Shown here one piece after another: positions 1 to 64,000 of a DNA stretch of 64,000 nt; position 1 is the stretch's first letter; the number at the start of each line of letters is the position of its first letter. The stretch is from Roseofilum capinflatum BLCC-M114. Its GTDB lineage: Bacteria > Cyanobacteriota > Cyanobacteriia > Cyanobacteriales > Desertifilaceae. The position numbers and the translations under genes were made by a program. Below the pieces are notes generated by a model that was given only the letters and a program-made list of their open reading frames with translations, was not told the DNA's origin and searched no databases. The stretch is from positions 1 through 64,000 of the forward strand of contig NZ_JAQOSO010000009.1 in assembly GCF_030068505.1 (NCBI RefSeq). Reading direction: 5' to 3'.

Positions 1-17
1 CGGACATGAACGCGCTA

Positions 18-55
18 GGGAATAGGGAATAGGGAATAGGGAATAGGGAATAGGG
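18..55. repeat. Heptanucleotide tandem repeat (GGGAATA)
   Basis: Five consecutive GGGAATA units followed by GGG. This is the short tandemly repeated repetitive (STRR) type of heptad array known from filamentous cyanobacteria. It lies outside any gene. Confidence 0.9.
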
Positions 56-78
56 TTGTGGTACATGGCTTTGAGCCT

Positions 79-180
79 TTACAGCACTTTGCTCTGTTAT
101 GGAATACAGGGTTGAACGCTCAAAACCTTTTGCAACAAGACTTTTGCCTCTTGCCTTTTGCCTAGCGCGAAGCGCTGTAA
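79..180. repeat. MITE-like element, copy 1 (102 bp)
   Basis: It begins TTACAGCACTTTGC and ends GCGAAGCGCTGTAA, so the ends are imperfect terminal inverted repeats (13 of 16 positions match). Its inner part holds three TTTTGCC/TCTTGCC heptads. A nearly identical copy at 20678..20786 has four heptads, which accounts exactly for its 7 extra bases. No transposase is encoded, so it would need to be mobilised in trans, if it moves at all. Confidence 0.75.
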
Positions 181-194
181 GTCTGTATAAGGTT

Positions 195-228
195 GAAAAA
201 AGGGCGATCGCAGCGATCGCCCTTTTTC
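195..228 (-). terminator. HIP1-doublet hairpin downstream of psaD
   Basis: A perfect 15-bp stem (197..211 with 213..227) is built from two adjacent HIP1 octamers around one central base. Read on the minus strand it ends in a T run, as expected for a second, back-up terminator of psaD. Confidence 0.6.
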
Positions 229-234
229 AGTGGA

Positions 235-257
235 AAAACTCCCTCTAGGGGAGTTTT
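235..257 (-). terminator. psaD rho-independent terminator
   Basis: Inverted repeat AAAACTCCC / GGGAGTTTT with a 5-nt loop, 12 nt after the psaD stop codon. The minus-strand reading ends in five T residues. Confidence 0.75.
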
Positions 258-269
258 GAGTTGAGTGCT

Positions 270-695
270 TTAAACCTCGTAAGGTTGTTTGCCACTAAAT
301 TTGAGGGTGGCTGGTTCCGGGTTACTGCCGATATTGCGGTCAATTTTACCCACAAATTCCCGCCCTTCGTTCACTTTTTCAGGGAACACGCCATCTGCGG
401 GATGAAGATACTGAACTTCACCGTTGGGATAAACCCGGTAGATTTTATAGTCATTGATCTTAAATTTGGGCCGCAGTTGGCGATAGGCTAGGGCCAAGCA
501 TTGTTCCTTGCGAGCCAGATACAGAAGGTTTTCGCCTTCTTGCATGGTGGCTGCACCGCCAGTGGGCATCTCAAAGACTTGAGCTTTGGGGGATGTCCAA
601 GTGATGGCGTACTTTTCTTCTACTGATGCTTTGGTGAGTAGTCCACCAGTGCTGCCGCCAAATAAGGGCGCTTGTCCGGTCAGTGTCTCACTCAT
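270..695 (-). CDS. psaD: Photosystem I reaction centre subunit II (PsaD)
   Basis: This 141-residue protein is the extrinsic stromal/cytoplasmic subunit of photosystem I that docks ferredoxin at the reducing side. The whole protein is recognisable: an N-terminal [16 protein letters not shown] stretch, the EEKYAITW and [17 protein letters not shown] segments, and the basic [21 protein letters not shown] core that contacts PsaC and ferredoxin. The start at 695 (MSETLTGQ) is preferred to an in-frame start 48 nt upstream because it matches the family N-terminus and follows a GAGGAGAG ribosome-binding site. It is monocistronic and is followed by two terminator hairpins. Confidence 0.97.
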
Positions 696-813
696 GGTTA
701 AAGCTCTCTCCTCTAAACCAAGATTTTTATGGCATCCTATCACTGAGATGGGGGTGGACTAGAGATTTTGTTAGGAACTGTTACAGTTATTCATAATTGG
801 TGGGCACAAATGG

Positions 814-2868
814 TTATTTTTGTCGCCCAACTGTTGGCGGTCGGCGACGGGAACGGGAAGAACTAACGCCTTTGGAGGAGTGGGGAGAGGGGGGTTTATC
901 AACAATAGGCAGGGTGAAGCGGAATTGACTCCCTTGATCTTTCCCTCCAGACTCAGCCCAAATCTGTCCCCCCCAGTTGCTGACAATTTGACGGCAAATG
1001 GCTAAACCGAGACCTGTCCCCCCGGTACTGCGGCGCAGGGCCCCTTCTTCTTGATAAAAGCGATCGAAGACCGTTTCTAGGCGGTTAGGTTCAATGCCGC
1101 GACCGCTATCTTCAACCGTCACTAAAACCATGGTTCGGTTATTTGGGGGGCGTTTTGGGGGAGGGACAATATCCTGAAATTGGCTTTGGGTACTCAATAT
1201 GGCTTGGATGGTGACTTGTCCTTGGGAGGGGGTGAATTTACAGGCATTATCGATCAGTTTGGATAAAACTTCGACTAACCATTCTCCATCGACGTGAACC
1301 AGGGGAAGTTGGGTGGGGAGATGGGTAATAATTTGGGGTAATTCTTGGTTGGGTTGATGGCTTCGGATGCTACTGATGGCTAAGTCAATACATTCTTGTA
1401 AGGGTAGGGGTTCCGGGTTCCAGTCTACCGAGCCACTTTCCAGGCGAGATAAGGTGAGAAAATCTTGAATCAGTTCTCGCAGTCGTTCGGCATCGTCTAG
1501 GGCGGTATTGAGCATCACCTGGCGCAAATCCTGGGGCATGTCCGGTTCGCTGGCTAAACTTTCTAGGCAGACTTGAATGGTGGATAGGGGGGTGCGGAGT
1601 TCGTGGCCAGTGATGGCGATCAGGTTGCGGGTGGTGCGGTCGAGGGCTTCGAGTTGTTGGTTGAGGTCTTCGAGGTTGGCATAGGCTTGGGCTTGGATGA
1701 GGGCGACTCCAATTTGGGAGGCGATCGCCTGTACCATTTCCAGTTGACTCGATGCCCAAGTATAGGCACTATCTCCACAGTGGTGAATTTCAATCATTCC
1801 CAGGAGTTCCTCTTTGTAGAGTACGGGAACCATTAACCAGGAGTGCATTTTAGCCGGGGTGAGTTGATCTCTGAGGGTGGGGTGATTGAGGGTATCCCGG
1901 TTTAAGTTACTCAGGTAAGCGTGGTAATGTTGCTCAACTACCTGGGAGAACAGGGGATGCTCTGTGAGAGGCCAAGTTTCCCCTTTCAGAGACGAGAGTT
2001 TTCGAGAATTGATGTACTCATATTCAATGGTGACTTGCTTTTGGGTGGCTTTACAGGGGTAAATGAGGCAGCGACAGCTCTCCATGGCTTGGCCGAGTTC
2101 TTTGGCCGCTATCTGAAAGATTTCTTCGGGATCGAGGGAGCGGCGAATGGCATCGGTGATCGAGTTGACGAGGCGTTCTTTTTTTTCTTGGTTGGCGATC
2201 GCCGTATAGGCCTTCACCAGTTTGTATTGACCCGCTTGTAAATAGGTCACTAGGCGCTCGGCAAAGGGAGCCGGATCGAGATGAGTGATTTGACAAGCTG
2301 GAGCTTGAGTAATGCGAGTTTGAGCTTGTTCAATCTTTGTGGCTAATTCCGGACGATAATCTAGAATTCGGGAGAGCAGGGCATGGGCTGCCTCTTCACA
2401 CACCTGGCGATCGAACGTCCAAATTCCCTCAAAGCGTCGCGCTTGATCCATCGTCATCAACGGCAATTCCGGCAACCCCATCCCCAATGGATCGCGTTCG
2501 CGACAAATTAAACAAGTGGCATACTGCTGACCAATAATCACCAAATGCCACTCATGCTTGAGTTCATCCTGTAAATCAAAGGCAATCGTTTCATACTCCT
2601 GGGAAGCGCTCTTAAACTCCGTTTCTGGAGCCGCCAGAATATAAACCTGATCCGTTTGCTGGGCAATGCGGCGATAACGATGGGACTCTTGGCGATAAAA
2701 CCGTTCTCGCTGGAAATTGGCAATCACTAAGGGCCGATCCCCCCCAGCCAATACCTGGTCTTCCATGGCATGGGAAAGGGCTGTCAAAGACGGCTTAAAA
2801 TAAATTTGCGATCGCAGTTCGGGTAACCTTTGTAAGAGGTCAGCCAACACGGAAGTGTAATTACTCAT
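814..2868 (-). CDS. DICT-GAF sensor histidine kinase
   Basis: A 684-residue soluble two-component sensor kinase. Residues about 1-190 form a DICT domain (a sensory domain found in diguanylate cyclases and two-component proteins; residue signature FQRERFYRQESHRY and the SRILDY segment). A GAF domain follows at about 225-400. The HisKA helix carries the phosphoacceptor His422 in HELRTPLSTIQ, and the ATPase domain has its N box (DNACKF), G1 (DSGRGI) and G2 (GTGLGLAIC) motifs intact. There is no transmembrane segment, so the signal is probably cytoplasmic. The C-terminus is a short Ser/Arg-rich tail. No response regulator is adjacent, so the partner is unknown. DICT-GAF kinases of this design are common in cyanobacteria. 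Confidence 0.9.
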   Translation of the reverse strand: MSNYTSVLADLLQRLPELRSQIYFKPSLTALSHAMEDQVLAGGDRPLVIANFQRERFYRQESHRYRRIAQQTDQVYILAAPETEFKSASQEYETIAFDLQDELKHEWHLVIIGQQYATCLICRERDPLGMGLPELPLMTMDQARRFEGIWTFDRQVCEEAAHALLSRILDYRPELATKIEQAQTRITQAPACQITHLDPAPFAERLVTYLQAGQYKLVKAYTAIANQEKKERLVNSITDAIRRSLDPEEIFQIAAKELGQAMESCRCLIYPCKATQKQVTIEYEYINSRKLSSLKGETWPLTEHPLFSQVVEQHYHAYLSNLNRDTLNHPTLRDQLTPAKMHSWLMVPVLYKEELLGMIEIHHCGDSAYTWASSQLEMVQAIASQIGVALIQAQAYANLEDLNQQLEALDRTTRNLIAITGHELRTPLSTIQVCLESLASEPDMPQDLRQVMLNTALDDAERLRELIQDFLTLSRLESGSVDWNPEPLPLQECIDLAISSIRSHQPNQELPQIITHLPTQLPLVHVDGEWLVEVLSKLIDNACKFTPSQGQVTIQAILSTQSQFQDIVPPPKRPPNNRTMVLVTVEDSGRGIEPNRLETVFDRFYQEEGALRRSTGGTGLGLAICRQIVSNWGGQIWAESGGKDQGSQFRFTLPIVDKPPSPHSSKGVSSSRSRRRPPTVGRQK

Positions 2869-2923
2869 TAACGCTGCTTGGCCCAGTCAGGACAACTCCA
2901 CACTTACATTCAGTTTAGTTCGT

Positions 2924-3235
2924 TTAAGTTTTCATTCTATCGAGTTCTTGTCCCCTTTGATGCGGTTTATAGTCCAGGCAATCGATCGCCCGTTCCGAAT
3001 TGGCGTAGTGAGGATGTACCGTACATTTAAGCCGATGGTCATTGGTAAAAAATTGACAATGGGCACAGGGAATCTGATGCATTTGCTTGGCCTGAGCCAG
3101 GCCGTCTCGCATAGCTCGACCTAATGTCCAGGCAACCACAGCAATCAAGACCCAAGCACTGATGAAGCAAATGGGCACAAGAAAAGGCTCTATGGCTTGA
3201 ATCAAATCAAATAAGAGATCAAGAATCGTGAGCAT
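2924..3235 (-). CDS. Small membrane protein with Cys-rich tail, function unknown
   Basis: A 103-residue protein with one N-terminal hydrophobic helix (about residues 12-38) and a soluble tail with four cysteines (PCAHCQFF, LKCTVH, DCLDY), possibly a metal-binding or redox site. The start at 3235 is preferred over one 27 nt upstream because AAGGA lies about 8 nt before it. I recognise the pattern as a conserved cyanobacterial hypothetical but know no function. It is transcribed away from the peroxiredoxin gene. Confidence 0.75.
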   Translation of the reverse strand: MLTILDLLFDLIQAIEPFLVPICFISAWVLIAVVAWTLGRAMRDGLAQAKQMHQIPCAHCQFFTNDHRLKCTVHPHYANSERAIDCLDYKPHQRGQELDRMKT

Positions 3236-3464
3236 AAAGGTATCCTTAATTCTGAAAAACAAGCAAGTTATGATTCTTATATAGCAGGATGGGATGTTAA
3301 ATCAATTAGCACAAGAACCATCTCCATTAAAACTGCCCCATCTCCCCCAACCCTATAAATTACAAAATGTAAACAATTTCCCCACACCCACTCAAACCTC
3401 AAACACCTATGAGATGATCGACTCTCAGAGTCAACCATCAACTACAAAACCGAAAGAACTATTT

Positions 3465-4103
3465 ATGAGCCTCAGACTTGGTGATACCGTTCCCAATTTT
3501 ACCCAAGCCTCTTCCCAAGGGGAAATTGACTTCTATAGCTGGGCAGCAGATAGCTGGGTCGTCCTGTTTTCTCACCCCGCCGACTATACCCCAGTTTGTA
3601 CCACAGAACTCGGCATGGTAGCCAAACTCAAACCCGAGTTTGATAAACGGAACGTTAAAGTCATTGCCCTCAGTGTAGATGGTGTTGAATCTCACCAAGG
3701 ATGGATCGGTGATATCAACGAAACTCAAAGCACCACCGTCAACTATCCCATTTTGGCCGATGAGGATAAAAAGGTCTCCAATCTCTATGACATGATTCAC
3801 CCAGAATCCCTAAACAACTTAACCGTTCGTACTGTTTTTATCATCGATCCCAACAAAAAACTGCGTCTAAATCTGACCTATCCAGCCAGCACCGGCCGTA
3901 ACTTTGATGAAATTCTGCGGGTGATTGACTCCTTACAGTTAACCGATAATTATCAAGTGGCCACCCCCGTTAACTGGCAAGATGGAGGAGATTGTGTAAT
4001 TGTCCCTTCTCTCAAAGATCCAGAGGTCTTGAAAGAGAAATTTCCCAAAGGCTATGAAGAAGTTAAACCCTATTTACGCATGACTCCCCAGCCCAATAAA
4101 TAG
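3465..4103 (+). CDS. 1-Cys peroxiredoxin (Prx6 type)
   Basis: A 212-residue thiol peroxidase that reduces hydrogen peroxide and organic peroxides. The peroxidatic cysteine is Cys45 in the motif HPADYTPVCTTELG, the hallmark of the 1-Cys/Prx6 subgroup, and the long C-terminal domain (GGDCVIVPSL...YLRMTPQP) also fits Prx6 and not typical 2-Cys enzymes. The open frame extends 57 codons upstream, but that segment is low-complexity and unlike the family, so ATG 3465 (MSLRLGDTVPNF) is chosen; an N-terminal extension cannot be excluded. It is divergent from the small membrane protein gene. Confidence 0.92.
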   Translation: MSLRLGDTVPNFTQASSQGEIDFYSWAADSWVVLFSHPADYTPVCTTELGMVAKLKPEFDKRNVKVIALSVDGVESHQGWIGDINETQSTTVNYPILADEDKKVSNLYDMIHPESLNNLTVRTVFIIDPNKKLRLNLTYPASTGRNFDEILRVIDSLQLTDNYQVATPVNWQDGGDCVIVPSLKDPEVLKEKFPKGYEEVKPYLRMTPQPNK

Positions 4104-4145
4104 GGAATGGGGAATGGTAACAAGTTAAGGTTGTAGGTGAGGGGG

Positions 4146-4206
4146 AGGCAAAAGGCAAAAGGCAAAAGGCAAGAGGGGGGGGGAGGCAAGAGGCAAGAGG
4201 CAAGGG
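4146..4206. repeat. Heptad STRR array (AGGCAAA/AGGCAAG)
   Basis: Repeated AGGCAAA then AGGCAAG heptads interrupted by a G run, in the 222-bp gap between the peroxiredoxin and cysteine synthase genes. It is the same heptad family seen (on the other strand) inside the MITE-like element. Confidence 0.85.
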
Positions 4207-4325
4207 TTCATATTTAGCTTGAGCTTGTTGTTAACTTCTCTATCCCCCTACCCTACAACAAAGTGCTAAAGAGCGCTCCTGCTGCGATCGCAGTAAAATA
4301 AGATAAAGTTCGGTAACTAAAACGG

Positions 4326-5300
4326 ATGGATATCAAAGCAGGATTTATACCCACAGTCGGCAACACACCCCTAATTCGATTAAACAGCTTTTGCGAAGAA
4401 ACCGGGTGTGAGATTCTCGGTAAAGCAGAATTCCTCAATCCAGGGGGTTCCGTCAAAGACCGAGCCGCCCTCTATATTATCGAAGATGCAGAAAAACAAG
4501 GACTCCTCAAACCCGGTGGCACAGTTGTCGAAGGAACTGCGGGTAACACCGGAATAGGTTTAGCCCATATTTGTAATGCAAAAGGCTATCGTTGCAAAAT
4601 CATCATTCCCGAAACCCAATCCCAAGAAAAAATTGAAGCCCTACGAACCCTAGGCGCAGACGTACAAACCGTTCCCGCCGTTCCCTATCGAGACCCCAAT
4701 AACTATGTAAAATTATCAGGACGAATAGCCAACGAACTCGATAACGCCATTTGGGCCAATCAATTTGATAATTTAGCCAATCGCCAAGCCCATTATGAAA
4801 CCACAGGGCCAGAACTTTGGCAACAAACCGACGGTAAAATTGATGGTTGGGTAGCTGCCACGGGAACCGGGGGAACCTATGCGGGAGTGGCTCTTTTCTT
4901 GAAGGAGAAAAACCCTAATATTCAGGTGGTCGTTGCCGATCCCATGGGCAGTGGTTTATATTCCTATGTGAAAACCGGAGAAATTAAGCCAGAAGGCAGT
5001 TCAATCACCGAAGGAATTGGCAATTCTCGGATTACGAAAAACATGGAAGGCGTGCCCATCGATGATGCCATTCAAGTCGATGATCCTGAATGTATCCGAG
5101 TCATCTATCAGTTATTGCGCCGCGATGGTTTATTTATGGGCGGTTCTGTCGGTATTAATGTCGGTGCTGCCGTAGCCTTAGCCAAACAGATGGGGCCAGG
5201 ACATACCATTGTCACCGTCTTATGTGATGGGGGCGCTCGTTATCAATCCAAACTGTATAATCGGGAGTGGTTAGCCTCGAAGAATTTGCTACCCGATTAA
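4326..5300 (+). CDS. Cysteine synthase (O-acetylserine sulfhydrylase)
   Basis: A 324-residue PLP enzyme of the beta-replacing family that makes L-cysteine from O-acetylserine and sulfide. The PLP lysine is Lys44 in NPGGSVKDRA; the substrate loop EGTAGNTGIGL and the phosphate-binding GTGGTYAG loop are intact, as is the C-terminal GGSVGINVGAAVALA segment. Length and motifs fit CysK. The 'EGTAGNTG' variant (common form is TSGNTG) and the YRDPNNY insertion place it in the CysK-like subgroup frequent in cyanobacteria, so the sub-family is less certain than the fold. Single gene; followed by dispersed hairpin repeats. Confidence 0.9.
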   Translation: MDIKAGFIPTVGNTPLIRLNSFCEETGCEILGKAEFLNPGGSVKDRAALYIIEDAEKQGLLKPGGTVVEGTAGNTGIGLAHICNAKGYRCKIIIPETQSQEKIEALRTLGADVQTVPAVPYRDPNNYVKLSGRIANELDNAIWANQFDNLANRQAHYETTGPELWQQTDGKIDGWVAATGTGGTYAGVALFLKEKNPNIQVVVADPMGSGLYSYVKTGEIKPEGSSITEGIGNSRITKNMEGVPIDDAIQVDDPECIRVIYQLLRRDGLFMGGSVGINVGAAVALAKQMGPGHTIVTVLCDGGARYQSKLYNREWLASKNLLPD

Positions 5301-5310
5301 AAACATGGAA

Positions 5311-5377
5311 GCGGGTAAGATGCCCGCACTCCTAGAATCCCTTGATATTACTAGAGTGGGAGCCTCTCGCTCCCTAG
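5311..5377. repeat. Two small dispersed hairpins between cysteine synthase and ferredoxin-like gene
   Basis: GCGGG/CCCGC (5311..5327) is followed by GTGGGAGCCTCTCGCTCCCTAG (inverted GGGAGC/GCTCCC arms, 5356..5377). The second hairpin recurs with one mismatch at 11736..11757, so it is a dispersed repeat. It lacks a T run, so it is not a classical terminator. Confidence 0.6.
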
Positions 5378-5417
5378 ATTTTTAATTATGGTTTTTAACC
5401 AGACTTGAAATCACGAT

Positions 5418-5717
5418 ATGAATGAAACCAAACCAACCAAACAGGTGCGAGTGTGTCAGCATCAAAGCTGTCGTAAGTTAGGCGCAACTCAGGTATTGGA
5501 GGCCTTTGAACTTTATCCCGTCGAGGGTGTAGAAGTGATAGCAGTTCATTGCTTAGGACAATGTGGCAATGGGCCGATGGTGTTGGTTTTACCGGAAGAA
5601 GTTTGGTACTGTCGGGTTTCTCCCCAGGAAGTGCCTGCGGTAGTCGAGCGACATTTGATCGGGGGAAACCCGGTAAAAGGGATGCTCTACCGGAAGTTTC
5701 ATCCCTCTAATAATTGA
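5418..5717 (+). CDS. Thioredoxin-like [2Fe-2S] ferredoxin domain protein
   Basis: A 99-residue protein with cysteines at 13, 18, 45 and 49 (VCQHQSC and HCLGQCGNGP), the C-x4-C...C-x3-C arrangement of thioredoxin-like [2Fe-2S] ferredoxins related to NuoE/HoxE subunits. It presumably carries one cluster and transfers electrons, with an unknown partner; no dehydrogenase or hydrogenase gene is adjacent. The family is widespread in cyanobacteria. Confidence 0.85.
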   Translation: MNETKPTKQVRVCQHQSCRKLGATQVLEAFELYPVEGVEVIAVHCLGQCGNGPMVLVLPEEVWYCRVSPQEVPAVVERHLIGGNPVKGMLYRKFHPSNN

Positions 5718-5746
5718 GTAATTATATCATGTCCGGTTAAAGACTT

Positions 5747-5831
5747 GTCATTGCGATCGCAGGGAAGCAATCTCCAAGACTATCGAGAGGGTTGAGATTA
5801 CTTCATTCCACTGCGTTCCATTCGCAATGAC
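5747..5831. repeat. Inverted-repeat dispersed element, copy 1
   Basis: It begins GTCATTGCGATCGCAG and ends CTGCGTTCCATTCGCAATGAC, so the two ends are imperfect inverted repeats. Related copies lie at 8810..8894 (opposite orientation, with an additional shared flank) and 9582..9665. This copy ends 10 bp from the stop codon of the adjacent desaturase gene. Confidence 0.8.
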
Positions 5832-5841
5832 TATGAGTTCT

Positions 5842-6687
5842 TTAGGATTGATTGGGAAGGCGAACTTTGGTCACCAAACCCACACGATGCAACAAACTAA
5901 TGACTCCCCAACTGGGGTCGATTTCCCACCACTTTAAGCCGCAACGAGCAGAATGGGGAAAGGCATGATGGTTATTATGCCAGCAACTCCCGTAGCTTAT
6001 GGGAAATAACCACCAAACATTAGTCGAGAGATCATTCGTATCAAAATTCCGATAGCCAAGACGGTGAGCTAGACTGTTAATGATCCAAACACTATGCCAC
6101 AGAGTCACCATACGAAAGAAGATTCCCCACATCACCCAAGACCAACCCCCAAAAGCAAATAAGATGGCGGCTAAAGCCAATTGAAGAGCAAGCAAATATT
6201 TGTGACAAAATTGGTAAAAGGGATCATCTTGTAAATCATGGGTCACTTCAGGAATTTTCGTTTCTAAGCTAGGTTTATGATAGAAAATCCACAGGACATG
6301 GCTCCACCAAAATCCCCGTGCTGCATTATGATAATCCCCATCTCGATCGGAATGGGCATGATGAAGGCGATGAGTTCCGACCCAACTAATTGGGCTAGAC
6401 ATCGCACTGAGGGTTCCACAAAAGACAAAGAAATATTCAACCCATTTGGGACAACTAAAACTTCGATGACTCCCTAAACGATGCCATCCAATTTCAACGC
6501 CTAAACTTCCGGTAATCCAGTGCAAGATAAGGCAAACTAGGACACCAGACCAACTGAAAAACTGGGGCAATAAGGCTAAAATAGCTCCTAAATGGATTAT
6601 AGTAATCCAAGATAGGATGACCGGATTTAATTTTAGAGAAGGTATGGTTTCGGTATGAATCGCTTGAGAAGAGGTAGATTTGATCAT
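5842..6687 (-). CDS. Acyl-lipid/acyl-CoA delta-9 desaturase (DesC-like), copy 1
   Basis: A 281-residue membrane di-iron desaturase that introduces the first double bond into membrane fatty acids, probably at C9 of stearoyl or palmitoyl chains. The three histidine boxes are present: HRLGSH, HRLHHAH and HNNHH. Four hydrophobic segments surround them. A paralogue at 9677..10537 shares the identical last 30 or so residues (from KWWEIDPSWGV onward) and the three boxes, with more divergence at the N-terminus. DesC enzymes act on the sn-1 chain of glycerolipids in thylakoid and plasma membranes. The regiospecificity of each copy cannot be read from sequence. Confidence 0.9.
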   Translation of the reverse strand: MIKSTSSQAIHTETIPSLKLNPVILSWITIIHLGAILALLPQFFSWSGVLVCLILHWITGSLGVEIGWHRLGSHRSFSCPKWVEYFFVFCGTLSAMSSPISWVGTHRLHHAHSDRDGDYHNAARGFWWSHVLWIFYHKPSLETKIPEVTHDLQDDPFYQFCHKYLLALQLALAAILFAFGGWSWVMWGIFFRMVTLWHSVWIINSLAHRLGYRNFDTNDLSTNVWWLFPISYGSCWHNNHHAFPHSARCGLKWWEIDPSWGVISLLHRVGLVTKVRLPNQS

Positions 6688-6702
6688 AATTTTTACATTA
6701 AA

Positions 6703-7554
6703 TTAATTACTCGCTATGGCTTCTTTTAGATACAGTCCGTTACCGACTGAACCCATTTTAAAAGAAAAAACATCAACAAACTCAAAAGAGCTGAGGAAGT
6801 CATCAATCTCTGGCTTGGAAGGAGAACCTTTATAGCGTTCATCAATATTGATCTCTAAACTAATGGCTTGAAGATGTTTTAGTGTTTCTTTTCCTCCTTG
6901 CAAAGCCATTAGTTCAGAACCCTGAATATTCATGCGTAAGTAACTAAAGTCAGAGGATTGCCAACCCGGTTTGAGTTCAGACATTAACTGATCTAGGGTC
7001 TTACTTTCAATTTCAATGACTTTAGTTCTGTTGAGTGCAATAAAATAACTCAACCAGGCTAGTGGCATCTGATACCAGGGAATATATCTTTTTCTCCAAT
7101 ACTGATTCAATGCTTGATAGAAACTACCTATATTTGGCTCCAAAATCGAAGACCATTCAGTATCTCCCATTTGGTACAATTGAACGATATCTGATTGGGA
7201 TGAAACAACAGATTGGACACATTGAATCTCAGGATACGGTTGACTTTCCCCTAGCTCTAACAATTGATGAAGTTCTGTTCGGAATGCTTCTATTGCTTCT
7301 GCATACTGTTTCATGGATTCAAATAGGGAGGGTTGTGGTTCAACCATAAGAATTTTTTTAAATCCTAATTGTGTATACATGGGGAGTTCTTGGCCGGAAT
7401 GACCTCCGATATGGATAACTCCTCCTTTATCAATTCCATAACGATCGAAGAGTAGAATACGAAGGGATAAAGAAACTGGATCTACATCTTTAGGGATGTT
7501 CTGCAAATTAATATAGTCGGAGATTTCTTTGTATCTTTCATAGTGATGATCCAT
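6703..7554 (-). CDS. FkbM-family methyltransferase
   Basis: A 283-residue protein with an FkbM-type SAM-binding start (VIHIGGHSGQELPMY...ILMVEPQPS; the glycine-rich loop and the acidic end of strand 2) and the family's closing pattern (LRMNIQGSELMALQGG, then LEINIDERYKG). FkbM-type enzymes O-methylate sugars, lipids or polyketides; the substrate here is unknown. It ends 16 bp upstream of the first desaturase and starts 21 bp from the next gene downstream, so the three minus-strand genes are probably co-transcribed. Confidence 0.85.
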   Translation of the reverse strand: MDHHYERYKEISDYINLQNIPKDVDPVSLSLRILLFDRYGIDKGGVIHIGGHSGQELPMYTQLGFKKILMVEPQPSLFESMKQYAEAIEAFRTELHQLLELGESQPYPEIQCVQSVVSSQSDIVQLYQMGDTEWSSILEPNIGSFYQALNQYWRKRYIPWYQMPLAWLSYFIALNRTKVIEIESKTLDQLMSELKPGWQSSDFSYLRMNIQGSELMALQGGKETLKHLQAISLEINIDERYKGSPSKPEIDDFLSSFEFVDVFSFKMGSVGNGLYLKEAIASN

Positions 7555-7574
7555 AGTTGAGTGATGTTCGTGAC

Positions 7575-8678
7575 TTAAAATCCTAGGAGAGTTTTGAACA
7601 CAACAAAACCCATAATAAAGTGAAATATACTGACACCAAGTAAGTTGTAAGTGCGAATATAGATAAACCCGAAAACGATACTAGAGAATAAAGTGACAGC
7701 AATCGCAACTATACCAAAGTGCATATGGCACATGCTAAAGATTAAAGCAGTGATACAGATGGCTGATATCTCTTTTCGGTAAACTAAAAAGTTTTGTAAA
7801 GAAATTTGGATGATGGCTCGTAAGGCTTCTTGTATATAGCTATGAAAAAAGTATTGCACTGAAGATAGGGGAAAGGTTATATTACGGAAGTTTTGGGTTA
7901 GATGAGAACCGGGAATCATGGCATCAACCACAACGCAAATGAGCAAAACCAGAAAGATTCCTATACTGGTAAATAAAATACCATCCATAATGGATCGTTT
8001 GAGATTTTTGGTTGTGAAACCAATTTCTTGGGGAGAGAGTTTGGTTTTCCAGGAGGCTAAGACTAAAGGGATGCCAAAGCCAATGATGAGAAAAGACCAA
8101 CTAAATAATTTGGTTTTGAGGACTGACTCAGAAAAGAATTGGTGAATGGCTGAATTGACAATTGCTGTAATAAAGAGGACGATTAGTAGAAATACTAGGA
8201 AGCTGGCAAAATTAGTTCTTTCCTTAAGTTCATTGATTTGCTCTTGTAGGGTGGAAACGTGGCGATCGCTCAAATATCGTAAGTAGCTATTGACTTGGCG
8301 AGTAATCGTTAATCCAAATGTATTGATAATTTCACTGGCTTCCGATGCTGTATCAATTAATTTATGCCGATCCAGAATATATACTTCACTATCTTCAGCA
8401 GCAATAATCGAACAACTCCGAGGAGAACCATCAATAAAGGACATTTCACCAAAGCTTTCTCCTGGAAACATTTCCTTAAACTTAAGGTTATTCTGAGTTG
8501 CTGGCTCTATTTTACACAATTCAACCTTACCCGACAGGAGAAAGTAAATTTCATCTGTTGTATCACTTTCCTGGAACAGAACATCACCTTTTGCATAAAA
8601 ACGGCGATCGCAAGCCTTTTCAACTTGTTGGCGCTGTGGTTCTGTTAACTCTGAGAGTAAGGTAAACTTTTCTAGCAT
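7575..8678 (-). CDS. Cyclic-nucleotide-binding domain fused to CPBP-type membrane protein
   Basis: A 367-residue fusion. Residues about 1-125 form a cAMP/cGMP-binding-type domain (GDVLFQESDTTDEIYFLLSGKVEL, FPGESFGEMSFIDGSPRSCS, the phosphate-binding cassette FGEMS...PRS). After a linker come six or so hydrophobic helices ending in a CPBP/CAAX-protease-like region. The CPBP motifs are only partly kept: FSMCH fits FxxxH and HFIMGF fits the last motif, but the usual EExxxR is reduced to QEALRAI. It may therefore be an inactive or altered intramembrane protease under second-messenger control. Substrate unknown. Confidence 0.8.
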   Translation of the reverse strand: MLEKFTLLSELTEPQRQQVEKACDRRFYAKGDVLFQESDTTDEIYFLLSGKVELCKIEPATQNNLKFKEMFPGESFGEMSFIDGSPRSCSIIAAEDSEVYILDRHKLIDTASEASEIINTFGLTITRQVNSYLRYLSDRHVSTLQEQINELKERTNFASFLVFLLIVLFITAIVNSAIHQFFSESVLKTKLFSWSFLIIGFGIPLVLASWKTKLSPQEIGFTTKNLKRSIMDGILFTSIGIFLVLLICVVVDAMIPGSHLTQNFRNITFPLSSVQYFFHSYIQEALRAIIQISLQNFLVYRKEISAICITALIFSMCHMHFGIVAIAVTLFSSIVFGFIYIRTYNLLGVSIFHFIMGFVVFKTLLGF

Positions 8679-8809
8679 ATCATTTAAGAAGACTGAAAAC
8701 CCATGAAGTCATTTATCCTTAAGCTTCCAAAAAGATAACACCCAAAGAACCATATCGCAACTCAAGTTAAAAGGAAGTTATATCAAATCCGAATAATCAG
8801 TGAAAGTAT

Positions 8810-8925
8810 GTCATTGCGAATGGAACGCAGTAGAATGAAGCAATCTCAACCCTATCGAGAATTGTTGCGATTGCTTCCCTGCGGTCGCAATAACAAGTGT
8901 TTAACCGGACTTTATATTACATAAA
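8810..8925. repeat. Inverted-repeat dispersed element, copy 2 (in the 361-bp gap 8679-9039)
   Basis: This is the same family as 5747..5831 but in the opposite orientation: it begins GTCATTGCGAATGGAACGCAG, the reverse of the end of copy 1. The shared flank (AACCGGACTTTATAT, reverse of the sequence before copy 1) extends the match to about 8925. Apart from this repeat and the candidate promoter at 8944, I see nothing in the gap. Confidence 0.75.
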
Positions 8926-8943
8926 GTTGTATACAATCAACAG

Positions 8944-8972
8944 TTTACGAGGCGGAGACATGGCCCTATAAT
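8944..8972 (+). promoter_or_regulatory. Candidate sigma-70-type promoter for the 9040 gene
   Basis: TTTACG, a 17-nt spacer and TATAAT, placed about 70 nt upstream of the GTG start. The -10 is perfect, the -35 is weak. Confidence 0.4.
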
Positions 8973-9039
8973 ATTAGCGCTTAGGGAGTAGTTTCTCAAA
9001 TTATTATCAAAATTCAACTGATATGGAGAGAAGTAAACA

Positions 9040-9552
9040 GTGCTTATTTTAGCGATCGTCTTGAAAGCAATCATGGTTGCGATTTTGGGACTCATATTCG
9101 GAGATTTCCTATCTACGTTTATATACCACGTCCCAGAACATGCTTTTGGTAAGTTTCATGTCACAGTTCACCATAGTAAAAACAAGGATTTCTATCATTA
9201 TGCTGTTTTGAGTCCACAATGGAAGGTCTTACTCGATGGAATATTAGGAATTGCGCCTTACTTCCTTCTTTTACCTATTTTTTTACCCATTTCAGTTTCG
9301 GGCTGTATTTTATGTTATTTATGCGGTCAGGGTCATGTCATTTGGAGACATACAACTGCCCTAAGTTGGCAAACGCCTGAAAAGATCAGCAAAGTTTGTC
9401 AATATTTGGGTATTGTTACCCCTGAATTCCATTGGCAACACCATAAAAATGCTCATGAAGCATTTGGAGATATTTTTGTTTTTTATGATAAGCCAGCAAG
9501 AGCATGGCTTAAGTTCCTGTTGAACCTAAAACGTAGGGTTCCTATCTTCTAG
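9040..9552 (+). CDS. Small histidine-rich membrane protein, fatty acid hydroxylase-like
   Basis: A 170-residue membrane protein with GTG start behind GGAGAG. Histidine clusters YHVPEH, HVTVHH, HVIWRH and FHWQHHKNAHEAFGD are spaced between hydrophobic helices, as in the di-iron fatty acid hydroxylase/sterol desaturase superfamily. It is shorter than typical members (about 200-300 residues). The position inside a desaturase cluster supports an oxidative lipid-modifying role, but this is inference. It is the only plus-strand gene between 5.8 and 17.3 kb. Confidence 0.6.
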   Translation: MLILAIVLKAIMVAILGLIFGDFLSTFIYHVPEHAFGKFHVTVHHSKNKDFYHYAVLSPQWKVLLDGILGIAPYFLLLPIFLPISVSGCILCYLCGQGHVIWRHTTALSWQTPEKISKVCQYLGIVTPEFHWQHHKNAHEAFGDIFVFYDKPARAWLKFLLNLKRRVPIF

Positions 9553-9581
9553 ATTGTAATATCAAATCCGCTTAAACAGTT

Positions 9582-9665
9582 GTCATCGCGATCGCAGAGA
9601 ATCAATCTCCAACACTATCGAGAGGCTGGAGATGGATTCATTTCACTGCGTTATATTCGCCATGA
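9582..9665. repeat. Inverted-repeat dispersed element, copy 3
   Basis: GTCATCGCGATCGCAG...TATATTCGCCATGAC, a diverged member of the 5747..5831 family in the same orientation. It ends 11 bp from the stop codon of the second DesC-like gene, the same arrangement as copy 1 beside the first DesC-like gene. Confidence 0.75.
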
Positions 9666-9676
9666 CTAGGCGTTAT

Positions 9677-10537
9677 TTAGGATTGATTGGGAAGTCGGAC
9701 TTTGGTCACTAAGCCGACTCGATGTAACAGGCTAATGACTCCCCAACTGGGATCGATTTCCCACCATTTTAAGCCACAACGAGCAGAGTAGGGAAAGGCA
9801 TGATGGTTGTTGTGCCAACCTTGTCCGTAAGTCAAGGGGACTAACCACCAAAGGTTGGTGGATTTATCATCGGTGTCATAGGTTCGATAGCCGAAAGCGT
9901 GGGCAAAACTGTTGACACCCCAAGCACCATGCCAAAGGAGAACGACGCGGACAACGCTTCCCCACATTACCCAAGGTAAGCCTCCCAGGGCAAAGAGGAT
10001 GGCAGCGAGACCGAAGTGCAAGACGAGGAGATAGCGATCGCAGAATTGATAGAATGGATCGTCTTTAATATCTTTAGTGACTTTGGCAACTTTCTCATCT
10101 ATGTCAGGTTTATGGTAGAGAATCCAGATAAAATGGCTCCACCAGAATCCCTTATTAATATTGTGATAATCCCCCTCCTTATCGGAATGGGCATGATGGA
10201 TGCGATGGGTTCCCGCCCAATCAATGGGGCTAGACAAACCACTAAAGGTTCCACAGAAGACAAAAAAATATTCAACCCATTTGGGACAAGTAAAACTACG
10301 GTGGCTCGCTAAACGATGCCAGCCAATTTCCACTCCTGAACCGGTAATGATGTGCAGAACTAGAAAAACGCCAACGGCAGACCAACTAAAGAATGGGGGG
10401 AAAAAGGCTAAAACTACCCCGATATGCATGGCAATCATCACAGCTATGATGATCCAGTTTAATTGGGGAGGGGATGCAGCTTCAGGAAGAGCGGTTTCAG
10501 GAATAGTGGTTTCTGAACTAACTTGTTTGATCATCAA
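9677..10537 (-). CDS. Acyl-lipid/acyl-CoA delta-9 desaturase (DesC-like), copy 2
   Basis: A 286-residue desaturase with histidine boxes HRLASH, HRIHHAH and HNNHH. It is clearly paralogous to the copy at 5842..6687, and the C-terminal 30 or so residues are identical. The segment WAGTHRIHHAHSDKEGDYHN is closest to canonical cyanobacterial DesC, so this may be the ancestral copy. It lies upstream of two DesA-like genes on the same strand (gap 83 bp), consistent with coordinated membrane desaturation. Confidence 0.92.
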   Translation of the reverse strand: MMIKQVSSETTIPETALPEAASPPQLNWIIIAVMIAMHIGVVLAFFPPFFSWSAVGVFLVLHIITGSGVEIGWHRLASHRSFTCPKWVEYFFVFCGTFSGLSSPIDWAGTHRIHHAHSDKEGDYHNINKGFWWSHFIWILYHKPDIDEKVAKVTKDIKDDPFYQFCDRYLLVLHFGLAAILFALGGLPWVMWGSVVRVVLLWHGAWGVNSFAHAFGYRTYDTDDKSTNLWWLVPLTYGQGWHNNHHAFPYSARCGLKWWEIDPSWGVISLLHRVGLVTKVRLPNQS

Positions 10538-10620
10538 ACGTTACCTTGGATAAATGGGTTGAGTCTATGAATAAATACAAAAGGGTGAGCCAATTCAAAC
10601 CCACTCGATGCGAATGTGGA

Positions 10621-11670
10621 TTATCCTTGCTGGGTAAAGGGTTGATAGCATTTGTCCTCATCGTATAAATGACAAACGCTGGTAATTTTCCAGAGGGAAG
10701 AGAAGGAAAATTCATTAGTCGTCATGTATTCTCCCCAGTTTTCTTCTAGACTGGCATGAGCCTGACGCAGATTGTACCAGGGGATAGCAGTAGAGATGTG
10801 ATGGGGAACATGAACATTAATATCATGGGCCATCCATTCAAACCATCGGGGATATTGACAATGGGCTGTTCCCATCAGTTGGGCTTCTGCTTCATTCCAT
10901 TCCGATTGGGGTTTAAAGGGAATATCGGGTTTGGTGTGGTGCAGGAGGGTAATGGTACTCATCCAGAAATGGAAGACGAGCCAAGGCATGAGCCAATAGT
11001 TAACCAAGCCCCACCATCCCGTGGTGGCAATGAGTAAGGGGAATCCGATCGCCATTTGAGCAAGGACAAAGAGGACGGAAAACCGGACTTGCTCTCGCTG
11101 TTTACCTTCAAAAGTCCACCATTGGAAGTGGATTTTTGCCCAATGAACGGCGGAGGCTAACCACCAAAATTTACCCCGCAGGTGGCGATAGGCCCATTGT
11201 TCAATCGGAGGGAACTGGTTATATTCTTCGCGGGAGTAGGCTGTCCAAGCATTATCAATTTCTAGGCAGTTGGTATATTTATGATGGATGTTATGTTGAA
11301 TGCGCCAAGCGTGAAAGGGATAAATGCAAGGAATGAGAACGAGATGGCCGACGAGGTTATTCACCCATTTACGATTGGAGAAAGACCGGTGTCCGCAGTC
11401 ATGGGCGATAACGAATAGGCCGGTGAAGGCGCTACCGGTGAAGAGCCAGAGAAGGGGCAGTAAGTACCAAGGGGCGTTAGCGGTTCCCCACCATCCTAAA
11501 CCGACGAGGATGATATTGGTGATTACCCCTGTCCAGGCTTTCAAGGGATGTTTGACAAACACTTCCTTGGGAAGGGTGTCTAAAATATCTCGAAGGCGAA
11601 TATTGGGATCGAGTCCGATCTTTGCGTCTGCTTGCAGGCGTTCAGACGGTTGTGCGATCGCTGTTTTCAT
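10621..11670 (-). CDS. Delta-12 acyl-lipid desaturase (DesA-like), copy 1
   Basis: A 349-residue membrane di-iron desaturase that inserts the second double bond (delta-12) into lipid-bound oleoyl chains. Histidine boxes: HDCGHRSF, HNIHH (in WRIQHNIHHKYTN) and HVPHH (in HDINVHVPHH). The TLLHHTKPDI segment is typical of DesA, and I see no resemblance to the DesB N-terminus. The start at 11670 (MKTAIAQPSE) follows AGGAAC and matches the start of the neighbouring paralogue in sequence; an upstream in-frame ATG would add 17 residues. The gene is tandem with 11767..12816, also 349 codons. Confidence 0.92.
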   Translation of the reverse strand: MKTAIAQPSERLQADAKIGLDPNIRLRDILDTLPKEVFVKHPLKAWTGVITNIILVGLGWWGTANAPWYLLPLLWLFTGSAFTGLFVIAHDCGHRSFSNRKWVNNLVGHLVLIPCIYPFHAWRIQHNIHHKYTNCLEIDNAWTAYSREEYNQFPPIEQWAYRHLRGKFWWLASAVHWAKIHFQWWTFEGKQREQVRFSVLFVLAQMAIGFPLLIATTGWWGLVNYWLMPWLVFHFWMSTITLLHHTKPDIPFKPQSEWNEAEAQLMGTAHCQYPRWFEWMAHDINVHVPHHISTAIPWYNLRQAHASLEENWGEYMTTNEFSFSSLWKITSVCHLYDEDKCYQPFTQQG

Positions 11671-11735
11671 GCAAAATGTTCCTGTTGTATTGTTTCTAGA
11701 TTTAGGGTGGAGACCATCCACTGGAATATCTGGGA

Positions 11736-11757
11736 GTGGGAGCGTCTCGCTCCCTAG
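11736..11757. repeat. Dispersed hairpin GTGGGAGC...GCTCCCTAG, copy 2
   Basis: It matches 5356..5377 with a single substitution and sits between the two DesA-like genes. Confidence 0.6.
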
Positions 11758-11766
11758 TTCCTTAAT

Positions 11767-12816
11767 TTAGGATTCGGAGAAAGTGCGATACCCCTTTTCC
11801 TCGTCATACAAGTGACAAACATCAGTAATTTGCCACAAAAGACGGAAAGAAAAGCGATTTCTGGTGATATATTCTCCCCAATTTTCTTCAATGCTGGCAT
11901 GTGCTTTACGCAGGTTATACCAGGGAATGGCAGTGGTTAAATGATGGGGAACATGAACGTTAATATCATGGCAAATCCACTCAAACCACCAAGGATATTT
12001 ACAATCCGTGCTACCGACGAGTTGGGCGGTGACTTCATGCCATTTTCCGTCGGGTTCAAATCTGAGATCGGGCAACGTATGGTGTAGGAGGGTGACGGTA
12101 CTGAGCCAAAAATGGAAGACCAACCAAGGGACTAACCACAGGGAAACCCAGCCCCACCATCCGGTGGTAGCAATCAGGAGAGGAAAACCGATCGCCATTT
12201 GTGCAATTACCAATAGGGCAGAAAATCGGAACTGTTGCCGTTCTTTTCCTGGCTCAATTGTCCACCATTGAAAGTGGAGTTGAAACCAATGGACAATGGA
12301 GCCTAACCACCAGAATTTGCCATGGAGGGAGCGATAGACTGTTTTTTCAAAGCGATTGAGGGCTTCATACTGCTCCACGTAGAAGGGATTCCAGGTATTA
12401 TCGCGGTCAATATGATTGGTATTTTTATGATGAATGTTATGTTGAATTCGCCAGGGATGGAAGGGATAAATGCAGGGGGTGAGGGCAATATGACCGACGA
12501 GATTATTCACCCATTTCTTGTTCGCAAAGGAACGATGCCCACAGTCATGGGCAATTACAAATAAGCCGAAAAAACAGGTTCCCGTAAACAGCCAGAGGAG
12601 GGGAAGTAAGTACCAGGGGGCGATCGCGATTCCCCACCATCCTAAACTGACGAGAACGACATTGGAGAGAAAGCCAAACCAAGCTTTAAATCGGTTTTTG
12701 ATAAAAACGTCTTTGGGTAAGGTTTTTAAGACATCTTTTAAGCGCAAATTTCGATCGAGCTGGGGTCGTCCCGTTGATATAAGCTCCGCCGAGGGATTGG
12801 CGATCGCTGTTTCCAT
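11767..12816 (-). CDS. Delta-12 acyl-lipid desaturase (DesA-like), copy 2
   Basis: A 349-residue paralogue of the preceding gene with the same three boxes: HDCGHRSF, HNIHH (WRIQHNIHHKNTN) and HVPHH (HDINVHVPHH). The N-terminus (METAIANPSAE) and the RLKDVLKTLPKDVFIKN segment are also shared, so this is a tandem duplication followed by divergence. Both copies look intact. One may have shifted in substrate or be expressed at low temperature, as known for desA in other cyanobacteria, but nothing in the sequence proves this. Confidence 0.92.
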   Translation of the reverse strand: METAIANPSAELISTGRPQLDRNLRLKDVLKTLPKDVFIKNRFKAWFGFLSNVVLVSLGWWGIAIAPWYLLPLLWLFTGTCFFGLFVIAHDCGHRSFANKKWVNNLVGHIALTPCIYPFHPWRIQHNIHHKNTNHIDRDNTWNPFYVEQYEALNRFEKTVYRSLHGKFWWLGSIVHWFQLHFQWWTIEPGKERQQFRFSALLVIAQMAIGFPLLIATTGWWGWVSLWLVPWLVFHFWLSTVTLLHHTLPDLRFEPDGKWHEVTAQLVGSTDCKYPWWFEWICHDINVHVPHHLTTAIPWYNLRKAHASIEENWGEYITRNRFSFRLLWQITDVCHLYDEEKGYRTFSES

Positions 12817-12980
12817 GCTAAATCTTCCTCAGTCAACAATTGCATCATTATACCCCTTACTTACGCAATTTTCATGAATTTTAGAAAAGCCAATTTTTAG
12901 GATCGATTAAGCCATTCTAAATCCATAAAAAGAGCATATTTTCAACCGTATAAATACCTATTTCTTCTGCAAGAAAACCT

Positions 12981-13595
12981 TTATTTGGGCTTCAAGGGAG
13001 GACGGGGAGTATGGGCCTTAGCAGGTGTACCCCAACAAATGTAGGCTTCGGGTAAAGAGCGAAACACACTGCTACGGGCCCCAACCACCGTATTGGCTCC
13101 AATTTCCACCCCTGGAGAGACAAAACAATCGGTCGCAATCCATACCCCATTGCCAATCTTAATCGGGGCAGTTACGAGGCGAAAACAGGGGTCTTTCACA
13201 TCATGGGAACCCGTACAAAGATAGGTTTTCTGGGAAATCACACAATGTTGGCCAATTTCAATCCGATCTAAGCTATAGAACACCACATCATCGCCAATCC
13301 AACTATAATCACCAATGGTTATTTTCCAGGGATAGGTAAATCGGGCTGTGGGTCGGATGACCACCCCTTGGCCAATTTTGGCCCCAAACCAGCGCAACAG
13401 CATCACCCGAATACCATGCCAATTATGGAGGGTTAAGGGGAAAGTAACCGCTTGCACCAACCACCAAAGAATAATTATCCAGGTTGGACGACCGCGATCG
13501 AAATTGGACTGATCGTACTGACGTAAATCAACCCAGGCAGGAGAATCTAGGCGATCGGATTGGGAGGGTTCAGGACTGGATGGGGGTGTTGACAT
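12981..13595 (-). CDS. WcaF-type hexapeptide acetyltransferase
   Basis: A 204-residue left-handed beta-helix acyltransferase of the WcaF/colanic acid acetyltransferase group, which adds acetyl groups to exopolysaccharide sugars. The hexapeptide repeats (IGDYSWIGDDVVFYSLDRIEIGQHCVIS and IGNGVWIATDCFVSPGVEIG, given in parts) and the SHDVKDP histidine loop are visible. The start at 13595 (MSTPPSSP) is chosen since the upstream sequence is the end of the overlapping glycosyltransferase. The 26-nt overlap with that gene suggests translational coupling. Confidence 0.85.
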   Translation of the reverse strand: MSTPPSSPEPSQSDRLDSPAWVDLRQYDQSNFDRGRPTWIIILWWLVQAVTFPLTLHNWHGIRVMLLRWFGAKIGQGVVIRPTARFTYPWKITIGDYSWIGDDVVFYSLDRIEIGQHCVISQKTYLCTGSHDVKDPCFRLVTAPIKIGNGVWIATDCFVSPGVEIGANTVVGARSSVFRSLPEAYICWGTPAKAHTPRPPLKPK

Positions 13596-14523
13596 GGGTA
13601 GGGGAAGATTGAGATCCAGAAGATTGAGCTTTCTTGGGATTAATATGCCCTCCAAATTGACGCAGTTCAAATAATTTTACGCCAATATTATATTCATATT
13701 GACTCAGGAGCCGAGCATAAATATATCCAGCGTGGCCATCTAAAAATCCCAGTTGGAGAATATAGTGTAAGATGAAGCGAATGGTGGGTTTAAACGGGAG
13801 GCGCACCCAGATCTTTTTCAGCCAGCGTTTGCGCTGTACGGCATCGCCAAATAAATTGGCCCCAATGGTATTGCCTTCGTCCATCCCTTCAATCAGGTTG
13901 TAATAGACTCTAGCTTCCCAATTAGAATAACGATTATGACGAGCCAGCCACGCATAAATATCGCGGAAGTCTTCATGGAGCATATCTTCTTTTAAGTATC
14001 CCACATTACCTTCGAGGATCACATGCTCGTGAACTTCATTATCACCGGCATTTCTGACATCTTCTACATTGAGGTTTTCGTAGCGTCCTTTTTGATGTTT
14101 GAATAAGCGTAAATTCCAATCGGGATAGCGTCCTCCATGGCGAATCCAAGAGCCGAGAAAAATGACTCGGCGATTGAGATAATACCCATTCATATTGAGA
14201 TCTTGAATGGCTTGTTTAATTTCTTCCCATAGGGGAGGAGTGATGCGTTCATCACAATCGACAATCAAGATCCATTCATTGCGAAAGGGAAGGTTGTCTA
14301 ACGACCAGTTTTTCTTTTTCGGCCATGACCCATTAAACTTAAATTGGATCACTGTCGCCCCTAAACTTTCGGCAATTTCTGCGGTGCGATCGCCACTTTG
14401 GGAATCGACAACAAAGATCTCATCCGCCGGTTGCAAACTTTCCAAACAAGCAGCAATGTTATCTTCTTCATCTTTTGCTGGAATAATAATCGATACCGGG
14501 ACTTTAGGCGCTTCAGAGGTCAT
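13570..14523 (-). CDS. Family 2 glycosyltransferase (WaaE/KdtX-like)
   Basis: A 317-residue cytoplasmic-face GT-A fold glycosyltransferase. It has SIIIPAKDEEDNIAACLESL at the start, VVDSQSGDRTAEIA, and the metal-binding DCDER motif within ILIVDCDERITPP, followed by the GRYPDWNLRLF and HEDFRD segments typical of the LPS-core beta-1,4-glucosyltransferase-like group. A TTG start at 14547 would add eight residues; neither start has a clear ribosome-binding site, and ATG 14523 is preferred. It overlaps the WcaF-like gene. Confidence 0.88.
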   Translation of the reverse strand: MTSEAPKVPVSIIIPAKDEEDNIAACLESLQPADEIFVVDSQSGDRTAEIAESLGATVIQFKFNGSWPKKKNWSLDNLPFRNEWILIVDCDERITPPLWEEIKQAIQDLNMNGYYLNRRVIFLGSWIRHGGRYPDWNLRLFKHQKGRYENLNVEDVRNAGDNEVHEHVILEGNVGYLKEDMLHEDFRDIYAWLARHNRYSNWEARVYYNLIEGMDEGNTIGANLFGDAVQRKRWLKKIWVRLPFKPTIRFILHYILQLGFLDGHAGYIYARLLSQYEYNIGVKLFELRQFGGHINPKKAQSSGSQSSPTHVNTPIQS

Positions 14524-14651
14524 AAGGGCACAGGAGGTACGAGACAACGTTTAGGATATCAGATCAATCTCAAAGTTTTGATTGGAGGATCTGCATTTTT
14601 CTTTTTTAGTTATAACAGTTCTGGTCTCACGGCCAAGATTAAGAGATAGAT

Positions 14652-15581
14652 TTACTGCGATGGAGATTTTGTAGACCATAATCCTTCGATCGCCGTAGTC
14701 AGATACCCGATTTGACCATAGGCATAGACTAGGTTATCAAACCTCTGGGCCGGATCGCCGATATATTTGACCGATTTATAGAGTCCCCGAATAATGCGCT
14801 CTCCTCCCCGCGAAAATTGATGAATCCCTCCCCGGTTGGAGAGTTGTTCCCGGTAGCATTCGCTCACCCCTTGCCACCACCCTCGACGCAAAAACCAAGA
14901 GCGGTTAACTCGTTCGGGAGCCACATTGTGTGCAACTAAGGCTTCGGGGATATAGCTGACTTGCCATCCCGATTGTAAGGCCAACTCGGTCATCACCAGT
15001 TCTTCATTAGAGAGCAATTTTTTCCCGACTCGCCCTAAATTGGGGTCAAAGCCACCAATTTCTTCGAGGAAACTGCGCCGTATGGAGTAGTTTAGGCCTC
15101 TGGGAGTGTTGTTGGGTTGGGTGATGAAGAGGGGGCGATCGCCTAAATCATAGGCTCCGAGATTCCCGGCTAAACCCTCTGAGAGCCAAGGGGGAGGGGT
15201 AATACCGGCGGGCCAAATGAGGGTGACTTTACCGCCAGCGATCGCCAATTTAGGGTTCTCTGCGTAGGCTTTTGAGAGGACGCTTAACCAGGAAGGTGTG
15301 GCGATCGCATCATCATCGAGATAAGCTAAAATTTCTCCACTGGCAGTTTTTGCACCGGTATTGCGAGCCACGGATAAACCGGTGACAGCTTCGTAAACCG
15401 ACTTCAAGCGCGGATGGGGTTGTAAGGACTGTATGACTTCTTGGGTGCGATCGCTCGACGCATTATCAACCACAATCACCTCAAAGTCGGGATGATCTTG
15501 ACTGAGCAAGCTTTCTATGGCTGCACCCAGATATTGATCTCGGTTATGGGTACAGATAATTGCTGAGATTTGGACGCTCAT
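14652..15581 (-). CDS. Family 2 glycosyltransferase
   Basis: A 309-residue GT-A enzyme: SAIICTHNRDQYLGAAIESLL, VVDNASSDRTQEV, and AYLDDDAIATPSWL carrying the DDD metal site. The C-terminal half (GLNYSIRRSFLEEIGGFDPNLGR and NEELVMTELALQSG, given in parts) is the acceptor region of rhamnosyl- or glucosyl-transfer enzymes. The acceptor is unknown. ATG 15581 is preferred to a GTG 12 nt upstream. Together with the two genes downstream it suggests assembly of a surface glycan. Confidence 0.88.
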   Translation of the reverse strand: MSVQISAIICTHNRDQYLGAAIESLLSQDHPDFEVIVVDNASSDRTQEVIQSLQPHPRLKSVYEAVTGLSVARNTGAKTASGEILAYLDDDAIATPSWLSVLSKAYAENPKLAIAGGKVTLIWPAGITPPPWLSEGLAGNLGAYDLGDRPLFITQPNNTPRGLNYSIRRSFLEEIGGFDPNLGRVGKKLLSNEELVMTELALQSGWQVSYIPEALVAHNVAPERVNRSWFLRRGWWQGVSECYREQLSNRGGIHQFSRGGERIIRGLYKSVKYIGDPAQRFDNLVYAYGQIGYLTTAIEGLWSTKSPSQ

Positions 15582-15605
15582 AGTTGGCAACACAGGATAG
15601 GAAAT

Positions 15606-16109
15606 CTACGGCTTAAGTTGGCGATGTAAACCGTTTAAGGATTGGGCTAACTGGGATAGACGCTCTTCTAGGATATGCTTTTGGCTCAGAAATTGCCGCA
15701 ATTGTTGATAGCGATGAAGGGCTAAACTAATCGATGGGATTTCTTCTGCTGCACAGAGACGACTCCAAACCTCTCCATTTTCTTTGAGTCTACAGAGTCG
15801 GTAGGAGGTGCGAGAACCTGGGGTGGGGGTAGATTCGAGCCATCCCTCAATAATTGGCCCTTGATGATAGAGAGCTGTAATTTGATTGTGGATCTGGTCT
15901 AACTGATCTTGCCATTGGCAGGCGATCGCCTCAATATCATGAAGTAAGTCAATCGCCACATCAGGATAATATTGATTTTGATGGCGGCTTAAGCGCGTGG
16001 GTTTACTTTTGGGAAAATGGGGCAGTTGAGTGGACGCAGACCTCTGAGTTGCCCCTAATCGGTTTAGATTAGGCGGTTCAAGAATATCAGGATTGGGTAA
16101 ATTGTCCAT
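15606..16109 (-). CDS. Conserved hypothetical protein (167 aa)
   Basis: A hydrophilic protein with a proline/serine-rich N-terminus (residues 1-45) and a mainly helical C-terminal half likely to form coiled coil (DIEAIACQWQDQLDQIHNQI; LSQKHILEERLSQLAQ). No catalytic motif is seen. It lies between a glycosyltransferase and lpxD on the same strand. A 55-bp imperfect hairpin (GTGGAGA...TCTCCAC, 16168..16222) lies in the gap upstream of it. Confidence 0.65.
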   Translation of the reverse strand: MDNLPNPDILEPPNLNRLGATQRSASTQLPHFPKSKPTRLSRHQNQYYPDVAIDLLHDIEAIACQWQDQLDQIHNQITALYHQGPIIEGWLESTPTPGSRTSYRLCRLKENGEVWSRLCAAEEIPSISLALHRYQQLRQFLSQKHILEERLSQLAQSLNGLHRQLKP

Positions 16110-16230
16110 GACGACCTTGAGATTTATTTATCTTTATCTTTGCTTGAAGAAATCTTGTGCAATTGATCGTTGCTCTGTGGAGAGACAAGGCACTGAAGCT
16201 CCTTGCTGGTTTCGTCTCCACTGTGCAGGT

Positions 16231-17271
16231 TTAGCGAGATTCTAGATTATTCAGTCGCTTTTGCAACTTTTTCAAAGACTGATATAAATCCGGTAGACGC
16301 TTATAAATGGCAGATGCTTTCAGATAGATCGAATGATTCACCGCCGGGTTTCCAGAAATGACGGAGCCGGAGGGAATCGTTCCATGTACTCCAGCTTTAG
16401 CGGAGGCGATCGTATTATCGCCAATGATGGTATTGTTGGCAACTCCCACTTGTCCCGCTAGAAGCACATGGTTACCGATTTTTGTACCGCCTGCCATCCC
16501 CGCTTGACCGGCGATCGCACAATTGGAGCCGATTTTGGAACCATGGCCAATCTGCACTAAGTTATCAATTTTTGTCTGGCTACCGATGCGGGTTTCACCG
16601 ACGGCTGGACGGTCAATGGCACTATTACAACCCACTTCTACCCCATCTTCTAATACCGTTCTTCCAGATTGTTGCATCTTGAACCAGCCTTTAGGGGTAG
16701 GCACAAAGCCAAAGCCTTCTGCTCCAATGACCGCACCGCTATGAACAACACAATTTTTACCCAGTAAAGTCCGTTCGTGGAGGGTACAGTTGGCATGGAG
16801 AAGGGTGCGATCGCCGATTTCCACTTGCGGATAAATAACCACATTGGCATGAATATAAACCCCATCGCCAATTTTGACCCCAGATTCAATCACCACATGA
16901 GGCCCAATATAGACCCCTTCTCCCAACTGTACATCCTCAGCAATTACGGCTGTAGGGTGAATCTGCGGTTGGGGATGAAAGGGTTGATAAAACAGGTCAA
17001 TGACTTGGGCAAATAACAGACGCGGTTCCCTCGTCGCGATCCAGGCAATCCCGCGCTCTGTAGCAGTTTCAGTCAAATCATGGGGAAGAATTAAGGCGAT
17101 CGCCTCCGTAGTCTTAATCTGACTAGCAAACTTCGCACCCTCAATGAAACTCAGACTCTGGGGTGTAGCTTCGTCTACCGGTGCAACTCCCACAATCTCT
17201 GGATCGAGACCCGGTAGAGAATTTTCTGAGGCGACCTTACCCAATTTTTCAATAATTTCACTGAGTTTCAT
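16231..17271 (-). CDS. lpxD: UDP-3-O-acylglucosamine N-acyltransferase (LpxD)
   Basis: A 346-residue enzyme of the lipid A pathway that adds the N-linked 3-hydroxyacyl chain. The N-terminal LpxD uridine-binding domain (about 1-100) is followed by a long run of hexapeptide repeats (VQLGEGVYIGPHVVIESGVK, then IGDGVYIHANVVI and IGHGSKIGSNCAIAGQAGMA). The HSGAVIGAEGFGFVP segment contains the conserved catalytic His region, and a C-terminal helix follows. The start at 17271 (MKLSEI) matches the family. lpxA, lpxC and fabZ are not in the window. Confidence 0.93.
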   Translation of the reverse strand: MKLSEIIEKLGKVASENSLPGLDPEIVGVAPVDEATPQSLSFIEGAKFASQIKTTEAIALILPHDLTETATERGIAWIATREPRLLFAQVIDLFYQPFHPQPQIHPTAVIAEDVQLGEGVYIGPHVVIESGVKIGDGVYIHANVVIYPQVEIGDRTLLHANCTLHERTLLGKNCVVHSGAVIGAEGFGFVPTPKGWFKMQQSGRTVLEDGVEVGCNSAIDRPAVGETRIGSQTKIDNLVQIGHGSKIGSNCAIAGQAGMAGGTKIGNHVLLAGQVGVANNTIIGDNTIASAKAGVHGTIPSGSVISGNPAVNHSIYLKASAIYKRLPDLYQSLKKLQKRLNNLESR

Positions 17272-17388
17272 AGACTTAAGCACCAAATTTTGAGGGTATT
17301 TGTGCAAAGTTTACAGCAGTTTTCGCCTCAACAGGCAGAGTGCAGGTGATATTCTGGGATAAAGACCGTTTCAACTCCCCTTCCCCCT

Positions 17389-20300
17389 ATGGTCTGGAAA
17401 TTCTGTAGTCGGTTAATCAACCCACTTATTAATCGTCTGTCCCTACGAACTCTACTCACGGTTCCCTTTATCCTGCAATTGGGGGTAGTGACGGTAGTCA
17501 TTACCGGATTATCTTTCCGGAGTGGAAAAGAAGCAGTAGATGTTTTGGTCAAACAACTGGGACGGGAAACCAGCGATCGCATTGCCCAAACCTTAGCCAC
17601 CCAATTGGCCGCTCCCCATTCTGTGTATCAAACCATTCAAGGAGCCATTGACACCGATCAAATTGATATTACCAATTTCGATCAACTCCAATGTTATTTT
17701 CAACGCCTAGTTAAACAAGATAATGGCGTAGATTACTTACTCTTCGGTCGTCCCACTGGGGAAGTCTTAGCCGTTCAGAAGTTAGAGAATACAGAAACTA
17801 TCGTCAAAGTCCGGGAAGGTAGCATTCCAGAGAGAAAAACCTATCGCTTAGATGAAAACTGCGATCGTACAGAATTTTTAGGGAGTCAACCCTATGACAG
17901 TCGGCGGAGATCCTGGTATGCAACTGCCATAGAAAAACGCCAACCCACTTGGGGGTCGATCTCCATTTCTACTTATTCCTATGTCAACACAGATGAATAT
18001 TTCCTCTATGCTACTCCCGTCACTCCTGTGGCGCGACCAAACGGTGAAATTTTGGGAGTCTTGGGCGCAGAAATTACCTTAACTTATATTAACAAATTAC
18101 TCCAAGATTTACAAGTGAGTCCCTCTGGAATTGCCTTTATTGTCGATCAGTCAGGAGAATTAGTAGCCTCTTCAACCGAGGATCGTCTTTATCAATTGGA
18201 GCAAGACAAACCCCAAAGAATTAATGCCCTTAAAATCGCCAATCCTCTCATGCAAGAAACCAGCAAATATCTCCTCGATCGCTTTGGTTCTTGGCAAAAT
18301 TTGTTTAGTCCCAAGCAACTCCTATTTAAATATCAGGATCGCAATCACTTAGTTCATATTGCTCCCCTATCCGACAATCAAGGTTTAGATTGGTTAGTGA
18401 TTGTCGTAATTCCTGTATCCGATTATATGGGGCCAATTTACAGCAATCTTTACTATACTCTGATTCTCTGCTTAACTGCCTTATTAATTGCGAGTTTAAT
18501 GGGATTGATTACCGGAGAGCGGATCATTTATCCCATTAAACAACTGAATGAATCAGCTAAAGCAGTAGCTCAAGGAAAATGGAATAAGCGAGTCAGCTTA
18601 AGGCGATTTGATGAGCTGCGCGAATTAGCCGATTCGTTTAACCGCATGGCCGATCAAATTCAACGTTCGTTTTCAGATTTGGAGAAAAAAAATCAAGAAT
18701 TAGAACGGCTCGATCGCCTCAAAGATGATTTCTTGGCCAATACTTCCTATGAATTAAAAACACCCTTAAATGGAATGATTGGGTTAGCAGAATCGATTCT
18801 AGAGACGGCACAATATTCTTTGTCTGAACCCACAAAATTTAATTTATATCTGATCGTTTCCACTGGCAGGAGGTTGGGAAATTTAGTTAATAACATTTTA
18901 GATTTATCCCGTTTAAACTATCATGAATTAACCCTCAATCGTAAGGCTGTGGGGGTGCGAGAAATTGCTGAAGTCAGCTTAACTCAATGCTATCCCCTGA
19001 TTGGACATAAAAATATTCAAGTTTACAACCGAATTTCTGTTGATTTACCTCTGGCTTATGCGGACGAAAATCGGTTAGAACAAATTTTTTATGAATTAAT
19101 TAATAATGCGATTAAATTTACGGACACGGGAACGATCACCTTAAGTGCCGATTGCCATAACAACGATTTACAAATTACAGTTAACGATACAGGGATTGGC
19201 ATTCCTGAAGAGAAAATCGATCAAATCTTTAACTCATTTCAACCAGGGAATGAAAACAACCAGCAAATTTATGGCGGGATCGGATTAGGGTTGGCCTTAA
19301 CCAAATGTTTAATTGAATTGCATGGAGGACAGTTGCAAGTTCGATCGACTCTAGGATTAGGATCGAGTTTTATTTTTAGTTTACCTATTGCTGATTCAGT
19401 AGATACTCAGACGATAGAAGCGACGAAAATAAACCTTTCTTGCCGGGACAATTCTTGTTTAATGTATCAACCTTGGGAAATCCAAGATCATTACACAGAT
19501 CGATTCAAAATCTTGTTAGTAGATGATGAATTGCTCGATCTGCAATTTTATGCGACCTATCTTAATTCTAAAGAGTATGCCATTGTTGCGGCTCAAAGTG
19601 GCGAAGAAGCTTTACAGTTTTTAACGGAAGGATTTACCCCAGATTTAGCGATCGTTGATGTGATTATGCCTCGGATGACAGGTTATGAAGTAACTCGCCA
19701 AATTCGTCTGAGTAAAAGTCCGACAGAGTTACCGATTATTTTGTTAAGTACCAAGAATCAAGTTGCCGATCTGGTGATTGGTTTAGAGTTGGGAGCCAAT
19801 GATTATTTAACGAAACCGGTATCTAAGGATGAATTTTTGGCCCGAGTCAAGATGCATTTAAATCTTAAATCCTTGAAAGTGGAAAATCTGCGGTTAGCCA
19901 CGGAAGTGGAAATCACGAGCCGTTTGCAAAAAATGCTGTTGCCTAAAACAGAAGACTTACAGTTGATTGAGGATTTAGAGATCGCTGCTTTTATGGAAAC
20001 TGCCAATGAAGTCGGAGGAGATTATTATGATGTTTTTGCTCAACATCAAGGGGTGATGATCGGTATTGGGGATGTGACAGGGCATGGACTTGAAAGTGGT
20101 GTTTTGGCGATTATGGTACAAACGGCAATTCGATGTTTGAGTTATAGCAAGTTTACTGATATTAAGGATTTTTTTTCTGTCTTAAATCGGACAGTTTTAG
20201 ATAATATTGAGCGCATGAATTCTGATAAACACTTAACGTTGTCGGTGGTGGAATATAATCAGGGCATTCTCAAGATTAGTGGCCAACATGAATCCCTAAT

Positions 20301-20649
20301 TTTGGTGAGTTCCACTGGGGACGTGGACTGTATTGATACTCTAGATCTGGGATTTCCCATTGGTTTAGATCGGAATGTCGGGGGATTTTTTCATCAATTG
20401 GAATTGAGCTTAAAGTGTGGAGATGTGGCGGTATTGTATACGGATGGCATTACGGAAGCGGAAAATCTGGATAAGGTGCATTATGGGATCGATCGCCTCT
20501 GTGCCATCATTCAGCGCGATCGCCATCAGAGCGCTGATGAGATTAAAACCGCCATTATCGCCGATCTCAAGCACCATATTGGCACACAAAAGATCTATGA
20601 TGATATTACCCTGGTCGTCCTTAAGCGAAAAGATACAGCAGTTCCCTAA
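17389..20649 (+). CDS. Cache-HAMP-pseudo-histidine kinase-receiver-SpoIIE phosphatase
   Basis: A 1086-residue membrane sensor. Order: TM helix (about 22-43), periplasmic Cache domain (about 60-335, with WGSISISTYSYV), second TM (about 350-372), HAMP (about 374-425), coiled coil, HisKA-like helix (about 442-510), ATPase domain (NELINNAIKF-like N box, DTGIGIP, GGIGLGLAL), receiver domain (phosphoacceptor Asp757 in IVDVIMPRMTG, LTKPV) and a C-terminal PP2C/SpoIIE phosphatase (GGDYYDV with Asp878, GDVTGHG with Asp895, TDGITEAE with Asp1019). The HisKA motif reads NTSYELKTPLNG: the phosphoacceptor histidine is a tyrosine (Tyr454, codon TAT at 18748). It therefore cannot act as a normal autokinase, while ATP binding, receiver and phosphatase look intact. 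Likely target: an anti-sigma antagonist of the SpoIIAA type (inference). Confidence 0.9.
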   Translation: MVWKFCSRLINPLINRLSLRTLLTVPFILQLGVVTVVITGLSFRSGKEAVDVLVKQLGRETSDRIAQTLATQLAAPHSVYQTIQGAIDTDQIDITNFDQLQCYFQRLVKQDNGVDYLLFGRPTGEVLAVQKLENTETIVKVREGSIPERKTYRLDENCDRTEFLGSQPYDSRRRSWYATAIEKRQPTWGSISISTYSYVNTDEYFLYATPVTPVARPNGEILGVLGAEITLTYINKLLQDLQVSPSGIAFIVDQSGELVASSTEDRLYQLEQDKPQRINALKIANPLMQETSKYLLDRFGSWQNLFSPKQLLFKYQDRNHLVHIAPLSDNQGLDWLVIVVIPVSDYMGPIYSNLYYTLILCLTALLIASLMGLITGERIIYPIKQLNESAKAVAQGKWNKRVSLRRFDELRELADSFNRMADQIQRSFSDLEKKNQELERLDRLKDDFLANTSYELKTPLNGMIGLAESILETAQYSLSEPTKFNLYLIVSTGRRLGNLVNNILDLSRLNYHELTLNRKAVGVREIAEVSLTQCYPLIGHKNIQVYNRISVDLPLAYADENRLEQIFYELINNAIKFTDTGTITLSADCHNNDLQITVNDTGIGIPEEKIDQIFNSFQPGNENNQQIYGGIGLGLALTKCLIELHGGQLQVRSTLGLGSSFIFSLPIADSVDTQTIEATKINLSCRDNSCLMYQPWEIQDHYTDRFKILLVDDELLDLQFYATYLNSKEYAIVAAQSGEEALQFLTEGFTPDLAIVDVIMPRMTGYEVTRQIRLSKSPTELPIILLSTKNQVADLVIGLELGANDYLTKPVSKDEFLARVKMHLNLKSLKVENLRLATEVEITSRLQKMLLPKTEDLQLIEDLEIAAFMETANEVGGDYYDVFAQHQGVMIGIGDVTGHGLESGVLAIMVQTAIRCLSYSKFTDIKDFFSVLNRTVLDNIERMNSDKHLTLSVVEYNQGILKISGQHESLILVSSTGDVDCIDTLDLGFPIGLDRNVGGFFHQLELSLKCGDVAVLYTDGITEAENLDKVHYGIDRLCAIIQRDRHQSADEIKTAIIADLKHHIGTQKIYDDITLVVLKRKDTAVP

Positions 20650-20677
20650 AAGTTAATATCAATTCCTTGATTCAGGA

Positions 20678-20786
20678 TTACAGCACTTTGCTCTGTTATG
20701 GAATACAGGGTTGAACGCTCAAAACCTTTTTCAACAAGACTTTTGCCTTTTGCCTCTTGCCTTTTGCCTAGCGCGAAGCGCTGTAA
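20678..20786. repeat. MITE-like element, copy 2 (109 bp)
   Basis: It is nearly identical to 79..180, with one extra TTTTGCC heptad and one substitution (TTTTTC versus TTTTGC). Its right end overlaps the 3' end of pepP and supplies the last five sense codons and the stop. Confidence 0.75.
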
Positions 20787-22132
20787 TGCCCTTCCAGTTC
20801 TTCCGGCATTTTGGGAATGCCAGCCGTCAGCACTTCACACCCGGTTGCGGTGACTAAAACATCATCTTCGATGCGGACTCCGATACCGCGCCATTGGGGG
20901 GGGACTTCCGGTTGCTCTTCTGCGGGTTTAACCAAGGGGGCAATGTACATCCCTGGTTCTACGGTTAACACTTGACCCGGTTGTAGCAGTTGGGACTCTT
21001 CCTCATTTTGTTTATAGGCTCCCACATCATGGACATCTAGACCGAGCCAATGGCTGGTACGATGCATGTAATAGGGCTTATACTTGTTTTCCTTAATCAG
21101 TTCTTCCGGTTCTCCGACTAAAAAGCCTAATTCGATCATCCCTTCCACCAGCACTTGAACGGCGGTATCATGAACGGCGCTAAAGGGATTACCGGGTTTG
21201 ATTTGGGCGATCGCCTGCCGTTGGGCTTCCAGGACAATCTCATAAATCACCCGTTGTTCCATGCCATACTTGCCGCCTACGGGATAAGTCCGAGTAATAT
21301 CACCGTTGTAATAACCATAGGAACAGCCCGCATCAATCAGAAGTAAATCCCCCGCTTCTAGGGCGCGGGAATTTTCGATGTAATGGAGAACACAGGCATT
21401 GGGGCCAGAAGCCACAATGGACGGATAAGCCGGGCCAACCCCTCCACGACGACGGAAGAGGCGCTCCATTTCCGCTTGAATTTCATACTCATAAATACCC
21501 GGTTTAGCCATATCCCAGGCTAAATGGTGAGCTTCTACAGAAATAGCGATCGCCTTACGCATCAGCTCCAATTCCGTCTCACTCTTCACCAAGCGTAGGG
21601 GATGCAACAGAGTCATCGGGTCTTCGAGAGCTGTGGGGCCAAACCCTTTTTTTGGGTATTGCCTCAGTAACGATTGCCACTGCTTCAAAAGGGTCTGATT
21701 AAACGTTTCGTCGATGCCAAAGTGATAGTACAGGCGATCGGCTTTCGCCAAATATTGGGGTAATTTTTCCTCCAACTCCCCAATAGGATAGGCTTCATCC
21801 GCACCATAAACCGCCTTCGCATCCTCGACTCCGACGCGGTAACCGCTCCAAACCTCCTTCTCCCACTCCTTCGGTTGCACAAACAAAATAAACCGGTGTT
21901 CCTCATGGTGAGGCGCTAAAACCGCCACCGCTTCCGGTTCGTTAAACCCCGTCAGATAGAAAAAATCGCTCTCTTGGCGAAAAGGATGCTCCACATCCCG
22001 GTGCATCACCGCTAGGGGAGCGCTGCGAAAAATGGCTGTACTGGTTGGCATTTTCGCCATTACTCGTTCCCGACGTTGGCGATATTCGTCTTGCAGGTGT
22101 ACGGAAACGGCCTCGGAGAGGGATGAAACCAC
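20768..22132 (-). CDS. pepP: Xaa-Pro aminopeptidase (aminopeptidase P)
   Basis: A 454-residue dinuclear metallopeptidase that removes N-terminal residues preceding proline. An N-terminal creatinase-like domain (about 1-170) is followed by the pita-bread catalytic domain. Metal ligands are visible: two Asp in DAGCSYGYYNGDITRTYPV, His in SHWLGLDVHDVG, Glu in TVEPGMYI and Glu in GVRIEDDV. The start is GTG 22132, with AGGAGG 10 nt upstream. The final residues HYSASR and the stop are encoded by the right end of the MITE-like repeat at 20678..20786, so the natural C-terminus may have been altered. Confidence 0.93.
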   Translation of the reverse strand: MVSSLSEAVSVHLQDEYRQRRERVMAKMPTSTAIFRSAPLAVMHRDVEHPFRQESDFFYLTGFNEPEAVAVLAPHHEEHRFILFVQPKEWEKEVWSGYRVGVEDAKAVYGADEAYPIGELEEKLPQYLAKADRLYYHFGIDETFNQTLLKQWQSLLRQYPKKGFGPTALEDPMTLLHPLRLVKSETELELMRKAIAISVEAHHLAWDMAKPGIYEYEIQAEMERLFRRRGGVGPAYPSIVASGPNACVLHYIENSRALEAGDLLLIDAGCSYGYYNGDITRTYPVGGKYGMEQRVIYEIVLEAQRQAIAQIKPGNPFSAVHDTAVQVLVEGMIELGFLVGEPEELIKENKYKPYYMHRTSHWLGLDVHDVGAYKQNEEESQLLQPGQVLTVEPGMYIAPLVKPAEEQPEVPPQWRGIGVRIEDDVLVTATGCEVLTAGIPKMPEELEGHYSASR

Positions 22133-22216
22133 GCGAATTGAACCTCCTGTGATGATTCAGTTAAATATTGACTCTTTGCAATTGATTACATCTTATAGCG
22201 GTTTCTGCCGATAGAC

Positions 22217-22723
22217 TTAAAATAGTGAATTCATTAAAGCAGTTAATCCCCAGAGCAGGAACAGGCCAAAACTGGTAATACCGACAACGATCAGGGCTAA
22301 AATGAGAATCATGACAATAATAAATCCGCGATCGGCTGCTTCACTGGATTTAGGCGCTTGTAAATGTTCTTCGAGTAATTGCATATTCATGGCGTTGGCT
22401 TTCCAGGTCAGATCGAAAATATCACCTAAAACGGGGACAATTCCCGTCAGGGTATCGATGAGGATATTCATCACCATGCGTCCTAGAGTTTCTTTGGGTA
22501 ATCGAAACCGGGTCGCCTCTAGGACAATATAAGCCGATAAAATGGCGCTCACCATATCTCCACCCCCAGGAATTAAGCCAATAATTGGATCGAGTCCCAC
22601 GCGGTAATTTAAGCCCGGAATCGGCAGAGCGTTATCCAAGAGTTGACTTAAACGCCGCAAACGTTGAATCCGATACAGTTTGCTTCCCTGTTCTCTTTCT
22701 GGTTCCCGATTCCTGTCTTCCAT
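22217..22723 (-). CDS. DUF4112 membrane protein
   Basis: A 168-residue protein with the DUF4112 signature: LDPIIGLIPGGGDMVSAILS and PVLGDIFDLTWKANAMN, then a strongly hydrophobic C-terminal helix (about 130-165). The function of the family is unknown. The gene lies 26 bp from the TPR-protein gene on the same strand, so the two may be co-transcribed. Confidence 0.85.
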   Translation of the reverse strand: MEDRNREPEREQGSKLYRIQRLRRLSQLLDNALPIPGLNYRVGLDPIIGLIPGGGDMVSAILSAYIVLEATRFRLPKETLGRMVMNILIDTLTGIVPVLGDIFDLTWKANAMNMQLLEEHLQAPKSSEAADRGFIIVMILILALIVVGITSFGLFLLWGLTALMNSLF

Positions 22724-22748
22724 GATGAATCCATAATGAAGTTTTATT

Positions 22749-23717
22749 TTAATCTAAAGAGGGTAAACGTTCTGGCCCCCAGATTTGATTGCCTTCTTTA
22801 ATGGGGTCGCGTAGAGCATCACAGTTGCGCGGTTTTTGGTCAAGTTTACGCTGATTTTGGCAGGATTCAAAAAAGATTTGGGCGACTAAATATTTGGGTA
22901 AAATTTGTGGCCGAGATAAGGCCTGATTGAAAAAACCTTGGGCGGCTTGCCATTGTTCGAGTTCTTTGAGAATCTGGGCTTTGAGATAATGGACTTCGGG
23001 ATGATTGGGGGTCGCAGTTAAGGCTAAATTAACATATTCGAGGGCGTTGGAGTAGTCGCCTAAATCGCGATAGGCCATGGCAATGCCACGATAGGCCAGA
23101 TACTGGGGACGGGCAAGGTTTTCTAAACGGGCGATCGCCTGTTGAGGATCGGCAAAGGGTAAATTTACGGCTAACATCAAGTCCATATATCCCTTAATTA
23201 AATTCAACTCTGGATCGTCAGACTGAATCCGTTCAGCTTCCTTGATAAACTTCAGTACCTCCTGTAACTGATTTAATGCTTGAGGCGCTCCCCTCACTGG
23301 CCCATCTTTAGCCAAGGCATAACCCCCTTCCATAAAATGGCCCACTGCCATATACACATTGCCCCGTAAGGGGTTCTCTTCTACTAAAGCCTTGGCCACT
23401 TCACGGGTTTGGGTGGCATACTCTCCCAATTGCTCCCAATCTTGGTCAATATAGGCCATAGAAGCAATCATGGCATACACCAAAGGATCGTCAGCCTCTG
23501 TCTGTCTGGCTTGTTGTAGATACTGTTGCCCTTGGGGATAATCTCCACCAATAAAAATCGCCTTAAATGCAGCTTCGGTATGGTCGCCAATGGGCTGGGG
23601 ATTTTGTTCGCGGAAGGGATCGCCCGCTTGTAGGGCAGGGGTAAAAAAGCTCAGGTGCAGGCAACTGGCGATCGCCAAACCGGAGCAAAATTGAAAGAGG
23701 TTAAGCCGGTTTTTCAT
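22749..23717 (-). CDS. Secreted TPR-repeat protein (Sll0314/Alr1253 family)
   Basis: A 322-residue protein with an N-terminal signal peptide (NRLNLFQFCSGLAIASCLHL, cleavage around ALQAG), then helical TPR-like repeats (GDYSNALEYVNLALTATPNH followed by PEVHYLKAQILKELEQWQAA). It matches the cyanobacterial Sll0314/Alr1253 TPR family. It is probably a periplasmic protein-interaction scaffold; the partners are unknown. Confidence 0.8.
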   Translation of the reverse strand: MKNRLNLFQFCSGLAIASCLHLSFFTPALQAGDPFREQNPQPIGDHTEAAFKAIFIGGDYPQGQQYLQQARQTEADDPLVYAMIASMAYIDQDWEQLGEYATQTREVAKALVEENPLRGNVYMAVGHFMEGGYALAKDGPVRGAPQALNQLQEVLKFIKEAERIQSDDPELNLIKGYMDLMLAVNLPFADPQQAIARLENLARPQYLAYRGIAMAYRDLGDYSNALEYVNLALTATPNHPEVHYLKAQILKELEQWQAAQGFFNQALSRPQILPKYLVAQIFFESCQNQRKLDQKPRNCDALRDPIKEGNQIWGPERLPSLD

Positions 23718-23816
23718 AGGAGTTTAACGGAACAGCAATCCGTTGTGTTCTAGTCCGATAGTATACTCGATATGATGATGCATCTTTCATGAAAAGTTCC
23801 CATTCCCCTATCCCCC

Positions 23817-24449
23817 ATGCTCTATCTGAAAAACTTAACGTATCATCCCCCAGCGATTCCCGATCCGGTTCTCAAGGCCATTAACTTAGAATTGGGGCCC
23901 CAAGAATTGGGATTAATTATTGGCCCTAGTGGCTCCGGAAAAAGTACCCTGATGGAAATTTTGGCGGGTTTAGTTTATCCCACGGCGGGAGAAATTCGCT
24001 GGCGCGAGCAAGTGTTGATTGCTGAGGATATGCAACAATTGGCGGGATTAGTGTTTCAGTTTCCCGAACGGCATTTTTGCGGCAGTACGATTCTGGACGA
24101 GTTGCGCTTGGGTCATCCAGAGTTAGATTTAGATCGGGTGAAGGAAGCGTTGATGGAGGTGGGGTTAGATCATCTATCGTTGCAAACTTCTCCCCATGCT
24201 CTCAGTGGAGGTCAACAGCGCCGTTTGGCGTTGGCAGTGCAGCTTATCCGTCAACCGAGTATTTTAATGTTGGATGAACCGACGGCGGGTTTAGATTGGT
24301 CGATGCGTCGGCAATTGGTGCAATTGTTGGCTAAGATTAAGTCCCATTGGACGTTGATGATTGTTACCCACGATCCCGATGAGTTGGTGAGTTTAGCCGA
24401 TCGCTCTTGGCATTTAAATCAGGGAGAGTTAACGGCGGTCAAGCTCTAG
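23817..24449 (+). CDS. ABC transporter ATPase, ECF-type (EcfA/CbiO-like)
   Basis: A 210-residue ATPase subunit: Walker A GPSGSGKSTL, a Q loop in FQFPERHFCGSTILDEL typical of energy-coupling-factor ATPases, signature LSGGQQRR, Walker B ILMLDEPTAGLD, H loop VTHDPDEL. It lacks the longer C-terminus of import ATPases. No transmembrane EcfT or substrate-binding S component is adjacent, so the substrate (vitamin or metal ion) is unknown. It lies 45 bp upstream of rsmG. Confidence 0.85.
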   Translation: MLYLKNLTYHPPAIPDPVLKAINLELGPQELGLIIGPSGSGKSTLMEILAGLVYPTAGEIRWREQVLIAEDMQQLAGLVFQFPERHFCGSTILDELRLGHPELDLDRVKEALMEVGLDHLSLQTSPHALSGGQQRRLALAVQLIRQPSILMLDEPTAGLDWSMRRQLVQLLAKIKSHWTLMIVTHDPDELVSLADRSWHLNQGELTAVKL

Positions 24450-24493
24450 AATGGCGATCGCGATCGTGATAAGCTGCTGGTGAACAGAGCAAA

Positions 24494-25255
24494 ATGTTTA
24501 GGTGTGGTGCGATCGCAGTGTTAGAGGTTTCCCAATCTATTCCTTCCTTACCTCCTTCTCTGGAGATTTGGCAACAGACCATGAATTGGCAACCCACCCC
24601 CAGCCAACTCAACCAATTCCAGCAGCTCTATGGCTTAATTTTAGCCGGGAATCGCCACATGAATTTAACCCGCATTACGGAGCCAACGGAGTTTTGGGAA
24701 AAACATTTATGGGACTCCCTTCGCCCTCTAGCCTTTTGTCTCTCTTCGCCTGAAGCGCCAGATGTCCCCCTCCAACCTTGGCCCAAGGATCGACCCTTGC
24801 GAGGTCTGGATATTGGCACAGGGGGCGGTTTTCCGGGGCTTCCGGTGGCCTTTGCGTTGGGATCTGGATATCCACAGTTAGAGTTAACATTGCTCGATAG
24901 TACCCAGAAGAAGATCTTGTTTTTAGAAGAGGCGATCGCCACCCTAAATTTACCCCATGTCAAGGCTCAGGCCGGTAGAGCCGAACAAATCCATCATCAA
25001 CCGGACTATCATCAACAGTATGATTTTTGTTTAATCCGAGCCGTTGCCAAAGCTGAAGTTTGTTTACAGTATGCCTTTCCCTTTTTGAAACCGGGAGGTT
25101 TGGTCATTTTATATCGAGGGCGTTGGAGTCTGGAAGAAGAAAAACTCCTCCAGCAAACCCTACGCAGTTTAAGGGGACAGTTAACCTGGATTGATGCCTT
25201 TGTAACTCCCTTAAGCCAAGCTACGCGCCACTGTGTTTATGTGCGTAAGCAATAA
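24494..25255 (+). CDS. rsmG: 16S rRNA (guanine527-N7)-methyltransferase RsmG
   Basis: A SAM-dependent methyltransferase that modifies G527 of 16S rRNA. It has the family start region WQPTPSQLNQFQQLYGLI, NLTRI, EFWEKHLWDSL, the SAM loop GLDIGTGGGFPGLPVA, and the DFCLIRAVAK and PGGLVILYRG motifs. The start is uncertain: ATG 24494 gives 253 residues, and a GTG at 24518 would give an N-terminus closer to other cyanobacterial RsmG proteins. Neither has a strong ribosome-binding site. Confidence 0.93.
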   Translation: MFRCGAIAVLEVSQSIPSLPPSLEIWQQTMNWQPTPSQLNQFQQLYGLILAGNRHMNLTRITEPTEFWEKHLWDSLRPLAFCLSSPEAPDVPLQPWPKDRPLRGLDIGTGGGFPGLPVAFALGSGYPQLELTLLDSTQKKILFLEEAIATLNLPHVKAQAGRAEQIHHQPDYHQQYDFCLIRAVAKAEVCLQYAFPFLKPGGLVILYRGRWSLEEEKLLQQTLRSLRGQLTWIDAFVTPLSQATRHCVYVRKQ

Positions 25256-25305
25256 GTATATCGCCAACCTCAATCAGTGATAAACCACTGCCCCTCATCC
25301 CCCTA

Positions 25306-25356
25306 CCCCCTTCTCCCGCAGGCGCTGCCCTGAGCGAAGTCGAAGGGAGAAGGGGG
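25306..25356. terminator. Inverted repeat downstream of rsmG
   Basis: Perfect 12-bp arms CCCCCTTCTCCC and GGGAGAAGGGGG separated by 27 nt. It lacks a T run, so it may be a dispersed repeat acting as a barrier rather than a classical terminator. Confidence 0.45.
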
Positions 25357-25406
25357 TTGAACCCAGCAAGAAAGGCTATAAATAAACCACCTGAATCATC
25401 TGCCCT

Positions 25407-26888
25407 ATGCTGTTCAATTCCTATATTTTTATTTTCCTCTTTTTACCCCTAACTTTAACCGTCTGGATCGGCTTAAATCGGTTTAAGCTGATTCAAGCCA
25501 GTCGGGTATGGTTAACCGTTGCCTCCTTAGTGTTTTATGGCTATTGGAATATTGCCTACTTGCCTCTGCTGTTGCTTTCCGTGGGGTTTAATTATCAAAT
25601 GGGGAAAGCGATCGCCCAAAGTCAACCTCAAACGAAATCCGCTAAAACCCTTCTCTGGATTGGCATTGGAGTTAATTTAGTCCTGATTGGATATTACAAA
25701 TATGCCCATTTTTTGGTCAATTCGGTCAACTCAATTCTGCCCACCCATCTCTCCATTCCCGACATTATTCTGCCCTTAGCTATCTCCTTTTATACCTTTA
25801 CCCAGATTGCTTATCTAGTCGATGCCTATCGAGGAGAAACCCAAGCCCTAAACTACGATCCCTTAACCTATGGCCTATTTGTCATCTTTTTTCCCCAACT
25901 GATTGCCGGGCCAATTTTACGACACAATCAACTCATTCCCCAGTTTCGCGCTCTCAAAACCTACATTTTCTGCTACGAAAACTTCACCCAAGGGTGTGTC
26001 TTATTTAGCCTAGGTTTGTGTAAAAAAGTCTTAATTGCCGATCGCCTCTCCCTCTGGGTAGCTCCTGTCTTCGATCATGCTAGTGAAGTCACCTTTCTAG
26101 AAGCCTGGGTTGGCGTATTGAGTTATACCTATCAACTCTACTTTGACTTCTCTGGCTACTCCGATATGGCGATCGCATTAGGACTCCTATTTAACATTCA
26201 TCTTCCCATTAACTTTAACTCCCCCTACAAAGCCACCTCCATCCGCGACTTTTGGCAACGTTGGCATATCACCCTATCCCATTTCTTACGAGACTACCTT
26301 TACATCCCCCTAGGAGGCAACCGAAAAGGCGAAATTCGCCACTATACCCATTTAATCATCACCATGCTACTCGGCGGACTCTGGCATGGTGCAGGTTGGA
26401 CGTATGTCATCTGGGGAGGACTCCATGGAGTCTATCTCTGTATTAATCATCTCTGGCGCAAACTCAACCTCATCTTACCCCAACTTCTCTCCTGGGCGAT
26501 CGCCTTCCTCTCTGTTATGATTGCCTGGGTCATCTTTAGAGCCAAAACCCTCCCTGATAGCCTCACCCTCTTACAAACCATGAGCGGCGTAAACGGCATC
26601 ATCTTACCCACTAATTCCTTAGACAACATCCCATTCTTGACTCCATTTAACATCACCTTTCAATCCTGGTACTCCTTTAACTATTTACCCGAATTTTGGC
26701 AAAGCCAAAGCTTACCCTTCCTGATTCTCTTCTGCCTCACCTTAGCCGTTAAATATTGCCCCAACACTCAAGAACTAATGGCTAAATTTAAACTCAATGC
26801 TTACTGGGCAACCGGCGTAGGACTGCTAACCGCAATCGCCCTATTGTCCCTGAATCGAGTTTCCGAGTTTCTCTATTTCCAATTTTAG
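25407..26888 (+). CDS. MBOAT-family O-acyltransferase (AlgI-like)
   Basis: A 493-residue membrane acyltransferase with about eleven hydrophobic helices. The MBOAT hallmark is in GGLWHGAGWTYVIWGGLHG, with the likely catalytic His followed by the second His; NFNSPYKATSIRDFWQRWHI is the conserved AlgI/DltB-type loop. It should acetylate a sugar polymer or lipid at the membrane, working with an SGNH-type partner. The next gene (17 bp downstream) is such a candidate. Confidence 0.9.
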   Translation: MLFNSYIFIFLFLPLTLTVWIGLNRFKLIQASRVWLTVASLVFYGYWNIAYLPLLLLSVGFNYQMGKAIAQSQPQTKSAKTLLWIGIGVNLVLIGYYKYAHFLVNSVNSILPTHLSIPDIILPLAISFYTFTQIAYLVDAYRGETQALNYDPLTYGLFVIFFPQLIAGPILRHNQLIPQFRALKTYIFCYENFTQGCVLFSLGLCKKVLIADRLSLWVAPVFDHASEVTFLEAWVGVLSYTYQLYFDFSGYSDMAIALGLLFNIHLPINFNSPYKATSIRDFWQRWHITLSHFLRDYLYIPLGGNRKGEIRHYTHLIITMLLGGLWHGAGWTYVIWGGLHGVYLCINHLWRKLNLILPQLLSWAIAFLSVMIAWVIFRAKTLPDSLTLLQTMSGVNGIILPTNSLDNIPFLTPFNITFQSWYSFNYLPEFWQSQSLPFLILFCLTLAVKYCPNTQELMAKFKLNAYWATGVGLLTAIALLSLNRVSEFLYFQF

Positions 26889-26904
26889 CATTAGGAGAAA
26901 AACC

Positions 26905-28092
26905 GTGTTAGATCAACATCCCAAAAAGCGCCGCAAGAATCCCCATCCATGGATTGCCTTTAACCTTTTATTTGGGTTTTGGATTCTCCTACCTCTGGCG
27001 ATCGTCGGTGGATTCAATTTTCTCATCGATCCCTACGGAGTTTATAATGATTTTTTTATTTTGCGGGAACTCAATGAGTATAAACCCAAAAAAGAAGACA
27101 ATGACCGACTCTATAAAGCCATAGACATTATTCACCTTCAACCCAACACCATTTTACTCGGTTCATCCAGAGTCAAACGAGGCTTAGATCCGGATCATCC
27201 CGCTCTAGAGTCTTTTCCCCCAGTTTATAATTTAGGTCTCAATGGCGCAAATATCTATGAAATTAGACGATATTTAGAACATACTTTGGCGAACAACCCT
27301 AGACTTAAGCGAGTCATTTTAGGACTCGATTTTTTTACCTTCGATCGCCACATCAAAAATCAGCCCGGTTTTGCTGAATATCGTTTAGAGAAAAAGCACG
27401 TTGCTTGGAAAGATCGGCTCAATACTACTTTATCCTTAGACACCTTAGCCAGTAGCCAGGAAACCATACAAGCTAATTTTGACACTCCTAAATCCAAGCA
27501 ATTTTCAGCACATAAAGGGTTTTTACCCTACTTCAAAATTCATGATGGCAACACACAAATTCGCTTTCAAGGGTCAACTAAACTGTTTTTTATAGAGCAT
27601 CAAAATTATAATTTGTCGGAAAAGTATATGCAAGATTTCAAAAAAATTGTAGAACTTTGTCAACAAAACAAAGTGGAATTAAGCGTGTTTATTTCTCCCA
27701 CCCATGGAATTAGATTACAGTCCATTTATGCCAGTGGAAAATGGCCAGTTTTTGAACAGTGGAAGCGGGAAGTCGTAGAGTTAATGGGATCGGTTTGGGA
27801 TTTTTCTGATTATAACTCAGTTAACCAAGAGCAGTTAAGCGAAAGAATGGATTATTATGTAGATGATTCCCATTATACAAAGCCCATTGGCGATTGGGTT
27901 CTCAATCGCGTTTTAGGTTATCAAGAAGAAAACGTTCCCCCAGAGTTTGGAGTTCTCTTAACCCGTGATAACCTGGATCGAGTTTTAGAAAAAAATCGTC
28001 AAGATCGCGATCGATGGCAGCAAGAATACCCTGAATCTGTGGAGTTTGTTCAATTGATTCAGGCAGATGCCAACAAAAACTTTAAACAATAA
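26905..28092 (+). CDS. Membrane-anchored SGNH-like protein, partner of MBOAT
   Basis: A 395-residue protein with GTG start behind AGGAG. One N-terminal TM helix (about 20-45) anchors a periplasmic domain. LLGSSRVKRGLD fits the SGNH block I (GxS), and DDSHYTKPIGDWVL supplies the Asp-x-His dyad near the C-terminus. This matches the AlgJ/AlgX/DltD style of protein that completes O-acetylation with an MBOAT. The ends are intact and it is closely spaced with both neighbours. Confidence 0.75.
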   Translation: MLDQHPKKRRKNPHPWIAFNLLFGFWILLPLAIVGGFNFLIDPYGVYNDFFILRELNEYKPKKEDNDRLYKAIDIIHLQPNTILLGSSRVKRGLDPDHPALESFPPVYNLGLNGANIYEIRRYLEHTLANNPRLKRVILGLDFFTFDRHIKNQPGFAEYRLEKKHVAWKDRLNTTLSLDTLASSQETIQANFDTPKSKQFSAHKGFLPYFKIHDGNTQIRFQGSTKLFFIEHQNYNLSEKYMQDFKKIVELCQQNKVELSVFISPTHGIRLQSIYASGKWPVFEQWKREVVELMGSVWDFSDYNSVNQEQLSERMDYYVDDSHYTKPIGDWVLNRVLGYQEENVPPEFGVLLTRDNLDRVLEKNRQDRDRWQQEYPESVEFVQLIQADANKNFKQ

Positions 28093-28097
28093 TTGTA

Positions 28098-28739
28098 ATG
28101 AAGCACATTTTATTCTTGTTATTTATTCTGGGTATAGTCGGCACAATCATCGCCTTTTATTGGCTCAGTGAATTAGAGTTCGAGCAACTAGAGCAGGAGT
28201 TGCAAGGAATGGGAATGGGGACTCCCCTCCTGTTTATGGGCATTTATATCATTTCCACCTTGCTAATTTTACCGACAACTCCTCTGAATTTAATGGCAGG
28301 AGTTCTTTTTGGCCCTGGGTTGGGTTTATTGTGGACAAGTTTAGCCTCGATTATTTGTGCCTTAATTGGATTTGCCTTTACGCGCACCCTAGGACGAAAG
28401 AGAGTCTCGGAACGGTTAAAAGGCTATTGGCAGGCGATGGATGCAGACATTGCTTACGGAGGCCTGTTTTATGTGTTTTCTATTCGGTTATTGCCGATTA
28501 TTCCCTTCGGAATTGTGAATTTGGCGGCGGGATTAACTTCCGTGAGGGTAAAGGATTATCTATTGGGAACGGTGGTGGGAACGGTGTTGGGTTTATTTCC
28601 GTTTATTTTGTTAGGAAGTGAGGGAGTGAAGGCGATAAAAACGGGGGAAATTTTACCCTTGTTGGGCGCTCTGGCTCTTTCGAGTCTGTTGGTGGGGATG
28701 GCAACCTGGTATCGCCGCCATCGGATGCCACCGGAATAG
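28098..28739 (+). CDS. TVP38/TMEM64-family membrane protein
   Basis: A 213-residue protein of the SNARE-associated/DedA-like superfamily. It has the GVLFGPGLGLLWTSLASIIC re-entrant-type segment and a GRKRV loop, with RLLPIIPFGIVNLAAGLT as the second conserved half. Members are lipid scramblases or transporters in other organisms; here the role is unknown. It starts 5 bp after the SGNH-like gene and is probably in the same operon. Confidence 0.85.
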   Translation: MKHILFLLFILGIVGTIIAFYWLSELEFEQLEQELQGMGMGTPLLFMGIYIISTLLILPTTPLNLMAGVLFGPGLGLLWTSLASIICALIGFAFTRTLGRKRVSERLKGYWQAMDADIAYGGLFYVFSIRLLPIIPFGIVNLAAGLTSVRVKDYLLGTVVGTVLGLFPFILLGSEGVKAIKTGEILPLLGALALSSLLVGMATWYRRHRMPPE

Positions 28740-28754
28740 TATCAATTAAAAATG

Positions 28755-28776
28755 TTCATGTCGGCGACAGCCGAAA
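28755..28776. repeat. 22-bp dispersed repeat, copy 1
   Basis: TTCATGTCGGCGACAGCCGA followed by AA, with an internal TCGGC/GCCGA dyad. It recurs exactly at 36630..36651. Confidence 0.7.
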
Positions 28777-28789
28777 AATTTTAAAGTGG

Positions 28790-28827
28790 GTAGGGGCGAA
28801 AAAGAGGCAAGCCCCTACTGTTTTTTT
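28790..28827. terminator. Convergent terminator between TVP38 and SpoIID genes
   Basis: GTAGGGGC (28790..28797) pairs with GCCCCTAC (28811..28818), followed by TGTTTTTTT on the plus strand, ending just before the convergent SpoIID stop. Confidence 0.7.
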
Positions 28828-28829
28828 GG

Positions 28830-30464
28830 TTAACCTTGATCGTCGCTATTTTCTGTTACCATCGGATCGCGCCAAAAAACGATCGCCTCATTCAAGGGTT
28901 GAATTTGGGTTCCGGGGAAGTAAAATTGCACGATTTGCTCCCCGCTCCAACCCAACTCTGCCAAGTTATAGGCCCCAGTCTGACTCAATCCTACCCCATG
29001 GCCAAAGCCACCGCCGACGAAGGTATAGCCTTTGAGCGCTTGATTCTCATCCAACATGGGGTCAAGATAAAAGAGGGTGCTAATGGGAGGATAGAAGGCG
29101 TTGCGAATTTGGTCTTTGCTGATTTCTAAGGGCCCCTTATCGGTTTGCACTTCCATGGTTAAGACTCGACCCGATGGCGCTCGTTCCGTGACTTTGACGC
29201 TCTCAATTTTTTGAATTCCGGCCATGGGATGGTTGCGGTTGCTCAAATATTTGTTTAAAAATTCCGCCATGTCTTTTAAGGAGGTGCTATAACGCCACCG
29301 GAAACGGTTCCATCCGGTTTCATTAAATCCCTGTTTCAGGTTCAGAAATTCCCGTAAATTCGCTTCGTTACCTAGGCTTTTCCAGGATAAATCCCAAATT
29401 GCCCCGGTAGAATCAACCCTCGCTTGCAGATAGGGCCGTGCTGGGCCATTCCAAACATCTTCAAAGGGTGCAGTGATGCCCCCAGTGGTGGAAGAATAGA
29501 GGGCATCGACTAATTCATTCTCATAGGTAGCCACTAAAGAGCGCGTCGCGGAAATTGCCCGATCCGCTCTAGCAGAAGCATCCCCTAACCCCCAATACAC
29601 TTGACAATCGGTGGTCGCACAGAGTTCATAGTCATCAATGGCAAACCGGCGTAGATTTCTCAGGGTATAGGTTCGGGCTAGAATGGCTTGGGCTTCCACG
29701 GCTGCGGGGGGGGCTTGGGGGCCAATTTCATGGGGAACCACGCCCCGTAAATAGGTCTCTAAGGGGACAAAATTGACCAAGGTGTAATCCCCATAGGCGT
29801 TGGGCTGCATTCGCAAGGAACCGCCATAGAGTCGGGTGGTTCCTCCGGTATGTACGACTTGAATGCGATCGCTGCCACTGTCGATCTCTAGGGAACGCCG
29901 GTTATATCGATACCCATTCACCACCCAGTAGGGTTGGGGATAGGTGCGTAAGACTTTCGTCTCGATATGGGCAATGGTATTGCCTTCAGACTTTAAGCTA
30001 TCGAGCAACATACGGCGCAGTAGGGGCGTATTGTAGACTTCTCGCTTGGCCCAAACTTGCCAGCGTTTGGGATTGGCAATTTCCACTTCTAAGCCCCGTT
30101 CGCGCCATTGTTGGGCATCATGTTCGGCGCTTTCAAAGCTGCGATGGGTACTCAATACAACCCGTTCCTCAACCATGGGTTGGGGTAGGGGTTTCATCTC
30201 AATCTGGAGTTTAAGGCTATTGGTTTCTAGGGTTCCTTCTCCCTCTGTGGTGGCATAGCGTAGGGTGAGGCGATCGCCCGGTAATGCATTTAAGGTTAAG
30301 GTTTCCCCCGCTTGATCGCCAAACCGTTGCTCAATCCCAATTTTTAGCAGGCGATCGACCTGAGACCATCCTGGAAGGGCTGACAACCCCACCATCGCCA
30401 ACGACATCATCGCCGCGCTTACCCACTGTTTCGGTTGAATTCCCATTGTTTTAAACTGGATCAT
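28830..30464 (-). CDS. SpoIID/LytB-domain protein
   Basis: A 544-residue secreted protein with a signal peptide (about 1-33, ending ALPGWSQ). The SpoIID domain is recognisable: YTLVNFVPLETYLRGVVPHE, QAILARTYTLRNL, DCQVYWGL, DALYSSTTGGIT and GFGHGVGLSQTGAYNLAELG. The family includes lytic transglycosylases and amidase enhancers acting on peptidoglycan. A role in cell-wall remodelling is likely. ATG 30464 is preferred to an in-frame start 15 codons upstream because of the signal peptide and GGGAAC. It is convergent with the TVP38 gene. Confidence 0.9.
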   Translation of the reverse strand: MIQFKTMGIQPKQWVSAAMMSLAMVGLSALPGWSQVDRLLKIGIEQRFGDQAGETLTLNALPGDRLTLRYATTEGEGTLETNSLKLQIEMKPLPQPMVEERVVLSTHRSFESAEHDAQQWRERGLEVEIANPKRWQVWAKREVYNTPLLRRMLLDSLKSEGNTIAHIETKVLRTYPQPYWVVNGYRYNRRSLEIDSGSDRIQVVHTGGTTRLYGGSLRMQPNAYGDYTLVNFVPLETYLRGVVPHEIGPQAPPAAVEAQAILARTYTLRNLRRFAIDDYELCATTDCQVYWGLGDASARADRAISATRSLVATYENELVDALYSSTTGGITAPFEDVWNGPARPYLQARVDSTGAIWDLSWKSLGNEANLREFLNLKQGFNETGWNRFRWRYSTSLKDMAEFLNKYLSNRNHPMAGIQKIESVKVTERAPSGRVLTMEVQTDKGPLEISKDQIRNAFYPPISTLFYLDPMLDENQALKGYTFVGGGFGHGVGLSQTGAYNLAELGWSGEQIVQFYFPGTQIQPLNEAIVFWRDPMVTENSDDQG

Positions 30465-30562
30465 GACGTTCCCACTCTCCCGTCGGGCTGACATCTTTAT
30501 ACTGTACATAGATTCTGAATACAGCGATCGCCTATTGTTCCACCGGAAAGTTATCCTATAGC

Positions 30563-32347
30563 CTACAAACCATAGATAAAGGTAATTAAGAGGGGAACTG
30601 TCAACATCATTAACAGACTCAACGGTGCGCCCACTTTGGTAAAGTCAAAAAATTTATAGCCTCCGGGACTATATACCATAGCATTCGTTTGATATCCAAT
30701 GGGAGTCATAAAACTATTGGAAGCGGCAAACACAACAGCGTACATAAAGGCGTAGGGGTTTAAGTCTAGGGTTTTAGCCACTTCTACGGCGATCGGTAAC
30801 ATCAGAATCACTGAAGCATTATTAGAAAGAATTTCTGTGAGCAGGGAAGTAATAATAAAGAAAAATAAGAGTATCCAATAACCGGATAAGTGGCCTCCTA
30901 AACCGATCAAATTTTCAGCCAACCATTGGGTTGCCCCAGATTTGTTCATGGCTATACCTAGAGGAAGTAAGCCCGCCAGCAGAAAAATCACATCCCAACG
31001 TACAGCCCCATAAACTTCTCCTGGTTTTAAACATCCAGTTACAATCATTAGCACCACCCCGGTTAAAGCACTGACTAAAATCGGAATGATATTAAAGGCA
31101 GCTAACAGAATTACTCCAGTTGTAATCCCTAAAGCAATCCAAGCTTTTTTACGCCTTAAAATATCTACTTTCTTTTGTTCTAAAACCAAGAGTTCACGGG
31201 TAGTTTGTAAACCCAAAAAACTCTGTTTTGGCCCTTGAACCAAGAGCAAGTCACCAAACTTTAGAGGAATTTTCCCCAATCGTCCTTGGACAATTTCAGA
31301 CCCTCTTCTAATCGCTAACACCGTCGCATTGTAGCGTTGGCGAAATCGCAAGTCTTTTAAGGTTGTGCCAATCAATCGAGAATTGGATAAAATGAGAACT
31401 TCAGCAATTTTTTCTTCGCCAGAAGCAATCACTTTTTCTATCGGTTGTTCTTGAAATTTGACATCAGCTAAAATTTCGAGTCCCTTAGCTTCTCTAATTT
31501 TCAGTAATTCCTCGCGACTGCTGCGAATGACAAGAATATCCCCCGCATTCAAAACCTTATCCGCGATAGGTTGAGAAAAGCGCTGTTTATCCCGGATAAT
31601 TTCCAGGACATCTACATCAAATTTACGCTGAATTCTGGTTTTTTGTAACGTTTTTCCAATCAAGCTCGATCGAGGACTAATCACCACTTCACTTACATAG
31701 TCTCTGAGGTTATAATCTTCTGTCACTAGGTTATCATCCAGGTGATTCGGCAGCAATTTGGGCGCGACTAAAGACAGATAAGTTAAGCCGACGATAAAGA
31801 CCAGTAACCCTAATTTAGTAAATTGAAAAACAGAAAATTCACCATAACCAAGTTGGGCAGAGACACCACTCGCAAGAATATTGGTAGATGTGCCAATTAA
31901 GGTAAGCAATCCACCTAAAATGGTGGAATAGGATAGGGGAATAAGCAGTTTACTGGGAGAAATTTTTTTGCGCTTACTCCATTCTTCAATAATGGGTAAA
32001 AAAATAGCAACAATGGCGGTATTATTAATAAATCCTGAGATGGGCCCGACAATTGAACCCATGACAAAAATTTGTTGAGAAGGGCGATCTCCTGCCCAAC
32101 GAAGTATCCAGTTACGGACAACTTGAATCACGCCAGTTTTGGTAATGCCTGCACTGAGGATAAACATGGCCATCACGGTGACTGTGGCAGGATTACTAAA
32201 TCCAGAAATTCCTTCTTCAGGAGTGACCAATCCCAGTAACATTAAAGCAACGGTGATGGAGAGGGCGGTAATATCGGCAGGAAGCCATTCAGTAATGAAA
32301 GAAATTAAACCAAGAACAACAACAGTCAGCGTGAGAATAATGGGCAT
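30563..32347 (-). CDS. SLC13-family permease with two RCK_C domains
   Basis: A 594-residue membrane protein with helices at both ends (about 1-200 and 405-594) and two TrkA-C-type domains in the middle (about 210-385: GDILVIRSSREEL, GDLLLVQGPKQSF). The FINNTAIVAIFLPI and TEILSNNASVILMLPIAVEV motifs match the SLC13/DASS anion transporter signature. Such proteins carry sulfate, dicarboxylates or similar anions; the substrate cannot be assigned. Confidence 0.9.
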   Translation of the reverse strand: MPIILTLTVVVLGLISFITEWLPADITALSITVALMLLGLVTPEEGISGFSNPATVTVMAMFILSAGITKTGVIQVVRNWILRWAGDRPSQQIFVMGSIVGPISGFINNTAIVAIFLPIIEEWSKRKKISPSKLLIPLSYSTILGGLLTLIGTSTNILASGVSAQLGYGEFSVFQFTKLGLLVFIVGLTYLSLVAPKLLPNHLDDNLVTEDYNLRDYVSEVVISPRSSLIGKTLQKTRIQRKFDVDVLEIIRDKQRFSQPIADKVLNAGDILVIRSSREELLKIREAKGLEILADVKFQEQPIEKVIASGEEKIAEVLILSNSRLIGTTLKDLRFRQRYNATVLAIRRGSEIVQGRLGKIPLKFGDLLLVQGPKQSFLGLQTTRELLVLEQKKVDILRRKKAWIALGITTGVILLAAFNIIPILVSALTGVVLMIVTGCLKPGEVYGAVRWDVIFLLAGLLPLGIAMNKSGATQWLAENLIGLGGHLSGYWILLFFFIITSLLTEILSNNASVILMLPIAVEVAKTLDLNPYAFMYAVVFAASNSFMTPIGYQTNAMVYSPGGYKFFDFTKVGAPLSLLMMLTVPLLITFIYGL

Positions 32348-32410
32348 AGTTGGGTAGAGATGATTTAGAACAGAAATTGAGATGCTGTTCCCTGATGATG
32401 GTTGCGTGTT

Positions 32411-32806
32411 TTAACGAAGGGGGAGTTCTAGCTGTTGTAATTGGGTAGTGTGTTGGGGGCAAAGGGTGGCTACAGCAGCAACGATCACTTTACCACTTAA
32501 TCCTCCGATCGCCTGGGCTTGTTCTTCGGTGATGCCGTCTGATACCAGTTGTTGGGCAACATTACGGACATGCTCTTCTAGGGTTTGTCCAGAGTTTAAG
32601 GCACTGCATGTTTGTTGGCCTAACTCTAGGGCTTGCTCTTGGCCGATCGCCTGATACGCTTGACTTTCCACAGGGGTTAATAGGGTGGGAAGGAAGTCGT
32701 CAAAACTGACGGATTGGTTCATGGGTAGTTGAGCCAATGCCGGAGAGATCAGGCTAAAGAGCAGGGGGGTTAGGCTAAGGCAGGAAAGCTTAGAGAAAAG
32801 GGACAT
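32411..32806 (-). CDS. Secreted hypothetical protein (131 aa)
   Basis: A small protein with a signal peptide (about 1-25, SLTPLLFSLISPALAQ). The mature part is helical with a cysteine pair (QTCSALNSG, ATLCPQH) that could form a disulfide. No family is recognised. It is likely periplasmic. Confidence 0.65.
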   Translation of the reverse strand: MSLFSKLSCLSLTPLLFSLISPALAQLPMNQSVSFDDFLPTLLTPVESQAYQAIGQEQALELGQQTCSALNSGQTLEEHVRNVAQQLVSDGITEEQAQAIGGLSGKVIVAAVATLCPQHTTQLQQLELPLR

Positions 32807-32869
32807 GGGAAAGAATTACCATTACATTTTAGGGTTGTTCCTAGTTTAGCAATAGCATCCGGAATGGCC

Positions 32870-34918
32870 CTAGGGTTCGAGTTCCTCAAAGTTGACTTCG
32901 GGTAAGTTGGGGGGAATAATCAGGCGGCGAAAACTGGTTTTATGGCTTTCCCGTTGGGTGAGCAGTTCCACGGCGATCGCCTCAACTTGGATTTCCATGG
33001 CTCCTTTGGGGACACTAAAGTTAAACAGGATGCTGCGGCGATCGTAACCCTCTGGAACCAGATCGACGAGCCAGCGCGGTTCCTCTAACAGGGTGCGGGT
33101 TTGGGCATCCACTAACCAGTATTTAATGTGGATATTGGCCGATCGCGTGGCTAAAGTGGCTTTGATGGGAATCACTTCTTCTGCGATCCAGTCCCGCTCT
33201 GGTGCTTCCAAAATCGGCATCGGAACAGAGGGAAGAGAAGAAAGCGACTCAGATACAGATGGCTCTTCTGCCTCCGGCGATCGCTCCGGCTGGCGATCGC
33301 CGGGATCTAAGACAATTTCTTGAGACTCTGCGGCTGGGGCTAGAAGCTTGGGAAAATCCGATCTACCTTCTAAAGGATAGTCAGAATCGGGATCGACAAA
33401 CTCTCCCTCAATCACATCATCGTCCCCATCCTCCTCAAATTCTGCCGCGATCGCCTCATCCGCTTCAGCATCCATACCATCCTCTACCCAATCTTCGGCC
33501 TCTTTAGCCAGATCGTTGAGTCGCTCGCTAAATTTATCTTGCAGGTGTAAGGAGTGAAACGCTTCATCCACTGGGGAAGGAGGAGACGGTTCCGGAGGTT
33601 CGGGGATCTCTTCCTGGGATTCGCGGTTCAGATTCAGGGGCGGTAAGGTGAGTTTGGGCTTCGGTTTTTCCGGTTCAGACGAGGGCGGCAGTTGGGGTAA
33701 ATCCTGCTCAGGAGGGGATGGGCTGCCGTTGAGGGAAGGCAATTGTAGATATTTGACTTTGGGAGAGTCAGAGGGGGAAAACAGTTGGGGAGGAAGGGAA
33801 GAGGATACAGAGGATTCCCAGGAGCGATCGCTCTCTGGGGGGGAGTGTTTGGCAATGTTGAAGAGGTCGAGATTAACTGAAGGGGGGTTAACAGGAGGAG
33901 GCGCAGTTATGGGATCACCGGTTAAGGGGAACGGTAGGATCGGAGGATGGGCAGCTTCTTCTGTATCCCGTTGAACTGTAATGGCTTCCATCAATTGTTC
34001 TAAGCCCATGGTGAGGCTAAATTGGGTTTCGGTTAGGGGAGTTGGGGGCGTTTGCGGCCCCTGAGCGGGTAGAGCTGGAGTGGGCCAGGAGTCAAAGAGT
34101 TGAGCCTGTCCCAGGATAAAGCATAGGGAGATTGAGTCGGGTAAGTTAAAGCGATATTCAAAGGGAACGGGCAAGCTTTGTAGAATAAGCTGGTGTTTGA
34201 ATTCTTGCAGGGTTTCTAAGTTTTGGGGATTTTTCAGGGCGATCGCCAGTTGCAGACCGATAGGTTGGGAAAAGGTTTGGGGGCGATCGCCGCGCAACTG
34301 CCCCGTGAGGGTAATGGGACTGTTACTTTGGGCAACATACATGGTGCGATCGAGGATCAGTTTCACGGAAGAGAGATCCACTTGTTCCCAAGAGGATGAG
34401 GGGTCTAAGACTGGATTGGGTTGGGGACGTTCTGGAGGGGGAGGCACGTCAAAGAAGCTACTATCATAAGCTTCAGGTTCTTCAGGTTCTTCAGATTCTT
34501 CAGATTCTTGCGGTTCTTGCGGTTCTTCAGATTCTTCAGATTCTTGCGGTTCGATGTCCTCTGCAATTTCATCCGGTTCTGGATCGAAACATAATGCTTC
34601 TAGAGAAACCTGATAGGTTTGGGGCGGTTGGTCTGCGGGTTGGGCAATACAAGAAATGTCCCACAGTCCCGGTTTCAGATAAGTGTAGGGAAAGACGACC
34701 ATCAGGCCTTCTTTATTGGTGCGGTGCTGACGGGTTTGAATTTGGGGAGGGGATGAAGCTTGCAGTTGGTAGCTGAGATGAATTTCGATCGCCGTGTGCG
34801 GATAGGGCGATCGCAACACCAAACGATAGTGTCCCTCTAACACTTCGACGCTAGGGGGTTCTAAGGGTAACCAGGCGCGATCGCCATCTTTTTGAATCAG
34901 AAATTCCCAGGCTTTCAT
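32870..34918 (-). CDS. Large acidic low-complexity protein, function unknown
   Basis: A 682-residue protein. The N-terminal 115 residues look beta-rich (YRLVLRSPYPHTAIEIHL; GLMVVFPYTYLKPGLWDISC). Then comes a Glu/Pro/Ser-rich stretch encoded by nine 9-bp tandem repeats (34471..34551), a second beta-rich domain (about 185-280), a long Pro/Ser/acidic linker and a final beta-domain (about 590-670). No signal peptide or catalytic motif is visible. It looks like a modular scaffold specific to cyanobacteria. The start at 34918 (MKAWEFLIQ) is preferred over one 30 nt upstream. Confidence 0.7.
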   Translation of the reverse strand: MKAWEFLIQKDGDRAWLPLEPPSVEVLEGHYRLVLRSPYPHTAIEIHLSYQLQASSPPQIQTRQHRTNKEGLMVVFPYTYLKPGLWDISCIAQPADQPPQTYQVSLEALCFDPEPDEIAEDIEPQESEESEEPQEPQESEESEEPEEPEAYDSSFFDVPPPPERPQPNPVLDPSSSWEQVDLSSVKLILDRTMYVAQSNSPITLTGQLRGDRPQTFSQPIGLQLAIALKNPQNLETLQEFKHQLILQSLPVPFEYRFNLPDSISLCFILGQAQLFDSWPTPALPAQGPQTPPTPLTETQFSLTMGLEQLMEAITVQRDTEEAAHPPILPFPLTGDPITAPPPVNPPSVNLDLFNIAKHSPPESDRSWESSVSSSLPPQLFSPSDSPKVKYLQLPSLNGSPSPPEQDLPQLPPSSEPEKPKPKLTLPPLNLNRESQEEIPEPPEPSPPSPVDEAFHSLHLQDKFSERLNDLAKEAEDWVEDGMDAEADEAIAAEFEEDGDDDVIEGEFVDPDSDYPLEGRSDFPKLLAPAAESQEIVLDPGDRQPERSPEAEEPSVSESLSSLPSVPMPILEAPERDWIAEEVIPIKATLATRSANIHIKYWLVDAQTRTLLEEPRWLVDLVPEGYDRRSILFNFSVPKGAMEIQVEAIAVELLTQRESHKTSFRRLIIPPNLPEVNFEELEP
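34471..34551. repeat. Nine 9-bp tandem repeats in the acidic linker
   Basis: Units CTTCAGGTT (A), CTTCAGATT (B) and CTTGCGGTT (C) occur in order A-A-B-B-C-C-B-B-C. On the coding (minus) strand they encode an E-P/S/Q-E linker. The 9-bp units preserve the frame whatever the copy number. Confidence 0.9.
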
Positions 34919-35024
34919 GGTGGCTGGTTTGCAGTTCGTGCCCATCAAGGTTGCTAAATTACGTCCGATCCTAACTTAATTGGTGTCTTCTTGGGCCAGC
35001 CCTAGAATCGAGTTGGACAATCTT

Positions 35025-36095
35025 CTAAACCTTTTCTGCACTCACGAGATATTTTAGCGTCGCTTCCATGACTGTATCGGTATGTCCAATGACACTTAAA
35101 ACCAAAGCTTCTCGGTAAATCCGTTGCCCTGGGTGATCGGTTTGGTTTGCCCTGCCCCTAGAAACCAGGATCGCTGCTAATGTACATTCATGGGTTAAGG
35201 CGATCGCCTGAGCGCGTAATTGCACCTCTTGCTCCAGGGATAAATGCTGTTGCTCCTTCGCCCGGTAAATCTGTTGACGACACTTCTCCAGTCGATCGGA
35301 TAAAGCTACACTATGAGGGACAATCTCAGTCTGTTTTTGGCTGGCTTTCTCCACTAAATCTAAGCTGGCTCTAGCTAATCCTAGCAACGGAAACGTTGGA
35401 TTTAAAACACTGTTGCGATCCTTGTTGATGATCCAATCGGGCGATCGAATAGCAACCACCTGGCGATCGGCAATGAAATAGCGATCGCATTGAGCGCTCA
35501 CCGTATTCGTGGATGCCATCGCTGCCAAAGCCATCGGTGGAGAAAAGCGTAAATCTCCCCTAACCGATGAAACCAAAGGAATGATCGCAAAAAGAATGCA
35601 CCCATCCGGTAATCTCGCAGCAATCACCGCTTCTTGAAACAAATTCCAGCCCGTGATCCAAGGCAGATATCCAGATAACAGATAACCGCCATCAACTTTT
35701 GTCGCTTCTAAGGTCGGTTTTTCCCGGCGCACATGAGCATAAGATACACCGATCAAACGCTCACCCGATCGCATTTTCGGTAGATAATCCATTTTCAGGC
35801 GTTGATTCTCACCACCCGCAATAAAAGAGCCAGCCGTTTGATGTTGGGCTTGGGTAAAAGCTAACGTACCCGAATAGCGCGTTAATCTCTCTAAGAAACC
35901 CAAATAATCCCCTTGACTGGCTTCAATTCCACTCCATTGAGCCGGAACATTCAGCGCCAGGAGCGATCGCCCCCCTAAACCCGCCAATCCTTGGCGCAAA
36001 ACCGCCGTTTTTTCCTCCATTGCCTCTGGATTGGGAGCTGTTTCTAGATAATCTTCCGTGAGTTGCCACAGATTGAAGGAAGTAGGGGCTTGCAT
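35025..36095 (-). CDS. Acyl-CoA dehydrogenase-family protein
   Basis: A 356-residue flavoprotein-like sequence with the acyl-CoA dehydrogenase layout: helical N-terminal domain (about 1-110), middle beta domain (LIGVSYAHVRREKPTLEATK, VDGGYLLSGYLPWITGWNLF) and C-terminal helical domain. It is shorter and more diverged than beta-oxidation enzymes, and a catalytic glutamate cannot be assigned by eye. A TTG at 36149 would add 18 residues; the start is unsettled. It may act on a non-CoA substrate. Confidence 0.7.
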   Translation of the reverse strand: MQAPTSFNLWQLTEDYLETAPNPEAMEEKTAVLRQGLAGLGGRSLLALNVPAQWSGIEASQGDYLGFLERLTRYSGTLAFTQAQHQTAGSFIAGGENQRLKMDYLPKMRSGERLIGVSYAHVRREKPTLEATKVDGGYLLSGYLPWITGWNLFQEAVIAARLPDGCILFAIIPLVSSVRGDLRFSPPMALAAMASTNTVSAQCDRYFIADRQVVAIRSPDWIINKDRNSVLNPTFPLLGLARASLDLVEKASQKQTEIVPHSVALSDRLEKCRQQIYRAKEQQHLSLEQEVQLRAQAIALTHECTLAAILVSRGRANQTDHPGQRIYREALVLSVIGHTDTVMEATLKYLVSAEKV

Positions 36096-36311
36096 AGTTT
36101 CTGAATCGAACCAAGATAATAGCGCTGGAAAATCGCGATCGGGAACCAACCCTATTATTACTGAATAACCCTTGTCGATTCTCGTTTTGTAACGGTTTGT
36201 GTAAATCTACAGGGCAACCTCTTGACAAGTCGGGAGACATTCAGCCAGAATAGCAATGTCACATAAAAGTGACTGGTGACAGAGGAGTGGGTTCACATTG
36301 GAGACAACTCT

Positions 36312-36671
36312 ATGAATCTGGACACAACACATCCCAGGGTCAACCTGTGGCAACAGGTTTGCGGTTGGTTTGCACCATCGTCTCAAGTTGCCACACTTCC
36401 CTTACCCTGGACAAGCTCTGACCCCGTGGTTTTTCTGGAAGGGGAAGGTGTGGTTCACCAACCCATTCCTCCCTATGGACGGGGACGGGTGTATTACCGA
36501 GGGTCATGGTGGCCGGCCACCTGCACCGAAGAGACAACGTTGCTCGCAGGTCAGGAGGTGAGGGTCATTCAACGACAGAATATCACGTTATGGGTCACAC
36601 CTGTAGCGTCTTCCTTAAGATCTCCCCCTTTCATGTCGGCGACAGCCGAAACCCCCTTTATTTCTCCTTAG
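36312..36671 (+). CDS. NfeD-like OB-fold protein
   Basis: A 119-residue protein whose core (GRGRVYYRGSWWPATCTEE, GQEVRVIQRQNITLWV) matches the C-terminal OB-fold of NfeD proteins, which work with membrane-bound proteases or stomatins. It lacks any TM helix or protease domain. ATG 36312 follows GGAGA; an upstream GTG frame is less likely. The C-terminal residues FMSATAETPF are encoded by the 22-bp dispersed repeat. Its stop overlaps the convergent nth gene by 14 bp. Confidence 0.7.
   Translation: MNLDTTHPRVNLWQQVCGWFAPSSQVATLPLPWTSSDPVVFLEGEGVVHQPIPPYGRGRVYYRGSWWPATCTEETTLLAGQEVRVIQRQNITLWVTPVASSLRSPPFMSATAETPFISP
36630..36651. repeat. 22-bp dispersed repeat, copy 2
   Basis: An exact copy of 28755..28776, here inside the end of the NfeD-like gene. 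Confidence 0.7.
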
Positions 36672-37335
36672 AGGCGAGGTCTGTAGCTTGATTAAACGGA
36701 CATAAATCTGCTAACTGACAATTATCACAATCGGGTTTTTTCGCCTTACAAATGGCGCGACCATGGTAAATGAGGCGGATTGACCAGTTTTCCCAATCGG
36801 GTTGGGGGAGAAGACGCATGAGGTCTCGCTCTACCCGAATGGGATCTTTGTGTTCGGTTAAGCCTAGGCGATCGCTTAAACGCTTGACATGAGTATCAAC
36901 GGTTACCCCCATATTGATGCCAAAACCGTGGGCGAGGACAACATTGGCGGTTTTGCGAGCGACTCCGGGAAGTGTGAGCAATTCTTCCATTCTTTTAGGC
37001 ACTTGGCCGCCAAATTCTTGCTCGATCGCTTGACAAGCCCCTTTTATATTTTTAGCTTTATTGCGATAGAATCCGGTCGATCGCACCAAAGCCTCCAATT
37101 CCTCTAACGGTGCATCCGCTAACCTGGGGGCATCCGGATAGCGTCGGAATAATTCTGGCGTGACTTGATTCACTCGCTCATCCGTGCATTGGGCGGATAA
37201 AATGGTTGCCACCAACAACTGTACGGGGGTTTCATAGGTTAACGTGCAGGTAGCATCAGGATACAAACGCTTCAGCCGAATAAGGATTTCCCTGGCTCTT
37301 TGCTGTTTGGCTGACCATTTGCGGGTGATATTCAT
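36658..37335 (-). CDS. nth: Endonuclease III (DNA glycosylase/AP lyase)
   Basis: A 225-residue base-excision repair enzyme acting on oxidised pyrimidines. The helix-hairpin-helix LPGVARKTANVVLAHGFG (with catalytic Lys in the HhH), the VDTHVKRLSDRLGL segment with the catalytic Asp, and the C-terminal iron-sulfur loop CKAKKPDCDNCQLADLC (four cysteines) are all present. It starts at ATG 37335 and is convergent with the NfeD-like gene. Confidence 0.97.
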   Translation of the reverse strand: MNITRKWSAKQQRAREILIRLKRLYPDATCTLTYETPVQLLVATILSAQCTDERVNQVTPELFRRYPDAPRLADAPLEELEALVRSTGFYRNKAKNIKGACQAIEQEFGGQVPKRMEELLTLPGVARKTANVVLAHGFGINMGVTVDTHVKRLSDRLGLTEHKDPIRVERDLMRLLPQPDWENWSIRLIYHGRAICKAKKPDCDNCQLADLCPFNQATDLASKEK

Positions 37336-37382
37336 CGATACTTGGATAATGTCAATTCATTTTAATTGTTATATCAAATTCA

Positions 37383-38363
37383 ATGACCCCGGTTCGTATC
37401 CTCTCCATTTTCCTGTTGATCGGCGTTGGCTTAGGCTTAACCTTAGCCCTTTCTCTCTCGTTTGGTGCGGTTCCCCTGACGCAAACTGAACTCTGGCAGG
37501 CTCTCTGGCATCAGGGAGATGGGGTGAATCAAACGATTATTTGGCAGTTGCGACTTCCTAGAGTCGTGGCGGCGGTTTGCGTAGGTTCAGCTTTGGGAAC
37601 CTCTGGCGCGTTGTTGCAAGGGATGTTACGCAATCCTTTAGCGACTCCCTTTTTACTCGGTATTTCTGCGGGTGCGGGTTTAGTCTCGGTGGCAATGGTG
37701 ACCTTGGGAATTGCCCAAAGTTGGATACCTTTGGGGGCTTGGTTAGGGGCGGTTTTAACCACGACTCTGGTTTATGGGTTGGCTCGCAGTGGGAATGGCA
37801 TCTCTGTAGAGCGGTTGATTTTAGGCGGTGTGGCGATCTCTTCCCTGTTTGGGGCGGTTCAGACCACGTTGCTGTTATTATCGGCCGATAGCCGCATTCA
37901 GCAGGCGCTCAATTGGTTGGTGGGTAGCTTGAATGGTCGGGGATGGTCGGAGGTGCGGGTGGCGGCTCCCTATTTGCTGGTGGCGTTGATCGGCGCTATT
38001 CTCTTAGCCCGATCGCTCAATGTACTCAATTTAGGCGATGATTTAGCGGTAGGATTAGGCGTATCCTTGGGGCGATCGCGTCTCCTCATTGGCTCTACGG
38101 CTACCTTACTGGCGGCTGGCGCGGTCAGTATTGCCGGATTAATCGGTTTTGTGGGTCTGATTGTTCCCCATGGTATTCGCTTACTCATTGGTGGTAATGA
38201 TTATCGCTGGATTATTCCCCTCTCGGCTCTCGGAGGCGCTTGGGTGCTAACGTTGGCGGACTTGCTCTCCCGGTTGGGTGCAGTGGAATTACCCGTAGGT
38301 GCGGTGACGGCTCTGTTGGGTTCCCCTTTGTTTGTCTGGTTACTCTATCGGCGATCGATGTAA
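37383..38363 (+). CDS. FecCD-family iron/cobalamin ABC permease
   Basis: A 326-residue ABC-import permease with the BtuC/FecCD fold (about nine to ten helices): TIIWQLRLPRVVAAVCVGSA, GTSGALLQGMLRNPLATPF, and IGFVGLIVPHGIRLLIGGNDY, the conserved cytoplasmic coupling loop. The substrate is a siderophore, haem or B12-type complex. Neither the binding protein nor the ATPase is adjacent, so the transporter is incomplete here. It is transcribed divergently from nth. Confidence 0.92.
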   Translation: MTPVRILSIFLLIGVGLGLTLALSLSFGAVPLTQTELWQALWHQGDGVNQTIIWQLRLPRVVAAVCVGSALGTSGALLQGMLRNPLATPFLLGISAGAGLVSVAMVTLGIAQSWIPLGAWLGAVLTTTLVYGLARSGNGISVERLILGGVAISSLFGAVQTTLLLLSADSRIQQALNWLVGSLNGRGWSEVRVAAPYLLVALIGAILLARSLNVLNLGDDLAVGLGVSLGRSRLLIGSTATLLAAGAVSIAGLIGFVGLIVPHGIRLLIGGNDYRWIIPLSALGGAWVLTLADLLSRLGAVELPVGAVTALLGSPLFVWLLYRRSM

Positions 38364-38435
38364 TCTCAAGATCGTCTGGGGTGGAAAACTTGGCTCAAAT
38401 CCCCCTTGAATGCCATCAAGAATCATCCATAATGA

Positions 38436-39656
<1,221 letters not shown>

Positions 39657-39687
39657 ATCCCAATCTCAAAAAAAAATTCCTAGGGGG

Positions 39688-39716
39688 TTGTGTTTTTACT
39701 AAACCTTATGCTAAAT
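39688..39716 (+). promoter_or_regulatory. Candidate promoter for tRNA-Tyr (and perhaps tRNA-Thr)
   Basis: TTGTGT, a 17-nt spacer and CTAAAT, ending 20 nt before tRNA-Tyr. Both boxes are imperfect. Confidence 0.3.
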
Positions 39717-39736
39717 TAGGAAGTCGGTGAGCGAAA

Positions 39737-39818
39737 GGGTCGATGCCCGAGTGGTTAATGGGGGCGGACTGTAAATCCGCTGGCAATGCCTACGCTGGTT
39801 CAAATCCAGCTCGGCCCA
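39737..39818 (+). tRNA. tRNA-Tyr (anticodon GUA)
   Basis: 82 nt with a class II long variable arm. Acceptor stem GGGTCGA pairs with TCGGCCC (one T-G pair), followed by discriminator A. The anticodon GTA is at 39771..39773 in loop CTGTAAA. The T loop GTTCAAATCC is standard. CCA is not encoded. Confidence 0.95.
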
Positions 39819-39869
39819 TCACCGCCTCTTCTGACCTAGAGTTCAGAATTAGGATGTAGTCAATACACT

Positions 39870-39941
39870 GCCCGTGTAGCTCAGTGGTAGAGCACACCCT
39901 TGGTAAGGGTGAGGTCACGAGTTCAATCCTCGTCACGGGCT
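39870..39941 (+). tRNA. tRNA-Thr (anticodon GGU), element attachment site
   Basis: 72 nt with a perfect acceptor stem GCCCGTG/CACGGGC, D loop AGTGGTA, anticodon loop TTGGTAA (GGT at 39902..39904) and T loop TTCAATC. Its 3' portion (39896 onward) is repeated exactly at 46657..46706, and the integrase gene starts 87 bp downstream. The intact copy is therefore regenerated by the element's own end. Confidence 0.96.
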
Positions 39942-39945
39942 TCCT
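39896..39945. repeat. attL: 50-bp direct repeat, left copy
   Basis: From the anticodon-arm end of tRNA-Thr to 4 nt past the gene. Identical to 46657..46706. Confidence 0.92.
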
Positions 39946-40028
39946 TACTGGTAACGGTTTCGTTGATTGGGTTAACCCCTTAAGTGACTCATTGTGTGTT
40001 TGTGGACAAACTAAACCCACAAATCACT

Positions 40029-41294
40029 ATGAAAAAGCGATTACCAAAAATTCAACCAGAAAATCGTAATGGGTATATACGCCTAAGATGGTCGTACCTA
40101 GGTAAGCGATACACTCTATCAAATTTGGGTAGGTATGATGACCCATTAGACATGAGTATCACCCAAAGTGTAATCGGTCAGATTAAACGGGATATCCATT
40201 TAGGCAAGTTTGACCCATCCCTGCAAGCGTACAGCCAGAATCATATCGACAACGAAAATAGAATGGTGACGTTTTTGGAGGAGTCACTTCAATGGGGATT
40301 AGATGACGTTTGGGAGTTTTACAAAGATATCAAGCGCAACGATGCACCGTTAACCACACAAAAGAACCATTGGGCAATGGTTGACAACGCTATTGGGCGA
40401 TTATCACCGAGTGAACTAATTTCACATAGCGCCAAAGGGTTAGTAACCGCTTTACTTCTCTATTATGGTGGTGCAACACTTGAGAGATTGTTGAATAACA
40501 TCATTGCAGCAAGTAACCTTGCCTATGAGCATGGAAAGATAGCAGAAAGTTATTGGGGAAAAGTCAAAAAACAACTACCCAGTAGGAAACAACAAAAAAG
40601 AGACAGCAACCGAACACAGAAGGCTTACTCAGTAGATGAAGTAGCAGCTATCTTAGAGGCACTCAAAAGCGATAAATATTGCCCACATAAAAGCGCTTAT
40701 TCACATAGCAACTATTATCGGTTTGTTGAGTTTTTGGTGTTGACCGGTTGCAGACCAGGTGAGGCGATAGCGCTAACCTGGGGTGATATTGAAGGGGGGA
40801 AAATACGCTTCAATAAATCCTATTCATTAGGTGTTCTCAAGGGAACCAAAAATGGAAAAACCCGCTATTTTCCTATTAATGACAGACTGAATGATTGTTT
40901 GATGGATGCACTTATGGGACTGAATCTTGTCCCAATGGTTAACGGCTACTTTTTACCTGTAGCAGCAGACATAGATGAAGGGGTGACTAACTGTAAGAAC
41001 GCATTGAAACCAGACTTATTAAGCTGTCTGGTTTTTTCATCTATTACTGGTGGCTACATCAATCTACAAAATTTTACTAACAGAGTGTTTAAGAGGGTAA
41101 TCGATGGGTTGTATAATGATGGATTGATTAAACAGAAGTTGCCCACATACAACCTTAGAAACACCTCTGCAAGCTTCTATCTTAGAATGGGTGTAGATAG
41201 AGCCACCATTGCTCATCTATTTGAGACATCAGGAGAGATGTTAGACCGGCATTACTTCTCACCTGATGCAAGCGTAGAGTTACCAGAGATGTAA
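40029..41294 (+). CDS. Tyrosine recombinase (element integrase)
   Basis: A 421-residue integrase. The N-terminal part (KKRLPKIQPENRNGYIRLRW) resembles arm-binding domains of phage-type integrases, followed by a SAM-like core-binding domain and a catalytic domain. Box I arginine is Arg242 in LTGCRPGEAIALTWGDI, and box II is YNLRNTS with Arg377, where the usual HxxRH is changed. The nucleophile is Tyr409 in LDRHYF; the usual LGHSS is replaced by LFETSGE. The tyrosine and both arginines are kept, so it is probably active, with a variant active site seen in some cyanobacterial integrases. The start could be ATG 40029 or an upstream GTG at 39984. It lies directly after attL. Confidence 0.85.
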   Translation: MKKRLPKIQPENRNGYIRLRWSYLGKRYTLSNLGRYDDPLDMSITQSVIGQIKRDIHLGKFDPSLQAYSQNHIDNENRMVTFLEESLQWGLDDVWEFYKDIKRNDAPLTTQKNHWAMVDNAIGRLSPSELISHSAKGLVTALLLYYGGATLERLLNNIIAASNLAYEHGKIAESYWGKVKKQLPSRKQQKRDSNRTQKAYSVDEVAAILEALKSDKYCPHKSAYSHSNYYRFVEFLVLTGCRPGEAIALTWGDIEGGKIRFNKSYSLGVLKGTKNGKTRYFPINDRLNDCLMDALMGLNLVPMVNGYFLPVAADIDEGVTNCKNALKPDLLSCLVFSSITGGYINLQNFTNRVFKRVIDGLYNDGLIKQKLPTYNLRNTSASFYLRMGVDRATIAHLFETSGEMLDRHYFSPDASVELPEM

Positions 41295-41316
41295 ATGGGT
41301 ATGTGTTGAAAAGAAT

Positions 41317-41340
41317 TTAGGGTAAATTTTTAGGGTAAAT
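41317..41340. repeat. Paired TTAGGGTAAAT boxes, pair 1
   Basis: Two exact 11-bp copies (41317..41327 and 41330..41340) spaced 13 bp start to start, just after the integrase stop. A second pair with the same spacing is at 45580..45603. Confidence 0.8.
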
Positions 41341-41357
41341 AGCTGTGATACTTGCAC

Positions 41358-41371
41358 CTATTGAACAGTAG
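41358..41371. promoter_or_regulatory. Degenerate element operator (CTATTGAACAGTAG)
   Basis: It matches the 14-bp palindrome CTACTGTACAGTAG at 12 of 14 positions and lies upstream of the 92-residue protein gene. Confidence 0.4.
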
Positions 41372-41440
41372 ACACTTATCTATCATCACTATTTTAATTA
41401 TAAGAAAAAAGCATAATAGCTCTTGCCCTTGCCTACTATG

Positions 41441-41454
41441 CTACTGTACGGTAG
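41441..41454. promoter_or_regulatory. Palindromic operator candidate CTACTGTACGGTAG
   Basis: One mismatch from a perfect 14-bp palindrome. It lies 22 bp before the start of the 92-residue protein, close to where a promoter -10/+1 would be expected. The same sequence recurs at 44744..44757. Confidence 0.6.
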
Positions 41455-41475
41455 AGAGAAAGTAGGTAACCTAAA

Positions 41476-41754
41476 ATGAAGCACAAGAGTAACACAACTG
41501 GATTAAGACCCGTTCATAGCAAGTGGAAATCATGTAAGGAGACTAAACCGGTAAGGATACCAGTGACGCTAATAGATGACGTTTTAGCTTACGCTAGGGC
41601 GCTAGATTGTGGGGATTTACAGCCACCTAGTCAACATCGTGAGTTAGATAAAGTCGTTAAAATATTGAATGACGCTCTATCGTTAAAAGCTAACTCAGGG
41701 GGTAAGATTAAAGCCAAAATAAAGGAAGCGTTAGAGGTAATTGAAAGACTTTAA
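41476..41754 (+). CDS. Small putative DNA-binding regulator (92 aa)
   Basis: A basic-then-acidic protein. The core TKPVRIPVTLIDDVLAYARALD reads as a beta strand followed by a helix, reminiscent of ribbon-helix-helix regulators, and the C-terminal half is helical. This is by eye only. It sits immediately after two operator-like palindromes and just before the replication gene, so it is a good candidate for the element's copy-number or excision regulator. AGGTAA lies before ATG 41476. Confidence 0.6.
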   Translation: MKHKSNTTGLRPVHSKWKSCKETKPVRIPVTLIDDVLAYARALDCGDLQPPSQHRELDKVVKILNDALSLKANSGGKIKAKIKEALEVIERL

Positions 41755-41774
41755 TTAGAGAGAGTTAATGTAAA

Positions 41775-41855
41775 ATGATTGAATGTGGGGTAACCACAAA
41801 AAAGAAACGACCGGAGGTCACCCCTACCGGTCATTCAAAAACACTAAAAGATTAA
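41775..41855 (+). CDS. Overlapping leader ORF (26 codons) upstream of the primase
   Basis: ATG 41775 opens a 26-codon frame (MIECGVTTKKKRPEVT at its start) that ends with TAA at 41853..41855. Its last A is the first base of the replication gene ATG (TAATG). AGAGAGAG lies about 10 nt before it. The TAATG overlap suggests translational coupling. A small hairpin (GACCGG/CCGGTC, 41809..41832) covers a GGAGGT inside the ORF. Whether the peptide has a function of its own is unknown. Confidence 0.5.
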   Translation: MIECGVTTKKKRPEVTPTGHSKTLKD

Positions 41856-44524
41856 TGTACAATAGTAATACAAATACCGTCGTGTCCGCAACGGGTAGTT
41901 CTTCTAATACTACCAGTATACCACAAAATGAGAATCATTCCCACGTTTCGCTAGAGGATTGGTTTGCTCAACAGATGGCAAAATCGGGAATCACTAACCC
42001 AACCCTGTTAAAGCAGTTCAAACATCATGAATCTGGGTTCACCGTTACCGGTATAGATGCTGATGGGAAACCAAATAGGAAGTCTTGGCAATTGCGGTTA
42101 AAGAACCCTGGTAATGGCGCTAAGTACAAATGCAGGAAGAGACAAGAAGGAGAGGGCTGTAGTTATGATGCTCTCCTTCTTGGTGGTCGGTTAAGTGACT
42201 TTCCACTGGTAGCCCAAAAAAATCAACAGCACTTGTCTACGGTTAAATCCGACAAGGAACTATGGGTTCTGATGACCGCTTTTGATAACCTCCCTATCGT
42301 CATCACAGAAGGGGCAAAAAAGGCAGCGTGTGGACTTGAGAACGGTTATATAACTCTGTCCATTCCAGGTTGCACAATGGGACTCAAACCGGAATCAACT
42401 GAGTTGGTAGACACCCTAAGAGCGTTCTGTGGGAAGGATAGACCCGTAACCCTAATCCCTGACTCTGACTTTAGGGTAAACCCGGACGTTTACCGAGCAT
42501 GGCGTAAGCTGGCGAAAGTATTAGAAGATAGGGGGTGTAAGGTACGAGTTGGGACGTGGGAAGCAACCGACATCCCAACCCGTGAGAAGCTGACAATCAA
42601 GGACGTTAAAGGAATGGATGATTTTATCGTCAACGGTGGCGACTTTGATAAGGTCATCAAGACCGCAATGACTATCGCTCAATGGGAGAAGCAATTCCCA
42701 GAGCCAAAAGCCAAAGGAAAAACTGACCAAAGGAAGGGAAGCGGTAGCGCTAAACTCTCCCCCATTGAAAAGGCTCAATTAGCCATTAATGGTTTAGGGG
42801 TTCATCTCAGGTTTAACGAACTGTCTAAAGAGATTGAGTCATCCCCCGGTGAGGGTGTAGATGGTGATGCGCTATGGGTGCGTGGCTGTGCTGATTCTGA
42901 CCTGTACACTTCCGTTGATACGTTCTATCGTGTCCTAGGCATTGAAGCTAAGAAGGACAGCTACCACCCCATACAGGAGTATCTCAAGGGATGTCATGAG
43001 AAGTATGGGGATGACGTATCGGTTCTAAATGACATTGCTAGACGCTATCTAGGCACAAGTGACTCATTACATCAAACCTTCCTGGTCAAGTGGCTTATAG
43101 GCGCTGTAGCTAGGGCTATGACACCAGGATGCAAGATGGATACAGCGCTAGTTCTCCATGGTTCCCAAGGTATCGGTAAATCCACATTCTTTAACGTCCT
43201 TGCTGGTGACTGGTTTACCGACTCTCTGGACAAGCTAGATAGCAGCAACAAAGACGAGCTATTAAAGGCTCACCAATCATGGGTTATTGAGTTGGCAGAG
43301 ATTGAAAACGCTTTCAGCAAGACGGCTATCAGCAAAATAAAGCAGTCAATGTCAGCAACCACTGACCAAATTAGACCCCCCTACGGACGCAAGACAGAGA
43401 AGTGTAAGCGGGGGTTTGTCATCTGTGGCACAACCAACCAAACCCAGTTTCTCAATGACCCCACTGGCTCTAGACGGTTTTGGGTTATCTCCTGTAACGG
43501 ACGGGTTAATCGTGAGTTACTCACTCAAGAGCGTGACCAAATATGGGGCGCTGCATACGCTCTATGGGCTAAGGGTGAAAAGTGGTATCTAACGGAGTTT
43601 GAAGAGGAAGCGTTAGCCATCAACAATGAGGGTTATGAGTCTCAAGACCCATGGGTAGAGTTTCTCAGGGATGCACTACTTGAAAGGGGAGAACAGACAA
43701 CTACGGTCAAAGACTGCTTTGAGCATCTAGACATGCCTGAGCCTAAATCCCACAACTCAAAGGAGTCAAGACGGATTAAAGATTGCTTGACCCATTTGGG
43801 CTATCAACCAGAGAAGTTTTACCGGAACGGAAAGCAGGTTAGAGGATGGGCTATTGAATCCCTAGACAAACTCAATCAAAACTTTGGGAATTCACTGTCT
43901 CAACTGTCTCAAGACGCTGGAACCCAGTCAGCACAAGCTTTTGACAACAAGACAGTACAACAAAACCCACTGTCTCACACTGTCTCGTCTGTCTCAACCA
44001 ATGATGATGGGGATGCAGAACAAGACAGACAAGACAGTAACAAGACAGTTCAAGACAGTCTACTGTCTCACCCTCAAACCCATACAGGGCAAGGGGTACA
44101 GGATAATAAGACAGTTGAGACAGTAAAACCCCAAACTTTCAATCAGAATGACTTACCGTTCTCTAGGGGGGATAACGTTTGGGTCACTACCGCCAACGGT
44201 AAACGGGAGGGAACCATTACTAACCCCCCTGATAGATATGGGGAGTGGGGAGTAGAGTTCAAGAACAGTAAAGGAGAGTGGATGAGCCACCGATTCCCGT
44301 CAGAAGGGTTATCGCCTAGAGAAGAGTCCGACGGCTACTCTGTAGGTGACAAAGTTTGGGTTAAAGATGCTCAGGGTAACTCTAGGGAAGGGGTTATCAC
44401 TCACCCCAAGGATGAGGACGGGAAATGGGGGTTAAAAATCAACGTTGGAACAAGTAGAGAAGAGGAGTGGAAAAAAGACATCTACTACCCCTCTGATGAG
44501 CTGACCCCTAGGCTGATGAGCTGA
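41855..44524 (+). CDS. Primase-helicase replication protein (Toprim + VapE-type SF3-like)
   Basis: An 889-residue replication initiator. The N-terminal half holds a DUF3854/Toprim-like primase: Glu152 in VITEGAKKAA and the Asp pair 203/205 in IPDSDF. A VapE-type helicase follows: Walker A HGSQGIGKST with Lys442, Walker B IELAEIE, sensor ICGTTNQ and the arginine in TGSRRFW. Residues about 680-757 form a linker whose DNA carries 13 ACTGTCT-type repeats. The C-terminus has two related SH3/KOW-like modules (about 770-825 RGDNVWVTTANGK; about 830-885 VGDKVWVKDAQG). ATG 41855 is preferred because it overlaps the leader ORF; ATG 41783 in frame would add 24 residues. A 20-bp tandem duplication has changed the last residues. 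It is transcribed alone and followed by a terminator hairpin. Confidence 0.85.
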   Translation: MYNSNTNTVVSATGSSSNTTSIPQNENHSHVSLEDWFAQQMAKSGITNPTLLKQFKHHESGFTVTGIDADGKPNRKSWQLRLKNPGNGAKYKCRKRQEGEGCSYDALLLGGRLSDFPLVAQKNQQHLSTVKSDKELWVLMTAFDNLPIVITEGAKKAACGLENGYITLSIPGCTMGLKPESTELVDTLRAFCGKDRPVTLIPDSDFRVNPDVYRAWRKLAKVLEDRGCKVRVGTWEATDIPTREKLTIKDVKGMDDFIVNGGDFDKVIKTAMTIAQWEKQFPEPKAKGKTDQRKGSGSAKLSPIEKAQLAINGLGVHLRFNELSKEIESSPGEGVDGDALWVRGCADSDLYTSVDTFYRVLGIEAKKDSYHPIQEYLKGCHEKYGDDVSVLNDIARRYLGTSDSLHQTFLVKWLIGAVARAMTPGCKMDTALVLHGSQGIGKSTFFNVLAGDWFTDSLDKLDSSNKDELLKAHQSWVIELAEIENAFSKTAISKIKQSMSATTDQIRPPYGRKTEKCKRGFVICGTTNQTQFLNDPTGSRRFWVISCNGRVNRELLTQERDQIWGAAYALWAKGEKWYLTEFEEEALAINNEGYESQDPWVEFLRDALLERGEQTTTVKDCFEHLDMPEPKSHNSKESRRIKDCLTHLGYQPEKFYRNGKQVRGWAIESLDKLNQNFGNSLSQLSQDAGTQSAQAFDNKTVQQNPLSHTVSSVSTNDDGDAEQDRQDSNKTVQDSLLSHPQTHTGQGVQDNKTVETVKPQTFNQNDLPFSRGDNVWVTTANGKREGTITNPPDRYGEWGVEFKNSKGEWMSHRFPSEGLSPREESDGYSVGDKVWVKDAQGNSREGVITHPKDEDGKWGLKINVGTSREEEWKKDIYYPSDELTPRLMS
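43894..44124. repeat. Array of 13 ACTGTCT/AGACAGT repeats inside the primase gene
   Basis: Exact 7-mers start at 43894, 43903, 43950, 43969, 43979, 44032, 44043, 44053, 44062, 44109 and 44118; variants start at 43988 and 44023. Several are 9-10 bp apart, about one helical turn. Both orientations occur. The copies fall in different codon phases and so encode different peptides (LSQ, TVS, KTV, QDS). The conservation is therefore at DNA level. Confidence 0.9.
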
Positions 44525-44532
44525 CCCCTAGG
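44493..44532. repeat. 20-bp tandem duplication at the primase stop
   Basis: CTGATGAGCTGACCCCTAGG occurs twice in tandem. Because 20 is not a multiple of 3, the second copy is read in another frame: the protein now ends LTPRLMS with TGA. Without the duplication it would end LTPREE with TAA, matching the LSPREE of the upstream module. Confidence 0.9.
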
Positions 44533-44563
44533 GAAGAATAAAATTCCTGGCAATCATCCTCAC

Positions 44564-44600
44564 GTGGCTATCGTCATAGGTAGCCACAATTTCCTTTTGT
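44564..44600 (+). terminator. Terminator hairpin of the primase gene
   Basis: GTGGCTA (44564..44570) pairs with TAGCCAC (44581..44587), followed by a T-rich tract. Confidence 0.6.
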
Positions 44601-44620
44601 CATGGCTTGATAACTTTCAC

Positions 44621-44682
44621 TTTGTTTTCACTCTGTACTATCAAACTCCTATAGGGTTGTGATAGTACAGAGTGAAAACAAA
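44621..44682. repeat. 23-bp perfect inverted repeat
   Basis: Arms 44621..44643 and 44660..44682 are fully complementary, with a 16-nt loop, followed by CGTTTTTTT. It is far longer than a terminator stem needs to be. It marks the left edge of the iteron/palindrome region and could be a strong terminator, an RNA structure or a single-strand origin hairpin. Confidence 0.85.
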
Positions 44683-44743
44683 ACGTTTTTTTGGGTAATG
44701 TGCAATGATGTGACTTAACGCAGATTGGTAATGTGCAATAAAC

Positions 44744-44757
44744 CTACTGTACGGTAG
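44744..44757. promoter_or_regulatory. Palindromic operator candidate CTACTGTACGGTAG
   Basis: Identical to 41441..41454. Confidence 0.6.
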
Positions 44758-44835
44758 TAGTCTGCATTAAATCATAGATTTTTACTTATAATGTGCGTTG
44801 CATATTATCGTTAAAGTCTATTGCAACCCATAGCT

Positions 44836-44849
44836 CTACTGTACAGTAG
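44836..44849. promoter_or_regulatory. Perfect 14-bp palindrome CTACTGTACAGTAG
   Basis: The consensus member of the set, directly abutting a TAATGTGCAAT iteron at 44850. Confidence 0.65.
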
Positions 44850-45063
44850 TAATGTGCAATGTAGTGTGTGACATCCTGTAGTTATATATGCAGCATGTAA
44901 TATGCTATGTATTACTTGACGGCTGAAACCCTTACCCTGTGGGCATCGTAGAGTTAGAGGGGTTGGCTGTATGATTGGTCATTTAGGGGGGTGAAGCGTC
45001 TTGTAGCTCAAATTTGAGGCGCTATGAGCATGGGTTGAGTAGTACGGGGGTGAAGCCAGAGCG

Positions 45064-45077
45064 CTACTGTACAATAG
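45064..45077. promoter_or_regulatory. Palindromic operator candidate CTACTGTACAATAG
   Basis: One mismatch to the palindrome, 35 bp upstream of the candidate promoter at 45112. Confidence 0.55.
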
Positions 45078-45111
45078 AGTTTTATTGATCGATATCATTA
45101 GATATAGCGTA

Positions 45112-45140
45112 TTGATTTAACTGACAGTCAAGCTTATGAT
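45112..45140 (+). promoter_or_regulatory. Candidate promoter for the 45242 gene
   Basis: TTGATT, 17-nt spacer, TATGAT. The presumed leader contains hairpin GTAGTG/CACTAC (45175..45192). Confidence 0.5.
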
Positions 45141-45241
45141 GGGAGTTATCAGTTTTGGATTGAACGCCCTGAGAGTAGTGGTGACGCACTACCCTAGGAC
45201 TTCCCCAACTGTGTCAGTACCACAATTGGAGCCTTTTGATT

Positions 45242-45574
45242 ATGACACACCAAGTGTTAGTCCCCACATATGTTGGGCATGATGACCGCGTTTATTACAC
45301 CTACGTTGATAAGTCTGCTATTCCAGAGATGAATAGGTTTAACGTGGGTGACAAGGTTAAAGTTAATGGATTGCCTGAAGAGTATACCCATACTATTGAC
45401 TGCGTTTCATACGATTTAGATGTTAATGAGTGGGTTTATTACGTCCAATTTGACCCCCATCTTACATCTCCTGACCCAAGGGTTCAATCTTGGCTTGAGG
45501 ACATGGCATCAGACCCCAATGAGCGTGCATGGTGGTTTGATAATTCACGTATAACCACGCCTACTATGCTGTAG
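45242..45574 (+). CDS. Element protein of unknown function (110 aa), SH3/KOW-like
   Basis: An acidic protein. The middle (FNVGDKVKVNGLPEEYTHTI, then NEWVYYVQFD) resembles the two C-terminal modules of the primase (VGDKVWV...GKWGLKI), so it may share a nucleic-acid- or protein-binding fold. ATG 45242 follows GGAG; an in-frame TTG lies 6 nt upstream. Ends in a tryptophan-rich segment (ERAWWFDNS). No database family recognised. Confidence 0.6.
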   Translation: MTHQVLVPTYVGHDDRVYYTYVDKSAIPEMNRFNVGDKVKVNGLPEEYTHTIDCVSYDLDVNEWVYYVQFDPHLTSPDPRVQSWLEDMASDPNERAWWFDNSRITTPTML

Positions 45575-45579
45575 AAATC

Positions 45580-45603
45580 TTAGGGTAAATATTTAGGGTA
45601 AAA
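45580..45603. repeat. Paired TTAGGGTAAAT boxes, pair 2
   Basis: Copies at 45580..45590 and 45593..45603 (last base differs), 13 bp apart start to start as in pair 1. Confidence 0.75.
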
Positions 45604-45628
45604 CCCCCACGATTGATGGGGGTTTTTT
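45601..45628 (+). terminator. Rho-independent terminator after the 110-aa gene
   Basis: AAACCCCCA pairs with TGGGGGTTT around a 7-nt loop, ending in a T run. Confidence 0.85.
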
Positions 45629-45629
45629 A

Positions 45630-45658
45630 TTGACAGTGAAACTGTTTATGCATACAAT
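45630..45658 (+). promoter_or_regulatory. Strong sigma-70-type promoter for the 193-aa gene
   Basis: TTGACA, exactly 17 nt, TACAAT: near-consensus, directly after the preceding terminator. Confidence 0.75.
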
Positions 45659-45699
45659 CAACATCACCGTCAATCACTATTACACTAATTATGCATACA
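45646..45699. promoter_or_regulatory. Repeated TTATGCATACA boxes, candidate autoregulatory operators
   Basis: Exact 11-bp copies at 45646..45656 and 45689..45699, 43 bp apart (about four helical turns), each with the palindromic core TATGCATA. The first overlaps the -10 box; the second overlaps the ATG at 45691. Confidence 0.55.
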
Positions 45700-46272
45700 C
45701 AGAAGATAGGTCTACACTCTCAAGCGTCAAGAAAAGAGGGTTCTAATCGGAACCGAACAACGTTAACGCTATCTGACCAGACCAAAGCGCTACTAGAGAA
45801 GATTGGCTATGGTTCTATGTCTGATGGGGTTTACATTTCATCCCAGATTGTTGCCGAACTTTTGAAGCGCAAAATCATTACCGTTGACTTTGATGATGGG
45901 GGGATTGTTTACCGGCTAGAGGGTGACAAGGAAATCATCTCATCTCCCCGATCAGGGCGTGATGAAGCCAAGAAAAGTCACCGGGCTAAGGTTGATGAGA
46001 TACTCACCCCCAAACCAAAACTCAACCCTTACGCGGGTAAAGTGCTGAACAAGGAACAGTTAATGAGAACCGGTCACTTTACCCATAAGATGATGAGGGC
46101 AATCCTACCGGGTCATAGGGTGACGGATAGATTTGGTTATTGGTGGGAGAGAGTGGATAACCCAGATAGCCCAGAGAGTTTACAGCGTGGGTTGAGAAGT
46201 GATAGAGGGCGTTTAATGGCAACGTATGTGGGGTTAGAGAATGAAGGGGATAGTTGTATGAGATATTTGTAG
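45691..46272 (+). CDS. Element protein of unknown function (193 aa), possible regulator
   Basis: Basic N-terminus (residues 1-24), then a segment NRTTLTLSDQTKALLEKIGY plus SMSDGVYISSQIVAELLKRK whose strand-helix-helix layout recalls ribbon-helix-helix or winged-helix DNA-binding proteins. The C-terminal part (GHFTHKMMRAILPGHRVTDR) is basic with several Trp/Tyr. No known family. A near-consensus promoter flanked by repeated operator-like boxes suggests autoregulation. Followed by a perfect terminator. Confidence 0.65.
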   Translation: MHTQKIGLHSQASRKEGSNRNRTTLTLSDQTKALLEKIGYGSMSDGVYISSQIVAELLKRKIITVDFDDGGIVYRLEGDKEIISSPRSGRDEAKKSHRAKVDEILTPKPKLNPYAGKVLNKEQLMRTGHFTHKMMRAILPGHRVTDRFGYWWERVDNPDSPESLQRGLRSDRGRLMATYVGLENEGDSCMRYL

Positions 46273-46278
46273 CCCATT

Positions 46279-46312
46279 AACCGAGTAAGTGTGATGACTT
46301 ACTCGGTTTTTT
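46279..46312 (+). terminator. Rho-independent terminator after the 193-aa gene
   Basis: Perfect 12-bp stem AACCGAGTAAGT/ACTTACTCGGTT, 6-nt loop, T run. Confidence 0.9.
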
Positions 46313-46314
46313 AA

Positions 46315-46413
46315 TTATCTGAGCATGTAGACTATAGCCGTTAATATCACCACACAAGGTATTAGCACGTTAAACACATCAATGGTGTCACGTGCTTTGA
46401 GCCAATCTCTCAA
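46315..46413 (-). other. Possible short membrane-peptide ORF
   Basis: On the minus strand a TTG-initiated frame of 32 codons encodes LRDWLKARDTIDVFNVLIPC followed by a hydrophobic end (VVILTAIVYMLR). The open frame extends another 16 codons upstream without a usual start. It may be a remnant of a small membrane protein or chance. Beyond this and the second terminator I see nothing in 46313..46656. Confidence 0.2.
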
Positions 46414-46483
46414 CCATCTAAGGTGTTTTTGTATAGGAATAGCTGCATTAAATGCTGTAGGTAAAGATGATTAGTTAATCAAC

Positions 46484-46522
46484 AGAGAGAGTAAGCATAA
46501 CAACTTACTCTCTCTTTTTTTT
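46484..46522 (+). terminator. Orphan rho-independent terminator near attR
   Basis: AGAGAGAGTAAG (46484..46495) pairs with CTTACTCTCTCT (46504..46515) and runs into eight T residues. No recognisable plus-strand ORF ends before it, so an untranslated transcript may end here. Confidence 0.75.
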
Positions 46523-46656
46523 GCCATAAAAGTTGATTCTCTCATCAACCATGATTATTTATTCAACTTCTTCAACTGTGGACACAACACGGACACAATC
46601 GAATAAAGGCAAGATAGAATGTATAAACATCATGGACACCAGTGAGTCACCGTCCA

Positions 46657-46706
46657 ACCCTTGGTAAGGGTGAGGTCACGAGTTCAATCCTCGTCACGGG
46701 CTTCCT
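46657..46706. repeat. attR: 50-bp direct repeat, right copy
   Basis: Exact copy of 39896..39945, carrying the 3' part of tRNA-Thr without its 5' half. The preceding bases do not resemble a tRNA 5' half. The gap 46707..47009 to the next gene holds the hairpin at 46923 and otherwise nothing I recognise. Confidence 0.92.
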
Positions 46707-46922
46707 ACATATCTACATATAGGGTGACCCTGTACTCTACCCAGAGCTTACCCTACTAGCTTGGCAGGCTTAATTTTGGAAGCAACGCGATCGCTGTAAT
46801 CCATACCCATCGTGACCCATTGTGATTTAAGGTAAACGCGAATGAGACAAGTCAGATTTGTCCGAATTGCGTCGTAGATTGTGGTAAGAAAACATTATCT
46901 GAACGAGCTATGATGACGCGAG

Positions 46923-46949
46923 ACTCCCCTAGTCTGTAGACAGGGGAGT
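46923..46949. other. Hairpin upstream of lptA
   Basis: ACTCCCCT-A-GTCT pairs with AGAC-AGGGGAGT around a 2-nt turn (with one bulged A). No T run follows; possibly an mRNA leader structure. Confidence 0.45.
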
Positions 46950-47009
46950 TGTCAAAGTATCCTAGGTAAAGAAAAGAGAGACCCATCCAACGGAGAGGAC
47001 TTAGCACTT

Positions 47010-47474
47010 ATGAGAATACTGCGATCGCCCCATTGGGGTCATTTATTAGGCACATTAGCCCTGATAGTCCCCATGACTCTAGGCATCGGTCGCCTACCGG
47101 CAGCCTATTCCCAAAATAACCAAAATCGGGCCATTACCCTGCGAGCAGACATCCAAGAAGCCAACGCTAGAACCGGTGTCCTCACCGCTAGGGGGAATGT
47201 ACAAGTCCTCTATCCTGCCCGTAACATCCAAGCCACAGCCGCCCAAGCTCAATACTTTAGCCGAGAACGGCGCATTGTCCTCAGTGGTAATGTCTACGTC
47301 TTGCAAGAAGGCAATAGCCTCAGAGGAGAAACCGTGACTTATCTGATTGATGAAGGTCGGTTTGTCGCCCTCCCCCAAAGCCAAGGGCAACAAGTGGAAG
47401 CCATTTATATTGTGCCTGAATCTACCGATAACGCTGGTAATCCCGATCCCCTTCCCCCCACTCCTGATTTATAA
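47010..47474 (+). CDS. lptA: LptA/OstA-family periplasmic LPS transport protein
   Basis: A 154-residue protein with a signal peptide (about 1-33, ending AAYSQ) and an OstA beta-jellyroll (ITLRADIQEANARTGVLTAR; RIVLSGNVYVLQEGNSLRGE). It would bridge the inner and outer membranes for lipopolysaccharide. It is the first gene of an lptA-lptB-lptFG operon, with 17-bp and 28-bp gaps. Confidence 0.88.
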   Translation: MRILRSPHWGHLLGTLALIVPMTLGIGRLPAAYSQNNQNRAITLRADIQEANARTGVLTARGNVQVLYPARNIQATAAQAQYFSRERRIVLSGNVYVLQEGNSLRGETVTYLIDEGRFVALPQSQGQQVEAIYIVPESTDNAGNPDPLPPTPDL

Positions 47475-47491
47475 ACAAGGAGTCATCAGTC

Positions 47492-48220
47492 ATGAAATTA
47501 GTATTGGATAACGTTCATAAATCCTATGGACAACGAATGGTGGTCAATCGCGTCTATCTCTCTGTGGCACAAGGAGAAGTCGTGGGATTACTCGGCCCCA
47601 ATGGGGCTGGCAAAACCACCACCTTTTATATGGGAACGGGGCTAGAAAAACCCAGTCAAGGTAGAATTTGGCTGGGCGATCGAGATATTACTGCCCTGTC
47701 AATTTCCCAACGGGCGAAACTCGGTATCGGCTACTTACCCCAAGAACCCAGTATATTTCGCTATCTGACCGTGCGCCAAAATATTCTACTGGTTTTGGAA
47801 CAAACCCAAGTGCCGCGCCGGGAATGGCATTGGCGCACAGAAAAGCTCTTAGAAGAATTTCGACTCTCTACGGTTGCCCAGACCAAGGGCATTCAAGTTT
47901 CCGGAGGAGAACGACGACGCACCGAGTTAGCCAGAGTTCTGGCTGCGGGTAAAGAGGGGCCCAAATTTTTGTTTTTAGATGAACCCTTTGCCGGAGTCGA
48001 TCCGATCGCCGTCTCCGAAATTCAAACCCTAGTCGCTAACCTGCGCGATCGCCATTTAGGAATCGTGATCACCGATCATAACGTCCGCGAAACCCTCGCC
48101 ATTACCGACCGAGCCTATATTATGCGTGATGGCGAAATCCTCGCCTCTGGCAATGCCGAAGAACTCTATGAAGATCCCAGAGTGCGACAATACTATTTAG
48201 GCGATAATTTCCAACGGTGA
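47492..48220 (+). CDS. lptB: LPS export ABC transporter ATPase (LptB)
   Basis: A 242-residue cytoplasmic ATPase: Walker A GPNGAGKTTT, the LptB-like GYLPQEPSIFRYLTVRQNI Q-loop region, signature VSGGERRRTE, Walker B FLFLDEPFAGVDPIAV, H loop ITDHNVRETLAITDRAYI. It powers extraction of LPS together with LptF/LptG. Confidence 0.95.
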   Translation: MKLVLDNVHKSYGQRMVVNRVYLSVAQGEVVGLLGPNGAGKTTTFYMGTGLEKPSQGRIWLGDRDITALSISQRAKLGIGYLPQEPSIFRYLTVRQNILLVLEQTQVPRREWHWRTEKLLEEFRLSTVAQTKGIQVSGGERRRTELARVLAAGKEGPKFLFLDEPFAGVDPIAVSEIQTLVANLRDRHLGIVITDHNVRETLAITDRAYIMRDGEILASGNAEELYEDPRVRQYYLGDNFQR

Positions 48221-48248
48221 GTCACAACCCTTAACTGCAAATACCTTT

Positions 48249-49430
48249 ATGACTTCTAGCGTATCCCCGGAAGACTATAAACCCCAACGGCCCAAAATTT
48301 CCCCCATCTCCGTCATGGATCGCTATCTGATCCAGGAACTTGTCTCCCCCTTTCTCTTTGGACTCGGAGCCTTTACTTCTGTAGGTGTGGCGATCGGCAC
48401 AGTCTTCGATCTCGTCCGCCAAGTGAGCGAAGCGGGCCTGCCCGTGGCGATCGCCCTCAAAGTCTTCTTCCTCCAACTCCCCTACTTCATCTCCTTCGCC
48501 ATTCCCACCGCCCTCCTACTCGGATGCATCATCGCCTACAGTCGTCTCTCCAGTGACAGCGAACTGATCGCCCTCCGCAGTTGTGGCGTAAGCCTCTACC
48601 GTCTCCTCATTCCCACCCTCATCTTCAGCATCTGTCTCACCGGCATCACCTTCACCTTCAACGAACTCGTCGTTCCTGCCGCCAAACGAGAAGCCACCCT
48701 CACCCTAGAGCGAGCGCTCAAACAAGAAACGCCCCTCCAACAGGCAATGAACATCTTTTATCCCGAATATCAGCGAAAAGAACTCGCCGACGGGAAAAGA
48801 GTGCGCGTCTTAACCCGGTTATTCTATGCCGAATTTTTCGACGGCAAAGAAATGAAAGGCCTCACCATCCTTGACCGATCCCAATCCCAATTTAAACAAA
48901 TCATCATCTCCGAAGCCGCTTCCTGGAACGCCGAGGAAAGCACCTGGGACTTCTTCAACGGCACGATCTACGTCGTCGATCAATCCGGCTCCTTCAAAAA
49001 TATCGTCAAATTCGATCGCCAACAACTCAAACTCCCCCGCGCTCCCCTGGATCTCGCTTCCATTGGTACAAAATACGAAGAAATGAACATCGCTGAGTCC
49101 CTCAACTACCTCGAAATTGTGAGGATGAGTGGCGATGAAAAACAAATTCGCAAACTGCAAATCCGCATTCATCAGCGCTTCGCCATTCCCTTCGCCTGTA
49201 TCGCCTTTGGCCTCATGGGAGCCGCCCTAGGAACTCGCCCCCAACGCACCGCCGGAAGAGCCACTGGCTTTGGCATCAGCGTTTTAATTATCTTTACCTA
49301 CTATCTCCTCATGTCGGTCGGCGATGCTCTCGGCTTAAGCGGCGCACTTCCTCCAGTTATGGCTGGATGGTTACCCACCGTATCCGCCCTCACCGTTGGA
49401 CTTTTGCTCCTGTGGCGAGTCGTTCGTTGA
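48249..49430 (+). CDS. LptF/LptG-family permease
   Basis: A 393-residue inner-membrane protein: helices near the N-terminus (MDRYLIQELVSPFLFGLG, FFLQLPYFISFAIPTALLLG), a periplasmic jellyroll (about 130-280) and three C-terminal helices (HQRFAIPFACIAFGLMGAAL). Cyanobacteria often carry a single LptF/G-like gene that may form a homodimer. The third gene of the lpt operon. Confidence 0.92.
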   Translation: MTSSVSPEDYKPQRPKISPISVMDRYLIQELVSPFLFGLGAFTSVGVAIGTVFDLVRQVSEAGLPVAIALKVFFLQLPYFISFAIPTALLLGCIIAYSRLSSDSELIALRSCGVSLYRLLIPTLIFSICLTGITFTFNELVVPAAKREATLTLERALKQETPLQQAMNIFYPEYQRKELADGKRVRVLTRLFYAEFFDGKEMKGLTILDRSQSQFKQIIISEAASWNAEESTWDFFNGTIYVVDQSGSFKNIVKFDRQQLKLPRAPLDLASIGTKYEEMNIAESLNYLEIVRMSGDEKQIRKLQIRIHQRFAIPFACIAFGLMGAALGTRPQRTAGRATGFGISVLIIFTYYLLMSVGDALGLSGALPPVMAGWLPTVSALTVGLLLLWRVVR

Positions 49431-49503
49431 TCAAAAATTGAAAACCTAACTCGATATTATTTCTCTTCTGTCATTCTCCGAGAATTAAGTATAGAATAAA
49501 ATA

Positions 49504-49547
49504 TTGTTCTCATAGGGGCAAAAAATGTTTCGCCCCTATGAGAACAA
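49504..49547. terminator. Convergent terminator between the lpt and ndh operons
   Basis: 16-bp perfect inverted repeat TTGTTCTCATAGGGGC/GCCCCTATGAGAACAA with a 12-nt loop, between the two converging stop codons. Confidence 0.7.
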
Positions 49548-49554
49548 ACACTGA

Positions 49555-50064
49555 TTAATACGCATCTTGCAATTCGTAGAAATCGGGGGAAATATAATCC
49601 TTCCGCAGGGGCCAACCTACCCAGTCTTCTGGCATCAGTAGGCGCTTGAGATTGGGATGACCTTCATAGACAATCCCGTACATATCATAGGATTCCCGTT
49701 CTTGGAAATCCGCCGCTTTCCAAATCCAATAGACCGAAGGCACTTTCGGGTTATCGCGAGGCACATAGACTTTTAAGCGCACTTCTTCCGGTTCAACCAC
49801 ATTATCATCCACTTTCAGCAAATGATAGAAACTGACTAATGATTGACCGGGGCCTTCATCATACGCGCCTTGACATTGCAGATAATTAAACCCATAGGCA
49901 TAAAGAGCCGAAGCAATGGGTAAGAGAACTTGGGGTTCTACCTTAATCAATTCTACCGAAGAGCGATCGCGCCCTAAAAACTCATGGGCAAACCCATTCT
50001 CACCCAACCAGCTCGAAACCGGCCCAGCAGTTTCCTGTGCTAACTCTTGATTTTCCTCAGCCAC
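49555..50064 (-). CDS. ndhJ: NAD(P)H-quinone oxidoreductase subunit J
   Basis: A 169-residue peripheral subunit of cyanobacterial NDH-1 (respiratory and cyclic electron flow): [66 protein letters not shown]-type end and the C-terminal [19 protein letters not shown] 50064 is the preferred start because AGGAGG lies 9 nt upstream; the frame from ATG 50088 would overlap ndhK. Confidence 0.95.
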
Positions 50065-50065
50065 C

Positions 50066-50785
50066 CTAAACTTCCTCCTGTTTCTCACCTTCTAACGCTG
50101 CTGGAATTTGCATTCCATAGGCTTCTGCCAACGCTTTCGGGGGCGCTTGTCTGGTTGCAGACTGGAGATACTCACCCGTCAAAATTGGCTCAACCACCTT
50201 CATCTTATGAGCCACCTGATAATAGCGATGGGTTTGGAGGATTTTGCGGCGTTCCTGAATGGTTTCATTGGCAATCTTTTTGCGTAACTTAATAATCGCA
50301 TCAATAATTGCCTCCGGTCGGGGAGGACAACCAGGGATATACACATCCACCGGAATCAGCTTATCCACACCGCGCACCGCCGAAGGAGAGTCCATACTAA
50401 ACATGCCCCCGGTGATGGTGCAAGCGCCCATAGCAATCACATACTTGGGTTCCGGCATTTGCTCATACAAGCGCACCAAAGCCGGAGCATACTTCATGGT
50501 GATGGTTCCGGCTGTAATCAGCAAATCCGCTTGTCTGGGACTCGAACGGGGAACCAAACCAAAGCGGTCAAAATCGAACCGGGAACCAATCAAGGCCGCA
50601 AACTCGATAAAGCAGCAGGCTGTACCATACAGCAGCGGCCACAATGAAGAGAGTTTTGCCCAGTTATATAAGTCTTCTACCGTAGTCAGAACCACATTTT
50701 CCGACAGTTCGCTAGTGACTTGGGGGCGTTCAACGGGATTAATCAGATTTTGTGTCATATTTGTTTTACTCGAACCTACGACCAT
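50066..50785 (-). CDS. ndhK: NAD(P)H-quinone oxidoreductase subunit K
   Basis: A 239-residue iron-sulfur (N2 cluster) subunit of NDH-1. Cys ligands are in [31 protein letters not shown] and [14 protein letters not shown] 50785 is preceded by AAGGAG at good spacing and gives the family-like N-terminus; an in-frame start 21 nt upstream is less likely. It overlaps ndhC by 10 nt and is 1 nt from the ndhJ start. Confidence 0.96.
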
Positions 50786-51138
50786 TCCAATGCTCCTTTT
50801 CTCCAAGCGTAAACTAAGCCCACCACCAGAATGGCGATGAAAATTAAGGCTTCGATAAAGGCTAACAGGCCTAACTTGCTAAAGGCTACTGCCCAAGGAT
50901 AGAGAAACACGGTCTCTACATCAAAAATAACGAAGACGAGGGCGAACATATAGTAGCGAATGTTGAATTGAATCCACGCCCCTCCCACCGGTTCAACGGC
51001 GGATTCGTAAGTGGTGCGGCATTCTGGGCCAACGCCTTTGGGACGCAGGATATAGGAAGCGCCCAGTGCCAACACGGGAACTAAGCTGCATAACAGCAGA
51101 AAGCCTAAGAAGTATTCGTAACCGCTAAGAACAAACAC
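50776..51138 (-). CDS. ndhC: NAD(P)H-quinone oxidoreductase subunit 3 (NdhC)
   Basis: A 120-residue membrane subunit of NDH-1 with three helices: [20 protein letters not shown], the conserved [18 protein letters not shown] loop, and [20 protein letters not shown]. First gene of ndhC-K-J. Confidence 0.96.
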
Positions 51139-51386
51139 AATGGGTTATTTAATCACGAAGGAGAACAAAAATACTGTGAACATTCTGACATAGTTCCGGC
51201 CCTTTCGCTTATGGCTTCGGACAACCCGATTTCTGTGAGTGGGGACTGATGGGCGATAGGATGGGGTATAAGAATGGAGTATGGGTATGATATAGGGTGG
51301 CGATCGCTCCTTACTGTACAAACCCTTGAGCAACCCTCCACAAAGTGTTAAGATATATTAAGTAAACTTTCAACCGGTCAAACCCT

Positions 51387-52238
51387 ATGGGTGCTGCGGT
51401 CTCTCTAGAAAACGTCTGTAAAGTCTATAACCAAGTGCCTGTCGTCGATCATCTCTCCTTTGCCATTCAACCGGGGGAAATGTTTGGCCTACTCGGGCCC
51501 AATGGAGCAGGAAAATCTACAACTATTCGCATGTTAACCACTCTCACCCGACCCACAGACGGCAAGATCGAGGTAGCTGGGTATAATGTGGTGCGGCAAG
51601 GACAACAGGTAAAACGCAAGATTGGCGTGGTATTGCAACAAACCAGCGTCGATGTTGATTTAACCGTTTGGGAAAATATGGAGTTTCATGGTCGCTTACA
51701 TCACATTCCCAATCGGGTGCGCCAGGAGAAAATCGATCGATGGTTAGAGTATGTGGAATTAGCCGATCGCCGTCAAGACCGGGTAAAAACCCTCTCTGGG
51801 GGAATGAAGCGCCGTCTACAAATTGCCAGAGCGCTGCTCCACGAACCCGATATCTTATTTCTAGATGAGCCGACTGTAGGGTTAGATCCCCAAACCCGTC
51901 GGCGGTTATGGGAAATTATTCGCGGCTTAAACGAGCAAGGAATGACCATGTTACTAACCACCCATTATATGGAAGAAGTAGAATATTTATGCGATCGCAT
52001 CGGCATTATGGATGGGGGTCATTTAATTGAACTAGGAACCCTAGAAGAACTGCGGCAAAAACATGGAGAAGGCTTAGTCGTTAAACAAAAAGGCGATCGC
52101 TGGGATTACCTCTTTTTCCCTGACTTAGCCGCAGCCAACCAGTATCTCGAACAGCAACCTGATAAAACCGGTTTAATGGTTCGACCTTCCAACTTAGAAG
52201 ATATTTTTGTCGAATTAACCGGAAGACAGTTAGACTAA
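51387..52238 (+). CDS. ABC-2-type transporter ATPase (DrrA/CcmA-like)
   Basis: A 283-residue ATPase: Walker A GPNGAGKSTT, VLQQTSVDVDLTVWENM, signature LSGGMKRRLQIARAL, Walker B ILFLDEPTVGLDPQTR, H loop TTHYMEEVEYL, and a C-terminal extension typical of daunorubicin-resistance-type exporters. The ABC-2 permease expected beside it is absent; the next gene is scpB. Promoter-like A/T-rich sequence lies in the divergent gap to ndhC. Confidence 0.9.
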   Translation: MGAAVSLENVCKVYNQVPVVDHLSFAIQPGEMFGLLGPNGAGKSTTIRMLTTLTRPTDGKIEVAGYNVVRQGQQVKRKIGVVLQQTSVDVDLTVWENMEFHGRLHHIPNRVRQEKIDRWLEYVELADRRQDRVKTLSGGMKRRLQIARALLHEPDILFLDEPTVGLDPQTRRRLWEIIRGLNEQGMTMLLTTHYMEEVEYLCDRIGIMDGGHLIELGTLEELRQKHGEGLVVKQKGDRWDYLFFPDLAAANQYLEQQPDKTGLMVRPSNLEDIFVELTGRQLD

Positions 52239-52266
52239 AGGGTTACTAGGTTATTGAATCCCAACT

Positions 52267-52812
52267 ATGCCCCGTTTAGCCACCACCCTTGAAGCCATTT
52301 TGTACTTAAAAGGTCAACCGGTTAGCTTAAATGACCTAGCTGAATTGGCACAATGCAGCAAAGAAGATACCGAAGAAGCCCTCATTGAGCTAATTTCTGA
52401 TTATGCTCATCGGGATAGTGCCCTAGAGGTTTTAGAAACCCCCTCTGGCTATAGTCTACAATTGCGAGAATCCTTTCAAGAACTCACCCATAGCTTACTT
52501 CCGGCTGAGTTAGGGGTGGGTGCGCTGCGAACCTTAGCCGCGATCGCCTTAAGCGGTTCCATCTTACAAACCGAGTTAGTAGACCTGCGCGGCAGTGGAG
52601 CCTATCAGCATGTGGGAGAACTGGTAGAATTGGGATTAGTGCGTAAACGTAAGAAAATGGGCGATCGTACCTTTCGCCTACAAGTTACCCCTAAATTTCA
52701 TCAATATTTCCAATTAGAAGACCTCCCCCAACCCTTCAACTCCCTGAAAGAAAGCTTAGTCGCCTCGGAAACCATGGAAGAACCAGAGCCAGAATTACCC
52801 GAACCTTCTTAA
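52267..52812 (+). CDS. scpB: Segregation and condensation protein B (ScpB)
   Basis: A 181-residue kleisin-associated winged-helix protein of the SMC-ScpAB condensin: LATTLEAILYLKGQPVSLND, ALRTLAAIALSGSILQTELV and the second winged helix LVRKRKKMGDRTFRLQVTPKF. It ends in an acidic tail. scpA and smc are not in the window. Confidence 0.92.
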   Translation: MPRLATTLEAILYLKGQPVSLNDLAELAQCSKEDTEEALIELISDYAHRDSALEVLETPSGYSLQLRESFQELTHSLLPAELGVGALRTLAAIALSGSILQTELVDLRGSGAYQHVGELVELGLVRKRKKMGDRTFRLQVTPKFHQYFQLEDLPQPFNSLKESLVASETMEEPEPELPEPS

Positions 52813-52815
52813 ATC

Positions 52816-53004
52816 CTATTCCACATAATCCGTATCGATCTCAATCTCGAACGTCTCTTCATCAATGCGGACATACAAAACATTGGGACGACAACAGACT
52901 TGGCAATCTTCAATATAAGATTGCTCACTGCCAGCGCTCCAATCAATAAACGTGGTATTCACTTCTCCACAATAGGCACAGGTATATTCAGCAGTAGGAT
53001 TCAT
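52816..53004 (-). CDS. CPXCG-type cysteine-rich small protein
   Basis: A 62-residue protein with CAYCGEVN and DCQVCCRPN, the two Cys pairs of the CPXCG-motif zinc-ribbon-like family, and an acidic C-terminus. ATG 53004 is chosen over a start 8 codons upstream. It ends 3 bp from the convergent scpB stop. Function unknown. Confidence 0.8.
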   Translation of the reverse strand: MNPTAEYTCAYCGEVNTTFIDWSAGSEQSYIEDCQVCCRPNVLYVRIDEETFEIEIDTDYVE

Positions 53005-53225
53005 GGGGAGGAAAAAGGCAAAAGGCAACAGAAAGTGTCCTAACTATACCTTGAGCTGTAGCCCGATCGCCGCTAATACCTACAGCCTTAACTGGTTACC
53101 CTTACCCATCACCCCTTACCAGCGTCCAGCGCTATAATTTTTTGATTGACCCAACACTTGGCCCGGATAGAAGGACAGGTTACCGTATAACAAAGCCAAG
53201 TCCTTACCCCATAACTTTCATTATT

Positions 53226-54266
53226 ATGTCTAAATTAGTTGAACGGATTAATCTCACCGCCCATGCACAGTTAGAAAAATCTCTCGGTTATAGTGGCGAT
53301 CGCCGTTGGGTTGCCTGGCACTGGGATAATGATATTGGGCAACTCATGTATACTGACGGAGATGATGTGGGCGCTGGCCATGCGATCGCCTGGCAAGTCT
53401 TTCTGCAACATGGGGAAGTTCACTCCATCATCGAGCCTTACCATCTGGAAGAGGAAGAAAATTGGCTCCTACTTGACCGCACCTCGCGCCAGTTTTATGT
53501 CGGTACAGGTACAGCCATTCAAAGCTTGCTCGATAACCCGGAAAGCTTGCGCCTACTGGCCCAACTTGATGGCAACACTAACCCCCTTCAAGATACCGCA
53601 GAAAGCCTAAAACAAACCTTCAATCAATGGGGTCAGTCGGACGGAGCGCGTTTACTGAAAACCGTTCTTCCCGTAGGTGTAGGAGTGGTCTTAGTGGCTG
53701 GCCTTGGGTTTGCCGCTTGGACATGGCTCAAACCGAGGCTGCAAGAGCAACTGAGCCAAACTGTTACCCCCACCACCTTTAGTCCTGGTTATAGCTGCGG
53801 TATCGGGGGAACCGGAGATTTTTCCGGATATGTAGCTCGTGGAGTTGGCGATCGCGAATTACACTTAATCAGTATTTATGAAGCCCGTTGGGATCATAGT
53901 GGAGCATATCATCCTACCGGACAAGTCGATATTCGAGTCGAAAGACGCGATCGGCCCATCACCCTCGCCCTCTCTGCCTACGAACCCGTACAATGGAACA
54001 TTAGCACCGCTCCCGGCGTAAAAATTGAGAAAATTGTCATTAATGGCTATTACGACCAAACCATTACCGGCGCAAAAGGCATTCCCGTAGAAGAATATAG
54101 CTATCACCAAACTGGAAATATGTTGGGCATGATTCACTACAATTGGGGTGAAGCTTCTACCACCGCCAATAGTCAATCCTTAGTCGCCCAATTACAAAAC
54201 CGGACGCAAATTCCCCTAACCTCTTTTCAAGGATGTTATCGCGGAACTAGCTTTGAACTCAAATAA
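53226..54266 (+). CDS. Single-pass membrane protein of unknown function (346 aa)
   Basis: An N-terminal cytoplasmic domain (about 1-150) with a repeated WHWDND/YTDGDDVGAGHA pattern, a TM helix (about 170-190, LPVGVGVVLVAGLGFAAWTW) and an extracytoplasmic beta-rich domain with three cysteines (GYSCGIGGTGD, GCYRGT). The frame is open upstream from a TTG at 53142, but ATG 53226 is preferred. No family recognised with confidence. Confidence 0.7.
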   Translation: MSKLVERINLTAHAQLEKSLGYSGDRRWVAWHWDNDIGQLMYTDGDDVGAGHAIAWQVFLQHGEVHSIIEPYHLEEEENWLLLDRTSRQFYVGTGTAIQSLLDNPESLRLLAQLDGNTNPLQDTAESLKQTFNQWGQSDGARLLKTVLPVGVGVVLVAGLGFAAWTWLKPRLQEQLSQTVTPTTFSPGYSCGIGGTGDFSGYVARGVGDRELHLISIYEARWDHSGAYHPTGQVDIRVERRDRPITLALSAYEPVQWNISTAPGVKIEKIVINGYYDQTITGAKGIPVEEYSYHQTGNMLGMIHYNWGEASTTANSQSLVAQLQNRTQIPLTSFQGCYRGTSFELK

Positions 54267-54282
54267 ATACAGCGCTTGGCGT

Positions 54283-54342
54283 GGTAATGGGTAATAGGTA
54301 ATGGGTAATAGGCAATGGGTAATAGGCAATGGGTAATAGGTA
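54283..54342. repeat. Heptad STRR array (GGTAATR)
   Basis: About eight consecutive GGTAATG/GGTAATA/GGCAATG heptads directly after the preceding gene. Confidence 0.85.
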
Positions 54343-54388
54343 ACTGAATCTTCTCCCTACCTCCCCATCTCCCTATCTCCCCATTCCC

Positions 54389-54967
54389 CTAAGCCGATCG
54401 CCTCAACTGCGTGGCTTGCAAGCGATGCATATGGTTAAATAAATCCCAACAATACTGTTCCGGCAAACCACAAGTAATTGCCCCCCGCATCACTACATTA
54501 AAATACCAATCATTCGGAGCTAATTCTTCCGGTAACTTGTCCACCACCACATAGGTACGCACATTTTTATAAAGCTTCCCTTCACAGTACACTTCCACCG
54601 TTTCATGGCGATACCCATTGCGGGGAATTTCTTCCCGAATATCCAACAACTCACTTAACCGCCAAGGCAGTCGATACAGTACCCCTTCCACCGATTTTCC
54701 TGCATCCGGAACCACATCTAAAGCGCCACAATTTCGTTTAAGAGAACGACGATAAAATCCAAGCCGATATCCAGGCAACGTCGCTTGTCCAACAATATAA
54801 GGATGAGTTGGCTCTCCTAGGGTACGCTGGAGATCTACGGGGCACATGCATGACCCATAGGCAAAGTAATCAAAATACTCAGCGTCTGAATTCTGGGAAG
54901 GGACTGAACGGACTAAATGGAGTTTGTCACCTGCTGAAAATCGAAAATGTTCGCCTTGAACAGTCAT
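54389..54967 (-). CDS. Gamma-glutamylcyclotransferase-like protein
   Basis: A 192-residue protein with the GGCT signature FDYFAYGSCMCPVDLQRTLG and the conserved LPGYRLGFYRRS and VEGVLYRLPW segments. It probably handles gamma-glutamyl peptides. It lacks any signal peptide. The true substrate is not deducible. Confidence 0.85.
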   Translation of the reverse strand: MTVQGEHFRFSAGDKLHLVRSVPSQNSDAEYFDYFAYGSCMCPVDLQRTLGEPTHPYIVGQATLPGYRLGFYRRSLKRNCGALDVVPDAGKSVEGVLYRLPWRLSELLDIREEIPRNGYRHETVEVYCEGKLYKNVRTYVVVDKLPEELAPNDWYFNVVMRGAITCGLPEQYCWDLFNHMHRLQATQLRRSA

Positions 54968-55066
54968 AGTTGTTTACAGTTTATATAACCTAAATGTTGC
55001 TAGGGAGTATAGCAAAAGCAGTTATATAGAGCAAGACGATAAAGTATCTTCAGGCACGAATTAAGC

Positions 55067-56434
55067 TTAGGAAATCATTAATTTTTCTAGGGCAACTTGC
55101 AAATCCTGAGTTAAGCCAGAAACAGCTTGACGGCGGCTGTTTTTGTAGTCTGTCCATCGGTCATTCACCCATAGGGGTTCTCCTACAGTGAGAGTCGTTT
55201 CTAAGGGGCCTAAATTGGGGCGAGTATCAGCTTTTCCGGTTTTAATCCAGGTGATCGTTTTCCACAAAATTAATAGAGTTTCAGCAAAGCGTTCGGCGGT
55301 CGGTTTTTCTCGCACATATTTCCCCGTTACGGCACAAACGCGCTCGACCATTCGCATATGACCCATGCGTAAACTGGCTTCTTCAGCGACCCAATTCCCT
55401 AACCCCGATTCTACGGGAGATAAGCTTTCAATATCTGACCGATAAATCCGTTCCCAACCGGCTTGTTCTAAGCGCCGACACCGGTCAAGAAACGAGCCTT
55501 TGGCTTGAATTTTAAAGTAGCCCTCGGATACTTGGAGAGCATTTTCTAGTAACCGGTTTAGGCGTTGTGAGAAGTTCTGATTTGGGTTTTCTAAGTCTGG
55601 CAGTTCTTCAAATTTTACATCATAAAATTGGCGGTAAAAGGATTCCATTAAGGAGAGTAAACTTTCGCCAATTCTTAGCAGTCGAGTATAACGAGCTTGG
55701 ATGAGATTATCTGGGGAATTGCTGCTCAAGGGCGGTAAGCCTAAATCGTTTTCGAGTTGATTTAAAAGCCGATCCAGTTGTTCCCATGGGGGTTGGGCGA
55801 AGGAGTAGCGAATGCCGATGGGAAGAATGGCGACTTTTTCGGAGCGGTTGGCTTTTTGTAAATCTTCCACACACCAAAATCCAAGTTGAGCGACTCCGGG
55901 TTCTAAGGGACTCATGAGTTCGCTATGGTCGTTGACTCCTCCTTCGGGAGCTAAGGTGAGAGGAAACTGACCATCAAGGAGTAAAGAACGGGCACATTTT
56001 AGTCCTTCTCGGTCAAGTTTTCCCCGTTGGATGGATGTCCCCCCCAGTTGGGAAAAGAGGTTGCCTACGAATTTTCCACCCCAGATGGGAATGCCGCGAT
56101 CGTACATAAAGTGAGTATGAACGGGGGCTTTTAGGGGTATTTTATGTTGTTTAGCGGCTTGGGGGACGGCGCTCCAGAGTAAATGAGCCATGGAATAGGG
56201 GTCATAGGTACTGGGGTGGCGAAAGGCGAGAATGAGGCGAATGTGTTGTTGTTGGAATTGATGATAGAGGTGGGCGAGGGTGAGGGTGTTGTGGGTGTGA
56301 AGTTGGGTGATTTGACACTGGGTGCGTAACCACAGGGGCAAAATCAGTTGTATACCTTTGAGGACAAGGGGGTTGAATTGAGGGGGGATGTGTTCGAGGG
56401 GGGGTTGGATGCGATCGATGATGGATTCAGACAT
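55067..56434 (-). CDS. 1-acylglycerol-3-phosphate-type acyltransferase
   Basis: A 455-residue protein with PlsC-like motifs: the H-x4-D motif in FRHPSTYDPYSMAHLLW, RGIPIWGGKFVGNLF, and EGGVNDHSELM. The long C-terminal region (about 280-455) is helical. It should transfer acyl chains to a lipid acceptor. The start at 56434 fits. It is larger than typical PlsC (about 240 aa), so it is a subfamily member. Confidence 0.85.
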   Translation of the reverse strand: MSESIIDRIQPPLEHIPPQFNPLVLKGIQLILPLWLRTQCQITQLHTHNTLTLAHLYHQFQQQHIRLILAFRHPSTYDPYSMAHLLWSAVPQAAKQHKIPLKAPVHTHFMYDRGIPIWGGKFVGNLFSQLGGTSIQRGKLDREGLKCARSLLLDGQFPLTLAPEGGVNDHSELMSPLEPGVAQLGFWCVEDLQKANRSEKVAILPIGIRYSFAQPPWEQLDRLLNQLENDLGLPPLSSNSPDNLIQARYTRLLRIGESLLSLMESFYRQFYDVKFEELPDLENPNQNFSQRLNRLLENALQVSEGYFKIQAKGSFLDRCRRLEQAGWERIYRSDIESLSPVESGLGNWVAEEASLRMGHMRMVERVCAVTGKYVREKPTAERFAETLLILWKTITWIKTGKADTRPNLGPLETTLTVGEPLWVNDRWTDYKNSRRQAVSGLTQDLQVALEKLMIS

Positions 56435-56737
56435 GATGTTGGAATAGGGTAGCCAAATTGAAGATATAAAAGCTATAGTTGACGATTATTTTAGCCACTT
56501 CTGTGGCATGGTCTCCACCTGAGTGTCCTGAAATGGATCGAGATCGGGGCGATCGGGAATAACTTGTAACGCTCCTGTAGACTAACCTTGAGAGTGAGTC
56601 AATTTTGCTTGTTCTCCTCTGATCCATCCCCCAAACCTGGGATAGCCGCACAGCTCTATGCCTTGTGATACACTAACCTAAACTTAAAACTCAATCCCCA
56701 TCGCGTTTCTAGCCCTAACTCACATTACCTTACTTTT
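56435..56737. other. Intergenic region without a recognisable feature
   Basis: 303 bp between divergently transcribed genes. Apart from A/T-rich stretches near both starts, I see no convincing promoter, repeat or RNA. Confidence 0.6.
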
Positions 56738-57463
56738 ATGTCGTACTCAGAACGTCTTCTAGAAAAAGGAAATACTCTCACTCGTGTTGCCCATAAGTCT
56801 CGATTTCAAGCCGTTCTTAATGCCCTAGGCAACCAAAAGTATCCTTGTGCCTTGGATTACGGATGTGGGGATGGCTGGTTGCTGCGATCGGCCTATGAGC
56901 AAGGATTTATTCAATCCGGTTTTGGCATCGATATTTCTCCTGATATGCTCACTGCATCTCAAGAAACGTTAAAAGATATTCCCGGATTTAAATGGGGTCT
57001 CCCCTCAGAAACTCATACCCTAATTACTCCCCAAAGTCTAGATCTAGTTTTTTGCACCGAAACCCTAGAGCATGTCCCCGATCCGGCTGCCATCCTCAAT
57101 GAAATTTTACCCCTCTGTAAACCCAATGCCAAAATTGTCATTTCCGTCCCCATTGAAGTTGGCCCCTCCCTATTCGTTAAACAAACGGGACGCTATTTAG
57201 CGAACCTCAAAGGCGGATATGGCTATGAGCGTTACACCCCGCAAGAACTTTTTTCTGCCGCCATTCTTTGGGATTGCAAAAGCTTTCCCTCCTCTCATGC
57301 CCAAAAATCCTCCTATCGCGCCCACAAAGGTTTTGATTATCGGGACTTAGAAACTTTTTTAAACCAGAAGCTCACTATTGAGAAGAAAATGTTTTCTCCC
57401 TTTCCTCTTTTAGGAACACTATTTAATAGTACTGTGATTTGGATTTGCAAAAAAAATTCATAG
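56738..57463 (+). CDS. Class I SAM-dependent methyltransferase
   Basis: A 241-residue methyltransferase: LDYGCGDGWLLRSAYEQG (motif I), GIDISPDML, FCTETLEHVPDPAAIL and KIVISVPIEVGPSL. It belongs to the Methyltransf_11/23 superfamily. The position next to surface-glycan genes suggests O-methylation of a sugar, but the substrate is unknown. Gap to the next gene 50 bp. Confidence 0.88.
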   Translation: MSYSERLLEKGNTLTRVAHKSRFQAVLNALGNQKYPCALDYGCGDGWLLRSAYEQGFIQSGFGIDISPDMLTASQETLKDIPGFKWGLPSETHTLITPQSLDLVFCTETLEHVPDPAAILNEILPLCKPNAKIVISVPIEVGPSLFVKQTGRYLANLKGGYGYERYTPQELFSAAILWDCKSFPSSHAQKSSYRAHKGFDYRDLETFLNQKLTIEKKMFSPFPLLGTLFNSTVIWICKKNS

Positions 57464-57513
57464 AAGAAATAAGGGGTACTGAATTAATCGAATTAAAACA
57501 TAGTCTTTAATTT

Positions 57514-58506
57514 ATGAAAAACTCCCATCTTTTCCCCAAAAGATATCTCTATCGAATTCCTCTGGCAATTTTAGTATTGTTTCTGATTACTGAAACCATT
57601 TTAAGACTCGGTTTTGGCTTAGGAAAGCCAGCCCTTGTACAAGCTGACAGCGATACAGGATATCGTTTTCAACCAAACCAAGACCTATGGCGGTTTGGCA
57701 GAACTATTATTTATAACCAATATTCTCAACGCTCCGATCCGATTACTCCAGAAAAAACGCCAGGAACGTTACGAATTTTGATGGTTGGAGATTCAGTTTT
57801 AAATGGTGGAAATCCTATCGATCAACCCGATACTATTTCTGAAAAGCTTAAAGTTCAACTGGAAAATTCTGGTTATCCTCTAGAAATTTTGAATGCTTCA
57901 TCTGGCTCTTGGGGACTGGGAAATCAATGGGGATATTTACAAAAATTTGGTCTTTTTGACAGCGATTTGGTGATTCTACAAATCGGAGTTCATGATTTAG
58001 TACAACCTACCAGTACCAGTGATGCTGTAGGCTCGATTTACTTTCCCGATCGCCCTCCCCTGTTAGCCATTTCAGAAGCTTGGAGTCGCTATGCTTGGCC
58101 CAGAATCCAAGGTTATTTCCCTTTAAATGCCCCCAGTTCAGAAATTCCTCAATCACAACTCCAACCTGAAGAACAGTTTACCGAAAACATGGACACTCTT
58201 CAGGCAATGATTCGGTTTATTCGCGCTCAAGATATTCCAATTCTGGTGGTCTTTACCCCCAATCGCTTCGATCTGATTCCTAATCCTCAAATCCCACCGT
58301 ATTACCCAGAATTTTTTACATTGTTAGAGTCAGAGAAAATCCCAGTTGTCGATGTTTACCAAGCTTGGTCTACATTAAGTCCATCGGTCATCGATAGCTT
58401 CTTTCGGGATAGCGTACACCTAAATGAACAAGGGAACCAAGCAGTGGTGACTCTGATCTGCGAACATCTGCAACTGGGCGATCGGTTGCCATCCTGTGTT
58501 AAATAA
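57514..58506 (+). CDS. SGNH/GDSL-family hydrolase with TM anchor
   Basis: A 330-residue protein: one N-terminal TM (about 10-30), then an SGNH hydrolase domain: block I LMVGDSVLNGG (Ser nucleophile), block III around NASSGSWGLGNQWG, DLVILQIGVHDL and the C-terminal SVHLNEQGNQAV with Asp-x-x-His. Probably an extracytoplasmic carbohydrate esterase or acetyltransferase partner. Confidence 0.85.
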   Translation: MKNSHLFPKRYLYRIPLAILVLFLITETILRLGFGLGKPALVQADSDTGYRFQPNQDLWRFGRTIIYNQYSQRSDPITPEKTPGTLRILMVGDSVLNGGNPIDQPDTISEKLKVQLENSGYPLEILNASSGSWGLGNQWGYLQKFGLFDSDLVILQIGVHDLVQPTSTSDAVGSIYFPDRPPLLAISEAWSRYAWPRIQGYFPLNAPSSEIPQSQLQPEEQFTENMDTLQAMIRFIRAQDIPILVVFTPNRFDLIPNPQIPPYYPEFFTLLESEKIPVVDVYQAWSTLSPSVIDSFFRDSVHLNEQGNQAVVTLICEHLQLGDRLPSCVK

Positions 58507-58631
58507 ATTATCCTAAATCGAGCGCTTTTAACTGGAATTGAGAACAAACAGTGTGAAGTCTATTATAGCCCACACAAAAACACCCAAGCAAAGAGAATAT
58601 AATCATTATCCTTGTTGAGGAGGACTTTAAA

Positions 58632-59966
58632 TTGCATCGCTCTTTTACTCAGAATCTAAGCGTAATCAATACGAGCCAAAATGGTAAAAAGGCATCCTAT
58701 TCAACAAGGTTGTCCATATTAACTCAATATTATCCCCCTGATTATGCAGCTACGGGTCAATTGATTGAAGAACTCGCCCATCAACTGGGTCGTCAGGGGA
58801 TGAAAGTTCATATCTTTACTGGACAGCCAGGATACGCCTTTGCCCAAGAAGATGCTCCGACCTCAGAGGAAAATGAGCATTTATCTGTTCGGCGATCGCG
58901 CACTACCCGAATCTTATCACAACGCATCCGAGGTAAAGCGATCAATGGTCTGATTTTCAGTTTACGCGCTGGACTCCACCTACTAAAAACAGCTAGTCGC
59001 GGAGATGTCTTATTAGTGACAACTGCCCCGCCCTTCTTACCTCTATTAGGGTATTTAGCTAACCTGTGTTTTGGTGTTCCCTATGTTTGCCTGATTTACG
59101 ATCTGTATCCAGATGTAGCTGTAGAACTGAAAGTTATTTCCAGAAACCATAAATTAGTCGAGCTTTGGAATAAGGTCAATCGCTTAGTGTGGCGCAAAGC
59201 CAAATCAGTCATTGTTCTCAGTTCAAGCATGAAAAACCGAGTGCTTGCCCAATGTCCGGAAATTGGCGATCGCGTCGCAGTCATTCACAGTTGGGCAGAC
59301 CCCCATCATATTGTCCCTATTCCTAAAGCAGAAAATTGGTTTGCCCATCAACATAATCTAGTTGAAAAGTTCTGTGTTCTCTACTCAGGTAATATGGGAC
59401 GCTGCCATGATATAGACACCATTCTCAGTGCAGCGCAACACCTAAAAAACGAACCCATCCAATTTGTATTTATTGGTAACGGAGCCAAATATCAAGCCTG
59501 TCAAGAACAAGCCAGAATTTTAGGCTTAAATCACATCACCTTTTTACCCTATCAAGACAAAGAGTGCTTACCCTACTCCTTAACCGCCTGTGACCTATCT
59601 TTAGTCAGTATTAGTCCTGGTATGGAGGGCTTAGTTGCTCCCAGTAAACTCTATGGAATTCTAGCTGCGGGTCGCGCAGTTGCTGCTATTTGTGAACCCC
59701 ATTCCTATCTCCGTCAAATGTTATCAGAAGTCAATTTTGGCAAAGCATTTGATAATGGAGATTCTGAAGGGTTAGCCCAATTCATAAAAGATCTAGCAGC
59801 TAATCGGGAAAAAACTGAATTAATGGGTCGTCAAGGTCGTCGTTATCTCGAAACCCACTTCACTCCAGAACGCATTGCCCAACAATACGGAGAAGTATTA
59901 ACGGCTGCTCCAGAATGGAACATGAAAGTCAACATGGGAAGGCTAGTGAAGTTCAAAGAGTTTTAA
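58632..59966 (+). CDS. Family 4 glycosyltransferase
   Basis: A 444-residue GT-B enzyme. N-terminal donor-acceptor domain (LTQYYPPDYAATGQLIEELA, IFTGQPGY), the WbuB/WcaI-like LVTTAPPFLPLLGYL, LIYDLYPDVAVEL, and the C-terminal NDP-sugar domain (LYSGNMGRCHDIDTILSAAQ, FIGNGAKY, PSKLYGILAAGRAVAAICEP). TTG 58632 is the start, preceded by AGGAGG. Likely builds an exopolysaccharide or O-antigen sugar. Confidence 0.88.
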   Translation: MHRSFTQNLSVINTSQNGKKASYSTRLSILTQYYPPDYAATGQLIEELAHQLGRQGMKVHIFTGQPGYAFAQEDAPTSEENEHLSVRRSRTTRILSQRIRGKAINGLIFSLRAGLHLLKTASRGDVLLVTTAPPFLPLLGYLANLCFGVPYVCLIYDLYPDVAVELKVISRNHKLVELWNKVNRLVWRKAKSVIVLSSSMKNRVLAQCPEIGDRVAVIHSWADPHHIVPIPKAENWFAHQHNLVEKFCVLYSGNMGRCHDIDTILSAAQHLKNEPIQFVFIGNGAKYQACQEQARILGLNHITFLPYQDKECLPYSLTACDLSLVSISPGMEGLVAPSKLYGILAAGRAVAAICEPHSYLRQMLSEVNFGKAFDNGDSEGLAQFIKDLAANREKTELMGRQGRRYLETHFTPERIAQQYGEVLTAAPEWNMKVNMGRLVKFKEF

Positions 59967-59993
59967 GTTTCCCTCTAAAATTCAACCTCCCCG

Positions 59994-60030
59994 AACATCA
60001 ACCAACAAGTTTATTGAGGGTTGATGTTTT
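59994..60030. terminator. Convergent terminator between GT4 and Wzc-like genes
   Basis: AACATCAACC (59994..60003) pairs with GGTTGATGTT (60019..60028), followed by TT on the plus strand. Confidence 0.7.
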
Positions 60031-60056
60031 GCTGATTTGAGTCCATGTTAAACCCC

Positions 60057-62375
60057 TTAGTCTTCATTGGGGGTATAGTTTCGGTAATAGTAATCTACAC
60101 CGGAAGCAAACCCTTTAACTCCATTAGCAATAATGCCCAGAACTGATACATAGGACATTTTGAGGTTATCTAAGACTTGATTGAGTTCAGAACGCCCTGC
60201 TTTTCCTAGGGCAACGACTAGGAGAATGCCATCGGAACGCTTCGCCAGCAGACTACCATCCGCTAATCCTAAGCTGGGAGGTGTATCATAAATTACGAGA
60301 TCGTATTCCGTTTGGAATTGTTCGATCAGATGCTGCATTTTACGAGAGGATAATAGCTTGATCGGATCGGGGGGAACTTGGCCGGATGTGAGTATATAAA
60401 AATGATCTTCAACAGCGTGAATGACTTCACGGGGGTCAATTTCACTGGTAATGATATTGCTTAATCCGCGCAAATTGGGTAACCCTAACCGACTATGGAG
60501 AATGGGATGACGTAAGTCGGCATCAACGAGTAGCACCCGTTGGCCCATAGCGGCTGCCGATCGAGCTAAATTAATGGATACGGTGGATTTCCCTTCCATG
60601 GGCAAACAGGAGCTGATGACCAGGGAACGGATGGGAGTATCGGAGCTGAGAAAGCGAATATTGGTGTATAGGGAACGGAATGACTCTAAGAAGGGTGAGG
60701 AATTGTAGTAAGTGCCCTTAGAGCCTAAACTGATATTGAGAGGACGTTTGGGTGCTTGTTCTGGAGTGGGTTCATGGTCGGAACCGGCTGCTACTTTAGC
60801 CCTAACGGTTTCTGGGGCACTAATGGGTTTCAAGCCTCGCTTAAAGGGGATAATACCTAATAGGGGTAAACCGGTTAGCTCTTTGAGGTCGTTGGTGGAG
60901 TGGAAGGCGTTATCGAGTTGTTCAGACAGTAAGGCTGCACCTAATCCCATTAAGGTTCCTGCGAAGAGACCCAACACTAGATTACGGGGGACATTAGGAG
61001 AGATGGGCGCTCCGGGTTGGAAGGGTTCGGAAAGAACTTCCCAAGATACGGATTTTTGGGCGGCTTCGAGTTGTAGGGTTTGCCGAGTTTCGAGGAGTCG
61101 GGCTAGGCTGTCGGTTGCGACTTCTAGTCTCAGTTGAATATCCGTATATTCTCTGGCCAAACTGGGAATAATGGAAAATTCTTCTTTCAGCCGGTTTTCG
61201 ACTTGTGCTAAGGCAGAGAGGCGCACTTGTAGCACTTGAACTTGATTGGTTGTGTCTACCAATTGTTTACTCAAATCTACTGAAATGGGAGTGAGCTGAC
61301 CGCCGTTATTAGGCATGACTTTATCGCCAACGACCCGTTGAGCTTCTCGGTCAATTAGAGGTAACAGATTTTGCCGTCGCTCTAGGAGGACTTTAATGTT
61401 GGGGCTATCGGGTTGAAACCGAACGGATTCTTCGGCAATTTCGGTTTCTATTTCTAGGAGTTGGTTGAGGAGTTGTTGGTATCGAGAGGATTCACTTAGG
61501 GCTGCTCCGGCCAAGGCTTGTTCTGGAGAGGCTCCTAGTTGTCTTTGCAGGACGACATACAGAGATTGTAGTTCTGCTAATTTTGCTTGTGATTCTTTTT
61601 GTTGCTTGTTAATGTCGGTGAGCAAGCGAGAAATATCATTGCCTCTGAATTCTGGGTCGATGACGCTATGTTGTTCCCGGAAGGTTTCGAGTTCGGCTTG
61701 GTATGAGTTGACTTGCTCGCGGATGATGGGAAGTTGCTCTTCGACAAACTGAACGACTCGTTGGATACTGAGTTGTCGCAGTTGGATACCATACAGGGAA
61801 TATCCTTTGAGTAAGGTATCTAAAACGTTTTTGATTTTTTGAGGATCGTCTCCTTGGAAGGAGATATTTAAGATCTTGGTGTATCGCTCTTGGTCACCTA
61901 GGGCTTGTTGGATGGTCAAATTGCCAACTAATTCCCCATAGGTCATATCGGGATAGGTTTGTTGCAGTTCTCGGACTAGGGGTTCTAGCAGGGTGGGCGA
62001 TCGCAACACTTCGATTTGAGTAGCATAGTCAAAGCTTGGCCCCAAGCCTAACCGTAACAATTCCTTAGAGCCATCGTCTTCTGAAATTGGCTCAACTAAC
62101 ATGCGAAAATTGGATTGGTAAACTGGGGGACGGGTAAGCGTCCAGGCCCAGATGGCTCCGGTGACGGCGATCGCCACCCCCGCTAGTGGCAGCCAACGTC
62201 TGCGAATAATCGCCAACAACTGCTTCGGATCAAATTCCTCTGTCTCCGACTCATTCGGGAGAGCAGGAATAGCAACCGGATAGGGCTTATACCCATTGTG
62301 GCCATTTCCGTTATGACCGTTGCCGTTTTGGTTATGTCCGTTTTGATTCGATTTAGGGGGAGTACCAGCTTGCAT
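60057..62375 (-). CDS. Wzc-like polysaccharide co-polymerase/tyrosine autokinase
   Basis: A 772-residue protein of the GumC/Wzc type that controls chain length and export of exopolysaccharide. A Wzz domain with two TM helices (about 72-92 and 470-490) encloses a long coiled coil (about 190-430). The C-terminal BY-kinase has Walker A CLPMEGKSTVSI, Walker A' LLVDADLRHP, Walker B LVIYDTPPSLG and a tyrosine cluster DYYYRNY near the end. It is downstream of the SLBB export gene on the same strand. Confidence 0.93.
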   Translation of the reverse strand: MQAGTPPKSNQNGHNQNGNGHNGNGHNGYKPYPVAIPALPNESETEEFDPKQLLAIIRRRWLPLAGVAIAVTGAIWAWTLTRPPVYQSNFRMLVEPISEDDGSKELLRLGLGPSFDYATQIEVLRSPTLLEPLVRELQQTYPDMTYGELVGNLTIQQALGDQERYTKILNISFQGDDPQKIKNVLDTLLKGYSLYGIQLRQLSIQRVVQFVEEQLPIIREQVNSYQAELETFREQHSVIDPEFRGNDISRLLTDINKQQKESQAKLAELQSLYVVLQRQLGASPEQALAGAALSESSRYQQLLNQLLEIETEIAEESVRFQPDSPNIKVLLERRQNLLPLIDREAQRVVGDKVMPNNGGQLTPISVDLSKQLVDTTNQVQVLQVRLSALAQVENRLKEEFSIIPSLAREYTDIQLRLEVATDSLARLLETRQTLQLEAAQKSVSWEVLSEPFQPGAPISPNVPRNLVLGLFAGTLMGLGAALLSEQLDNAFHSTNDLKELTGLPLLGIIPFKRGLKPISAPETVRAKVAAGSDHEPTPEQAPKRPLNISLGSKGTYYNSSPFLESFRSLYTNIRFLSSDTPIRSLVISSCLPMEGKSTVSINLARSAAAMGQRVLLVDADLRHPILHSRLGLPNLRGLSNIITSEIDPREVIHAVEDHFYILTSGQVPPDPIKLLSSRKMQHLIEQFQTEYDLVIYDTPPSLGLADGSLLAKRSDGILLVVALGKAGRSELNQVLDNLKMSYVSVLGIIANGVKGFASGVDYYYRNYTPNED

Positions 62376-62473
62376 AGATTTCAGAACCTCTCAATTGACA
62401 GCAGTGTAGCAATAAAACCGATCGCCTAGGAGTATGGTTTGATTAATTAAAATTGATCAATTAAAGCTAGTCA

Positions 62474-63979
62474 TTAGAAACCATCGAATAAACCATCAAA
62501 TAAACGATACACCGTTCTGGGAAGAGAAAATATTCCACCTACAGTGCTTAAGACCCTAAACACCGGACTTACAGCATTTCCAAACTCAGCTACCCGCGAT
62601 GGAGATACAATAATCGTATCGTTATTACGCAAAGCGGGATTATTCTCTTCATCCAGCGCTCGACTAAAGTCAATCGAGACTTGTCGCTTAGTCACTGTTC
62701 CATTGGGATTCAAACGAACTAATTCTACAGAGCGTTCTCTAGCATCATTATTAAATCCTCCTGCCACTAATAGAGCCTGGGCTAAGGGGGTATTAGGGGG
62801 AACTTCCACTCTACCCGGTCGGATCACTTCTCCGACAATATTGATGTTGATCGTTGCTGGCGAAAAGCTGGTTGAAGCTAGTTCTGTTGCTTCATCTGGA
62901 CTCAGTTCTGTGGCTGTACCAATGACAATGGTATCCCCTTCTTGCAGGGGCAGATCCTGGCGCACGTCTCCTTCTTGAAGCAGTTTCCACAAATCCACAT
63001 CAACGATTTGTTCTTGTCCAGATTTGGTTAACCGTCTCACTTGAATATTGCGAATATCGGCTTGTTCAGTAATTCCACCGGCTGATTGAATTGCAGCAGT
63101 AATGGTTACATCATTCTCTTCTGAGTTATTATTGATCGTATAGGGGCCCGGTCGTTTGACTTCACCGACCACTGCCACTTTTAAGGGGCCTGAGTCTGCA
63201 CCGGCAAAGCTGGCATTGGCTAAAAGACTACTTTCTTGTAGATTGACATCGGTGGCGGTGGGAATAAAGATGCTATCGCCATCTCTTAATAAAATGTCTT
63301 GACTGAGATCGGCAGTTTGTAACAATTTCCACAAATCTACGGTCAAAATCTGATCGCTGCCCTGTTGACTCGGACGGGTACGGCGCACTTGAATTCGGCG
63401 GATATCTGCTGCTTGGGTAATTCCTCCCGCTAAATCAATCACACGGGTCACGGTGGGCAAGGCGACTTCTTCATTGCCATTTAAGGACATGGAATATACG
63501 CCAGGACTATAGACTTCTCCTGCTATGCCCACTTTGACGGGGCGCACCCCAGTTAAGCTAAGGGTGACAATGGGGTTCCGCAGATAGCGAGCCATGACGG
63601 TGGCTATTTTGTCAGAGGCTTGGGAGAAGGTTAAGCCTTGAACTTGAACGGCTCCGACGAGGGGTAAATTGAGAGAGCCATCGGATAAAACCAGAAATTC
63701 GCCGCTATATTCGGGAACGTTAAATATATCGACTTTTAGCCGATCGCCTGCTCCCAAGGTATAGCCTTCATCCACGGGTAAGGGCGTAGATACCGGGGCG
63801 GTTGGGCTTTGAGCCAAGACTAGGGAGGGGAAACTTCCCCAGGTAAGACAACCCGCCAAGGCGATCGCCCCCACCGATCGCAGGGCTTGTCCCCATGTCG
63901 TTTTTGTTTGCTTTGTTTTTAAGGGGCCTAATGGGTTCTTGTTTTGAGCGATCGCCTGTGTCATCATCGACTTAGCCAT
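62474..63979 (-). CDS. SLBB-domain polysaccharide export protein (Wza-like)
   Basis: A 501-residue secreted protein: signal peptide (about 1-56, ALAGCLTWGSFPSLVLAQ), poly-export domain GYTLGAGDRLKVDIFNVPEY with LPLVGAVQVQGLTFSQA, then several SLBB modules (VGIAGEVYSPGVYSM, VAVVGEVKRPGPYTI, INIVGEVIRPGRVEVP). Its C-terminus has no clear outer-membrane helix, unlike E. coli Wza. It likely forms the export channel with the Wzc-like protein. Confidence 0.92.
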   Translation of the reverse strand: MAKSMMTQAIAQNKNPLGPLKTKQTKTTWGQALRSVGAIALAGCLTWGSFPSLVLAQSPTAPVSTPLPVDEGYTLGAGDRLKVDIFNVPEYSGEFLVLSDGSLNLPLVGAVQVQGLTFSQASDKIATVMARYLRNPIVTLSLTGVRPVKVGIAGEVYSPGVYSMSLNGNEEVALPTVTRVIDLAGGITQAADIRRIQVRRTRPSQQGSDQILTVDLWKLLQTADLSQDILLRDGDSIFIPTATDVNLQESSLLANASFAGADSGPLKVAVVGEVKRPGPYTINNNSEENDVTITAAIQSAGGITEQADIRNIQVRRLTKSGQEQIVDVDLWKLLQEGDVRQDLPLQEGDTIVIGTATELSPDEATELASTSFSPATININIVGEVIRPGRVEVPPNTPLAQALLVAGGFNNDARERSVELVRLNPNGTVTKRQVSIDFSRALDEENNPALRNNDTIIVSPSRVAEFGNAVSPVFRVLSTVGGIFSLPRTVYRLFDGLFDGF

Positions 63980-64000
63980 ATATGCTTTTTTAAAGATTCA

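Follow-up and report, generated by a model that had tools for sequence, protein, structure and literature searches.

An array of thirteen heptamers lying within the coding sequence of a primase-helicase is probably (about 0.8 by our estimate) the iteron replication origin of an integrated element, located inside the gene of the element's own initiator. The estimate draws on sequence comparison, starting from a 64,000-nucleotide stretch of Roseofilum capinflatum BLCC-M114 (hereafter the window). The best reading of the locus is that a reading frame has been extended over an iteron origin which is bound by the winged helix of the initiator.

The element and its heptamer array

The element is approximately 6.8 kb long, is integrated at a tRNA-Thr gene of a 5.37-Mb genome, and is bounded by a 50-bp direct repeat. 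Its features are as follows (window coordinates).

39870..39941, + strand: tRNA-Thr (GGT), the integration target
39896..39945, + strand: attL, 50-bp repeat over the 3' part of tRNA-Thr, exact repeat of 46657-46706
39984..41294, + strand: tyrosine integrase, 436 aa (Pfam PF00589)
41358-41371 and 41441-41454: two operator-like palindromes before the gene for the 92-aa protein
41476..41754, + strand: 92-aa protein of no known family
41783..44524, + strand: DUF3854 and VapE-like primase-helicase (the putative initiator), 913 aa (PF12965, aa 161-286; PF05272, aa 408-618)
43619..43855, + strand: C-terminal winged helix of the initiator, putative DNA-binding domain, aa 613-691 (from a local profile, the structure model and the range aligned to PriRep1, 7pds)
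43894..44124, both strands: candidate iteron array of 13 heptamers, dyad-symmetric (pattern search and shuffles)
43894, 43903, 43969, 43979, 43988 and 44062: array sites on the + strand
43950, 44023, 44032, 44043, 44053, 44109 and 44118: array sites on the - strand
44141..44512, + strand: C-terminal part of the initiator beyond the array, aa 787-910
44525..45235: intergenic stretch; TAATGTGCAAT repeats at 44696, 44729 and 44850
44744, 44836 and 45064: CTACTGTACRGTAG-like palindromes in the intergenic region
45236..45574, + strand: 112-aa protein, no Pfam match
45691..46272, + strand: 193-aa protein, no Pfam match
46657..46706, + strand: attR, 50 bp, exact repeat of attL

The PF05272 match of the initiator has an E value of 7e-74. 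A Pfam scan at E 0.01 detected DUF3854, VapE-like and DUF5906 domains in this protein and no DEXDc-type match. L035, a D5-type gene of the same genus, likewise terminates in a match to the C-terminal region of this initiator. The 112-aa protein weakly matches a PHROG of unknown function, and homologues of the 92-aa protein occur in 14 of 147 genomes. No phage-induction or packaging-interference gene was recognised among the five ORFs of the element, three of which belong to no known family. All of the 11 best-ranked plasmid hits to the helicase come from cyanobacteria, and a scan of viral contigs found no relative.

A pattern search of positions 43894-44124 found 11 exact copies of ACTGTCT (five on the + and six on the - strand), and two TCTGTCT variants at 43988 (+) and 44023 (-) bring the array to 13 sites. 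The window as a whole holds 14 exact copies versus 5.2 expected. When the gene was shuffled 2,000 times among synonymous codons with the protein preserved, the linker held on average 0.84 copies and at most five, compared to the 11 observed; 2,000 shuffles of codon order in the linker gave at most two. Neighbouring sites are spaced 9-11 bp start-to-start in eight of 12 pairs, the sites occupy codon phases 0, 1 and 2, and the first heptamer lies 12 aa past the end of the winged-helix domain. The original prediction, which had described 11 exact heptamers and two variants on both strands, many of them 9-10 bp apart and in different reading phases, was thus borne out in each of these respects, with a slightly wider range of spacing.

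Twelve of the 13 sites mirror each other around an axis at 44009, a symmetry which the original prediction had not noted. Six opposite-strand pairs share this axis within 1 bp, and each arm holds one 'flipped' site, 43950 (-) being paired with 44062 (+). When spacing and strand were shuffled, six mirror pairs were reached in one of 5,000 shuffles with a tolerance of 1 bp and in three of 5,000 with 2 bp.

In SaPI origins, an AT-rich region for melting adjoins the iterons or lies between them. No AT-rich melting tract is present inside the window array (GC 0.35-0.55); an AT-rich stretch starts about 450 bp beyond it, with a GC content of 0.34-0.37 over positions 44600-44899. This intergenic DNA may hold a further part of the origin, and a split origin is possible.

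One further exact ACTGTCT is found in the initiator gene at 42820, distant from the array, and a related element described below carries a heptamer copy at the matching place. The copy at 42820 was treated as incidental.

A sister element, L003 of Cyanobacteria bacterium UBA2566, is inserted at the same tRNA and shares the gene order; its helicase is 84-85% identical to that of the window. Heptamer positions 3-7 (TGTCT) are identical at 65 of 65 bases between the two elements, while the linker outside the sites is identical at 113 of 159 (71%; Fisher p 2e-8 against the core). At third codon positions the figures are 26 of 26 in the core and 33 of 50 in the rest of the linker. Since third positions of the gene upstream of the linker are only 80% identical, conservation of the heptamer core exceeds that of the gene itself. 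The ten differences within sites all fall on heptamer positions 1-2, and eight of them are identical C-to-T changes at position 2, the sister array having ATTGTCT. That the array is conserved through selection on DNA and not on the peptide, as originally proposed, is well supported by this comparison, in which the core is invariant and the surrounding linker drifts. The linker peptide would then be mainly a side product of an open frame across the origin.

Arrays in homologous genes and elements

Homologues of the initiator gene were examined at 78 loci, at which 75 ORFs were scorable and 67 had at least 600 codons. An array was called significant when it comprised at least five copies in 300 bp and exceeded all 60 protein-preserving shuffles. 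CGATCGC, which we take to be HIP1, a general cyanobacterial repeat, was kept out of the counts. Significant arrays were found in 14 of 22 VapE-type ORFs (window and sister included) and in 10 of 14 D5-type ORFs; the other eight and four, respectively, had none. Other DUF3854 genes scored in four of 31 cases, which probably overstates the rate outside SF3 helicases because Pfam places three of these positives in the DUF5906/D5 group and the fourth, L108, is of low complexity. The Pfam scan of this class covered five members (L070, L073, L100, L069 and L099), and two array-less long DUF3854 genes gave weak AAA_30/ResIII matches below the Pfam curated cut-offs. The counter requires exact 7-mers and scored the degenerate arrays of L047, L049 and L050 (four copies) as misses. 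The sets contain near-duplicates (window/L003, L045/L046, L065/L066, L075/L076, L079/L080, L126/L128 and L136/L143). For the D5 profile, L034, L035 and L038 served as sources and the borders were set by hand; A2 was the source of the VapE and winged-helix profiles. These source rows therefore match by construction.

The heptamer varies by lineage (GTTGGTA, CTGTTAC, TGATCCA, AGGTATG, CGTCACA and others), and sites lie on both strands in 24 of the 28 significant arrays. In 22 of the 24 VapE/D5 cases the array starts at most 25 aa from the end of the DNA-binding domain, namely 2-25 aa past it in 19 cases and 2-25 aa before it in L003, L063 and L066, with domain ends that are approximate (local profiles, borders set by hand). 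L079 and L080 have arrays starting 91-93 aa past the domain end. Distant homologues have unlike linkers with arrays of their own at the same place, which also supports selection on the DNA. In a control with a looser test (20 shuffles each), six of 128 further ORFs, each 300 aa or longer, were positive; three of the six proved to be VapE-type (L113, L114 and S-2L), which leaves three of 125.

A second sample was drawn by profile search, in which 41 of 386 genomes of the phylum, the window's own included, had a match at E 1e-20; a significant array was present in 17 among the 30 loci listed. An in-gene array was present in 15 of the 17 genes whose coding sequence continues for 139 residues or more beyond the winged helix. 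Seven of these 17 were shared with the first set, and nine of the ten new ones had an in-gene array. Among these ten, L126 shares its coordinates with L113, a named plasmid gene, and is apparently identical to it. Genes ending at most 27 residues past the domain had an array in two of 11 cases, one spanning the stop codon and one wholly downstream; the other nine had no array nearby. A single family (f41), whose genomes measure 1.7-2.9 Mb, accounts for nine of the 11 short-tail genes, and in four of the 11 the domain end was assumed as there was no winged-helix match. Of the two loci outside these classes, L144 is a truncated gene and L148 has a 94-residue tail with four copies. The low rate in short-tail genes speaks against a universal rule, or it reflects the limit of counting exact 7-mers.

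The heptamer CAGCAAG recurs in 12 of 34 arrays, a number to be read against the most frequent 7-mer of shuffled sets, which reached up to 14. It stands mostly in one codon phase and occurs also in the noncoding array of p2-NIES88 (see below).

Fourteen named records, not a random sample, were tested with the same counter: 12 were chosen by hand among hits in phages and plasmids, and two were already part of the analysis. Nine of the ten non-cyanobacterial records carry a significant array. In seven of the ten it lies wholly downstream of the VapE-type gene (in L151 with another small gene in between); the two further arrays are located across the gene's stop codon and in an unannotated record, respectively. 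Two Nostoc plasmids have the array inside the gene, while no array was found after the helicase in a Calothrix plasmid and in cyanophage S-2L. In the 3.1-kb Microcystis plasmid p2-NIES88 the gene stops after helicase and winged helix and is accompanied by nine CCCTACC sites in two clusters around an AT-rich tract; this array is noncoding in all three forward frames, and the layout is SaPI-like. L141 is a further noncoding version. The occurrence of arrays outside the helicase coding sequence in p2-NIES88 and in seven of ten non-cyanobacterial relatives again argues for selection at the DNA level. GC skew gave no consistent mark of the array in four small plasmids and two elements.

Mirror symmetry was assessed on 34 arrays, among them five plasmid arrays that came from a scan without shuffle control. 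Over 27 non-redundant arrays (six near-duplicates or sisters and the low-complexity L108 being left out) 80 mirror pairs were counted; shuffles averaged 53.9 and never exceeded 61. Individually, only 11 of the 34 arrays are dyad-symmetric at p < 0.05. Symmetry is strong in the window, L038, L055, L073 and pTCL26-01_E, and absent in L043, L052, L079 and NIES-298.

Candidate binder and alternative readings

A structure model of the initiator covers aa 331-735 (pLDDT 81) and includes the winged-helix region (block pLDDT 66-91). Its best structural match is SaPI PriRep1 with dsDNA (7pds), at a Foldseek E value of 1.7e-19 and a Z score of 27.7 over 361 residues, with the next entry at Z 15.1. The range aligned to PriRep1 comprises model residues 1-369 and hence the winged helix, and an hmmsearch of the helicase part against 7pds_A gave an E value of 4e-53. 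Because the model matches the PriRep1-dsDNA complex far above other entries, the helicase's own winged helix is the most economical binder, and we infer that it binds the heptamers. In a Mantel test over 34 non-redundant loci, heptamer similarity did not co-vary significantly with winged-helix similarity (r 0.065, p 0.10; partial p 0.14). Among the most similar pairs the trend is in the expected direction, on numbers too small to count: L051 shares AAA+ identities of 0.81 and 0.84 with L053 and L068, respectively, winged-helix identities of 0.44 and 0.41, and has a different heptamer, while L053 and L068 (AAA+ 0.92, winged helix 0.74) have similar heptamers.

Three other explanations of the array were weighed. 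The heptamers might be control sites, that is, an incompatibility or handcuffing locus or targets of the 92-aa protein or another regulator, with the true origin elsewhere, e.g. at 44525-45235. That intergenic region does contain the repeated TAATGTGCAAT, palindromes and an AT-rich stretch, and homologues of the 92-aa protein are found near helicase genes in some relatives (G001, G005 and G070). We nevertheless regard this explanation as unlikely, as a separate palindrome resembling a regulator's operator lies just before the gene for the 92-aa protein and recurs intergenically. This palindrome, CTACTGTACRGTAG, is present at five places in the element (two just before the gene for the 92-aa protein and three intergenic after the helicase gene), with a weaker sixth at 45561 and none elsewhere in the window; at up to two mismatches, 11 strand matches were found versus 0.43 expected. 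Judged by sequence and placement, it appears to be a better candidate for the regulator's operator than the heptamers, which weakens the regulator-binding array that the original prediction had kept as its alternative. Furthermore, a homologue of the 92-aa protein was detectable in only seven of 23 array genomes (first set, L108 left out; a short query of limited sensitivity), and arrays follow the helicase domain in other phyla too.

A function of the array as a folded single strand, be it an mRNA hairpin or a DNA stem-loop or cruciform, seems very improbable to us, although a strong hairpin is predicted (z -7.3 for the window array, -6.3 for L003) and 35 of 38 arrays fold more stably than their 20 shuffles do on average (z at or below -1.9). 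For pRN1, a stem-loop downstream of the primase-helicase gene is reportedly required at the origin (PMC4234260). Much of the fold, however, arises because the heptamers sit on both strands: heptamers shuffled in order and orientation together with the spacers average -83.5 kcal/mol compared to -91.7 kcal/mol for the array, a value reached by two of 150 shuffles. Between the sisters three of six mirror pairs changed on both sides, where about 2.5 are expected by chance, and the arrays of L075, L090 and NIES-298 show no excess fold. Finally, a protein-level repeat or a product of replication slippage devoid of DNA function would agree with the low-complexity, Q/S/T-rich linker, but we give it next to no credence in view of the several codon phases and both strands used, the codon shuffles that never came near the observed count, the mirror symmetry and the existence of noncoding counterparts.

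In the favoured reading as an iteron origin, the winged helix of the DUF3854-VapE protein would bind heptamers set one helical turn apart, and the two mirror half-arrays would seat two helicase hexamers. These would melt the DNA and then move apart, and the element would replicate following its excision.

With less confidence than for the element itself, we favour a broader version that applies to numerous plasmids and integrated elements of cyanobacteria, in which the initiator's coding sequence doubles as the origin. The array would occupy a fixed slot after the winged helix, would often be mirror-symmetric, and its heptamer and the DNA-binding domain would change jointly between lineages. 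Such a replicon would be a single indivisible gene that acquires new specificity via one short stretch of protein-coding DNA. As related elements use different seven-letter words within the gene, initiator and start site seem to travel as one piece. If true, this would locate the origins of cyanobacterial SF3-helicase replicons and offer an unambiguous example of a DNA segment that carries two codes at once. It also provides natural pairs of site and initiator for testing the evolution of replication specificity and plasmid compatibility, and it predicts single-gene vectors for cyanobacterial laboratory strains.

Relation to known initiators

In the papers searched on cyanobacterial plasmid replication proteins, the word iteron is absent from the main text. 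A literature search, which covered subscription papers thinly and others in part, did not turn up any VapE or DUF3854 system described as having its origin inside the gene. What appears to be new is the combination, of which no account was found: an iteron origin within an SF3 initiator gene that recurs across cyanobacterial lineages with lineage-specific words.

Each component has known counterparts. The CyRepA1 and CyRepA2 proteins (pSYSA and pCC5.2) contain DUF3854 and are reported to support plasmid replication in cyanobacteria; the DUF3854 initiator of pAQ1 is likewise proven, and Synechococcus elongatus PCC 7942 has served as a model host for DUF3854 replicons. They share with the window protein the host phylum, the DUF3854 domain and the role of replication initiator, but are published as DUF3854 plus a DEXDc helicase, a type to which the window initiator has no match. 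An origin within an initiator gene is also reported for repABC plasmids, where oriV lies inside repC (PMC3155836), with a different kind of initiator. In lambdoid phages, the iterons lie inside the coding sequence of the initiator O (PMC7466680). The original prediction had modelled an origin hidden in the linker on lambda O. The origin model itself fits the sequence data, but the nearest relative is the self-loading helicase of SaPI/VapE type, and the likeness to lambda O is one of layout only; ori-lambda has four iterons and an AT-rich part, whereas the window has 13 heptamers in a dyad.

The closest counterparts are the initiators of SaPIs and related PICIs (PriRep1/VapE, SaPI5 Rep and SCCmec Cch2), which join an SF3 helicase to a C-terminal DNA-binding domain, as the window protein does to a putative one. 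In both groups short repeats lie 3' of the sequence encoding this domain, and VapE and D5 flavours both occur. The C-terminal domain of SaPI Rep and Cch2 is reported to bind repeats downstream of their own genes (PMC7581432). A tyrosine integrase and att repeats at a host site, as found in PICIs, are present in the window element as well. The difference lies in the position of the origin, which in SaPIs is described as downstream of the gene (same source), whereas the window array is in frame within the 913-aa ORF. Unlike the SaPI type, the window initiator also possesses an extra C-terminal region past the array and a fused N-terminal DUF3854 domain.

Palindrome and repeats flanking the helicase gene

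Three kinds of repeat were located inside the element, outside the heptamer array:

41358-41371, 41441-41454, 44744-44757, 44836-44849 and 45064-45077: palindrome CTACTGTACRGTAG, five copies
about 44624-44679: GTTTTCACTCTGTACTATCA / TGATAGTACAGAGTGAAAAC, an extended inverted repeat 3' of the helicase stop codon, spotted by eye only
44696, 44729 and 44850: exact repeat TAATGTGCAAT, three copies, intergenic, 3' of the helicase gene

The first two copies of the palindrome lie immediately upstream of the 92-aa gene, and in locus L039 (2124-2229) the palindrome is likewise found 5' of a 92-aa homologue. The palindrome is likely an operator. The inverted repeat could be a terminator.

In the sister element of Cyanobacteria bacterium UBA2566 (L003), TGCAAT repeats akin to TAATGTGCAAT were seen at roughly 8890-9080. 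Beyond that element (10735-11613) come another 3' fragment of tRNA-Thr and a further integrase-like reading frame, suggesting that elements stand in tandem, or that a remnant is left, at the same site.

A second word shared by the arrays

CAGCAAG is a second word common to the arrays (12 of 34), and most of its copies are in one codon phase. It is also present in the noncoding array of the Microcystis plasmid p2-NIES88 (array regions 2614-2640 and 2821-2840). The word may be a peptide feature or a DNA element.

C-terminal region and helicase type

The region following the array (44141-44512, aa 787-910) has a match that also terminates a gene of the same genus (L035), whose helicase is D5-type and not VapE-type. 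In locus L033, the match is located after the D5 gene in a different frame. The helicase core may thus have been swapped.
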